45,565 nt of DNA, taken from Planctomyces sp. SH-PL62. GTDB taxonomy: Bacteria > Planctomycetota > Planctomycetia > Planctomycetales > Planctomycetaceae. The position numbers and the translations under genes are program-made. The stretch lies in the NCBI GenBank assembly GCA_945905295.1, contig CAMDPX010000029.1, positions 1 through 45,565 of the forward strand, read 5' to 3'. Position 1 is the stretch's first letter, and each line of letters starts with the position of its first letter. Under the pieces are notes generated by a model. That model saw nothing but the letters and a program-made list of their open reading frames with translations, did not search any database and had not been told where the DNA came from. Shown one piece after another: positions 1-45,565 of the stretch.

Positions 1-8
1 TGCGGTGT

Positions 9-32
9 AACCGGGGCTAGCGCCGCGCGGCT
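9..32. repeat. Repeat family D, right half only
   Basis: This half palindrome (AACCGGGGCTAGCGCC then GCGCGGCT) matches the right arm of the complete copy at 42849-42907 with one visible difference. Its left arm would lie in or before the first eight bases, so it is cut by the window edge or is a genuine half copy. Between it and the first gene, up to position 222, I see no convincing coding region. Confidence 0.6.
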
Positions 33-233
33 AATTGTCGGGATGCGTCTGAGGCGCAGCCTCGTGAGTGACCATTCGGTTTTGATTTCAATCGTGAGAT
101 TTGAAAAACGGTATCACGGCTCTCAGCGATCGGCTTTCGGCCGGAGGGGATGCTTGCGAGCTTGCTCTTCGCAGTGGCGGCATCCCATCATGCCGTCTCC
201 AACCCGGATTTCTAATCCATGCGGAGGTCATTC

Positions 234-1670
234 ATGAGACGGTCGAATCTGTTCGGACTCTGTTTGCTGGTCCTCGTTTTAGCGGCAATTTCTCCAGTCA
301 ACGCCGCGGAAGTCTGGTCGCGGTTCCGAGGCGAGGGGGGATCGGGACGAGCGGCGGCCGGATCGAAGCTGCCGACGGAGATCGGGCCGGACAAGCACGT
401 CGTCTGGAAGATCGACTTGGCTCCGGGCCATTCATCGCCGGTGGTCATCGGCGATCGGATTTACGTGACCGCCGAGAAGGACAAGCAATTGGTGACGATC
501 GCGCTGGACCGCGCGACCGGCAAGACGTTGTGGGAGAAGGTTGCTCCGCACGAGAAGCTCGAAGCGGTGCATGGCATCGGCAGTCATGCTCAGTGCAGTC
601 CGTCGGCGGACGATGAGCGCGTGGTCGCGCTGTTCGGCAGTTGCGGGCTGTTCTGCTACGACCGCGATGGGAAAGAACTGTGGAAAGTCCCGATGGGACC
701 GTTCAAGAACGAGTTCGGAGCGGGGAGCTCGCCACAGATCGTGGACGACCGCGTCATCGTGTGTCAGGACCACGACACCGATTCATTCCTCGCCGCGTAC
801 GACAAGCGGAATGGCTCAGTCCTCTGGCGGACGGATCGGGCGGAGTTTCCTCGCAACTATTGCACGCCGCTGGTTTGGACGGTGAATGGCAAAAAGCAAA
901 TCGTCGTGGCCGCGACGCTGCGGGTCATCGGCTACGACTTCGAGACCGGCAAAGAACTGTGGACAGTGCGCGGCATCTCGCGGATGGTGTCGCTTAGTCC
1001 GTTCCTGACCGAGTCGGGCACGCTGATCACCGGCGGCTGGGCAGCCGGTGGGGACGAGACGGAACGCATCTCGGTGCAGCCGTTCTCGGTCATCAAAAAA
1101 GACCTCGATAAGAACGGCAACGGCACGCTCGAAGAGAACGAGCTTCCCAAAGGGGACATCAAGCAACGCTTCCCGCAGGTGGATCGCAACAAAGACGGCT
1201 CGCTGACCGAAGCGGAATACGAATACTTCCGCACGCTGTTCGAGCAGGGGCAGAACTCGATCGTCGCGATCAAACCGGGGGCGCAGGGTGAGGCGACCGA
1301 AACACACTTGCTGTGGAAGCAACGCAAGCTCGTGCCGTTCTGCTCGTCGCCGGTCGCGGTTGAGGACTTCGTCTTCACGATTAAGGACGGTGGCATCTTC
1401 GCGTGTCTCGACCTGAAGAACGGCAAGCACATCAAACAAGGCCGAGCGTCCGGGACCGACGACTACTACAGCTCACCGGTGGTTGCGGACGGCAAACTGT
1501 TTCTGATTGACGAGGAAGGCCGACTCACGATCCTCAGCGCCGACCCCGAATGCCGCACGCTGCATACGGCCGATTTCGGCGAGAAAGCGTTCGCGACCCC
1601 AGCCATTGTCGGCAACCGGCTCTACCTGCGGACCAACGGTCATCTGTATTGCTTCGGCGAGACAAAGTAG
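234..1670 (+). CDS. Secreted PQQ-type beta-propeller protein with an EF-hand insertion
   Basis: The 478-residue protein starts with a signal peptide (MRRSNLFGLCLLVLVLAA, cleavage probably after VNA). The rest reads as a PQQ-like beta-propeller, with blades carrying patterns such as ALDRATGKTLWEKV, YDKRNGSVLWRT and YDFETGKELWTV. Near residues 280-330 there are two EF-hand calcium loops in tandem (DKNGNGTLEENEL and DRNKDGSLTEAEY) between blades. I chose ATG 234 over the in-frame ATG 219 because GGAGG at 223-227 lies six bases upstream of 234. The family is common in planctomycetes, where such proteins are thought to work outside the cytoplasm. Substrate and cofactor are unknown. No operon partner is visible: the next gene is on the other strand behind a repeat-rich gap. 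Confidence 0.85.
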   Translation: MRRSNLFGLCLLVLVLAAISPVNAAEVWSRFRGEGGSGRAAAGSKLPTEIGPDKHVVWKIDLAPGHSSPVVIGDRIYVTAEKDKQLVTIALDRATGKTLWEKVAPHEKLEAVHGIGSHAQCSPSADDERVVALFGSCGLFCYDRDGKELWKVPMGPFKNEFGAGSSPQIVDDRVIVCQDHDTDSFLAAYDKRNGSVLWRTDRAEFPRNYCTPLVWTVNGKKQIVVAATLRVIGYDFETGKELWTVRGISRMVSLSPFLTESGTLITGGWAAGGDETERISVQPFSVIKKDLDKNGNGTLEENELPKGDIKQRFPQVDRNKDGSLTEAEYEYFRTLFEQGQNSIVAIKPGAQGEATETHLLWKQRKLVPFCSSPVAVEDFVFTIKDGGIFACLDLKNGKHIKQGRASGTDDYYSSPVVADGKLFLIDEEGRLTILSADPECRTLHTADFGEKAFATPAIVGNRLYLRTNGHLYCFGETK

Positions 1671-1700
1671 ACCGGTCACTCCGAGGCTGTGAACTTTTTG

Positions 1701-1763
1701 GTAGCTGAAGTCGCCAGACTTCAGAATTCGCCGAGAAAACTGAACTCTGGCGAGTTCAGCTAC
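1701..1763. repeat. Repeat family E, copy 1 (hairpin)
   Basis: Imperfect inverted repeat with outer arms GTAGCTGAA...TTCAGCTAC and inner motifs TCGCCAGA / TCTGGCGA. Related copies lie at 29284-29344 and 41730-41794. It sits 30 bases after the propeller gene, so it could act as a terminator-like hairpin, but it has no T-tract. Confidence 0.75.
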
Positions 1764-1813
1764 CAATTCTTTCACAGGCTCTCCGTGACCGGAACGTTCG
1801 TGTCACGGAGAGA

Positions 1814-1904
1814 CTGTGAAGTTTTCGTGGAGCACGTTTTCAACGTGCTCGAAAATAGGCAGATTGGGCACGTTGAAAACGTGCCCCACGTCATTTATTC
1901 ACAG
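1814..1904. repeat. Repeat family A, copy 1 (91-bp composite form)
   Basis: Two short palindromes built on GCACGTTTTCAACGTGC lie side by side, bounded by CTGTGAA and TTCACAG. The whole 91 bp is repeated in inverted orientation at 20396-20486 with two differences by eye. Shorter family A copies occur inside the polyketide synthase and histidine kinase genes. The 1671-2089 gap holds families E and A and a further inverted repeat; I see no gene in it. Confidence 0.85.
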
Positions 1905-1983
1905 CCTTGGAGAGGCTCGTCGACTCTCGGCGTGCCCGCTTAGGTGACGAGGATAAATGAGTTCGCGTTTTTGCACCGACAAC

Positions 1984-2054
1984 CTCTGCGCTCTTCGCTC
2001 CTCTGCGGTGCAAGATCGCAGTCATTGCACCGCAGAGGAGCGAAGAGCGCAGAG
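1984..2054. repeat. Perfect 29-bp inverted repeat with 13-base loop
   Basis: The left arm 1984-2012 (starting CTCTGCGCTCTTCGCTCC) is the exact reverse complement of 2026-2054. It lies between the convergent 3' ends of the propeller gene and grpE. There it could end transcription from both sides, although no T-run follows on the plus strand. I saw no second copy in the window. Confidence 0.8.
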
Positions 2055-2089
2055 AAATACAAAACACGAAGTTGTTTCTCCTCGTCCCC

Positions 2090-2641
2090 TTAGCTCGGTG
2101 CCGACACGATGACTTTGCTCGGCCGCACGACGCGGTCGTGCAGGACGTAGCCGCGTTCGACTTCCATCAGCACCGTCATCGGCGGATGGTCCGCGCTGGG
2201 CATCTGCGTGATCGCTTCGTGCAGGTTCGGATCGAACGGCTGGCCGACACTGGCAATCGCTTTCGCATCATTGCGGGCGAGGATCTCTTCGAACTGCTTG
2301 AGCGTCATCTCGACCCCCTTGGTCAGGTCTTCGAGCTTGCCCCCCTTTTGTGCCGCTTCCAGCGACCGCCGCAGGTTGTCGAGCCCCGGCAGGATGTCGC
2401 GGATCACCGGCAGTGCGGAGTATTTCGCGGCCTGCTCGGCTTCGCGCTGTTGGCGTTTGCGGAAATTCTCGAACTCCGCTTGGACACGTTTCCAACTCGC
2501 GAAGAATTGGTCTCGTTCGTTTTGCAGGGCCGAGAAGACGGCATCGGCCGAGTCGTTGGAAGCGACTGCTTCCGCCACGGCGGCAGCGACGTCTTCAGGA
2601 TTGGATTCCGCGTTCGTTGGCATTTGATTTTCGTCAGGCAT
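2090..2641 (-). CDS. grpE: GrpE nucleotide exchange factor
   Basis: GrpE is the cytoplasmic exchange factor that releases ADP from DnaK. The 183-residue protein has the family layout. A variable acidic N-terminus (about residues 1-35) is followed by a long helix with FFASWKRVQAEFENFRKR, then LPVIRDILPGLDNLRRSLE, and a C-terminal beta domain with the signature FDPNLHEAI and VERGYVLHDRVVRPSKVIV. An internal Met at residue 7 is an alternative start. The gene follows dnaJ on the same strand after about 160 bases, so co-transcription is likely, but no dnaK is in the window. The dnaJ-grpE spacer contains a small CTCTCCC/GGGAGAG hairpin (2666-2684) and GTAGCCC/GGGCTAC arms (2740-2808), which look like further repeat debris. 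Confidence 0.95.
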   Translation of the reverse strand: MPDENQMPTNAESNPEDVAAAVAEAVASNDSADAVFSALQNERDQFFASWKRVQAEFENFRKRQQREAEQAAKYSALPVIRDILPGLDNLRRSLEAAQKGGKLEDLTKGVEMTLKQFEEILARNDAKAIASVGQPFDPNLHEAITQMPSADHPPMTVLMEVERGYVLHDRVVRPSKVIVSAPS

Positions 2642-2804
2642 GATTTTGGTTTTGACGGTCCGGTTCTCTCCCCCTTTGGGAGAGGATCAGGATGAGGGGA
2701 AAAACTGAGTTTGATGATGTCCGTGAATGTCGCATCTTTGTAGCCCGCCCCTTGTGGGTCGGTCGATCCATCCACACGAATCATCCAGGCCGCCGCGGCC
2801 TGGG

Positions 2805-3947
2805 CTACGCATTCTCTCCAGTGAACCAGTCTTTGACTTTATCGAAGAATGACGAACGATGCTGGCTGACGTTGGCTTGTTCGAGTTCGGCCAGCTTCAA
2901 CAACAACTCGCGTTGTTCGTCGGAGACTTTCTTGGGAACTTCAATGTGGACCTCGACGAGCAGGTCGCCCGCCCGGCCGCCGCGTGGGTCGGGCATACCT
3001 CCGCCGCGAATCCGAAAGACTTCGCCGGAGTGTGTACCGGGCGGAATGTCTTGCGGTTGCTTCCCGTCGAGCGTCGGGACTTCGATGTCTGCTCCGAGCG
3101 CCGCTTGCGAGTAGGTGATCGGCACATGACAGATCAGGTCTTGTCCGTCGCGCTCGAAGAGGTTGTGTTCTTTGACGTTGATCTCCACATACAGATCTCC
3201 ACGCGGTCCGCCGTTGAGTCCCGGTTCCCCTTCGCCACGCAGGCAGAGCGACATGCCGGTATCGACTCCTGGTGGAATGCGAGCATCCAGTCGCACCTTT
3301 TCGAGCGTGCGGCCGGAGCCACTGCAATCGGCGCACTTGTCGCGGACGATCTTCCCTTCGCCTCGGCAGGCGGGACAGGTCGTTTGGATGCGGAAGAAGC
3401 CTTGCGACTGCACGACTTGGCCTTGTCCGTTGCAGTAATCGCACTTCGCGGCCGTCGATCCCGCCTTGGCTCCGGAGCCGTGGCAGGTGCCGCAGAGCTC
3501 TCGGCGTTTGATCTCGATCTCGCGTGAGCAACCTTTGGCCGCTTCGAGCAGATCAATCGTCAATGACGCCTTGAGGTGGTCTCCTTGAGTCGGTCGCGGC
3601 CCGCCGCCGCGCCGACGGCCCCCGCCGAAGCCAAAGCCCTCGAACAGATCGCCGAACATCTCGAAGATGTCGCCGACGTCTTGGAACCCGCCGCCTGCGT
3701 GGCCGGCTCCTTTGACGCCGTCGTGGCCGAAGCGGTCGTAGCGCGCCCGCTTGTCGGACTCGCTGAGCACTTCAAACGCCTCGGCCGCTTCCTTGAAGCG
3801 GCCAATGGCGGACTCGTCACCCGGATTGCGGTCCGGGTGATTGGCCAAGGCCAGCTTCTTGTAAGCCTTCTTGATTTCATCCGAGCTCGAGTCCTTTTTG
3901 ACGCCGAGCACTTCGTAGTAGTCACGTTTGGCAGCCATCGTGGGCAT
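2805..3947 (-). CDS. dnaJ: Chaperone DnaJ
   Basis: DnaJ is the Hsp40 co-chaperone that stimulates DnaK ATPase. The 380-residue protein shows all parts of a type I DnaJ: a J domain (RDYYEVLGV, HPD in ANHPDRNPGD), a glycine-rich stretch (AGGGFQD..GFGFGGGRRRGGG), four zinc-binding CxxCxGxG repeats (CGTCHGSG, CDYCNGQG, CPACRGEG, CADCSGSG), and a C-terminal substrate-binding domain. The start is uncertain between MPTMAAKRDYY (3947) and MAAKRDYY (3938); neither has a strong ribosome-binding site. The length is normal. The stop codon at 2805 falls within the GGGCTAC arm of a spacer repeat. Confidence 0.97.
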   Translation of the reverse strand: MPTMAAKRDYYEVLGVKKDSSSDEIKKAYKKLALANHPDRNPGDESAIGRFKEAAEAFEVLSESDKRARYDRFGHDGVKGAGHAGGGFQDVGDIFEMFGDLFEGFGFGGGRRRGGGPRPTQGDHLKASLTIDLLEAAKGCSREIEIKRRELCGTCHGSGAKAGSTAAKCDYCNGQGQVVQSQGFFRIQTTCPACRGEGKIVRDKCADCSGSGRTLEKVRLDARIPPGVDTGMSLCLRGEGEPGLNGGPRGDLYVEINVKEHNLFERDGQDLICHVPITYSQAALGADIEVPTLDGKQPQDIPPGTHSGEVFRIRGGGMPDPRGGRAGDLLVEVHIEVPKKVSDEQRELLLKLAELEQANVSQHRSSFFDKVKDWFTGENA

Positions 3948-4579
3948 GATGATTTCTAAGGACGAATTCCGAAACCCGAATGACGAAAGAAATTTTTTGT
4001 CGGCCGAAATCCGAAAGGTGTGTCCGGTCAGGTGAGTTTGGAGACGTGTTCGTCGTTCAACAGTTTCTCGTCTCGGAATTCAATCGCTGACGAACTCGAA
4101 TGGCTTGCATGGCAACTTCTCCAGGAATTCAGGCGTGGATCAGTCCGCATCGTGCGGAGGTCTGTGAGGAATGTCGAATGGCAATCTTTCGACGAAGCAC
4201 GATGTGACACGTCTAACCGTTAATAGCATCGGCAATTCGCGCCAAGCGTCAAGCATCACCTCGCGGTCCATAATGGCAGTGGAGTCGTCGCGAGCGGATC
4301 GGTTCCCTTGTCGAAAGCGGTCGTATTGATGGTCGTGCTCATGGTCTTGGCCTCGTGAAAACGTGTTGGGCCGAGTTTAGCCGAAACGCCGGCATTGGAC
4401 GACGAGCATTGGCAATGGTGGTGCCGGAATTCCGAAGCTGGCGTCGGTCTCCGTCGCGATCCGCGGAGCGAAAGACCTCAAACAGACGTTCCGCCGGCTG
4501 GAGGAGCCGTCGAAATTGTGACCTCGCCGCGCTATTGTGAATCGCTTAGACCTTGGCCGAAGTGAAGGAGCGAGTGTCG
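3948..4579. other. Gap of about 630 bases with no convincing gene
   Basis: Two opposed short frames (4020-4223 plus and 4028-4210 minus) overlap each other and resemble no family I know. A 28-codon minus-strand frame at 4256-4342 has a weak GAGG upstream and is equally unsupported. I see none of the window's repeat families here. The stretch probably holds the divergent promoters of dnaJ (minus) and the M20 gene (plus), but I cannot place -35/-10 boxes with confidence. Confidence 0.5.
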
Positions 4580-5800
4580 ATGATGTTGCATTGGCTTGAA
4601 CAACGCCGTGAGGAACTGTTGCGGTTTGCTGGCGAGTTGGTCGCGGCGCCCAGTCCGAACTTGCCGGGCGACGAGCGGGCGGTCGTCGCGGTGATCCTGG
4701 CCGAGATGGAACGGCTGGGGCTCGCCGGGGCCGAGATCGCTGCGAAGGAACCACATCGGCCGAATGTGATCTTCCGGTTGCCCGGCCAGCAGTCGGGACC
4801 GGTGCTCATGCTGTGCGGGCACAGCGATACGAAGCCGGTGGGTGAAGCGACTCAGTGGCGGACAGACCCATTTCAACCAGTCATCCGCGACGGCAAGTTA
4901 TTCGGCCTGGGCTCGACCGACATGAAGGGGGCCGTCGCGGCGATGATCTATGCAACCGCCGCTCTCAAGCACTGCGAGACCCCTTTGATCGGAGACGTGT
5001 TGCTCGTGATCAACGCGGACGAAGAACGCTCGACGCGGTTCGGCTCCGAGTTTCTCTCGACGGAATACGGTCTCCGCGCGGACGTGGCGCTGCTGGGCGA
5101 ACCGTCTGGCATCGACGGGCCGGAGTTTGAGTTTCTGCATCTGCTGTCTCGCGGCATTTCGTGCTTCAAGATTCGAGTCCACGGAACGCAGATGCACAGC
5201 AGCCTGACGGACCGGCTCCCTTCGATCAACGCGAACGTTCAACTGGCCGAGGTGCTCGCGCGGATGAGTCGTGAACTACGACTCACTTTCGTCCCGCACG
5301 CCTTGTGTTCGGCACCGACCGTCAACCTCGGTGTCAGAATCGAAGGGGGCGTCGGCTACGGCGTCTGTCCGGGATTGGCTGAGTTCCAATCGGACATCCG
5401 CACGTTGCCGGGGATGACGCGACAGCAACTCCAAGCCGATTTGGAACGCTGCTTGGACGCGATCCGCCGAGACAATCCCAAGCTGCGCGTCGAACTGGAA
5501 TTCGAGCAACCTCCATTGGACTGGACTCCGCCGACGGAAGTGTCGGCCGAGCATCCTTTGGTCGCCGCGATACTCGGCGCTGCCGAACAAGTACTGGGCT
5601 GGCGTCCGAAGTTGAGCGCGTTCCCCGGCGGCACCGACGCCTCGAAGTTCCAAGGCGTGGCGGGCATTCCCACGATCCCCAGCTTCGGCCCGGGCTGGTT
5701 GAATCTCGCTCACGGACCGAACGAGTGCGTGAGTGTCGAGGCAATCGTCCAAGCCGCGAAGATGTATGCACTCGCAGCGCAATCTTATTTGAGCGAATAG
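4580..5800 (+). CDS. M20-family zinc peptidase/deacylase (ArgE/DapE/CPG2-like)
   Basis: A metal-dependent amidohydrolase of 406 residues. The metal and catalytic motifs of clan MH are present: GHSDTKPVG with His81 and Asp83, GLGSTDMKG with Asp114, the catalytic/bridging pair NADEE (Glu148-Glu149), and LGEPSG. The lid/dimerisation domain lies about residues 190-300, and late motifs FPGGTDASKF and PSFGPG complete the site. ATG 4580 is preferred because GAAGGAG at 4564-4570 sits nine bases upstream; an upstream frame opening at 4553 would put the SD inside the gene. Members deacylate N-acetyl-ornithine, succinyl-diaminopimelate or other amino-acid conjugates. No amino-acid biosynthesis neighbours help choose, so the substrate is unassigned. 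Confidence 0.88.
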   Translation: MMLHWLEQRREELLRFAGELVAAPSPNLPGDERAVVAVILAEMERLGLAGAEIAAKEPHRPNVIFRLPGQQSGPVLMLCGHSDTKPVGEATQWRTDPFQPVIRDGKLFGLGSTDMKGAVAAMIYATAALKHCETPLIGDVLLVINADEERSTRFGSEFLSTEYGLRADVALLGEPSGIDGPEFEFLHLLSRGISCFKIRVHGTQMHSSLTDRLPSINANVQLAEVLARMSRELRLTFVPHALCSAPTVNLGVRIEGGVGYGVCPGLAEFQSDIRTLPGMTRQQLQADLERCLDAIRRDNPKLRVELEFEQPPLDWTPPTEVSAEHPLVAAILGAAEQVLGWRPKLSAFPGGTDASKFQGVAGIPTIPSFGPGWLNLAHGPNECVSVEAIVQAAKMYALAAQSYLSE

Positions 5801-5941
5801 CGGAGTTGCGCTTGATTCCAAGGGACAACTTCTGCCGTTCGCCTTAGTCCCGGCCCGGCCCTTGTGGCGGAGATGTTCCCAGAATCAAATCCGCCGCCTC
5901 GATCGGTGTTGTCCCCACGAGTCTCTCACGAGCCACGATTC

Positions 5942-6460
5942 ATGCAGACGTTGATTGAAGCCAACGAGATTCAAAAAGTGGTCGCGGACTTGGGGAGGCG
6001 GATCGCCGCCGAATATCAGGGGGAACCTCTGACGGTGCTGGGAGTGCTCACGGGGAGCATCGTCTTTCTGGCGGACCTGATTCGAACCATTGACTTGCCG
6101 CTGCGAGTCGGCTTGATTCAAGCCTCCAGCTATCGTGGGGCGACGACTCTGCCGCTCGAACTGCGGATCAACGATTCGCTGGTGCCGGACATTCGCGACC
6201 GCGCGGTCCTGCTGGTGGACGACATCTTCGACACCGGCAATACGATGGCGGCACTGATCGACACGATCCGCCGCAGTTCGCCACGCAGCGTCCGTTCGGC
6301 CGTGCTGTTGTGGAAGACCGGTAAGGCCAAAGTTCCCATTCAACCCGACTACCACTGCTTCCCGATTCCCGATCGGTTCGTGGTCGGCTATGGTCTGGAC
6401 TACAACGACGACTACCGGCATCTGCCCTACATTGCGGCGCTGGAGCCGAAAGACTTGTGA
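5942..6460 (+). CDS. hpt: Hypoxanthine phosphoribosyltransferase
   Basis: Purine salvage enzyme that joins hypoxanthine or guanine to PRPP. The PRPP-binding motif is clear around residues 88-101 (VLLVDDIFDTGNTM), as is the early loop LTGSIVFLADLIR. The C-terminal motif FVVGYGLDYNDDYRHLPYI is typical of bacterial HPRTs. From ATG 5942 (MQTLIEANEIQ) the protein is 172 residues, the usual family length. A GTG at 5864 would add 26 residues with no family likeness, so I rejected it. The next gene starts 32 bases downstream on the same strand, so the two may share a transcript. Confidence 0.93.
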   Translation: MQTLIEANEIQKVVADLGRRIAAEYQGEPLTVLGVLTGSIVFLADLIRTIDLPLRVGLIQASSYRGATTLPLELRINDSLVPDIRDRAVLLVDDIFDTGNTMAALIDTIRRSSPRSVRSAVLLWKTGKAKVPIQPDYHCFPIPDRFVVGYGLDYNDDYRHLPYIAALEPKDL

Positions 6461-6492
6461 AGTTCTATTCCTTCCATTCGAAAGGTCGCGTC

Positions 6493-7248
6493 ATGACACA
6501 GCTCTCGCGTCGCGAGTTCACTCAAGCCACGTTGGGATCGTTGCTGGGCTATTCGCTGCTGGAAACGATCTTCCGGCAGGACGCCTTCGCGGATGAGGTC
6601 AAGCCGCTCGCGATTGAGTGGCTCAAACAGGTCAACTCGCTGGCGGCTGACGTGCGCGATCAAAAGCTCAAGCAGGTCGAGTGGCAGAAGCAGATCGAGG
6701 CCCTGTTTCAAAAGATCGACCCGGCCGACGTCCTGCCGTTGATCGACTTCGATGCGCTCACCAAGGACTTGAAGATCGTGGACAACGGAGCCAGCAGCCT
6801 GCGTCCCAAGTTTCCGAAAGTCGAAGGACTGCCAACCGAGTACGTGTTTGGCCGGCAAATTTTCGCGCTGAAGAAAGGCCGCTCGGTCGTGCCGCACGGG
6901 CACGACAACATGGCCACGGCGTTCCTGATCCTGAAAGGGGACTTCCACGGCCGGCTGTACGACCGCGTCAAAGACGAGAAGTCGCACATCCTCATCAAGC
7001 CGACCGCCGACCGTGAGTTTCACCGCGGCGAGGCCTCGTCGATCTCGGACGACAAGGACAACGTCCACTGGTTTCAGGCAAAGTCCGAGACGGCATTCAT
7101 CTTCAACATTCATGTGCTCAACGTCCGTCCGGGCAAAGGCGAGGCGACCGGTCGCGTGTACCTCGATCCAAACGGCGAGAAGCTGGCCGACGGCTTAATC
7201 CGCGCGAAGCGACTGGAGTACAAGCAGGCTCACGAGATCTACGGCTAA
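6493..7248 (+). CDS. Tat-exported cupin-like protein
   Basis: The 251-residue protein opens with a twin-arginine signal (SRREFTQATLGSLLGYSLL), so it is probably exported folded. A helical, lysine/glutamine-rich segment (about 45-75) comes first. The C-terminal half resembles a cupin barrel: VVPHGHDNMATAFLILKGDFHGRLYD fits the first cupin motif with HGH as likely metal ligands, and DNVHWFQA fits the second. Start ATG 6493 was chosen because it puts the Tat motif at the usual distance; the frame extends upstream to 6457 without benefit. Metal and substrate cannot be read from sequence. It follows hpt by 32 bases and ends just before a family B repeat. Confidence 0.65.
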   Translation: MTQLSRREFTQATLGSLLGYSLLETIFRQDAFADEVKPLAIEWLKQVNSLAADVRDQKLKQVEWQKQIEALFQKIDPADVLPLIDFDALTKDLKIVDNGASSLRPKFPKVEGLPTEYVFGRQIFALKKGRSVVPHGHDNMATAFLILKGDFHGRLYDRVKDEKSHILIKPTADREFHRGEASSISDDKDNVHWFQAKSETAFIFNIHVLNVRPGKGEATGRVYLDPNGEKLADGLIRAKRLEYKQAHEIYG

Positions 7249-7274
7249 CGGGAATCGCTCGGTGAAACCGCGAA

Positions 7275-7362
7275 GGGGTCGGGAGTCTTTTTCAGGTCGG
7301 CCCGCAACCTGACGACCATTCTGAAGTCCGATGCGGCCGACCTGAAAAAGACTCCCGACCCC
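7275..7362. repeat. Repeat family B, copy 1 (88 bp, intergenic)
   Basis: A perfect 28-bp inverted repeat (arms 7275-7302 and 7335-7362, starting GGGGTCGGGAGTCTTTTTC) with a 32-base centre. The same 88-bp unit, with conserved arms and a variable centre, occurs three times in frame inside the polyketide synthase gene (22858-22945, 23772-23859, 27238-27325). This is the only intergenic copy seen. It lies between convergent genes. Confidence 0.92.
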
Positions 7363-7365
7363 GAA

Positions 7366-8871
7366 TCAACCGGTCACGGCGGGGTCAGCGGCTTCGATGA
7401 TGTCGAGCAACCCTTCCGCCGTCTTGGCTTGGCAAAGCTTCTCGCGCACAAACGCGCTCTTCGCCACGTTGGCCAACTGAGCCAAGAAGAACACTTGCAA
7501 GTTCGGTCGATCGGCCGGAGTGACCAGCAAAAAAATCAGCCGCACCGGCTCAGTCGCGGTCGGGCTGAAAAGGATGCCTTCTTCCGAGCGGCCGAAGATC
7601 AGCAACGGCTTCACCAGCTTCGGACAACGAGCATGCGGGATCGCGACGCCGAAGCCCACGTCCGTCGTCAGGAGCTGTTCTCGTGCTAGAGCCAGCGCCG
7701 CGACGTCCACATCTGGCGGCAGACTGCCCTCCGGAATGGTGGCAATGAGTTCGCGAATCGCTCCGTCAGCCGTCGTCGCGCTGACGTTCAATTGAATCGA
7801 ACCGGCTTCGAGTGCGTCTTTCAGGAAGAGCCGCGGCAGCCGGGGGTACTCGTCTTCGATCTTGCCGACGATCTCTTCCAGGATGTCTTCCAACGTGATG
7901 AGTCCAACCGGAAGAGAACCATCCATCACGACCGCCATGTTGGCTCCGTCCCGTTGCAGTTCCTGCATCGTGACTTCCAGGTTGTCTCCTGGAGCAACAA
8001 TCCGCAGCGGTCGCAGAATGCGCTGCCAATCGCGGTCATGCTCGTCCAACAGGAGCAGGTCTTTCATCAGCAGATACTTGACCGGCTCACGCGACTTCGG
8101 ATCGAGCACAGGGATGCGCGAGAAACGATGCTCACGCACAGTTCGTAAGACTTCCGGCAGCGGCGTATCGGCCGGGAGCGTTCTGACCTGCGGCCAGGCG
8201 ATCATCGCGTCGCGAACCGTCTGCTTGCTGAGATCGAACAGGTTCTCGACCATCAGCAACTGATTGAATGAGAAGCTCCCGGTTGCTTGCGTGGCAAACA
8301 ACAACATCCGCAGTTCCTGTTCGGTGTGTGCGACCTCGTGATGGTCCGCTTCCAGTCCGAGCATCTTGAGAATCAAATCGCAGCCGGCATTGACCGCCAG
8401 CATCGGCACATAAAACAGCCGATAGCACCACCTCATCGGCGCGGCGATGGCCAGCGTCGCTTGCTCGGCGCGACGGATAGCCAGAATCTTGGGAGCTTGT
8501 TCGCCCAGCAAAATGTGCAAGAACGTGATCACCGAAAAGGACACGCCCACTGACAGCAGATGGCTGACTCGCGAGGTCATCCAGGCGGGATGACCGAAAA
8601 CCGACTCGACGACCTTCGTAAATGCCGGCTCGCCCACCGCGCCGAGCGCGAGGCTGGCCACCGTGATCCCCAGTTGCGTCGCCGACAGATACTCGTCCAG
8701 TTCGTTGAGCATCTCGCGAGCGAGTTTGGCTCGGCGATTTCCCTGGCGAGCCAATTCTTCAATGCGCGTGGTGCGAACTTTGACGAGAGCGAACTCCGCC
8801 AGCACGAAAAAGCCATTCAACAGCACTAACACGAGGGCCAGTAACAGCCACAGCCCAGTGGTAAAGTCCAT
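7366..8871 (-). CDS. CNNM/CBS-pair membrane protein with C-terminal PTS EIIA-like domain
   Basis: The 501-residue protein has three parts. Residues 1-190 form a CNNM (DUF21) membrane domain with helices such as LWLLLALVLVLLNGFFVLAEFALV and the motif VASLALGAVGEPAF. Residues about 205-340 hold two CBS domains (VRDAMIAWPQVRTLPAD; MAVVMDGSLPVGLITLEDILEEIVG). Residues about 350-500 resemble a PTS EIIA type 2 domain, with GVAIPHARCP placing the phosphorylatable His at 413. Family members normally end in a CorC/HlyC transporter-associated domain, so this tail is unusual. Likely role: divalent cation export with a nucleotide sensor (CBS) and a PTS-like regulatory tail; the last part is inference. 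ATG 8871 is preferred over a TTG at 8910, which would add 13 polar residues before the first helix. Confidence 0.82.
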   Translation of the reverse strand: MDFTTGLWLLLALVLVLLNGFFVLAEFALVKVRTTRIEELARQGNRRAKLAREMLNELDEYLSATQLGITVASLALGAVGEPAFTKVVESVFGHPAWMTSRVSHLLSVGVSFSVITFLHILLGEQAPKILAIRRAEQATLAIAAPMRWCYRLFYVPMLAVNAGCDLILKMLGLEADHHEVAHTEQELRMLLFATQATGSFSFNQLLMVENLFDLSKQTVRDAMIAWPQVRTLPADTPLPEVLRTVREHRFSRIPVLDPKSREPVKYLLMKDLLLLDEHDRDWQRILRPLRIVAPGDNLEVTMQELQRDGANMAVVMDGSLPVGLITLEDILEEIVGKIEDEYPRLPRLFLKDALEAGSIQLNVSATTADGAIRELIATIPEGSLPPDVDVAALALAREQLLTTDVGFGVAIPHARCPKLVKPLLIFGRSEEGILFSPTATEPVRLIFLLVTPADRPNLQVFFLAQLANVAKSAFVREKLCQAKTAEGLLDIIEAADPAVTG

Positions 8872-8993
8872 AGTGGCGGAGACTGTAAGCGGCTCCGCGC
8901 GGGCCGACAACGCGCGGCCGATTGAGCCGTGTCGACGCTGGATGAGCCTTGGCCGCCGCTTTCCGTGTAGGTAGCCATCACGCTTCGACCGAA

Positions 8994-10425
<1,432 letters not shown>

Positions 10426-10544
10426 CGCAGTGAAGCCGATGACCGATTACTGTGAACCCGATAGAATGCCGTCTCAATCAGACCACGATTTTTCGGAATT
10501 ACGCGCAATCACAGTCTCCTTGGTTTTGTGGGAATGGATGCAGT

Positions 10545-11765
10545 GTGAAGAACACGACAACGCCACCGTCGATGATCGACTTATTCTGCGGAGCAGGTGG
10601 CCTCTCGCTGGGATTCGATCGTGCCGGCTTTCAGACGGTGAGCGCATTCGACAACTGGCAACCTGCGGTCGAGACTTACCGAGCCAATTTGGGCGATCAC
10701 GTTCAGCGCGTCGCGATCACTCGTGACTTGGATATCTCTTGTCCGACGGTGATCGTCGGTGGGCCGCCGTGCCAAGGCTTCTCGTCGGCGGGAATGCGTC
10801 GAGCCAACGATGCCCGCAACTCGCTTGTCGGCGAATTCAGTCGCCTCATCGCGCGAGTTCGTCCTGCCGCGTTCATCTTCGAGAACGTCGAAGGATTCTT
10901 GACCGGAGCGCGTGGCGACTTCGTCTTGGAACTACTCGAACCGTTGATCGAGGCGGGATACCGAATCCATCTTCGTAAGATCAACGCCGCTCACTTCGGT
11001 GTTCCGCAGCATCGCAAGCGAGTCATCGCCATCGGCGGACTCGGCTGGGAACCATCTTTTCCAGAGGCAACACACGCCGCGTTTGGAGCACCCGGCGCGC
11101 ACCTCGCCAACGGCATGAGGTCGTGCGCGACACCCACGCTGGCTGATTCGCTTGCCGACTTGCCGCCAGCGTCCTGCAACGGCAATGAGTCATTCACCGA
11201 TCACGCCATCCAACTACTGAGCGACGAAGACTCGCGGCGAGCCAAGTTGCTGGAGCAAGGGCAAACGATGCGTGACCTGCCGGAAGAACTCTGGCATGAG
11301 AGCTATCGCAAACGAGCCTTTCGCCGTGTCATGGATGGCACGCCCACTGAACGACGCGGCGGTGCTCCGGCCGATGTGCGGCGGCTGCGTGCCGACGAAC
11401 CCTCAAAGGCAATCACTGGCGGCGTCTTACGCGAGTTCATTCATCCGACCGAAGACCGCCCGCTCACGCTTCGCGAATGCGCGACCTTGCAGACGTTCTC
11501 GGCAGACTTCCAATTCCAAGGGAGCGTGTCCGAGAAAGCTCAACTCATCGGCAACGCCGTCCCCCCGTTGCTCGCTCAACGAATCGCGGAATCACTTCGA
11601 CAAGACCTCGCGTCGCTGCGTCCGACTCGCGCCCCCGGCGCATTGCTGAGCTTCGTCCCGACGCTTGCCATCGGAATGAGTCCCGCCCTCGAAGAAGTCA
11701 CTCACCGAGTCAAGCGGCGATTCATGAGCGGAGCGAAACAGAAAGTGTTGCAACTATGGGACTGA
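10545..11765 (+). CDS. C5-cytosine DNA methyltransferase
   Basis: A 406-residue m5C methyltransferase with all main motifs in order: I (MIDLFCGAGGLSLGF), IV with the catalytic cysteine (GGPPCQGFS, Cys76), VI (FIFENVEGF), VIII (QHRKRVIAI), a target-recognition region about residues 190-320, then IX and X (LIGNAVPPLLA). The start is uncertain. GTG 10545 gives MKNTTTPPSMIDLFC; ATG 10572 begins directly at motif I, and ATG 10452 would overlap the hsdR junction. It is the first gene of a three-gene cassette on the plus strand, opposite to the flanking hsd remnants, and so probably came in with that cassette. It could be a host-protecting modification enzyme for the two genes that follow. Confidence 0.93.
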   Translation: MKNTTTPPSMIDLFCGAGGLSLGFDRAGFQTVSAFDNWQPAVETYRANLGDHVQRVAITRDLDISCPTVIVGGPPCQGFSSAGMRRANDARNSLVGEFSRLIARVRPAAFIFENVEGFLTGARGDFVLELLEPLIEAGYRIHLRKINAAHFGVPQHRKRVIAIGGLGWEPSFPEATHAAFGAPGAHLANGMRSCATPTLADSLADLPPASCNGNESFTDHAIQLLSDEDSRRAKLLEQGQTMRDLPEELWHESYRKRAFRRVMDGTPTERRGGAPADVRRLRADEPSKAITGGVLREFIHPTEDRPLTLRECATLQTFSADFQFQGSVSEKAQLIGNAVPPLLAQRIAESLRQDLASLRPTRAPGALLSFVPTLAIGMSPALEEVTHRVKRRFMSGAKQKVLQLWD

Positions 11766-11912
11766 CGAAAGCCCAAGCGGCGGGCCTCACCAACGAATGC
11801 TGTGTAAAGAGTCGCCCGCTGGTGCGCTCTCGGCGGCTGGAGGGATCAGGTCGACGCCCGTAAGATGAGCCGAATCATTCAGCCTCTTTCCTGCTCGTGA
11901 TAAACCACATCA

Positions 11913-14900
11913 ATGTTTCTTGAACAAGCACATCAATGGCTGGGATGGCCATCGCCCGAGCGAATCCTTGATCCACAAGGTGCGGGTGCGAGGGCGTCTT
12001 GGGAGTTCGCCAAACGCAAGATCAACGATTCGCTCAAGCAGAAGTTTCCGCAGCTACAAATTGAAACGGGCGTTCTCGTCCTGAATTCGGATTCAGCCGA
12101 TACGACAGCTCCGCTCGCGGTGGTCTGCCAGTTTGCGAGTGGGGCGAGTGACGAAGCGTTAGACGAAGCTCATCGTCTTGCCTGGAGCTTCTCCCGGACC
12201 TCGCTGCTCGTCACGTTGGAGCCACATCGAATCATTGCCTGGACGTGCTATTGCGATCCGAATCAGCCGGAACAATTGCGGCGAGTTTGCGAACTCCCCA
12301 CGCCGCCGATCTTCCCGCCAACGGGCACACCGGAGCAGCGCAACGTTCGCGATTTGTTGCATTGGGTCAGCCTCATCACCGGCCACATTCAGCGACAGCG
12401 ACCGACCCATTTTCCCGTCGATGGTCGAGCCGATGCGTTGCTGCTGAAGAACCTGCGGTACGTTCGCGGTCGCCTCTTGGCGATGGAGCTGCCGATGAAT
12501 TTCTGCCACGACTTGCTGGCGCGAATCATCTTCACGCAGTACCTCTTTCACCGTCGGGACGGCGACGGCAATGCGTTCTTCAGTCCGAGCCTTCTGGATC
12601 GCCTCAAGAAGGACGGAACACTGAAGCCATCCCATGACGATTTGGGATCGATCCTTCAGGATCACGGCGCAACGTATGCGTTGTTTCGGTGGCTCGACGA
12701 GCGTTTCAACGGCGACCTCTTCCCCGGCAAAGAAGACTCATCCGCTGAAGATCGAGAGGCAGCATGGCAAGCGGAAAGTGATGCCGTTCGCCCCGATCAT
12801 TTGCAGCTTCTGGCTGAGTTGGTGTCCGGGACAATCGACACGACGGATCGACAACTCCGTCTCTGGCCGCAGTACTCATTCGACACGATCCCGTTGGAGT
12901 TCATCAGTAGCGTCTACGAAGAGTTTCTCAACGAAGAGCGGTATCAAACCAAAGCCTTCTACACACCGTCGCATCTCGTGGACTATGTGCTTGACGCGGT
13001 CTTGCCATGGGACGGCGACGAGTGGGACTTGCGCATCTTGGACCCGTCGTGCGGCTCGGGCATCTTCCTGGTGAAAGCGTTTCAGCGGTTGATCTATCGC
13101 TGGCGTCGAGCCAATCGCCGCGAACCGCTGGTAAGCGACCTGAAGCCGATCCTGGCGAAGAATCTCACTGGCGTAGACATCAACCCGGAAGCGGTGCGAG
13201 TTGCCTGCTTCAGTCTCTACCTCGCGATGGCTGACGCCATCGAGCCGAAGCATTACGTCACACGCGAAAAGGTGTTTCCACCGCTGCGCGGCAAGCGGCT
13301 GATCGCGAACGATTTCTTCGACGAGACGATTTCGGGATTTCAAACGCACGACGACAACGGGACGTTCGATTTAGTCATCGGCAATGCGCCGTGGGGCGAC
13401 AAGTCGATCAAGAAGACATCGGACATCGCTGCCGCTTTTTCGCCGAACCCTCGCAAGAAGAAAGACGAACCGCCAACGAATGCCGAAGCGTGGGCCAGGG
13501 GGCATGATTGGCCGGTCGCCAACAATGACATCGGCCCGTTGTTCTTGGCAAAGGGACTGAAACTCGTTCGAGACAACGGCAAGGTCGCGATGGTGCAGCC
13601 TGCCGGACCGTGGCTCTATCACCGAGCCGAACCTGCGATGCAGTTGCGGAAGCGGCTCTTTGAAACCTGCACTATCGATGAAGTCACGAACCTCTCGGCG
13701 ATTCGACGCGAACTCTTCACCGACGCGATTGGCCCCGCCTGCATCATCGTCGTCGGGAAAGAGCAACCTGCGCCCGATTCCACACTCTCGTACTTCACTC
13801 CCAAGCCACTGAAGACTGAGGGACCGATCAAAGACTTCACGATCGAACCGCAAGACGTCTCCCGCGTTTCACATCACGAAGCCGCCAACGATCCGTTAGT
13901 CTGGCCGGTGCTTTCGATGGGAGGCCGGCGAGATTTGAATTTGATTCGCAAGCTCGCCTCGTATGAAACGCTCGTGAAGCTCAAGGCGAAAAATGAAGTC
14001 ATGACGCGAATGGGCGTCATCCCCGGTGACGAAAAGAAGTTGCTCCCCGAACTCAGAGACAAGCCGTATTTCGATGCGACCGAGTTTCCGGAGGATGTGT
14101 TTTTGGAACTCGATGCCGCAACGGTACCTGGCTGGAAGGAGCCACGAGTTCACAGCCTTCATGGCATCAAGCACTTTGAAGAGTTCAAGAACCCGCAGCT
14201 TCTGATCAAGCAAAGTTTCTCTGCGAAAACCGGCCGCTTTCGCGCCGCGCTGGTCCGGTCTGACGATCCCGAATGGGGCGTCGTCTGCAAGAAAACGTAC
14301 CTCTCGGTTCGCGACCAATCGTCAGACTCGCGGCACATTCACGCCGCTTGCCTAGTCTACAACAGCTTGCTCGCCTCATATTTTCTGGCTCTGACCAGTA
14401 GCCGGATTAGCCACTACATCACGGAGACTCTGACCCAAGAATTGATGACCGTCCCGCTGCCGAAGCCACTCGTCGATCTAGCAGGCGTGAGTTCATTCGA
14501 CGAGATCGACGAGTTGACCCGCAAACTATTCGCGCTCACCAAAGCGGATTGGACCCTGGTCGAAGACTTGCTGGAGTTCACGTTGCCGGACGCGATCCGC
14601 AAGACCCCCGGTCCTGGACGGCAGAAGACGAAACGCGATGACTCGCATGATGGCTCGGAACCGGAGTTATCGATTTACGCGCAGACAATGTTCCGAGTCC
14701 TCAAGAGCACCTTCGGCAGCGACAAGGCCATCGCTGCGACGATCTATCAGGAGCCGGACGGCCAACCGTTGCCAGTCCGCATGGTCACGCTGCATTTCGA
14801 CTGGCCCGGCCGCAAGCCGTTGACCGTCGAGCCTATCGAAGCCGATGGACTGCTCGACGAACTCTCCAAGTTCCATCGCGACACTTTGCAACGCAGGACG

Positions 14901-15107
14901 CGCACGGCCAATGGCACCGGCTTGGGCTTCCAGCGTGTTGCCTTCTTCTTCCACTCGCATCAGGCGGAGCATGGTCGAGTTCGAAACCTGACCATCATCA
15001 AACCCGACGAACGACGCTACTGGACGCGATCTTTGGCGATGCGCGATGCCGATGATCTCGCCGCCGCCATCTTCAAGGCCGCCGGCTGGAAGGGCGAGCG
15101 TCCATGA
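11913..15107 (+). CDS. Eco57I-like N6-adenine DNA methylase, 1064 residues
   Basis: Large class I SAM-dependent methylase in the style of type IIG/Eco57I enzymes. Motif X-like region YTPSHLVDYVLD and motif I DPSCGSGIFLVKAF (about residue 377) are clear. Motif IV reads VIGNAPWG (Asn491), with Ala in place of the usual first Pro of NPPY/NPPW. The 370-residue N-terminal part is helical and unassigned; I see no intact D...ExK nuclease motif in it. The C-terminal 500 residues, with segments such as ISHYITETLTQELMTVPLPKP, are typical of the target-recognition half in such enzymes. A linker rich in Lys/Asp (PGPGRQKTKRDDSHDG) separates a last domain (about 930-1064). It overlaps the next gene by 4 bases (ATGA), suggesting coupled translation. 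Confidence 0.85.
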   Translation: MFLEQAHQWLGWPSPERILDPQGAGARASWEFAKRKINDSLKQKFPQLQIETGVLVLNSDSADTTAPLAVVCQFASGASDEALDEAHRLAWSFSRTSLLVTLEPHRIIAWTCYCDPNQPEQLRRVCELPTPPIFPPTGTPEQRNVRDLLHWVSLITGHIQRQRPTHFPVDGRADALLLKNLRYVRGRLLAMELPMNFCHDLLARIIFTQYLFHRRDGDGNAFFSPSLLDRLKKDGTLKPSHDDLGSILQDHGATYALFRWLDERFNGDLFPGKEDSSAEDREAAWQAESDAVRPDHLQLLAELVSGTIDTTDRQLRLWPQYSFDTIPLEFISSVYEEFLNEERYQTKAFYTPSHLVDYVLDAVLPWDGDEWDLRILDPSCGSGIFLVKAFQRLIYRWRRANRREPLVSDLKPILAKNLTGVDINPEAVRVACFSLYLAMADAIEPKHYVTREKVFPPLRGKRLIANDFFDETISGFQTHDDNGTFDLVIGNAPWGDKSIKKTSDIAAAFSPNPRKKKDEPPTNAEAWARGHDWPVANNDIGPLFLAKGLKLVRDNGKVAMVQPAGPWLYHRAEPAMQLRKRLFETCTIDEVTNLSAIRRELFTDAIGPACIIVVGKEQPAPDSTLSYFTPKPLKTEGPIKDFTIEPQDVSRVSHHEAANDPLVWPVLSMGGRRDLNLIRKLASYETLVKLKAKNEVMTRMGVIPGDEKKLLPELRDKPYFDATEFPEDVFLELDAATVPGWKEPRVHSLHGIKHFEEFKNPQLLIKQSFSAKTGRFRAALVRSDDPEWGVVCKKTYLSVRDQSSDSRHIHAACLVYNSLLASYFLALTSSRISHYITETLTQELMTVPLPKPLVDLAGVSSFDEIDELTRKLFALTKADWTLVEDLLEFTLPDAIRKTPGPGRQKTKRDDSHDGSEPELSIYAQTMFRVLKSTFGSDKAIAATIYQEPDGQPLPVRMVTLHFDWPGRKPLTVEPIEADGLLDELSKFHRDTLQRRTRTANGTGLGFQRVAFFFHSHQAEHGRVRNLTIIKPDERRYWTRSLAMRDADDLAAAIFKAAGWKGERP

Positions 15108-15763
15108 CCCGCCGACGCACCTTCAGCGATATCGCGTTTGCCGCCGACACCGACAACGCTGATCTTCCAGTCGAGTGGGCACGCGGTGTCGCAGCCCAAG
15201 TTCTCGAATGGACGTGGCAGGCATTCGACCAATTGCGTGAGAAGCACTTGCAGGGAGTCGACTTCAGCCAGCCGCTCGATCAATTGGAACGTGATCTCAC
15301 TCGCCATCACTACCTCGATCTCCAGCAGGTTTTTCACACGGCAACGGAAGGTTTTTGCTCGCTGCTTCCCGAACGTGAATGGGACGAGATGGAAAGCCTC
15401 TCGTCCTCACAGGCCAAACCTCCCGCCTACGATTTCGCTTTCGTCCACATCGAACATCGCCGTTGGGCATGGCCCATTGAAGCCAAGGTGTTGCCGACGC
15501 CGGGAACATTGAGCGAGTACGTCAATGAGATTCACACCAAGTTCGTCGGAGGTGTTGCGGCTCCATTGGTTGGCGAGGCCGGCATGATCGCCTACCTGCT
15601 TTCCGGTTCGGCAGACACATTTTTCGTCAATCTTGAAAATCGGCTTGCGGTGGTGCTCGAAGTGGTCGCTGAGTTCCCGAATCGGCCTCATCGAACTTCA
15701 ACACATTCTCGTCCCACTGCCCCAACACTCCGCCTTCACCACATGGTCATGGCCTGCCACTGA
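15104..15763 (+). CDS. Possible PD-(D/E)XK nuclease partner of the methylase
   Basis: A 219-residue protein whose start ATG overlaps the stop of the methylase gene (ATGA at 15104-15107), so the two are likely made together. The region PAYDFAFV ... WPIEAKV gives Asp110, then Glu126-Ala-Lys128: the D-x15-ExK spacing of PD-(D/E)XK nucleases. Predicted strands and helices around it fit (EFLSS excluded; [19 protein letters not shown]). A C-terminal [10 protein letters not shown] may be structural. I cannot name a family. With the two methylases it would make a full restriction-modification set; alternatively it is an accessory or specificity protein. The last 30 codons have lower third-position GC than an overlapping +1 frame that runs to 15794, so the exact C-terminus is uncertain. 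Confidence 0.55.
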
Positions 15764-15804
15764 GCCGAGGAACGTGGCTGGGTGGCACACCTGACGCTTT
15801 TGGT

Positions 15805-16810
<1,006 letters not shown>

Positions 16811-16814
<4 letters not shown>

Positions 16815-16957
16815 GCTCGGGCTCGGCGTGTGAAAGCGTTGATGGTGCGGAGCGTGCGCGAAGCCGTCAATACGCCCGGCGTGATGATCTCGTCCGGCAG
16901 CCGTCGGAACGTTCCGTCTGTCAGGCGGACGTGGTTGAGCGCTTCGTAGCATTCGCT
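16811..16957 (-). pseudogene. C-terminal scrap of an ORF upstream of hsdM
   Basis: An open stretch of about 48 codons (YEALNHVRLTDGTFRRLP ... LRTINAFTRRARA) ends in a TGA that overlaps the hsdM ATG in an ATGA arrangement. Such coupling suggests it is the tail of a gene once translated with hsdM. An in-frame stop just upstream leaves no start codon. I do not recognise the family. It may equally be a chance open frame. Confidence 0.35.
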
Positions 16958-17087
16958 TCAAATTCACCCGCCAATGGGTGCGCGTCGACACGGCGTCTGG
17001 AATTCGTGAAGGATCGGTCGGATCATTGTCCTCGCAGCCTGAATCGGACTCGCTCAGGGACGATCTTTCTCCTCAAAGAAAACGAGT

Positions 17088-19184
<2,097 letters not shown>

Positions 19185-19208
19185 TCCCTCGCGGCTAAGA
19201 ACAAAACA

Positions 19209-19412
19209 GGCGAGCGGGGCGGCGTCAGCCCAATGGCACTCACTTTGATGAGCCGGAACGCGCTAGCGTCCGGTTCGGGCATCAAGACCGCGACAAACCG
19301 GACGCTAGCGCGTTCCGGCTGATCATCGAACCCCTCAAAGTGACTGCCATTGGGAGTCAGCCCCTCGGTTCTGCATCGAATGCACCGGGGGGCTGACGCC
19401 GCACCGCTCGCC
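19209..19412. repeat. Repeat family C, copy 1, with a nested palindrome
   Basis: Outer arms are GGCGAGCGGGGCGGCGTC and GACGCCGCACCGCTCGCC. Inside lies a second pair CAATGGCACTCACTTTGA / TCAAAGTGACTGCCATTG. At the centre is a perfect 25-bp inverted repeat (19251-19275 with 19296-19320, containing GCGCTAGCGTCCGG). The layering looks like one palindromic element inserted into another. It fills most of the uvrB-bfd gap. Confidence 0.85.
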
Positions 19413-19517
19413 AAACTGTCTCTCGAAGGATAGTTCGTTGACACCGACATGGGCCGAACTACCATGTTTCGCATTGCTGAGATTCAATCTCGCGGGGGCG
19501 GAAACGCTCGTCAAAAC

Positions 19518-19745
19518 ATGTACGAAGACGCCATTTGCAGTGAAGACGTGATCTGCCACTGTCTGAAGGTCACTCAGGCCGAAGTCGAATCGGCCATCGT
19601 GACCTCAGACGAACCTTCGTTGCGTTGCGTGATGCGGATGACCGGTGCCGGGACTGGCTGCACGGCGTGTCATCAGGCGATTCGCAACATGGTCCTGGCT
19701 CAGTGCCCACCCGCCGCGTCTTCGCCGACTTGCGTGAGGAGGTAG
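19518..19745 (+). CDS. bfd: Bacterioferritin-associated ferredoxin (BFD-like [2Fe-2S])
   Basis: A 75-residue protein with the BFD cysteine pattern: CHC (Cys13, Cys15) and CTAC (Cys48, Cys51), with the family context VICHCLKVTQAEV and GAGTGCTACH. BFD binds bacterioferritin and passes electrons to its heme so that stored iron is released. The neighbouring bfr gene supports this. ATG 19518 gives the usual family length; in-frame ATGs at 19449 and 19464 would add an N-terminal tail unlike BFDs. The 3' end overlaps the convergent bfr 3' end by 46 bases, so each coding region is antisense to the other there. Confidence 0.9.
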   Translation: MYEDAICSEDVICHCLKVTQAEVESAIVTSDEPSLRCVMRMTGAGTGCTACHQAIRNMVLAQCPPAASSPTCVRR

Positions 19746-20188
19746 TTCTGCAAGCCGAGCCGCTGGATCAAGTCGATCTGCGTTTCCAGCCAATCGACAT
19801 GCTCTTCGGACTCCACCAGAATCTTTTCGAGCATGTCGCGGCTGCCGCCGTCGTTCTCGGCAATGCACAGCTTGACGGCGTCGTTGTACGTCTTGACTCC
19901 GCTGGATTCGAGCTTGAGGTCGTACTGAAACTGGTCCTCGACGTCGGTGCCAGCACGAATGACGTCGTAGCGAGCGATCTCCGGCACACCCTCCAAGAAC
20001 AGGATGCGGTCAATGAGCATTTCCGCGTGCTTCATCTCGCCCATCGACTCGGAATAGTGCTTGGCGGCCAGGCGGTTCAAGCCCCAATTCTTGCACATCT
20101 TGGCTTGAATGAAGTACTGGTTGATCGCGGTCAATTCGATCGTCAGCCCCGCGTTCAGGGCGTCGATGACTTTCTGGGAACCTTTCAT
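19700..20188 (-). CDS. bfr: Bacterioferritin
   Basis: Heme-containing ferritin, 162 residues from ATG 20188; the AAGGAG at 20197-20202 eight bases upstream sets this start. Ferroxidase ligands Glu18, Glu51, His54, Glu94 and His130 are in place, and Met52 is the heme ligand (MGEMKHAE). Position 127, normally Glu in the ExxH pair, reads as Ser here by hand alignment (ESEEHVDWLE), with Glu126 and Glu128 beside it. The C-terminal motif DWLETQIDLIQRLGLQNYL is typical. It stores iron as ferric mineral in the cytoplasm and is paired with the convergent bfd. Confidence 0.95.
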   Translation of the reverse strand: MKGSQKVIDALNAGLTIELTAINQYFIQAKMCKNWGLNRLAAKHYSESMGEMKHAEMLIDRILFLEGVPEIARYDVIRAGTDVEDQFQYDLKLESSGVKTYNDAVKLCIAENDGGSRDMLEKILVESEEHVDWLETQIDLIQRLGLQNYLLTQVGEDAAGGH

Positions 20189-20395
20189 GAGAAACTCTCC
20201 TTGTGATGAAAGCGCCGGCAATCGGCGGAATTTCGATGGGGGAAATGTGACAAGCGGCGGATTCTAGTGGGCCATGACCATTGATCCACGGCCGAGGTCG
20301 ACCAAGCTTCAAAAAACGCCGAACTGAGATGTGATCCCAGCGCGAGAGCCGGTCTCGGTGGCTGTCCGAAACGGTCGTAGGCTGACTCTCCGAGT

Positions 20396-20486
20396 CTGTG
20401 AATAAATGACGTGGGGCACGTTTTCAACGTGCCCAATCAGCCTATTTTCGAGCACGTTGAAAACGTGCTCCACGAAAACTCCACAG
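20396..20486. repeat. Repeat family A, copy 2 (91-bp composite form)
   Basis: The inverted counterpart of 1814-1904, with two differences by eye over 91 bp. It sits between the bfr promoter side and the O-methyltransferase 3' end. Around it, segments with ACTCTCCGAGTC and CGACTCGGAGAGTC (20385-20535) form a second set of arms, so this copy lies inside a larger inverted repeat. Confidence 0.85.
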
Positions 20487-20554
20487 CCTCTCCGAGTCGG
20501 GACTCTTGCGAGAAAACTCCCGACTCGGAGAGTCAGGCTACGGCGGATAGCCAC

Positions 20555-21565
20555 TCAATGCTGTGGCGACGCGATTGCTTCAATGACCGACAACTCGCTG
20601 GCCGTCGGCACGACTTGTTGCCAGGCAAAGCCGCTCATGCCGAGCAACCGGCGGTATTCCGTTTCCGTCCGCTCTTGGCCACCGGTAACAACCATCATGG
20701 CGACGTCGAACCACTTCCCATGAAATGGTTCCGGGCCGTCGGGCAAGACGAATTCCGCCAGCAGCAACCGGCCATCGGACGGCATCACGGCCCGGCAGTT
20801 TTTCAGGATCGTGGTCGCTTGCTGGTCATCCCAGTCGTGAATGATGTGCCGCAGAAAGTAAGCGTCCGCACCGCTGGGGACGGATTGAAAGAAGTCCCCC
20901 GCGATGAATTGCACACGCTCGGCAACGCCCGCTTGAGTGAGATTGGCTTTCGCGCGGTCGATGACATCGGCACGGTCAAACAAGATCGCTTGCAGTGGCG
21001 GATGCTTGGCGAGCACGGCCGCGAGCACACTGCCGTTGCCACCGCCGATGTCGGCCAGGACGCGAATGTCGGAAAAGTCGAATGCGGCCAGCATGGCGTC
21101 GGTCTCACGGCCATGCACTCCGACCATCCCCTGGTCGAAGATCGCGGCGTTCTCCGGGGTGTGACGCAGAAACTCGAACAGAGGCTCGCCGAAGACATGC
21201 TCGAACGCCGTCTCGCCGGTCTGCACGTTGTGCAGCAAGTCGCCCCAGGCTCGGTATTGCCAATCGCCGCGCATCCAGGCGAGTGCGGAGAGTGACCCCG
21301 CCGTGTTGCCGAGCAAGCATTCCGACAACGGCGTCAAAGTAAAACGGTGTTCTGAGTCCTCGCGAAATACGCCACTGCTGGAGAGCGCTCGCAGCAGACG
21401 ATACAGCGACCGAGCATGCGTGCCAGTCTCGGCCGCAAGTTCTTCGGCCGTTCGCGGCCCGGCCGACAACAGGTCGGGAACGCGCAGCCGCACGGCCACA
21501 TGAATCGCCTGTGTCATCCAGAAGCCGGCGATCATTCGGTTGAGTTCGTCTCTCGGCGAAGTCAT
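20555..21565 (-). CDS. SAM-dependent O-methyltransferase (class II, acetylserotonin OMT-like)
   Basis: A 336-residue methyltransferase with the two-domain layout of plant/bacterial secondary-metabolite O-methyltransferases. An N-terminal winged-helix dimerisation domain (about 1-100, TAEELAAETGTHARSLYRLLRAL) precedes a Rossmann domain with SAM motif LADIGGGNGSVLAAVL. The general base is probably His243 in HIIHDWDD, and GRLLLAEFVLPDG follows. It lies downstream of the polyketide synthase on the same strand and is probably a tailoring enzyme for its product. Its ATG overlaps the stop of the tiny upstream ORF (ATGA), implying coupled translation. Confidence 0.9.
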   Translation of the reverse strand: MTSPRDELNRMIAGFWMTQAIHVAVRLRVPDLLSAGPRTAEELAAETGTHARSLYRLLRALSSSGVFREDSEHRFTLTPLSECLLGNTAGSLSALAWMRGDWQYRAWGDLLHNVQTGETAFEHVFGEPLFEFLRHTPENAAIFDQGMVGVHGRETDAMLAAFDFSDIRVLADIGGGNGSVLAAVLAKHPPLQAILFDRADVIDRAKANLTQAGVAERVQFIAGDFFQSVPSGADAYFLRHIIHDWDDQQATTILKNCRAVMPSDGRLLLAEFVLPDGPEPFHGKWFDVAMMVVTGGQERTETEYRRLLGMSGFAWQQVVPTASELSVIEAIASPQH

Positions 21566-21705
21566 GGCAGTCCTTTTTTCGGTCGCGGACGCAAGACGCT
21601 CCGCTGACTTTGAAGATTCTTTTGAACGCTCTGCCGAGCGATTTTCTTCTGCAACTGTGGAAACTTTGTCGCGGGACGCCGAGCGCCCCCTTCGCCGCGT
21701 GACAT
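21562..21705 (-). CDS. Tiny basic ORF coupled to the O-methyltransferase
   Basis: A 47-codon frame beginning MSRGEGGARRPATKFPQL and ending RPRPKKGLP. It has the strongest Shine-Dalgarno in the neighbourhood: AGGAGGA (21711-21717) five bases before ATG 21705. Its stop TGA overlaps the methyltransferase ATG (ATGA at 21565-21562). The peptide is rich in Arg, Lys and Gln and resembles no family I know. It could be a real small protein, or a leader whose translation loads ribosomes onto the methyltransferase gene, which lacks a good site of its own. It lies between the synthase and the methyltransferase on the same strand. Confidence 0.6.
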   Translation of the reverse strand: MSRGEGGARRPATKFPQLQKKIARQSVQKNLQSQRSVLRPRPKKGLP

Positions 21706-21801
21706 GATTGTCCTCCTGTGTCGCCTACCCTCGCCTTGCCCGACGTCACCAACCTTCGAGTTCTAAGCCGCGTGGCTCCTCGCTTCTTAGGGGTGCATTC
21801 G

Positions 21802-24800
21802 TCAGTCCTTCGCTGTCTTTGCGCGTTTCAGGCAGTCGGCCAATTCATCGACAACGACGCCCGCACCGGGGCCGCGCAACATGCCGTAGTGCGTACCGGG
21901 AATCCAGTGGACCTCGACGCCGTCGCGCGCGGTCTTCCGCCAGAACCAACCGACCGGACACAAACTGACCAGGCTGCTCTGCGACAGCCGGGCGCGGAAG
22001 TGCGTGATGCGGCCCGGATACGGAGCGACCAGATGCTCGCGGGTGACGGTTGTGTGCGTGCGCAGCCCTTCGTCCAGCACCGTGTGAAACATTCGGCGAA
22101 TCAGCCGCGACCGCACGTTGCGAATCAGGCCAATCAGGTGCGTGTGCAGGCACACGCGATAGTTGATCGCGTAGAACCAATCGAGCCAGAACGGGACATG
22201 CGACGGCGGATCGAAGATCACCAGCAGCCCGATTTGGTCACCCTGTCGCAACAGCTCGCAAGCCAACTCAACCACGATGATCCCGCCGGCCGAATAACCG
22301 CTGAGAAAATACGGTCCCGTCGGCTGCACTTTTTTGATCTCGGAGATGTAGGCCGAGACCAGCCGATAGATCGACATCTGACGAATCGTCTTGACCTGCT
22401 TCGCGCTGGCCGGCTGCAAGCCGTAGACCGGCTGATCCGCGCCGAGCGCATTCGCGATGTCCTGAAACGCCAGCAGGTCGCCGTAACCGGCGGGGACGAA
22501 GAACAGCGGCAGTTGATCGCCTCCCTGCTGCAACGGCACGAGATGCACGCGCGGCACGTCGAGTTCCAAGTTGCGCAGCTTGCTGCCGGGAACTTCCTGG
22601 AATCCGTGCGGCGGCTCTTTGTCCGAGTACAAGTACGTTGCGATCTCCTCGACCGACCGCCGCATCCGCAGCGGGTTCAGCGACAGCTCCATGTTGAGAT
22701 GCTGCCCAAGCTGTGTCCGCAATTCGATCGCCATCAGCGAATCTAAACCCAACTCCGATAGCGGCTGCTTCGGGTCGATCGACTCCACCGGCATCCGCAT
22801 GACACGCGCCGCGTGGCTGCGCACCAGTTCGATCAGCTCCGGTTGCGCAATCGGTAAGGGGTCGGGAGTCTTTTTCAGGTCGGCGGTGACACCGTTTGGA
22901 ACAGTCACTCGCGTTTCCGCCGACCTGAAAAAGACTCCCGACCCCGTCGCACCGGACTGCGCCAGATACAACGTGTGATTCGAGTCATCTCGATGCTTCG
23001 CGTCATTGAGGCACGCCACCTTTTCAAATCCCGTTTCGCCGAGCACCTGACACCAACGTTCGCGGCGCATCAGTGGATAATCGGGACGCAGATCGGTGTC
23101 CTCGAAGCTCCACCAACCGTCGATCAACGTGAAGACCATGTCTCCCCACAACGGCGGGTTCGCTCCTTCGAGCAGCAGCAGCCATCCCCCCGGCCGCAGA
23201 AGCTGACGAACGTTGGTCAGCGTTTCGCGCAACCTCGGCGTCGCATGCAGCACGTTGGCCGCGACGACCAAATCGAACGAACCCGCTTCCATGTCTTGCT
23301 CACCGAGCGGCCGGCTGACATCGAATAGTCGTGTGCGTAAAAACGGGAAGTCACTAAAGCGATCTTGGGCCGCACGTAAAAACAGCGGCGACAAGTCGGT
23401 GAAGGCGTACTCGGACCGCTCGGCCGGAAGCTGCGGCAGCAAGTGCGTCGTCAGGCCGCCCGTTCCCGCGCCGACTTCCAACACGCGGATCGTTTGACTC
23501 GCGGGAAGCGTCGCGATCATCTCTCGCACGACTTCACCAGCCAGCCGGTTGTACCCGGCGAGCATCCGCGCCTCGCTGTAGAACTCTGCTGCCTTCTCGG
23601 TCGAGCCATCCGGAAACAGAAACGTCAGCGGATCGACATCGCCGCACCAGATCGCCGCCAGTGCTTGTCCCGCGCGACGCACCAAATCGCATTCGGGATA
23701 GCGTTGTTCGCGTTCGACCTCGTCAAGCAATTCGTCCGCCGTTCCCTCCGGCTGAGGCAGCATCACGCGAAGGGGTCGGGAGTCTTTTTCATGGCGGCGA
23801 GTGTTGAGTGTGCCGTTCGTAACCGTGTGATCGCCGCCATGAAAAAGACTCCCGACCCCGTTGGCTTGCAACCACCCACGCTCAACCAACCGGCCCAGCA
23901 CGCGAGTGATTTTGGGATGGTTCTTCGTCGGGATTCGTGCGTCGATTTCCGCTGGCGAAATCTCCAGGCCGACTTGCCAGTCAAAACCCAATTGCTTGAG
24001 GGCGGCAATGACAAACCGGATCGCGACTTCGTCCAGTTGTCGCGTCATGTCACGAGACTCGTCCTCCAAGCCGACTCGCAAATGCTCAATGCGCGCGGCA
24101 ATCACATCCGGGTCAGGAAGGCTTGGCGAGCGGGGTGGCGTCAGCCCCCCGGTGCTTGCTTTGAGCGGAATGGCGCTAGCCACCGGTGAATCAGGATCGA
24201 CGATTTCCGGCGAACGACCGGCGGCTAGCGCCAAGCCGCTCACCAAACGAGACCGGGGGACCGACGCCGCCCCGCTCGCCTGAATCCTCCGTGCGAACCT
24301 CTGTCGTTGAAACGTGTACGTTGGCAGTTCGACTCGCGTGCGTGCGAACGGCGCGTGAAAGCCGCGCCAGTCGATCTCCGCGCCGCGCACGTACAACTCG
24401 CCGAGACTGTGCAGCATCGTGTCGCAGTCGCCGCGCCCTTTCGACAACGAGGGTAACCAGCGGTTGCGACGATCTTTCACGCAGCCCATGCCCATCGCCA
24501 ACAAGTTTGGGTTGGGACCGATCTCCAGAAACGTGTGGCAGCCCGTGGCGGCCAGCGCGCTGATGCCGTCCGCGAACCGCACCGGCGATCGAACGTGCCG
24601 GACCCAATACTCACCGCAACTCGTTTCCATTTCCGCGAGTCGCCCCGTCACGTTCGAGATGAGTGCCACCTTGGGCGGCGCAAAGTCCAGTCGTTCGGCA
24701 GCTTCACGGAACGACGGCAAGATCGGGTCCATCAAGGCGGAGTGCCCCGCGTTCGACGTGTTGAGCGGCTCAGCATCAAATCCCTCCGCGTGTAATCTCG

Positions 24801-27800
24801 CAGTCACCTGACGAACCGCTTCTCGCTCTCCAGAGATCACGATCGTGTCCGGGCCGTTGATGGCCGCGATCGAGATCTTCCCCTCGAAGGGCCGGATCGC
24901 TGCGGCCACCTGTGACTCGGTCGCCATCACGACCGCCATCTCGCCGGTCTGCGGCAACGCTTGAATCAATCGGCCGCGAGTCGTCACCAACTCCAGGCCG
25001 GTCTCCAAGCTGAACACGCCCGCCGCGCAGGCCGCCGCGTATTCGCCAACGCTGTGGCCAAGCACAGCGGAGGGCTCAATGCCCCAGGACTTCCAAAGCT
25101 CGGCCAGTGCGAACTGCAAAGCAAACAACGCGGGCTGCGTGTAGATCGTCTGATCGAGCCTGCGGTCGGCGTCGGATTGCTCGCTGAAGAGCACGTCCGT
25201 CAGCGGCCGATCCAACCGATCCCGCAGGAAGTCCTCGCAGCGGTCGATCGCCACGCGAAAGATCGGCTGTGTGGCATACAGCTCGCGCCCCATGCCGACG
25301 TACTGAGAACCTTGGCCGGTGAAGAGGAATCCGAGATTCGAATGGTCCGCCGGTTCATTCTTGGAGCAGATGCCACCGATGACCTCTGTCGGATCGCTGC
25401 CCGTGTGAAACGCTTGCAGCTTCGTTCGAAGTTCATCGCACGACACTGCGACGACCGCGATCCGCCGTTTGAAATGATCGCGGGTGGTCGCTGCGGAAAA
25501 GCATAAGTCTTCGAGCCGTAATTCCGGATGGGCTGAAATGTGGCCGCAGTATTTTTCAGCGAGCGATTTCAGAGCTTCATCGGATGCGGCGGTCAGCGTG
25601 AAGAGATGCAGCGGCGGTTTCGTGGGGCACGTTTTCAACGTGCCCGTCGCTGACTGGCACGTTGAAAACGTGCCCCACGAAACTCCCTCCACGATCACAT
25701 GCGCGTTCGTGCCACTGAAGCCGAAGGCACTCACCGCCGCGAGTCTTGCCTGGTGATCCACCGCTGGCCACGGGATCGACGTTGTCGGCACGACCAACGG
25801 CACGTCGTTCCAAGCGAAGTGCGGATTCGGCTTATCGAAATTCAAATGCGGCACGATGCGACCATGCCGCAGCATCAACACAACTTTGAGCAACCCAGCG
25901 ATCCCGGCCGCCGCTTCCAGATGTCCGATGTTGGTCTTCACCGAGCCGACATACAACCGGTTCGACACCGTTCGTCCGTCGCCGTACGCGCGGTGGAGTG
26001 CCGCCAATTCGATGGGATCACCCAGCTCTGTCCCGGTGCCGTGCGCTTCCGCGTAGTCGATGTCGCGGCCGTCGAGCTGAGCTTTGTGCAACGCCTTGCG
26101 GATCAGCCATTCCTGAGCTTGTCCGTTCGGAGCGGTTAGCCCGTTGCTGGCGCCGTCGTGATTGATCGCCGCCGCGCGGATGCACGCCAAGATCGGATCG
26201 CCATCGCGCCGAGCATCGGCCAGTCGCTTGAGCACGACGATGCCGCAGCCTTCACCACGGACGTAGCCATCGGCCGCCGCATCGAACGTCTTGCAGCGGC
26301 CGTCGGGCGCGAGCGCATGCAACCGGCACAGCGCGATCGTCGTCGCGGGGGACAACATCAAATTCACGCCACCCGCCATCGCCAAATGGCACTCGCCCGA
26401 TTGCAGCGACTGACACGCCTGATAGACCGCCACCAGCGACGACGAACAGGCCGTATCAATCTGCAAGACCGGTCCGTGCAGGCCGAGTACATAGGCGATC
26501 CGCCCGGCGGCAATGCTCCGCGCGGTTCCCAGCGTTCGGTAAGCGTTCAGGTCCGCGAGACCATTGCCATGATGCGACCACGTCGCGTGGTCGTCGGAAC
26601 TCATGCCGATGAAGACACCGGCTTCGCTGCCGCGCAAGCTGGTCGGTGCGACTCCGGCCTGTTCGAGCGACTCCCAGACAACCTCCAGCAAGAGACGCTG
26701 TTGCGGATCGAGTTCTTCGGCTTCGCGCGGAGTAATCCCAAAGAATCCGGCGTCGAACTCATCAACCGCTTCGACGAAGCCGCCGTGCCGAACATACATC
26801 TTGCCCGGTGCGTCGGCATTGCGATCGAAGTAGTCGTCCACGTTCCAACGCTCGCGCGGAATCTCACCGATCGCGTCGCCGCCACGTTCAAGCAACTGCC
26901 AGAACGCTTCCGGCGAATCGGCTCCGGGGAATCGGCAGCCCATGCCGATGATGGCGATGTCGTCGTGGGGCACGTTTCCAACGTGCCCGTTTTTGGCGGG
27001 CACGTTGGAAACGTGCCCCACGAGATGCTCGGCCAACGCATTGATGTTGGGATACGTCCAAAACACCGTCGCGGGAACGGGCCGGCCGAGCCAGGTTTCT
27101 AAGTCGAGAGCCAGTTCGACCGCTTTCACCGAGTCGAGACCAAGATCGGCGAAGGATCGCGACGCACCGCCGGCAACGTTGCCGAACGATGCCGCAAGCC
27201 TGGATCGGATGGCAGACTGCGTGCGAGTCGTCGCGAACGGGTCGGGAGTCTTTTTCATGTCGGCGGCAACGGGCTCTGGGTGTACGAGCGAGTTTTCCGC
27301 CGGCATGAAAAAGACTCCCGACCCCGTTTGGCGTCCAAGCTCATCGAGTTCGCCATTCAAAAACGCGGCCCGCATTGCGCGACGTTGGATCTTCCCACTG
27401 GTCGTCTTGAGCGCACCGCCCGGCTTGAGCAGCACGACTTCATGCAGTCGCAAGTCGTGCTCGTTGAAGACGGCCGCGCGAATCACGCTGAGCACGTCGT
27501 CGAGATTCACGCCGCGCAGTTGCTTGCCTTGCACCTCGCAAACGACGACCAGCGCTTCCTCGCCATTCACGTCGATGGAAAACGCCGCGCCGTGGCCGGT
27601 TCGCAACGCGGGATGGCTGCGTTCGACCGTCAGCTCAATGTCCTGCGGATAATGATTGTCTCCGCGAATGATGATCAGATCCTTGAGCCGGCCCGCAATG
27701 AAAAGCTGTTCGTCGCGCAGGAAGCCCAAGTCGCCGGTTCGCAAGAACGGCCCGTCTTCGGAATCCGCCAACCGAGCGTGAAAGGTCTGCGCGGTTTCCT

Positions 27801-29046
27801 CTGGCCGATTCCAATATCCCTTGGCCACGCAGGGACCGGCCACCCAGACCTCGCCGACTTCACCCGCGGCGCAGCGTTGCATGGTTTCCGCATTCACAAT
27901 CTCGACCTGCATCTCGTCGAGCACTCGGCCACACGAAACCGGATTTGAGATTTGAGATTTGAGATTTCCGATTTCCGATCGGGCGTGTGACACCATCAAT
28001 GTCGCTTCGGCCAATCCGTAGGCCGGTGCCAGCGCCGACTCGCTCAGGCCACAGTCTTTGAAGGCGTCGTAGAACGCTCGCTGTGTCTCCGAGCGAACTG
28101 GTTCGGCAGCGTTGGCCGCGACTTGCCAACAGGAAAGATCGAGCGTTGCGCGTTGTTCCGGCGTGATTTTTTGCACGCACAATTCGTAGGCGAAATTCGG
28201 AGCCTGGCTGTGCGTGACACGATATCGCGAGATCGCTTCCAGCCAGCGAATCGGCCGCTTGATGAACGACAACGGCGACATAAAGTAGCACGGCACGCCG
28301 ACGAACAGAGGGAGCAGCAGTCCTTCGATCAAGCCATAGTCATGGTGATACGGCATCCAACCGGCGACGACGCTGTGAGTGGAATAGCTCGCCGCCGCTT
28401 GCAAGAGCCGGCATTGGTTGAGCACGTTACCGTGGCTGACCATGACTCCCTTCGGGGTCGAGGTTGAGCCGGACGTGTATTGCAGGAACGCGACGTCGCC
28501 TGGAGCTGGTTCCTCGTGGGGCACGTTTTCAGCGTGCCCACTTCCGAACGGCACGTTGGAAACGTGTCCCACGACGAAGTCATCGGTCGCCAGCCAGAGC
28601 AGGCTCGCCAGCTCGGCGTCGAAATGCTGATGCAGTGTCGTGTGCAGCTCGCCGGTGGTCAGGACCAGCGCTGCTTGCGAGTCGGCGATGACCGACTTCA
28701 GACGTGGCAAGGCCCGCATCATCCGCGCCGCATCCGGTGGCGGCAGCGGCACGGGGATCACTCCGGCTTGCAGACAGCCAAAGAAGGCGACCAGAAACTC
28801 GACCCCCTGGGGATACAGCAGCAACGCTCGCGAACCACGCTCAGCCGATTCGCTCAAACGCGCCGCGATGACTCGCGCCGCAAGGTGCAATTGGCCATAG
28901 GTCAAGCTCGGCCCTGCATGTTGCCCGTCGATCAGGAACTGATACGCGAGTTGATCCGGTACACGCTCCGCACGGCGGCGCAGCAACTCTACCAGCGATC
29001 GGCAATCGCCAACAAACTGGTGGGGATCATCGAGCGGTGGGTTCAT
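21802..29046 (-). CDS. Single-module type I polyketide synthase, FAAL-ACP-KS-AT-MT-ACP-TE
   Basis: A 2414-residue assembly-line enzyme. Residues about 1-575 are a fatty acyl-AMP ligase (YTSGSTSTPKGVMVSHGN at 190). ACP1 has its phosphopantetheine Ser at 639 (LGLDSVKAVEL). The ketosynthase, about 695-1122, has Cys867 (DTACSSSLVAVY), HGTGTELGDP and KTNIGHLEAAAG. The acyltransferase, about 1190-1588, has Ser1332 (GHSVGEYAAA). A helical segment (1642-1729) precedes a methyltransferase (1760-2033, VLEVGAGTGGLTTHLL near 1856), probably C-methylating. ACP2 has Ser2103 (LGLDSLMAIEL), and the thioesterase has GYSAGG (about 2165-2414). No KR, DH or ER is seen. The expected route is to load a fatty acid, extend once, methylate and release a beta-keto product; this is inference. 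Seven palindromic repeats and one heptamer repeat are read in frame, adding about 210 residues, mostly at domain boundaries. Confidence 0.9.
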   Translation of the reverse strand: MNPPLDDPHQFVGDCRSLVELLRRRAERVPDQLAYQFLIDGQHAGPSLTYGQLHLAARVIAARLSESAERGSRALLLYPQGVEFLVAFFGCLQAGVIPVPLPPPDAARMMRALPRLKSVIADSQAALVLTTGELHTTLHQHFDAELASLLWLATDDFVVGHVSNVPFGSGHAENVPHEEPAPGDVAFLQYTSGSTSTPKGVMVSHGNVLNQCRLLQAAASYSTHSVVAGWMPYHHDYGLIEGLLLPLFVGVPCYFMSPLSFIKRPIRWLEAISRYRVTHSQAPNFAYELCVQKITPEQRATLDLSCWQVAANAAEPVRSETQRAFYDAFKDCGLSESALAPAYGLAEATLMVSHARSEIGNLKSQISNPVSCGRVLDEMQVEIVNAETMQRCAAGEVGEVWVAGPCVAKGYWNRPEETAQTFHARLADSEDGPFLRTGDLGFLRDEQLFIAGRLKDLIIIRGDNHYPQDIELTVERSHPALRTGHGAAFSIDVNGEEALVVVCEVQGKQLRGVNLDDVLSVIRAAVFNEHDLRLHEVVLLKPGGALKTTSGKIQRRAMRAAFLNGELDELGRQTGSGVFFMPAENSLVHPEPVAADMKKTPDPFATTRTQSAIRSRLAASFGNVAGGASRSFADLGLDSVKAVELALDLETWLGRPVPATVFWTYPNINALAEHLVGHVSNVPAKNGHVGNVPHDDIAIIGMGCRFPGADSPEAFWQLLERGGDAIGEIPRERWNVDDYFDRNADAPGKMYVRHGGFVEAVDEFDAGFFGITPREAEELDPQQRLLLEVVWESLEQAGVAPTSLRGSEAGVFIGMSSDDHATWSHHGNGLADLNAYRTLGTARSIAAGRIAYVLGLHGPVLQIDTACSSSLVAVYQACQSLQSGECHLAMAGGVNLMLSPATTIALCRLHALAPDGRCKTFDAAADGYVRGEGCGIVVLKRLADARRDGDPILACIRAAAINHDGASNGLTAPNGQAQEWLIRKALHKAQLDGRDIDYAEAHGTGTELGDPIELAALHRAYGDGRTVSNRLYVGSVKTNIGHLEAAAGIAGLLKVVLMLRHGRIVPHLNFDKPNPHFAWNDVPLVVPTTSIPWPAVDHQARLAAVSAFGFSGTNAHVIVEGVSWGTFSTCQSATGTLKTCPTKPPLHLFTLTAASDEALKSLAEKYCGHISAHPELRLEDLCFSAATTRDHFKRRIAVVAVSCDELRTKLQAFHTGSDPTEVIGGICSKNEPADHSNLGFLFTGQGSQYVGMGRELYATQPIFRVAIDRCEDFLRDRLDRPLTDVLFSEQSDADRRLDQTIYTQPALFALQFALAELWKSWGIEPSAVLGHSVGEYAAACAAGVFSLETGLELVTTRGRLIQALPQTGEMAVVMATESQVAAAIRPFEGKISIAAINGPDTIVISGEREAVRQVTARLHAEGFDAEPLNTSNAGHSALMDPILPSFREAAERLDFAPPKVALISNVTGRLAEMETSCGEYWVRHVRSPVRFADGISALAATGCHTFLEIGPNPNLLAMGMGCVKDRRNRWLPSLSKGRGDCDTMLHSLGELYVRGAEIDWRGFHAPFARTRVELPTYTFQRQRFARRIQASGAASVPRSRLVSGLALAAGRSPEIVDPDSPVASAIPLKASTGGLTPPRSPSLPDPDVIAARIEHLRVGLEDESRDMTRQLDEVAIRFVIAALKQLGFDWQVGLEISPAEIDARIPTKNHPKITRVLGRLVERGWLQANGVGSLFHGGDHTVTNGTLNTRRHEKDSRPLRVMLPQPEGTADELLDEVEREQRYPECDLVRRAGQALAAIWCGDVDPLTFLFPDGSTEKAAEFYSEARMLAGYNRLAGEVVREMIATLPASQTIRVLEVGAGTGGLTTHLLPQLPAERSEYAFTDLSPLFLRAAQDRFSDFPFLRTRLFDVSRPLGEQDMEAGSFDLVVAANVLHATPRLRETLTNVRQLLRPGGWLLLLEGANPPLWGDMVFTLIDGWWSFEDTDLRPDYPLMRRERWCQVLGETGFEKVACLNDAKHRDDSNHTLYLAQSGATGSGVFFRSAETRVTVPNGVTADLKKTPDPLPIAQPELIELVRSHAARVMRMPVESIDPKQPLSELGLDSLMAIELRTQLGQHLNMELSLNPLRMRRSVEEIATYLYSDKEPPHGFQEVPGSKLRNLELDVPRVHLVPLQQGGDQLPLFFVPAGYGDLLAFQDIANALGADQPVYGLQPASAKQVKTIRQMSIYRLVSAYISEIKKVQPTGPYFLSGYSAGGIIVVELACELLRQGDQIGLLVIFDPPSHVPFWLDWFYAINYRVCLHTHLIGLIRNVRSRLIRRMFHTVLDEGLRTHTTVTREHLVAPYPGRITHFRARLSQSSLVSLCPVGWFWRKTARDGVEVHWIPGTHYGMLRGPGAGVVVDELADCLKRAKTAKD
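22858..22945. repeat. Repeat family B, copy 2 (inside PKS, MT|ACP2 boundary)
   Basis: An 88-bp palindromic unit with the same arms as 7275-7362. On the coding strand it is read as GSGVFFRSAETRVTV ... ADLKKTPDP (about residues 2035-2063), in the same frame as copy 4. It falls between the methyltransferase and ACP2. Confidence 0.93.
23772..23859. repeat. Repeat family B, copy 3 (inside PKS, before MT)
   Basis: An 88-bp unit read in a different frame from copies 2 and 4: GVGSLFHGGDHTVTN ... RRHEKDSRP (about residues 1730-1759). The element is thus open in at least two frames. It separates the helical pre-MT segment from the methyltransferase. Confidence 0.93.
24125..24280. repeat. Repeat family C, copy 2 (inside PKS, after AT)
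   Basis: A 156-bp element (52 codons) with outer arms GGCGAGCGGGGTGGCGTC and GACGCCGCCCCGCTCGCC and a nested TGGCGCTAGCCACCGG / CCGGCGGCTAGCGCCA pair. It is read in frame as a Pro/Ser/Ala-rich linker (about residues 1590-1641, SIPLK-like [16 protein letters not shown]) between the acyltransferase and the pre-MT segment. The same nested pair recurs at 36735-36842. Confidence 0.92.
25621..25679. repeat. Repeat family A, copy 3 (inside PKS, after KS)
   Basis: A 59-bp double palindrome (CGTGGGGCACGTTTTCAAC and its reverse complement) read in frame as SWGTFSTCQSATGTLKTCP (about residues 1123-1142). It directly follows the ketosynthase end motif GTNAHVIVEG. Confidence 0.93.
26964..27022. repeat. 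Repeat family A, copy 4 (inside PKS, ACP1|KS boundary)
   Basis: A 59-bp unit read as VGHVSNVPAKNGHVGNVP (about residues 676-695), one frame different from copy 3. It separates ACP1 from the ketosynthase start DIAIIGMGCRFPG. Confidence 0.93.
27238..27325. repeat. Repeat family B, copy 4 (inside PKS, FAAL|ACP1 boundary)
   Basis: An 88-bp unit (first base changed, so GGG rather than GGGG) read as GSGVFFMPAENSLVHP ... DMKKTPDPF (about residues 575-603). It lies between the acyl-AMP ligase and ACP1. Confidence 0.92.
27942..27976. repeat. Heptamer tandem repeat inside the FAAL domain
   Basis: Five 7-base units (GATTTGA three times, then GATTTCC twice). On the coding strand they are read as IGNLKSQISN (about residues 357-369). 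Because 35 is not a multiple of three, gain or loss of one unit would break the frame. Confidence 0.85.
28515..28573. repeat. Repeat family A, copy 5 (inside PKS, within FAAL)
   Basis: A 59-bp unit read as VGHVSNVPFGSGHAENVP (about residues 158-178), a short distance before the adenylation motif at 190. Unlike the other copies it lies inside a domain, probably in a surface loop between core strands. Confidence 0.92.
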
Positions 29047-29283
29047 GGAGGGCGCTACCGAGGAAGGAAGATCCGGCGCAGGTCGCGGTTCGCCTACCCT
29101 ATCTCGGAACTCGCCAACAAAAAACTCTCCGATTTCATTTCATGGAGTTTCCCTGGGAAATCGTGTTGGCCCGGCCGTTGTCGCCCAGGCCCTTGTGGCC
29201 TGGATGATGGCAAAACAACGATGAATCAACCGAGCCACAAGTGATCGGGCGACCGCGCAGTTTTTAACACGACTGCGCACTTT

Positions 29284-29344
29284 GTAGCTGAATTCGCCAG
29301 AATTCAGCCGATATCGCCAACTGATTTCTGGCGAATTCAGCTAC
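29284..29344. repeat. Repeat family E, copy 2 (hairpin)
   Basis: Arms GTAGCTGAATTCGCCAGA and TCTGGCGAATTCAGCTAC are nearly perfect complements. It lies in the 359-base gap upstream of the PEP mutase family gene (29047-29405). That gap shows no gene; it should contain the divergent promoters for the synthase and that enzyme. Confidence 0.82.
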
Positions 29345-29405
29345 TTGGTGCGCAGTCGGATTAATTGAAAAACGGATTAGAGTCGGCCGAACAGAAAGAA
29401 CACTC

Positions 29406-30245
29406 ATGACCACCGCACGCCGATTTCGTGAACTGCTCGCCCGACCGGGAATCATTAAGACACTTGCGCCGCATGATGTCTTTAGCGCGCGGCTGCTTGA
29501 ACAAGCGGGCTGCGAGATGTTGTTCCTGGGGGGCTTCGGTGTGTCGGCCAGTATCTTCGGTTGGCCTGACGTGGGCTTGGTCACGCTGTCCGAAATGACC
29601 GAGGCCGTGCGCCGCATGGCTTCGCGAATCTCGATCCCGTTAGTTGCGGATGGCGATACGGGGCACGGCGATCTGCACAACGTCGCACGCACTGTGCGTG
29701 ACTTCGAACAAGCCGGTGCGGCGGGGATTTTGCTGGAAGATCAGGTCAGCCCGAAACGCTGCGGGCACTTTGCCGGCAAGCAAGTCATTCCGGTGGACGA
29801 GATGCTCGGCAAGCTGCGTGTCGCACTGGATGCTCGTCGCGATCCCGACTTTGTGATCTTCGCTCGAACTGACGCGCGAGCGGTCGAGGGACTCGACGCC
29901 GCGATCGAACGCGCTTGCCGTTACGGCGAACTCGGAGCGGATGTCTGCTTCGTGGAAGCGCCGCGCAGTCGAGAGGAACTGGCTCGCATCGGTCGCGAGG
30001 TGCCATATCCACAACTCGCGAACATGCTGCTGGGGGGAACGACTCCCATTCTCAGCGCGGACGAGTTGCAGCAGCTCGGCTTCAAGATCATGGTCGATCC
30101 GGTCGCGACGCTGCTGGCGGCCGGAGCGTCCGTTCGCAAACTTGGCCGCACATTGCTCGACCAGGGCCGAGTCGATTCGCTCACGAATGAATTGCTGAGC
30201 TTTGACGATGTGAAACAGGCCCTGGGGTTGTCCGAGTTTCTGTGA
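29406..30245 (+). CDS. Isocitrate lyase/PEP mutase family enzyme
   Basis: A 279-residue alpha/beta-barrel protein. The motifs fit the PEP mutase/methylisocitrate lyase superfamily: LGGFGVSASIFGWPD, LVADGDTGHGD (metal-binding Asp residues), GILLEDQ, and the catalytic loop PKRCGH with Cys119, where the family consensus is K-K/R-C-G-H. FARTDAR and VEAPRS follow. Relatives cleave methylisocitrate or dimethylmalate, decarboxylate oxaloacetate, or make C-P bonds; the residues visible do not settle which. There are no methylcitrate-cycle or phosphonate genes nearby. It ends two bases before the stop of the convergent gene at 30248. Confidence 0.85.
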   Translation: MTTARRFRELLARPGIIKTLAPHDVFSARLLEQAGCEMLFLGGFGVSASIFGWPDVGLVTLSEMTEAVRRMASRISIPLVADGDTGHGDLHNVARTVRDFEQAGAAGILLEDQVSPKRCGHFAGKQVIPVDEMLGKLRVALDARRDPDFVIFARTDARAVEGLDAAIERACRYGELGADVCFVEAPRSREELARIGREVPYPQLANMLLGGTTPILSADELQQLGFKIMVDPVATLLAAGASVRKLGRTLLDQGRVDSLTNELLSFDDVKQALGLSEFL

Positions 30246-30247
30246 AC

Positions 30248-30655
30248 CTAATCGCGTCGCAAGTAGCCGGCGGAGGACTCGAAGTATTTGCGTCGTCGTC
30301 GCTGCTTCTCCGGTGCGGCGGACTGGGCTTGTTGCAGGTCGGCGAGATTCGCGTTGCAGACTCGGCAGCCGACAGTTTGCAGATGGAAGTCGAGGTACTC
30401 GTGCTGAGCCCCCTCGAGCGCGCCGAGCAGATACGCTCCGAGTTGGCTGCGAGTCGGACAGCTCAAGCGTCCGCGCCGCCAGACCTCGCCGACGGTGACG
30501 CCCCCTTGGTCGGAGTCCCGCGCTAGCGTGGCGAGTTGCTGACGCAGCGGTTCTGAGTCTCGCAGCGTTCGTTCGATCGTTGCCATGCGCTCGGCCGGCA
30601 ACTGCTCGGCAAGATAAGCCCGCAGTTCTTCTTCGGTGATGGTGGTTCGAGGCAT
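30248..30655 (-). CDS. Small zinc-finger-like protein, planctomycete type
   Basis: A 135-residue protein starting MPRTTITEEELRAYLAEQLP. The N-terminal half is helical (ERMATIERTLRDSEPLRQQL). The centre has RRGRLSCPTRSQLGAYLLG, and a likely metal site HLQTVGCRVC (His, then Cys-x2-Cys) follows. The C-terminus is basic (KQRRRRKYF). The pattern recalls anti-sigma-factor zinc domains, but there is no membrane helix and no sigma factor beside it, so the role is open. It begins 8 bases after the SMP-30-like gene ends, so the two probably form an operon. Confidence 0.65.
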   Translation of the reverse strand: MPRTTITEEELRAYLAEQLPAERMATIERTLRDSEPLRQQLATLARDSDQGGVTVGEVWRRGRLSCPTRSQLGAYLLGALEGAQHEYLDFHLQTVGCRVCNANLADLQQAQSAAPEKQRRRRKYFESSAGYLRRD

Positions 30656-30663
30656 GTTGTCTC

Positions 30664-31581
30664 TCACTTCTTCTGCCAGCGTTGCCACGCGAGGCCGGGC
30701 CGCTCGACGCGGAACTTCACCAGCCGAGTATGCTCGACCTCGGTGACGTAGACCGTGCGGCCGTCGGGACCGCCGAAGCATAAGTTGCTGGGCATCTTGC
30801 CGAGCACGTCGATTTCGTGCAGCACTTCGCCCTTGGGCGACACGATCACGACGGTCCCCTTGCCGTGCCGCGTCACATACAGGTTGCCGTCGATATCGCA
30901 GCGCATGCCGTCGAAACCATGATCGGGAAATTGCTTCAACAGCCGCTTGTCCTTGAGTCCATCGGCGGTGATCGTGAAGGCCCAGATTCCGCGTTGGACG
31001 CTTTCGTTGACGTACAGCGACTTGCCGTCCGGGCTGACTTCGATGCCGTTGGTCGTCCCCATGTCGGCGGCAACCTTGGTGGCTTTGCCCTGCCGGTCGA
31101 TGCGCCAGAGTTGGCCGGTGCTCTTGCCCCAATCGGGATCGCTGGCCCACAGCACCTCGTCCGGCCCGATGGCCAGATCGTTCGGCTGGTTCATCCCGTC
31201 TTGATGAGCGAAGACGGAAATCTGCTTCGTCGTCATGTCCACCTTGAGGACGTTGTGGTTGACGTAATCGGCGATGAACATCGCTCCCGCGCGATCGAAG
31301 ACGATTCCGTTGCCGACGCTCTTGTTCGGCAGAGTGACGAAGACCTCGCCCTTTCCTAGCGGCGTGACCTTGCCGATGATCCCTTGCTCCTTGAAGTTTA
31401 CGGCGTAGACATTGCCAGCCGCGTCGCACTGCGGACCTTCGATGCCGGGAGTGAATTCCTTCGGCTGCGTGAGCGGTTCGGCGACGAATAGCTTTTCTTC
31501 GCCGAACGCCAATCCGGTCAACGACGAGAGCACGACGGACAACACTCCCAGCAGACAACGACTAATGGCGACTCGCAGCAT
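30664..31581 (-). CDS. Secreted SMP-30/gluconolactonase-like beta-propeller
   Basis: A 305-residue protein from ATG 31581, with AAGGGG a short distance upstream and a signal peptide (MLRVAISRCLLGVLSVVLSS). The frame extends to 31656 but those 25 residues precede the signal sequence. The body has six-bladed propeller repeats: EGPQCDAAGNVYAVN, GNGIVFDRAGAMFIADY, QPNDLAIGPDEVLWASD, TNGIEVSPDGKSLYVNES and GFDGMRCDIDGNLYVT. The Glu, Asn and Asp residues at those turns fit the metal site of SMP-30 lactonases. The substrate is unknown; sugar lactones are the family norm. Confidence 0.85.
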   Translation of the reverse strand: MLRVAISRCLLGVLSVVLSSLTGLAFGEEKLFVAEPLTQPKEFTPGIEGPQCDAAGNVYAVNFKEQGIIGKVTPLGKGEVFVTLPNKSVGNGIVFDRAGAMFIADYVNHNVLKVDMTTKQISVFAHQDGMNQPNDLAIGPDEVLWASDPDWGKSTGQLWRIDRQGKATKVAADMGTTNGIEVSPDGKSLYVNESVQRGIWAFTITADGLKDKRLLKQFPDHGFDGMRCDIDGNLYVTRHGKGTVVIVSPKGEVLHEIDVLGKMPSNLCFGGPDGRTVYVTEVEHTRLVKFRVERPGLAWQRWQKK

Positions 31582-31656
31582 GAATGACCCCTTGCAAGCA
31601 GACGAAAGTGAATCAAAATCGCAAATCATTCTGTCAGCCATTTCCGTGCGCAGCAA

Positions 31657-32268
31657 TCAGGTGGGAGGCGGCTCGGAGAATTCGACGACCATCGCCTCAA
31701 ACTGAGCGAGACGTTCTAGTGATGTTCCTGATTGCCGCGCTTCGTTGCGCACCCACTCTAAATCGAGCTTTCCCGAATTGGTCACCAGGATCGCCTGGAT
31801 GTCATCTTGGTCGATCGGCCGAAACGCGAGCAGCTTCAGCACCAACAGTCCTTCCGCATCGGCAACGCGGATAATCTGGCCACCGATCCGCTCTTCGGAA
31901 GCACGATTGAGGATATGTTGAAAGGAAGGGATGACGGGCTTCAGCAGGTCCACTCGCACTCCGTTGGACCAGATCAGGGCTAACATGCCTCCGGCGTTCC
32001 ATTCGCGGATGGCTGTGACCAGATCGAACTGGCAGCCGTGATCCAACATCGCCTGCAAGAGGCCGGGGAGTTCCAACTGCGGAACGCTGAGCAACAGATC
32101 GACGTCCTTGGTGGTTCGCGTTCGTGAACGAACCGAGGCGGCAATCCCTCCGATGAGAGCGTGGGTCGTCTTCCGTTGCTGAAAGAGAGCGCCGAGTTGT
32201 TCGACCGTTTCAGTCAGCCGTTCGGCCAAGCTCAGCTTGAACGGCGATTTGCTGTCGGAGGAACTCAT
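31657..32268 (-). CDS. Nucleotidyltransferase-like protein (AbiEii-type toxin candidate)
   Basis: A 203-residue protein with the minimal nucleotidyltransferase signature: ALIGGIAASV followed by TKDVDLLLS (Asp-x-Asp metal ligands), then RVDLLKP, which may supply the third Asp. Proteins of this kind occur as AbiEii-like toxins that modify tRNA or other targets and as less well-known house proteins. A GGGG about eight bases before ATG 32268 could be its ribosome-binding site. Its start lies inside the upstream 91-residue gene by 59 bases, so the pair is translationally linked. Confidence 0.6.
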   Translation of the reverse strand: MSSSDSKSPFKLSLAERLTETVEQLGALFQQRKTTHALIGGIAASVRSRTRTTKDVDLLLSVPQLELPGLLQAMLDHGCQFDLVTAIREWNAGGMLALIWSNGVRVDLLKPVIPSFQHILNRASEERIGGQIIRVADAEGLLVLKLLAFRPIDQDDIQAILVTNSGKLDLEWVRNEARQSGTSLERLAQFEAMVVEFSEPPPT

Positions 32269-32476
32269 GCAGGCCCCTTTCTTTTTCGCGGCGTTCGATC
32301 AACTCGAATCGCGCGCGGCCGGCGCGAACGTCGTCGCTCAACTCGAATTGATCGACGAAGTTCAGTAATCCATCGATCGCTTGCACTCGTTGGTGAAACG
32401 ACAAGCCTTGATCGGCTTCGATGAGGCGGCGTAGTCGCTCGCGTTCTGTCGGAAAGACGATTGGAAGAATGGCCAT
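32210..32476 (-). CDS. Small helical partner of the nucleotidyltransferase-like protein
   Basis: An 88-residue protein from ATG 32476 (MAILPIVFPTERERLRRL); an in-frame start nine bases upstream is also possible. It is mostly charged helix (RRLIEADQGLSFHQRVQAI, RFELIERREKERGLHEFL), with no DNA-binding motif that I can see. The 59-base overlap with the gene at 31657-32268 is typical of paired genes such as antitoxin-toxin modules, but I do not recognise it as a known antitoxin family. Confidence 0.5.
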   Translation of the reverse strand: MAILPIVFPTERERLRRLIEADQGLSFHQRVQAIDGLLNFVDQFELSDDVRAGRARFELIERREKERGLHEFLRQQIAVQAELGRTAD

Positions 32477-32557
32477 TCGAGTCAATGCTCCTCAAAGCCT
32501 GTCGGCAACACTCTAGCCCTTCATCGAAACGCGAGCCAACAAAATCAGGTTCGCAGA

Positions 32558-32586
32558 ACCGGGGGGCTGACGCCGCCCCGCTCGCC
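32558..32586. repeat. Repeat family C, right half only
   Basis: The sequence CCGGGGGGCTGACGCCG through CTCGCC matches the right arm of family C. No left arm lies nearby. It ends 4 bases before the proS stop, so it forms the immediate 3' flank of that gene. Confidence 0.8.
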
Positions 32587-32590
32587 AGTC

Positions 32591-34336
32591 TCATTTCGGC
32601 ACGTTGGCCGCTTCGTGAACACGTCGCTCAGCGAGTTGTTTTAGAACGGAGGAGACCGCTTCCGCCACGGGGACTTTCGTCGGGGCGGAGTCGGTGCGCC
32701 ATTTGAGTTCGATGAGGCCCTCTTGCAGACCTTTGCCGCCGATGACGACTCGCAGAGGGAAGCCGATCAGGTCGGCGTCTTTGAACTTCACGCCGGCTCG
32801 CTGCGGGCGATCGTCGAGCAAGACATCGACGCCAGCTTGCCGGAGTTGTGAGTAGATCGACTCGGCGGCTTCGACGACCGGTTGTTCTTCTTGCACGGGG
32901 ATGACGACGACTTCATACGGTGCGATGGCGAGCGGCCAGATCAGGCCGTTCGCGTCGTTCTTGGTCTCGGCCAGCGAGGCGATGATGCGGTTCACGCCGA
33001 TGCCGTAGCAGCCCATGATGATCGGGTGCCGCTGTTCTTTCTCGTCAGAGAAGTTCGCTTCGAGCGCGACCGTGTACTTCGTGCCGAGCTTGAAGACGTG
33101 GCCAATTTCGATGCCGTGAACGAGTTCGAGCGTCCCTTCGCCGCGCGGACTCGGATCGCCAGCGATGGCGTTGCGGAGGTCGTGAGTCGTCGCCAGCAAG
33201 TAGTCTCGGCCGACGTTCACGTTGACGATGTGGTGGTCCCCTTCGTTCGCTCCGGTGATCGCGTTGACGATGAGCGGGACGTCGTGATCGGCGATGACCT
33301 CGCATTTGATTCCGACCGGTCCAGCGAAGCCGACCGGCGCGCCGGTCACTTGCAGGATGACTTCGGGGGTCGCCATTTCGAGCTTCTTTACTCCGAGCGC
33401 TCGGCGGATCTTCCCTTCGTTGGCTTCGTGGTCGCCGCGGATCAGGACCGCAACCGGCTTGTCGTCGGCGGAGAAGATCAGCGTCTTGACCATCTTTTCT
33501 GGTTTGCATTTGAGGAATTTGCAAACCGCTTCGATCGAGCCGACATTGGGCGTGTGCAGCTTGGTCAGCGGCTTCGCGTCGGGCGAGGTTGCGATGATCG
33601 GCGGCTTGCGGCCGGTGTCGGCGCGTTCGAGGTTGGCGGCGTAGCCGGTGGCTCGGCAGCGGACGATACGGTCTTCGCCGTTGTTGGCGGGGCACATGAA
33701 TTCGTGCGAAGCGTCGCCGCCGATCGGGCCGCTGTCGGCTTCGACCGGCAGGTATTCGAGACCGCAGCGGGCGAAGATGCGGCAGTATGCCCGATACATC
33801 GCTTGATAAGTCTCGTTCAGCGATTCGAGGCTCGTGTGGAAGCTGTAGGCATCCTTCATCAGGAACTCGCTGGTGCGGAGAATTCCGAACCGTGGCCGCT
33901 CTTCGTTGCGGAATTTCGTTTGAATCTGGAATAGGTTCAGCGGCAGTTGGCGATAGCTGCTGATGTGCTTCGCGATGAGATCGGTGACGACCTCTTCGTG
34001 GGTCGGACCGAGCGCGAAGTGCGACTCGCCGTTGCCGCGGCGTTGCTTCCAGTTGAACAACACGTTGCCGAACGCCTCGCGGCGTCCGGTCCGGACGAAG
34101 AGATCAATCGGTTGCAGCGCAGGCATATGGATTTCGATGGCATCGGCGGCTTCCATTTCCTCGCGGACGATCGCTTCCGCCTTTCGCAACGCTTTCCAGC
34201 CGAGCGGCAGATACGTGTAACTGCCGGCCATAAGCTGGCGAATGAGGCCGGCTCGGAGCATCAATTGGTGGCTGGGGACTTCGGCGTCCGCCGGCATTTC
34301 CTTCATGGTTGGGATCAGAGTCTTGGACCAGCGCAC
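32591..34336 (-). CDS. proS: Prolyl-tRNA synthetase, bacterial (YbaK-insertion) type
   Basis: A class II aminoacyl-tRNA synthetase of 581 residues that charges tRNA-Pro. Motif 1 region [19 protein letters not shown], motif 2 [21 protein letters not shown] ([12 protein letters not shown] is diagnostic) and motif 3 [13 protein letters not shown] are present. Between motifs 2 and 3 (about 225-400) is the INS/YbaK editing domain ([29 protein letters not shown]). The anticodon-binding domain closes the protein ([27 protein letters not shown]). The start is a GTG at 34336 with AAGGAGGA at 34341-34348 just upstream. A family C repeat lies before that site. Confidence 0.97.
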
Positions 34337-34355
34337 GTCATCCTCCTTAAATCTT

Positions 34356-34434
34356 GGCGAGCGGGGCGGCGTCAGCCCCCCGGTTTCTCAACGGTTTCAC
34401 GGATTACCGGGGGGCTGACGCCACCCCGCTCGCC
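34356..34434. repeat. Repeat family C, copy 3 (79 bp, simple form)
   Basis: Arms GGCGAGCGGGGCGGCGTC and GACGCCACCCCGCTCGCC enclose a short centre with no nested element. It lies just upstream of the proS ribosome-binding site, so its hairpin could affect proS mRNA. Confidence 0.9.
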
Positions 34435-34573
34435 AGTTCGTTGGCGGCGTCGAACTTAAGTTTGGGGCGGGATTCTAGCGGGACAGACGATGGGCGACAG
34501 GTTTCCCACTCAGAACGGATTTGACGCCGCGAAACTGTGACCTAAGTTCCACACGCCGAAACCTACTGAGGAG

Positions 34574-36724
34574 ATGGTTAACGTGTGGAACGAGAATGAC
34601 GATGTGGCAACGCTCGACCCAATGACGCCAGAAATTGGCGGCGGTGGTCCGGCCACGCATTATCCGACGGCCTCGTCGCGATTGATGTTGGACTTGCTCC
34701 GACTGTCGCGCAACAGCAGTGTCTTAAGGACGTCGGACTCCAAATCGGATGCTCTGGACGGTGTGATCGCACGGCCGGTGCTGCGGAGTTTGCTGGCGGC
34801 GCTGCGGCTGCGCGATCCCGCCACGATTCAGCATGTGCGACGTGCGGCGCAATTCGCGACCGGCTTGGCCCGCTTCATCGGCTGGGACGGAGCCGCTCTG
34901 CGCCGGCTCGAAATCGCTTCGCTGCTGCATGACATTGGGAAAATTGGTGTTCCGGACCATGTGTTGTTCAAGCCCGGTCCACTGAATCCGGCCGAGGAAG
35001 AGCTGTTCGCCTTGCAGCACAATGTCGGCATCGACGTGCTGCAAGCCTGCCGAGTCCATCAAGAAGTGCTGGACATCATCAACCAGTCGACTCCGAACTA
35101 CGACAACGGTCAACACGGCAGCAAGGAACTGCATCTGGGTGCCCGCATTTTGGCGATCGCCGACGCCTACGATTCGCTGTCGCACAAGCAGGTCTACCGC
35201 GAGGCGAAAACGCATACCGAGATTCTGGCGATCCTGGCCGGCTCGGCGGGAACGCGGTTCGACGGCAATCTGGTCAGCGTGATGAACCGCTGGATTCAAG
35301 CCGCCGGGGAACCGTTCAGCCGCGAGCCGCAAGAGGCACCGGCGGCCAACGGCGCGGGCTTCTTCCAATTGGCCGAAGAGATGCAGGCCAGTTCCATGTG
35401 CCATATCTTTTCGTATCTGCACACGCTGGAGAGCATGTACGACGGGTTTTATCTGGTCGAGTCGGACTTGAAGTTCCGCATCTGGAACACCGGCATGGAG
35501 CGTCTGCTGGGCCAACCCGCTTCGAAAATGCTGGATCAGAACTGGACGAGCCGCCAAGTCGAGTTCGCCGACAAGCAAGGCCGCCCGTTTGCCGACTCGA
35601 CGCATCCGCTGCGCGAGGTCATCAAGAGCGGCAAAGCCCAAACCGCGCACGTTCAAGTGCGGCACTTGGACGGTCGTTGGATCAACGTGGAATTGATGTC
35701 CGTGCCGCTGATCGATCACGACGGCAGCCTGCAAGGCGTCGCGGAAATCTTTCGCGACCTTTCGCAAGACCGCCGCCGTCGAGCCGAAGACAAAGACCTC
35801 CACAAGCAAGCCACCCGCGACGCGCTGACGGGGGTTCTCAATCGCGGCGAACTGGAACGCACACTGGAATCGCTGCTCTCCGATTTCAATCGCAACTCCG
35901 CACCGGAGCCGATGTCGCTGATTTTTCTCGACGTCGATAATTTCAAGCGGATCAACGACACGTACCTGCATCTGACCGGCGACCAGGTGCTTGTCGGTCT
36001 GGCGAAACTCCTGCAAAGCGAGACGTACTCCGGCGAGATCATCGGCCGCTACGGCGGAGAAGAATTCATCGTCATGTGCCCGTCCACCGACCTCAAACAA
36101 GCCGTCGTGAAAGCCGAACGTCTGCGCCGAGCAATCCGCGATACGGCGCTCAGCACCGTCAAAGAATTGAAGGTCACGGTCTCCTTCGGCGTGACGGAAG
36201 TTGAACAGGGCGACACGCTCGACGACGTCTTCCGCCGTTCCGACAAGGCACTGTTCACCTCCAAAGAGAAAGGCCGCGATCGCACGACCGCTCTGTCGAA
36301 GAGAGAGTTCCTAGGCGGCAAGGCCGAAACGGTCCAAGCAGAAGCCGAGCCGACCTACTTGCTCGAGGGGAATTTCCTGGCGTGTGTCACCTCGGACATG
36401 ATCGTGCTGAAGTTCGGCAGTTTCGTCCGCGAGCAAAAAGCGCGACTGGTGAAAACGGCGCAGGGCCATGTTGTGATCCGCATCGGCGCGACATTCCTGC
36501 CGATCTGGGGATCCAAAGAAAAACACCAGCCGGTGGATCTCGAAATCAAGTTCGGCCCGCCACCTGCGGACGTGCCCCTTCCAGCTCGGCAGGGAGTCAT
36601 CGAGCGAACCTACTTTCAAGTGCGGATCAAGCCCTGCGGCTGGCCTCCCGATGTCACCACTTTCCAAGAACGAGCCCGGACGACCTTCCGCCTGCTGAAG
36701 ACTTACTTCGTCGCGGATTATTAG
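34574..36724 (+). CDS. HD/PAS/GGDEF signalling protein with degenerate GYP region
   Basis: A c-di-GMP-type signalling protein of about 716 residues. The N-terminal HD domain has LLHDIGKIGVPD (His119, Asp120) and LGARILAIADAYDSL, like HD-GYP phosphodiesterases. The HHE...GYP stretch is replaced by NQSTPNYDNGQHG, so activity of that domain is doubtful. A PAS domain (about 285-405, ESMYDGFYLVESDLKFRIWN) leads to a GGDEF domain with RYGGEEFIV (GGEEF at 494), which looks active as a diguanylate cyclase. The last ~110 residues are beta-rich and unassigned. GAGGAG lies directly against ATG 34574 but at ideal distance from GTG 34583, so translation may begin at the latter. No membrane segment is seen. 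Confidence 0.85.
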   Translation: MVNVWNENDDVATLDPMTPEIGGGGPATHYPTASSRLMLDLLRLSRNSSVLRTSDSKSDALDGVIARPVLRSLLAALRLRDPATIQHVRRAAQFATGLARFIGWDGAALRRLEIASLLHDIGKIGVPDHVLFKPGPLNPAEEELFALQHNVGIDVLQACRVHQEVLDIINQSTPNYDNGQHGSKELHLGARILAIADAYDSLSHKQVYREAKTHTEILAILAGSAGTRFDGNLVSVMNRWIQAAGEPFSREPQEAPAANGAGFFQLAEEMQASSMCHIFSYLHTLESMYDGFYLVESDLKFRIWNTGMERLLGQPASKMLDQNWTSRQVEFADKQGRPFADSTHPLREVIKSGKAQTAHVQVRHLDGRWINVELMSVPLIDHDGSLQGVAEIFRDLSQDRRRRAEDKDLHKQATRDALTGVLNRGELERTLESLLSDFNRNSAPEPMSLIFLDVDNFKRINDTYLHLTGDQVLVGLAKLLQSETYSGEIIGRYGGEEFIVMCPSTDLKQAVVKAERLRRAIRDTALSTVKELKVTVSFGVTEVEQGDTLDDVFRRSDKALFTSKEKGRDRTTALSKREFLGGKAETVQAEAEPTYLLEGNFLACVTSDMIVLKFGSFVREQKARLVKTAQGHVVIRIGATFLPIWGSKEKHQPVDLEIKFGPPPADVPLPARQGVIERTYFQVRIKPCGWPPDVTTFQERARTTFRLLKTYFVADY

Positions 36725-36734
36725 CCGTGCGCCA

Positions 36735-37109
36735 GGCGAGCGGGGTGGCGTCAGCCCCCGGTCCTGACTTTGAGCGGAATGGCGCTAGCCACCGGTGACG
36801 TGGAGTCGATTTTCCATGCGAGAAACCGGCGGCTAGTGCCACAGATCGCAATTGAACTGTCATGGAGCCTGAAACTCCCCACGGATGGCATGGCAATACC
36901 ACGGATAAAAAACGAGAAGCGTTGTCTTATCCGTGGTATCGCCATGCCATCCGTGGGGATCATCGGTCTAAAAACTCAAGATTTGATCAGAAGACAATCA
37001 GCGATCGTTCCGGTGGAAGGTTATTTCTGATCTGCGGCACTAGCGCCTTGCCGCTCACTCACCGGGCGACAAGATGAGCACCGGGGGGGCTGATGCCGCC
37101 CCGCTCGCC
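36735..37109. repeat. Composite repeat block: family C with nested elements
   Basis: The left arm of family C at 36735 (GGCGAGCGGGGTGGCGTC) and the right arm ending at 37109 (GCCGCCCCGCTCGCC) bracket 375 bases. Inside is the TGGCGCTAGCCACCGG unit also found in the PKS copy, a long hairpin (36876-36959) and a second CACTAGCGCC arm. It fills the gap between the GGDEF gene and the DUF1080 gene; I see no gene in it. Confidence 0.8.
36876..36959. repeat. 33-bp inverted repeat with 18-base loop
   Basis: The left arm 36876-36908 (starting TCCCCACGGATGGCATGG) pairs with 36927-36959 with one mismatch. It lies within the family C composite block and is unlike families A-E, so it may be another inserted element. 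Confidence 0.9.
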
Positions 37110-37117
37110 TGAATGAC

Positions 37118-37897
37118 TCACGGCAGTTCGCGAATCCGCAGCCCCTTGAACTCCACCGGCGAGCCTTCCGATTCGAGACACATGAAGCCCTTACGCGGCT
37201 CGCAGTTTTCGCCGCCGGAGACTTCTTCGCCGTTGACCCACAACCGCACCTCGCCGTTGATCGCGCGGACGTAGTAGTGGTTCCATTCGCCGACCGGTTT
37301 GGTGACACGTTTGGTCGGAAAGCTGCGACTGCTGTCGGGCTTGCCCACAACGTAGGTTGAACCGTCGTCGCGCGTGTAGGTGATTTGCGGTGTGAAGGCT
37401 TTCATCTTGGAACCGCCGACGGGAAACACATCTCCGTGACTGGTGAACCAGTCCGAAGGTTTGCCCTTCGACTTTTCGTAGTTCGTTTCGTACCCGATGT
37501 CCAAGACCTGGACTTCGATCCCGACCTTCGGCAGAGCGTTCGGCTTCAAGTCCTTCATCCCTTCTTCGGTCGCCCACAGGAAGATGCCGGAGTTGCCTCC
37601 CGACTTCAAATGCCGCCACTGCGCGACCAGTTCCAGATTGGTGAACTCCTTGGTCGAGCGAATCACGCCGACCGGCTTGCCCGTGCATTGCGCCAGTCCG
37701 TCCTTCCACGTCCACGTCTCCGGATCGCAATTGACGTTGACGAAGTCCGCCTCTCCCAAGTCCCGCCAACCCTGCCCTTGCCCATCAATGAAGGCCCTCG
37801 GAGGAGCCGCCGATTCCTCGGCCAACAGCGCTGACGCCGCCAGGCTCACGCAACCAAACAGAGTCGACAATACGGCAATTCTCAAAACGCTTTTCAT
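37118..37897 (-). CDS. Secreted DUF1080 (3-keto-disaccharide hydrolase-like) protein
   Basis: A 259-residue protein with a signal peptide (MKSVLRIAVLSTLFGCVSLAASALLA) and one concanavalin-like jelly-roll domain of the DUF1080 type. Family signatures are LELVAQWRHLKSGGNSGIFLW, KVGIEVQVLDIGY, KPVGEWNHYYVRAINGEVRLWVNGEEV and PVEFKGLRIRELP. AAAGG lies eight bases before ATG 37897. Planctomycetes carry many such proteins; some act on keto-sugars, and others are thought to bind or cleave glycans outside the cell. It is a single gene between the repeat block and the histidine kinase. Confidence 0.9.
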   Translation of the reverse strand: MKSVLRIAVLSTLFGCVSLAASALLAEESAAPPRAFIDGQGQGWRDLGEADFVNVNCDPETWTWKDGLAQCTGKPVGVIRSTKEFTNLELVAQWRHLKSGGNSGIFLWATEEGMKDLKPNALPKVGIEVQVLDIGYETNYEKSKGKPSDWFTSHGDVFPVGGSKMKAFTPQITYTRDDGSTYVVGKPDSSRSFPTKRVTKPVGEWNHYYVRAINGEVRLWVNGEEVSGGENCEPRKGFMCLESEGSPVEFKGLRIRELP

Positions 37898-37979
37898 CGG
37901 CGCAGCCTTTCGACAAAAGTGGATTCAGAGTCGTCAGAAGTAGAACGGCGGTCCAATCAAAAACACAAGCAATTGCGAA

Positions 37980-41699
<3,720 letters not shown>

Positions 41700-41729
41700 A
41701 GGGTGTCAACTTTGAGGACAATTCAAAAC

Positions 41730-41794
41730 GTAGCCGCGTTCGCCAGAACGCGGGTTGTTCCGCCCGTTGTCCGCACTCTGGCGAGTGCGGTTAC
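41730..41794. repeat. Repeat family E, copy 3 (hairpin)
   Basis: A diverged copy: arms GTAGCCGCGTTCGCCAGA and TCTGGCGAGTGCGGTTAC. Its right end overlaps the stop codon of the regulator gene (41791-41793), so insertion at or next to that stop is likely. Confidence 0.75.
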
Positions 41795-42687
41795 GCCTCG
41801 ATCTTCCGCCGCTTCACCATCCGCACTTCGTTCCCTTTGGCGTTGTAGGTCACTTCGCTCATAAACGTCCGCATGAGCATCAACCCTCGGCCGTGAGGAC
41901 GCTCCAAGTATTCGGGATCGGTCGGATCGGGCAGCGTGGACGGATCGAAGCCCGGCCCATCGTCGCGAATGATCCACGACGCCTCGTCACGCGCCAGCGA
42001 GACGGTGATGTAAATGCGGCGTTCCTTGTACGGCGATTCGTTGCAACGCCGGGTCGCGAGATCGGAATACTCCTGGCAATTCTCTTCACGCAGTTTCGAC
42101 GAGCACTCCAGGTTGCCGTGATAGAACGCGTTGAGCAACGCCTCCTCCAGCGCGATGCCGATCCGCAACCCTTCGATGTCTGCGCAGATCTTCATCGCGT
42201 TGAATTGCTGCTGCATGTGCGACGACAGCAACAGCACCAACTCGCGGTCGCTCTCGACCTCGTATTCCGTGATGGAGCGTTTCACGCGATTCAGCAAGCG
42301 GGTCTGCGATCGCTGCGTCCGAGACATCGCCAACACCCGTTGGGTGACGTCGGCCAAATCCTCCGCCAAAGCGGTCTTCGGCACATAGCTGGCCGCGCCG
42401 GTTTGCAATGCTTTGACCGCGACCGCCTCGCTGCCGGCCGCCGTCATCAAGATCACCGGAATCAGCGGGTACTGAGCTTTCAACGCCTCGACCAATCCGA
42501 AGCCATCCAACCTCGGCATCTGCATGTCGGTGACGACCACGTCGGGCAGATGCGCCTCGACCGCCTCGAGCGCGGCGAGCCCATCCTCGGCATAGAAGAC
42601 TTCCATGTCGCCGAGTTTCTCGATGAGCCGGCCAGCCAGCCGGCGATCGACCGGCGAATCATCCACCACCAAAACTCTGGACATCAT
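41791..42687 (-). CDS. Response regulator fused to an RsbW-like ATPase domain
   Basis: A 298-residue protein. Residues 1-125 are a receiver domain (VLVVDDSPVDRR, phospho-acceptor Asp in VVVTDMQMPRLDG, conserved Thr in LMTAAG, Lys in YVPKTAL). The rest is an HATPase of the serine-kinase/anti-sigma kind: GIALEEALLNAFYHGN is the N box and IRDDGPGFDPSTLPD the G1 box, with HGRGLMLMRTFMSEV as the second glycine motif. There is no His-phosphorylation site, so it may act as a switchable protein kinase or anti-sigma-like factor rather than as a histidine kinase. It lies directly upstream of the hybrid kinase gene, a likely source of phosphate. Confidence 0.85.
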   Translation of the reverse strand: MMSRVLVVDDSPVDRRLAGRLIEKLGDMEVFYAEDGLAALEAVEAHLPDVVVTDMQMPRLDGFGLVEALKAQYPLIPVILMTAAGSEAVAVKALQTGAASYVPKTALAEDLADVTQRVLAMSRTQRSQTRLLNRVKRSITEYEVESDRELVLLLSSHMQQQFNAMKICADIEGLRIGIALEEALLNAFYHGNLECSSKLREENCQEYSDLATRRCNESPYKERRIYITVSLARDEASWIIRDDGPGFDPSTLPDPTDPEYLERPHGRGLMLMRTFMSEVTYNAKGNEVRMVKRRKIEA

Positions 42688-42848
42688 TCACCACCTTTGG
42701 AGAACGCTCTCACTCGCGGACACCAACCGAATCGCAACAAGTTCCTACGCTGACGGACTCTGGACGGAAGTTGGGCAAAACGATTCTATTCCCCTTGCGA
42801 AACGGCTTTCAAATGCACATCGCCCGGTCTCTGTCCGTAAATCGAATG

Positions 42849-42907
42849 AGCCGCGGGGCGCTAGCCCCGGTTCTCGTCACACAAACCGGGGCTAGCGCCC
42901 TGCGGCT
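42849..42907. repeat. Repeat family D, complete copy
   Basis: 24-bp arms (42849-42872 and 42884-42907; AGCCGCGGGGCGCTAGCC) with one mismatch and an 11-base loop. It lies in the 321-base gap between the regulator gene and glyA, which otherwise holds their divergent promoters and no gene that I can see. A half copy is at positions 9-32. Confidence 0.88.
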
Positions 42908-43008
42908 GATTGACAGAACATCGCCCGGTCTGACGGCAATAGTGGCTTTCGCCGCAAGCCGCGACTAAAACTCCGCCTCGTTTTTCGCGCAGTTGCCCAG
43001 GAGCCATC

Positions 43009-44250
43009 ATGTCCCCCTTGCAGAGCAGTTTTCCCGAACTTTTCGATGCCATCCAACACGAACAGACTCGTCAGAAGGACGGCCTCGAACTGATCGCTTC
43101 CGAAAACTATACGAGCGCCGCCGTCCTCGAAGCCGCCGGCACCATCCTGACCAACAAGTACGCGGAAGGATATCCCGCACGCCGCTACTACGGCGGTTGC
43201 GAGTACGTTGATGTGGTCGAAAGCCTCGCCATTTCGCGAGTCAAACAACTCTTCGGAGCCGAACACGCCAACGTCCAACCCCATGCCGGCTCGCAAGCCA
43301 ACATGTGCGTCTATTTCGCGACGCTCAAGCCGGGCGACACCTGTCTCGCGATGAATCTCGCCCAGGGAGGACACCTGACGCACGGCTCGTCGGTCAACTT
43401 CTCCGGCCAGCTTTACAACGTCATCCCTTACGGAGTCCGCGAATCCGACCATCGCATCGACTTCGACCAGGTCGCGACACTCGCCAAGCAATATCGCCCC
43501 AAACTGATCGTCGCCGGTGCGAGCGCGTATCCACGCGAAATCGACCACGCCAAGTTCGCCGAGATCGCCAACGATGTCGGAGCGAAACTGATGGTCGATA
43601 TGGCTCACTACGCCGGCCTCGTCGCCGCCGGAGTCCACAACAGCCCGGTCCCCGTCGCTGACTTCGTGACCTCCACGTCGCACAAAACGCTGCGCGGCCC
43701 ACGCTCTGGCTTCGTCCTCTGCCGTGAGAAGTACGCCAAAGACATCGACAAATCCGTCTTCCCCGGCATGCAGGGTGGCCCGCTGATGCACATCATCGCC
43801 GCCAAAGCGGTCTGCTTCCAAGAAGCGTTGCAGCCCAGCTTCAAAGAGTACGGCCAACAGATCATTGCCAACGCGAGGGCGCTCGCGGAGACGATGATGT
43901 CCGGCGGCGTCCGACTCGCCAGCGGAGGCACCGACAATCACTTAATGCTGTGCGACATGACCTCCATCAAGCAGACCGGCAAGATCGCCGAACAAGCGCT
44001 CGACAAAGCCGGCATCACCGTCAACAAGAACATGATCCCCTACGACCAACGCAAGCCAATGGACCCCAGCGGCATTCGCATCGGCACCGCCGCACTGACC
44101 ACGCGCGGCATGAAAGAAGATGAAATGAAGAAGGTCGGCGCGTGGATTCTGCGAGTGCTCAAGTCCCCCTTCGACGAGTGGGTTCTCGCAGCCGTCCGCG
44201 AGGAAATCCGTGACTTCACCCGACACTTCCCCGTGCCGGGCATCGAGTAG
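43009..44250 (+). CDS. glyA: Serine hydroxymethyltransferase
   Basis: PLP enzyme that interconverts serine and glycine and feeds one-carbon folate metabolism. The 413-residue protein has LIASENYTS near the N-terminus, [27 protein letters not shown], and the PLP lysine Lys226 in [13 protein letters not shown]. The C-terminal part ([32 protein letters not shown]) is standard. GGAG five bases before ATG 43009 supports the start. The tRNA-Glu gene follows 36 bases after the stop. Confidence 0.97.
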
Positions 44251-44286
44251 ACTTCACTCGCGCAGTCCGATACAACGCTGCCCCTT

Positions 44287-44359
44287 GCCCCCTTCGTCTA
44301 GAGGCCCAGGATGCGGGATTCTCAGTCCCGATACAGGGGTTCGAATCCCCTAGGGGGTA
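44287..44359 (+). tRNA. tRNA-Glu, anticodon CTC
   Basis: A full cloverleaf can be drawn: acceptor stem GCCCCCT with AGGGGGT, anticodon stem CGGGA/TCCCG around loop TTCTCAG (anticodon CTC), and T-arm AGGGG-TTCGAAT-CCCCT. The terminal 1-72 pair is G-U, and CCA is not encoded. The 3' half from the anticodon loop onward (44322-44359) is shared with the 3' end of the recombinase gene on the other strand. Confidence 0.93.
44322..44359. other. Probable integration site (att) in tRNA-Glu
   Basis: The recombinase reading frame runs into the tRNA and ends in its anticodon region, encoding the common RGFEPL tail. Tyrosine recombinases often use the 3' half of a tRNA as att core and rebuild it on integration, so this 38-bp overlap is the natural crossover region. 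The other junction would lie beyond the right edge of the window. Confidence 0.6.
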
Positions 44360-45509
44360 CTGCCATCTTGTGCAGTAAAGTGCAAGTGGCGGAAAGGCCC
44401 GGAAACTCCGGGCCTTTTTCGTTTTCACGAATCGGGCGGATGACCTGCTTTCCGTCCGGTTCGCTCATTTCCGCCGCTGAGTGAGTCTGATTGTGAGTCG
44501 CTTTGGCGAAGTGCTCGTCAGTGACCTGCAAGTAATGCTTACGAGCAACCGCCTCAGAATTGCCCAGCCACGCACAGACGACGTGAGACGGGAATCGCTC
44601 TTCCAACTCGGTCTGACGAGTGCTGCGGAGATTCTGAAACAGCTTCGGCCACGGAGTCACACCAGCCTTGTCGATGATCCGCAGGAGTTGTGTCCGCAGG
44701 TTGGCGTTGCAGTCGCGGTAGCGGGTGACAACGAACTCGGCCCCTTCCGCCGCTTGGTCCCACGCCATTTCCAGATGGGGATGGAGTTCTGGGAAGATCG
44801 GCACGAGCCGAGAGTCCTTTCCTTCGTGATGCTCGGTCTTGGGGCTGCGGATCAGCAGCCGGCCGCGTTCCCAATCCACGTCAGCCCAACGGAGCAGCAA
44901 CGTCTCCGAGGGCGTTCGCAGGCCACCAAAGCGAGCCAGAGCGAAGATCAACCGCCATTCGTTGTCGGGACACGCTGTGACGACTTGAGCGGCCACGTCG
45001 CGGGAAACGAAATGCTCACGCAACTTGTTGGCTTGAACGGCGCAGCCTTTCATGTCCGCGAAGGGATTCTCGGCAATCAACCGCTTGCGGAGTGCGGCCC
45101 GAAACAGTTGCTTGGCTCGTCCGCAGTGACGGCGGACAGTGTTCTCGCCGAGCTTGGTCAGCATCCATCTCCGCCATTCATCAGAATCACCGGGCGTCAC
45201 GTCTCGCAACGGCTTGGTTTCGCCGAAGTGAGCGACCAGATGACGGCGAACCTGTAGGAGATTGATCCGAGTTCTCAGCTTGATGTCCGTTCGGCTTTCG
45301 ACATAAGCGTCGATGAACTCGCCGAGCTTCGTGGCATCCTCTTGGCGTTTCTCGCGCGGAGCGATCAGCCCCACGGCCACCAGCCGCTTGGCCAGCACGT
45401 CAGGAATCTTACCGACCCATTCGGCGACTTCGGGGGCGAGCGACCGGCAGGACAGCTTCGCTTCCAAGATGGCTTCGATCTTGGCGAGGATCTTCTCAGC
45501 AGCCTTCAT
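44322..45509 (-). CDS. Tyrosine recombinase (integrase) next to tRNA-Glu
   Basis: A 395-residue site-specific recombinase. The N-terminal 100 residues look like a helical leader, and a SAM-like core-binding domain follows (about 60-165, KLGEFIDAYVESRTD). The catalytic domain has Arg in GGLRTPSE, an LRSTRQTELEERFP box, HVVCAWLGNSEAVARKHYL with the nucleophilic Tyr, and QVTDEHF after it. The last residues, VPPRGFEPLYRD, are encoded within the tRNA-Glu gene. It probably belongs to an element integrated at that tRNA and extending to the right, out of the window. ATG 45509 is the first start in frame; a more upstream one cannot be excluded. Confidence 0.88.
   Translation of the reverse strand: MKAAEKILAKIEAILEAKLSCRSLAPEVAEWVGKIPDVLAKRLVAVGLIAPREKRQEDATKLGEFIDAYVESRTDIKLRTRINLLQVRRHLVAHFGETKPLRDVTPGDSDEWRRWMLTKLGENTVRRHCGRAKQLFRAALRKRLIAENPFADMKGCAVQANKLREHFVSRDVAAQVVTACPDNEWRLIFALARFGGLRTPSETLLLRWADVDWERGRLLIRSPKTEHHEGKDSRLVPIFPELHPHLEMAWDQAAEGAEFVVTRYRDCNANLRTQLLRIIDKAGVTPWPKLFQNLRSTRQTELEERFPSHVVCAWLGNSEAVARKHYLQVTDEHFAKATHNQTHSAAEMSEPDGKQVIRPIRENEKGPEFPGLSATCTLLHKMAVPPRGFEPLYRD
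44394..44420 (+). terminator. Rho-independent terminator after tRNA-Glu
   Basis: Stem AGGCCCGGA (44395-44403) and TCCGGGCCT (44407-44415) with loop AAC, followed by TTTTTC. It would end the tRNA transcript on the plus strand. It is also inside the recombinase coding region, which reads through it on the minus strand. Confidence 0.85.
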
Positions 45510-45565
45510 CGACGGCTTGCCGATTCGGACGATCGGGCGGTTGCCGTTGCCGTCCGAGAATTGAA

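Follow-up and report, generated by a model that had tools for sequence, protein, structure and literature searches.

The window analysed here, a stretch of 45,565 nucleotides from Planctomyces sp. SH-PL62, raises the question of how palindromic DNA comes to be read as protein at several points of one enzyme. On its minus strand, a stop-free open reading frame of 2414 aa encodes a polyketide synthase (Table 1). The Pfam matches on this protein comprise AMP-binding (FAAL; aa 22-412 and 456-568), KS (695-1071), AT (1240-1556), methyltransferase (1840-2010), PP-binding in two stretches (best 2074-2139) and TE (2180-2283). Repeat searches revealed in-frame palindromes of several families within it, namely three direct copies of family A (GGGGTCGGGAGTCTTTTTC), three of family B (TCGTGGGGCACGTTTTCAACGTGCC) and one composite element C. 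The initial annotation had described these seven stretches (3 + 3 + 1) in the same order, which is correct after exchange of two names (its "A" is B here, its "B" is A here). It had also taken C for one element. Such an element is indeed present between AT and the pre-MT region, but it consists of a hairpin C1 with a second hairpin C2 nested in its loop, so that the synthase holds eight elements in total. The seven stretches sum to 607 nt (~202 aa) and a heptamer array adds ~9 aa, in agreement with the ~210 residues estimated before. The element placed by the initial annotation within FAAL, just before the adenylation motif, was found there as a copy of B. At this site the protein exceeds the aligned FAAL structure 7r7g by ~10 residues, and the site measures 47 aa in the window versus 40 aa in the congener G010 and in a more distant homologue (L037); a degenerate B-like peptide is present in a second congener, G007. 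The KS/AT copy of B is translated in a reading frame (VSWGTFSTC..) unlike that of the other two B copies (VGHVSNVP..). No intein or hint domain was found among the 18 Pfam families listed for the synthase, and the elements encode just ~20-53 aa.

Table 1. Features of the synthase locus. Positions refer to the window and residues (aa) to the encoded protein; features of the synthase are listed in their order along the enzyme.
Feature	Position	Strand	Remark
FAAL-ACP-KS-AT-MT-ACP-TE polyketide synthase gene	21802..29046	-	ORF and Pfam domains
B element inside FAAL, just before the TSGSTSTPKG stretch	28514..28574		aa ~158-178
Heptamer tandem repeat GATTTGA, 3.7 copies, in FAAL	27942..27967		21 nt longer in G010
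A element, FAAL/ACP1	27239..27324		aa ~575-603
B element, ACP1/KS	26963..27023		aa ~675-695
B element, end of KS and KS/AT linker, other reading frame	25617..25683		aa ~1122-1144
C1 element, AT/pre-MT	24125..24280		aa ~1590-1641
C2 element nested in the C1 loop	24162..24242		G007 likewise has a C2 here; G010 has none
A element, pre-MT/MT	23772..23859		aa ~1730-1759
A element, MT/ACP2	22858..22945		aa ~2035-2064
C1 element in hybrid histidine kinase gene (37980-41699, minus)	38321..38401		aa ~1072-1100
Intergenic A copy	7275..7362		
Intergenic B copy	1826..1890		
Intergenic B copy	20410..20474		
Intergenic C1 copy	34355..34435		

The families are abundant far beyond this gene. In the 8.6 Mb genome of the organism (G000), in G007 and in G010, the 18-nt half-site of A occurs 349, 17 and 151 times, respectively. 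The corresponding numbers are 246, 10 and 39 for B, 548, 339 and 191 for C1, and 37, 46 and 206 for a further family, D; the reversed-pattern controls gave 0 in each of these genomes, which places the repeats well outside chance. Among 47 genomes outside the genus, the half-site of A was found only in G025 and that of B only in G051, C1 gave one match each in four genomes, and D occurred in five other genera of the family. The earlier observation that the same elements lie between genes is borne out by intergenic copies of A, B and C1 in the window. One sample of this genome (L076-L093) contains 127 hairpins in 360 kb, ~1 per 2.8 kb; by similarity, 24 clusters were formed, a few of them of low complexity. 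High-copy palindromic doublets forming a hairpin are a feature of REPs and REPINs that these families share. A, B, C1 and C2 begin otherwise than with the GTAG end tag of REPs, which does stand at the start of three other families of these genomes (E, G and T), and A to C are termed REPIN-like here, rather than GTAG REPs, because they lack this tag.

For identification of the evolutionary state of each element, synthase orthologues were searched in 59 genomes, the own genome included. Full-length orthologues were found in two congeners, G007 (87%) and G010 (90-93%), and the states were read from three-way protein and DNA alignments. Between FAAL and ACP1, A is present in the window and in G010, and G007 retains just its last bases, a remnant that could have arisen by deletion between direct AGAC repeats. 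Between ACP1 and KS, B in the window and G010 is matched by C1 in G007, and the KS/AT site carries three different hairpins in the three congeners (B in the window, D in G010, H in G007). At MT/ACP2, A is shared by the window and G010, and another hairpin, F, occupies the site in G007, where what looks like the right end of A may be left over beside it. An extra hairpin E lies near the KS end in G007 and an extra imperfect palindrome G inside AT in G010. The domains are kept in both congeneric orthologues while elements are present, lost or replaced, as the alignment to related synthases proposed at the outset could reveal. An assembly artefact is unlikely, given that the state of the elements differs among the three assemblies. 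Exact half-sites of A and B occur in the synthase of the window and G010 and not in that of G007, those of D only in G010, and those of C1 in all three. They broadly follow the counts of the resident families in each genome, except that the rank order of C1 copies in the synthase differs from that of the C1 counts in the three genomes compared. Elsewhere in the window (8925-17089), PADLOC identified type I REase pieces, a type II MTase, a type IIG-like enzyme and a type I MTase. This restriction-modification stretch is absent from the syntenic contig of G010, on which the flanking matches end ~28 bp apart.

The element peptides are absent at the covered sites in five distant homologues (L036, L037, L038, L039 and L041; only L037 is full-length). 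The anchors of the pre-MT/MT site are 29 aa apart in 5/5 of these homologues versus 55 aa in the window and G010. Recurrence of the same linker peptides at the same places in distant genera, named in advance as evidence for ancestral sequence, was not found in these five homologues, four of which are partial. Judged from the alignments, the segments are insertions and no part of the enzyme family, in line with the initial annotation. The repair factor Mfd offers a parallel, as an A element is present in G000, G002 and G010 and absent in G004 and G009. In this alignment, the rows of G003, G001 and G011a were excluded as short wrong frames, and G005 was left out, as were C-terminal pieces from G008 and G011; the row of G008, a partial one, lacks the A element, and G006 and G007 gave no match at the threshold.

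Genes for IS200-like transposases (PF01797) gave 13 matches in the own genome and are often flanked by hairpins. One of them, on contig C115, has A hairpins on both sides and encodes a protein of 221 aa (Y1_Tnp match 2.9e-10), whose NHWH and YVERN we take to be the HUH and tyrosine motifs of RAYTs. For A, a cognate Y1 transposase flanked by its repeat, as in REP and REPIN systems, is thus at hand; none of the 41 Y1_Tnp loci examined has B or C1 beside its transposase gene. The related repeats A2 and A3 flank the transposase genes of contigs C222 and C288, respectively. The end GGGGTC is common to A, A2 and A3, each of which borders a transposase gene of its own (L101, L102, L103); this suggests a radiation of one transposase-repeat lineage. 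The 10-nt motif of C2 adjoins transposase genes at 5 loci in 4 congeners, on both sides at one of them (G010:C40) and on one side at the other four. Family D adjoins a single transposase gene, on one side, in G006. The ORF of this IS200-like transposase (L166:1863-2510) ends in in-frame repeats of family D (TRSVSEGERSPNAQ).

Taken together, the palindromes are very probably REP/REPIN-like, non-autonomous mobile hairpins, with which several genomes of the genus are crowded. Movement of the hairpins by transposases is inferred here, and a mechanism can be outlined as follows. RAYT-type transposases would move the hairpins and insert them widely, and selection would purge most insertions into genes. 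Those that survive would have a stop-free frame, a length that keeps the frame and a flexible site in a large protein. Such sites would be used again, as one family decays and another resident family takes its place. Its large size and long natural linkers would explain why the synthase has collected many elements. At none of the elements was a target duplication established, which counts against the reading as mobile hairpins.

The action of selection was analyzed in a sample of the own genome, consisting of the window, which may be repeat-rich, and 58 of the 61 largest contigs, each represented by its first 20 kb (16 kb in one case). Two further stretches (L094, L095) were excluded, because they had been fetched for their PKS genes. 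The sample comprises 1,201,565 bases with 852 genes predicted by an in-house hexamer script and is 85.4% coding. It contains 365 merged hairpins, 220 of which are intergenic, as expected of mainly extragenic REPs and REPINs. Another 64 lie at gene edges or in regions of doubtful coding signal, and 81 lie inside 59 genes (6 in the synthase). With 145 of 365 touching a gene in sequence that is 85% coding, the depletion of hairpins from genes is overwhelming. Those inside genes keep their length class modulo 3 in 27 of 29 cases (A 8/9, B 7/7, C1 7/8, C2 5/5), an excess over the copies outside genes (permutation P 0.003) that stems from A and C1, because most B and C2 copies outside genes fall into that class as well. 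For A alone, P is 0.057, and family T shows no signal. The number of open frames out of six is higher inside than outside genes for A (4.0 vs 2.6) and B (4.6 vs 2.7), and intragenic copies of C1, C2 and T are no more stop-free than outside ones. That the elements evolved as stop-free sequences can be rejected. Outside genes, A, B and C1 have 2.6-3.1 open frames and C2 1.5, compared with 3.07 in shuffled hairpins, and openness is therefore no built-in property.

The rate of elements depends on gene size: none was found in 377 genes below 300 aa, and the rate is 0.24/kb at 800-1200 aa and 0.12/kb above. The synthase carries 6 hairpins versus 1.3 in other genes of at least 800 aa (P 0.002, a significance lost on correction for the 78 such genes). 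Specific targeting of PKS genes does not apply, as elements occur in 58 other genes of the sample and are missing from two further PKS-like genes of this genome; the hosts include genes for HypF, Mfd, an RNB-domain ribonuclease and several protein kinases. In seven protein kinases of the sample (L086, L087, L090, L119, L122, L132, L154), an element lies within the kinase domain. The keeping of the frame indicates that the element segments are presumably translated. From the depletion in genes together with the frame constraint there, it follows that selection filters the intragenic survivors, as the initial annotation had proposed; the dependence on gene size agrees with this.

The initial annotation had further assigned the elements to domain boundaries, which largely holds for the synthase and is not supported as a general rule. 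In the synthase, the linkers account for 16.6% of the protein without its elements, as delimited with hand-set borders (first ACP, TE end) and element stretches padded by a few residues, and contain 5 or 6 of the 7 sites (P 0.002 or 0.0001), depending on whether the KS-AT linker module (PF16197, which covers the site) is counted as a domain. In the histidine kinase of the window, the C1 element sits between the receiver (949-1062) and Hpt (1125-1205) domains. Outside the synthase, 21 of 65 elements lie inside a Pfam domain versus 24.4 expected at random (P 0.20). This test covered 65 of the 81 intragenic elements (the 6 of the PKS, 1 of the window kinase and 9 in 7 proteins without a domain above the cut-off were dropped) and used a hand-typed domain table with a few stretches below the cut-off and a few hand-extended split domains. 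With the PKS elements put back, 22 of 71 lie inside versus 27.9 expected (P 0.07). In a stricter table without below-cut-off or hand-extended domains and with the window kinase added, 17 of 66 lie inside versus 22.5 expected (P 0.08). Outside the synthase, the preference for boundaries is thus modest, with 17-21 of ~65 elements placed inside domains. In proteins with at least two domains, 25 of 46 elements lie between domains versus 16.0 expected (P 0.003).

An AlphaFold model of synthase residues 1640-2070 gave pLDDT values below 50 for both A elements, at model residues 92-115 (pre-MT/MT), between two confident strands, and at 396-431 (MT/ACP2), the end of the modelled piece. The low values may partly result from missing homologues across the inserts, and a further low stretch (338-347) corresponds to no element. 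A model of FAAL, built with 4 sequences, had a mean pLDDT of 34.7 and was set aside. Tolerance of the elements in flexible stretches, loops within domains included, fits these findings best, and the element peptides of the synthase are probably extra floppy linkers.

A wider role can be imagined, in which the mobile hairpins serve as a permanent stock of exchangeable protein linkers. They would insert repeatedly at the same inter-domain points and be replaced by whichever family is active. In this way they would drive the evolution of megasynthase linkers in length, sequence and even loop inversion, sometimes with advantage; we regard this as rather unlikely. It is quite improbable, too, that the elements are kept for improving the enzyme, beyond mere tolerance. 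The three orthologues do carry similar numbers of hairpins by one criterion (7, 6 and 6), with families differing at the same points, and there is some enrichment between domains, but similar numbers, replacement and enrichment are all expected from tolerance alone. Moreover, elements occur in many unrelated proteins, and two of the three A loops common to the window and G010 have strongly diverged.

According to the initial annotation, the repeats might instead act as recombination seams through which whole domains are swapped between synthases. Repeats of the same family do flank several domains on both sides, and one of three element loops looks inverted between the window and G010 (P 0.004 inverted vs 0.36 direct), so that exchange between arms may occur. 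A change of identity at the repeats would be expected from swapping, but the DNA of the window is closer to G010 than to G007 in 9/9 inter-element segments (in 8/9 at the protein level, the exception being ACP1 with 61 aa). No change of domain ancestry at repeats was seen in the three congeners, and the two other PKS-like genes of the genome carry no hairpin by the same criterion. Domain swapping is accordingly very improbable. The loop that seems inverted is that of A at FAAL/ACP1, the sole sign of recombination at an element. In comparison with L023 and L035, the two arms of this A element and of the one at pre-MT/MT carry matching changes, as if they had been corrected against each other. 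That the segments are ordinary ancestral linkers which merely look repetitive is scarcely conceivable, for although the homologues, too, have long, variable linkers at MT/ACP2 and KS/AT, hundreds of copies of these sequences are spread over the genome, intergenic ones among them, and the peptide-free homologues and the differences between congeners contradict it.

The preferred reading as REP/REPIN-like mobile hairpins has several precedents. In the parts considered here, Di Nocera et al. (2013; PMC3733652) describe GTAG/CGTC REPs lying wholly within ORFs, where dimers and groups encode 20-30 aa, and suggest that intragenic REPs are tolerated in flexible linkers or loops. They report REPtrons, tyrosine transposases flanked by repeats, list planctomycetes among the REP carriers and find different REPs at about the same site of recB in two Xanthomonas species. 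Palindromes inside ORFs, a repeat-flanked tyrosine transposase and the exchange of families at a site are thus shared with the elements described here, but A, B and C lack the GTAG tag. Presence, loss and replacement at multiple sites of one gene in three congeners are added here, as is the comparison of inter-domain placement with random expectation. In the same source, TIRtrons consist of tyrosine transposases (TIRYT) flanked by TIRs with the end motif GGGGWSAS. A, A2 and A3 resemble these in beginning with GGGGTC and lying on both sides of Y1 genes; the motif is matched by A4 (GGGGTCAG) and not exactly by A (GGGGTCGG). A planctomycete-rich class of such transposases is described in PMC6006769, as far as its relevant passage goes.

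REPINs are characterized, in the part of Bertels and Rainey (2011; PMC3116915) concerned with their structure, as inverted REP doublets that form a hairpin, are linked to RAYTs and reach hundreds of copies. They are described there as extragenic, whereas 81 of 365 hairpins lie inside genes here. Palindromes of ~100-150 bp in frame in protein genes are known from Rickettsia as RPEs (Ogata et al., 2000, 2002, as cited in passages of PMC2229807 and PMC3767692), and the segments encoded by them are reported in the latter passage to be solvent-exposed. As with RPEs, conserved genes were found here to carry in-frame insertions that some of their orthologues lack, namely the synthase gene and that for Mfd. 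The likeness is one of description and concerns another phylum; the RPE passages cited name no transposase, while family A has one that it flanks. A literature search in titles and the beginnings of abstracts, with most subscription journals outside its coverage, found no paper on insertions of this kind in planctomycete megasynthases. REPs that lie in frame within genes are already known, and the notable features of the present case are the density of the elements and the replacement of families at the same sites.

For annotators, these results are a warning that the peptides encoded by such elements are no conserved protein sequence. For the biology of these planctomycetes, they provide a natural experiment on the conversion of mobile DNA into protein, with 81 in-frame insertions from several independent families in 1.2 Mb of sampled sequence. 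For a given copy, close relatives that have it can be set beside others that lack it, and for one family the transposase gene is present in the same genome. The tolerance of intragenic REPs in linkers and loops thereby becomes measurable over many genes.
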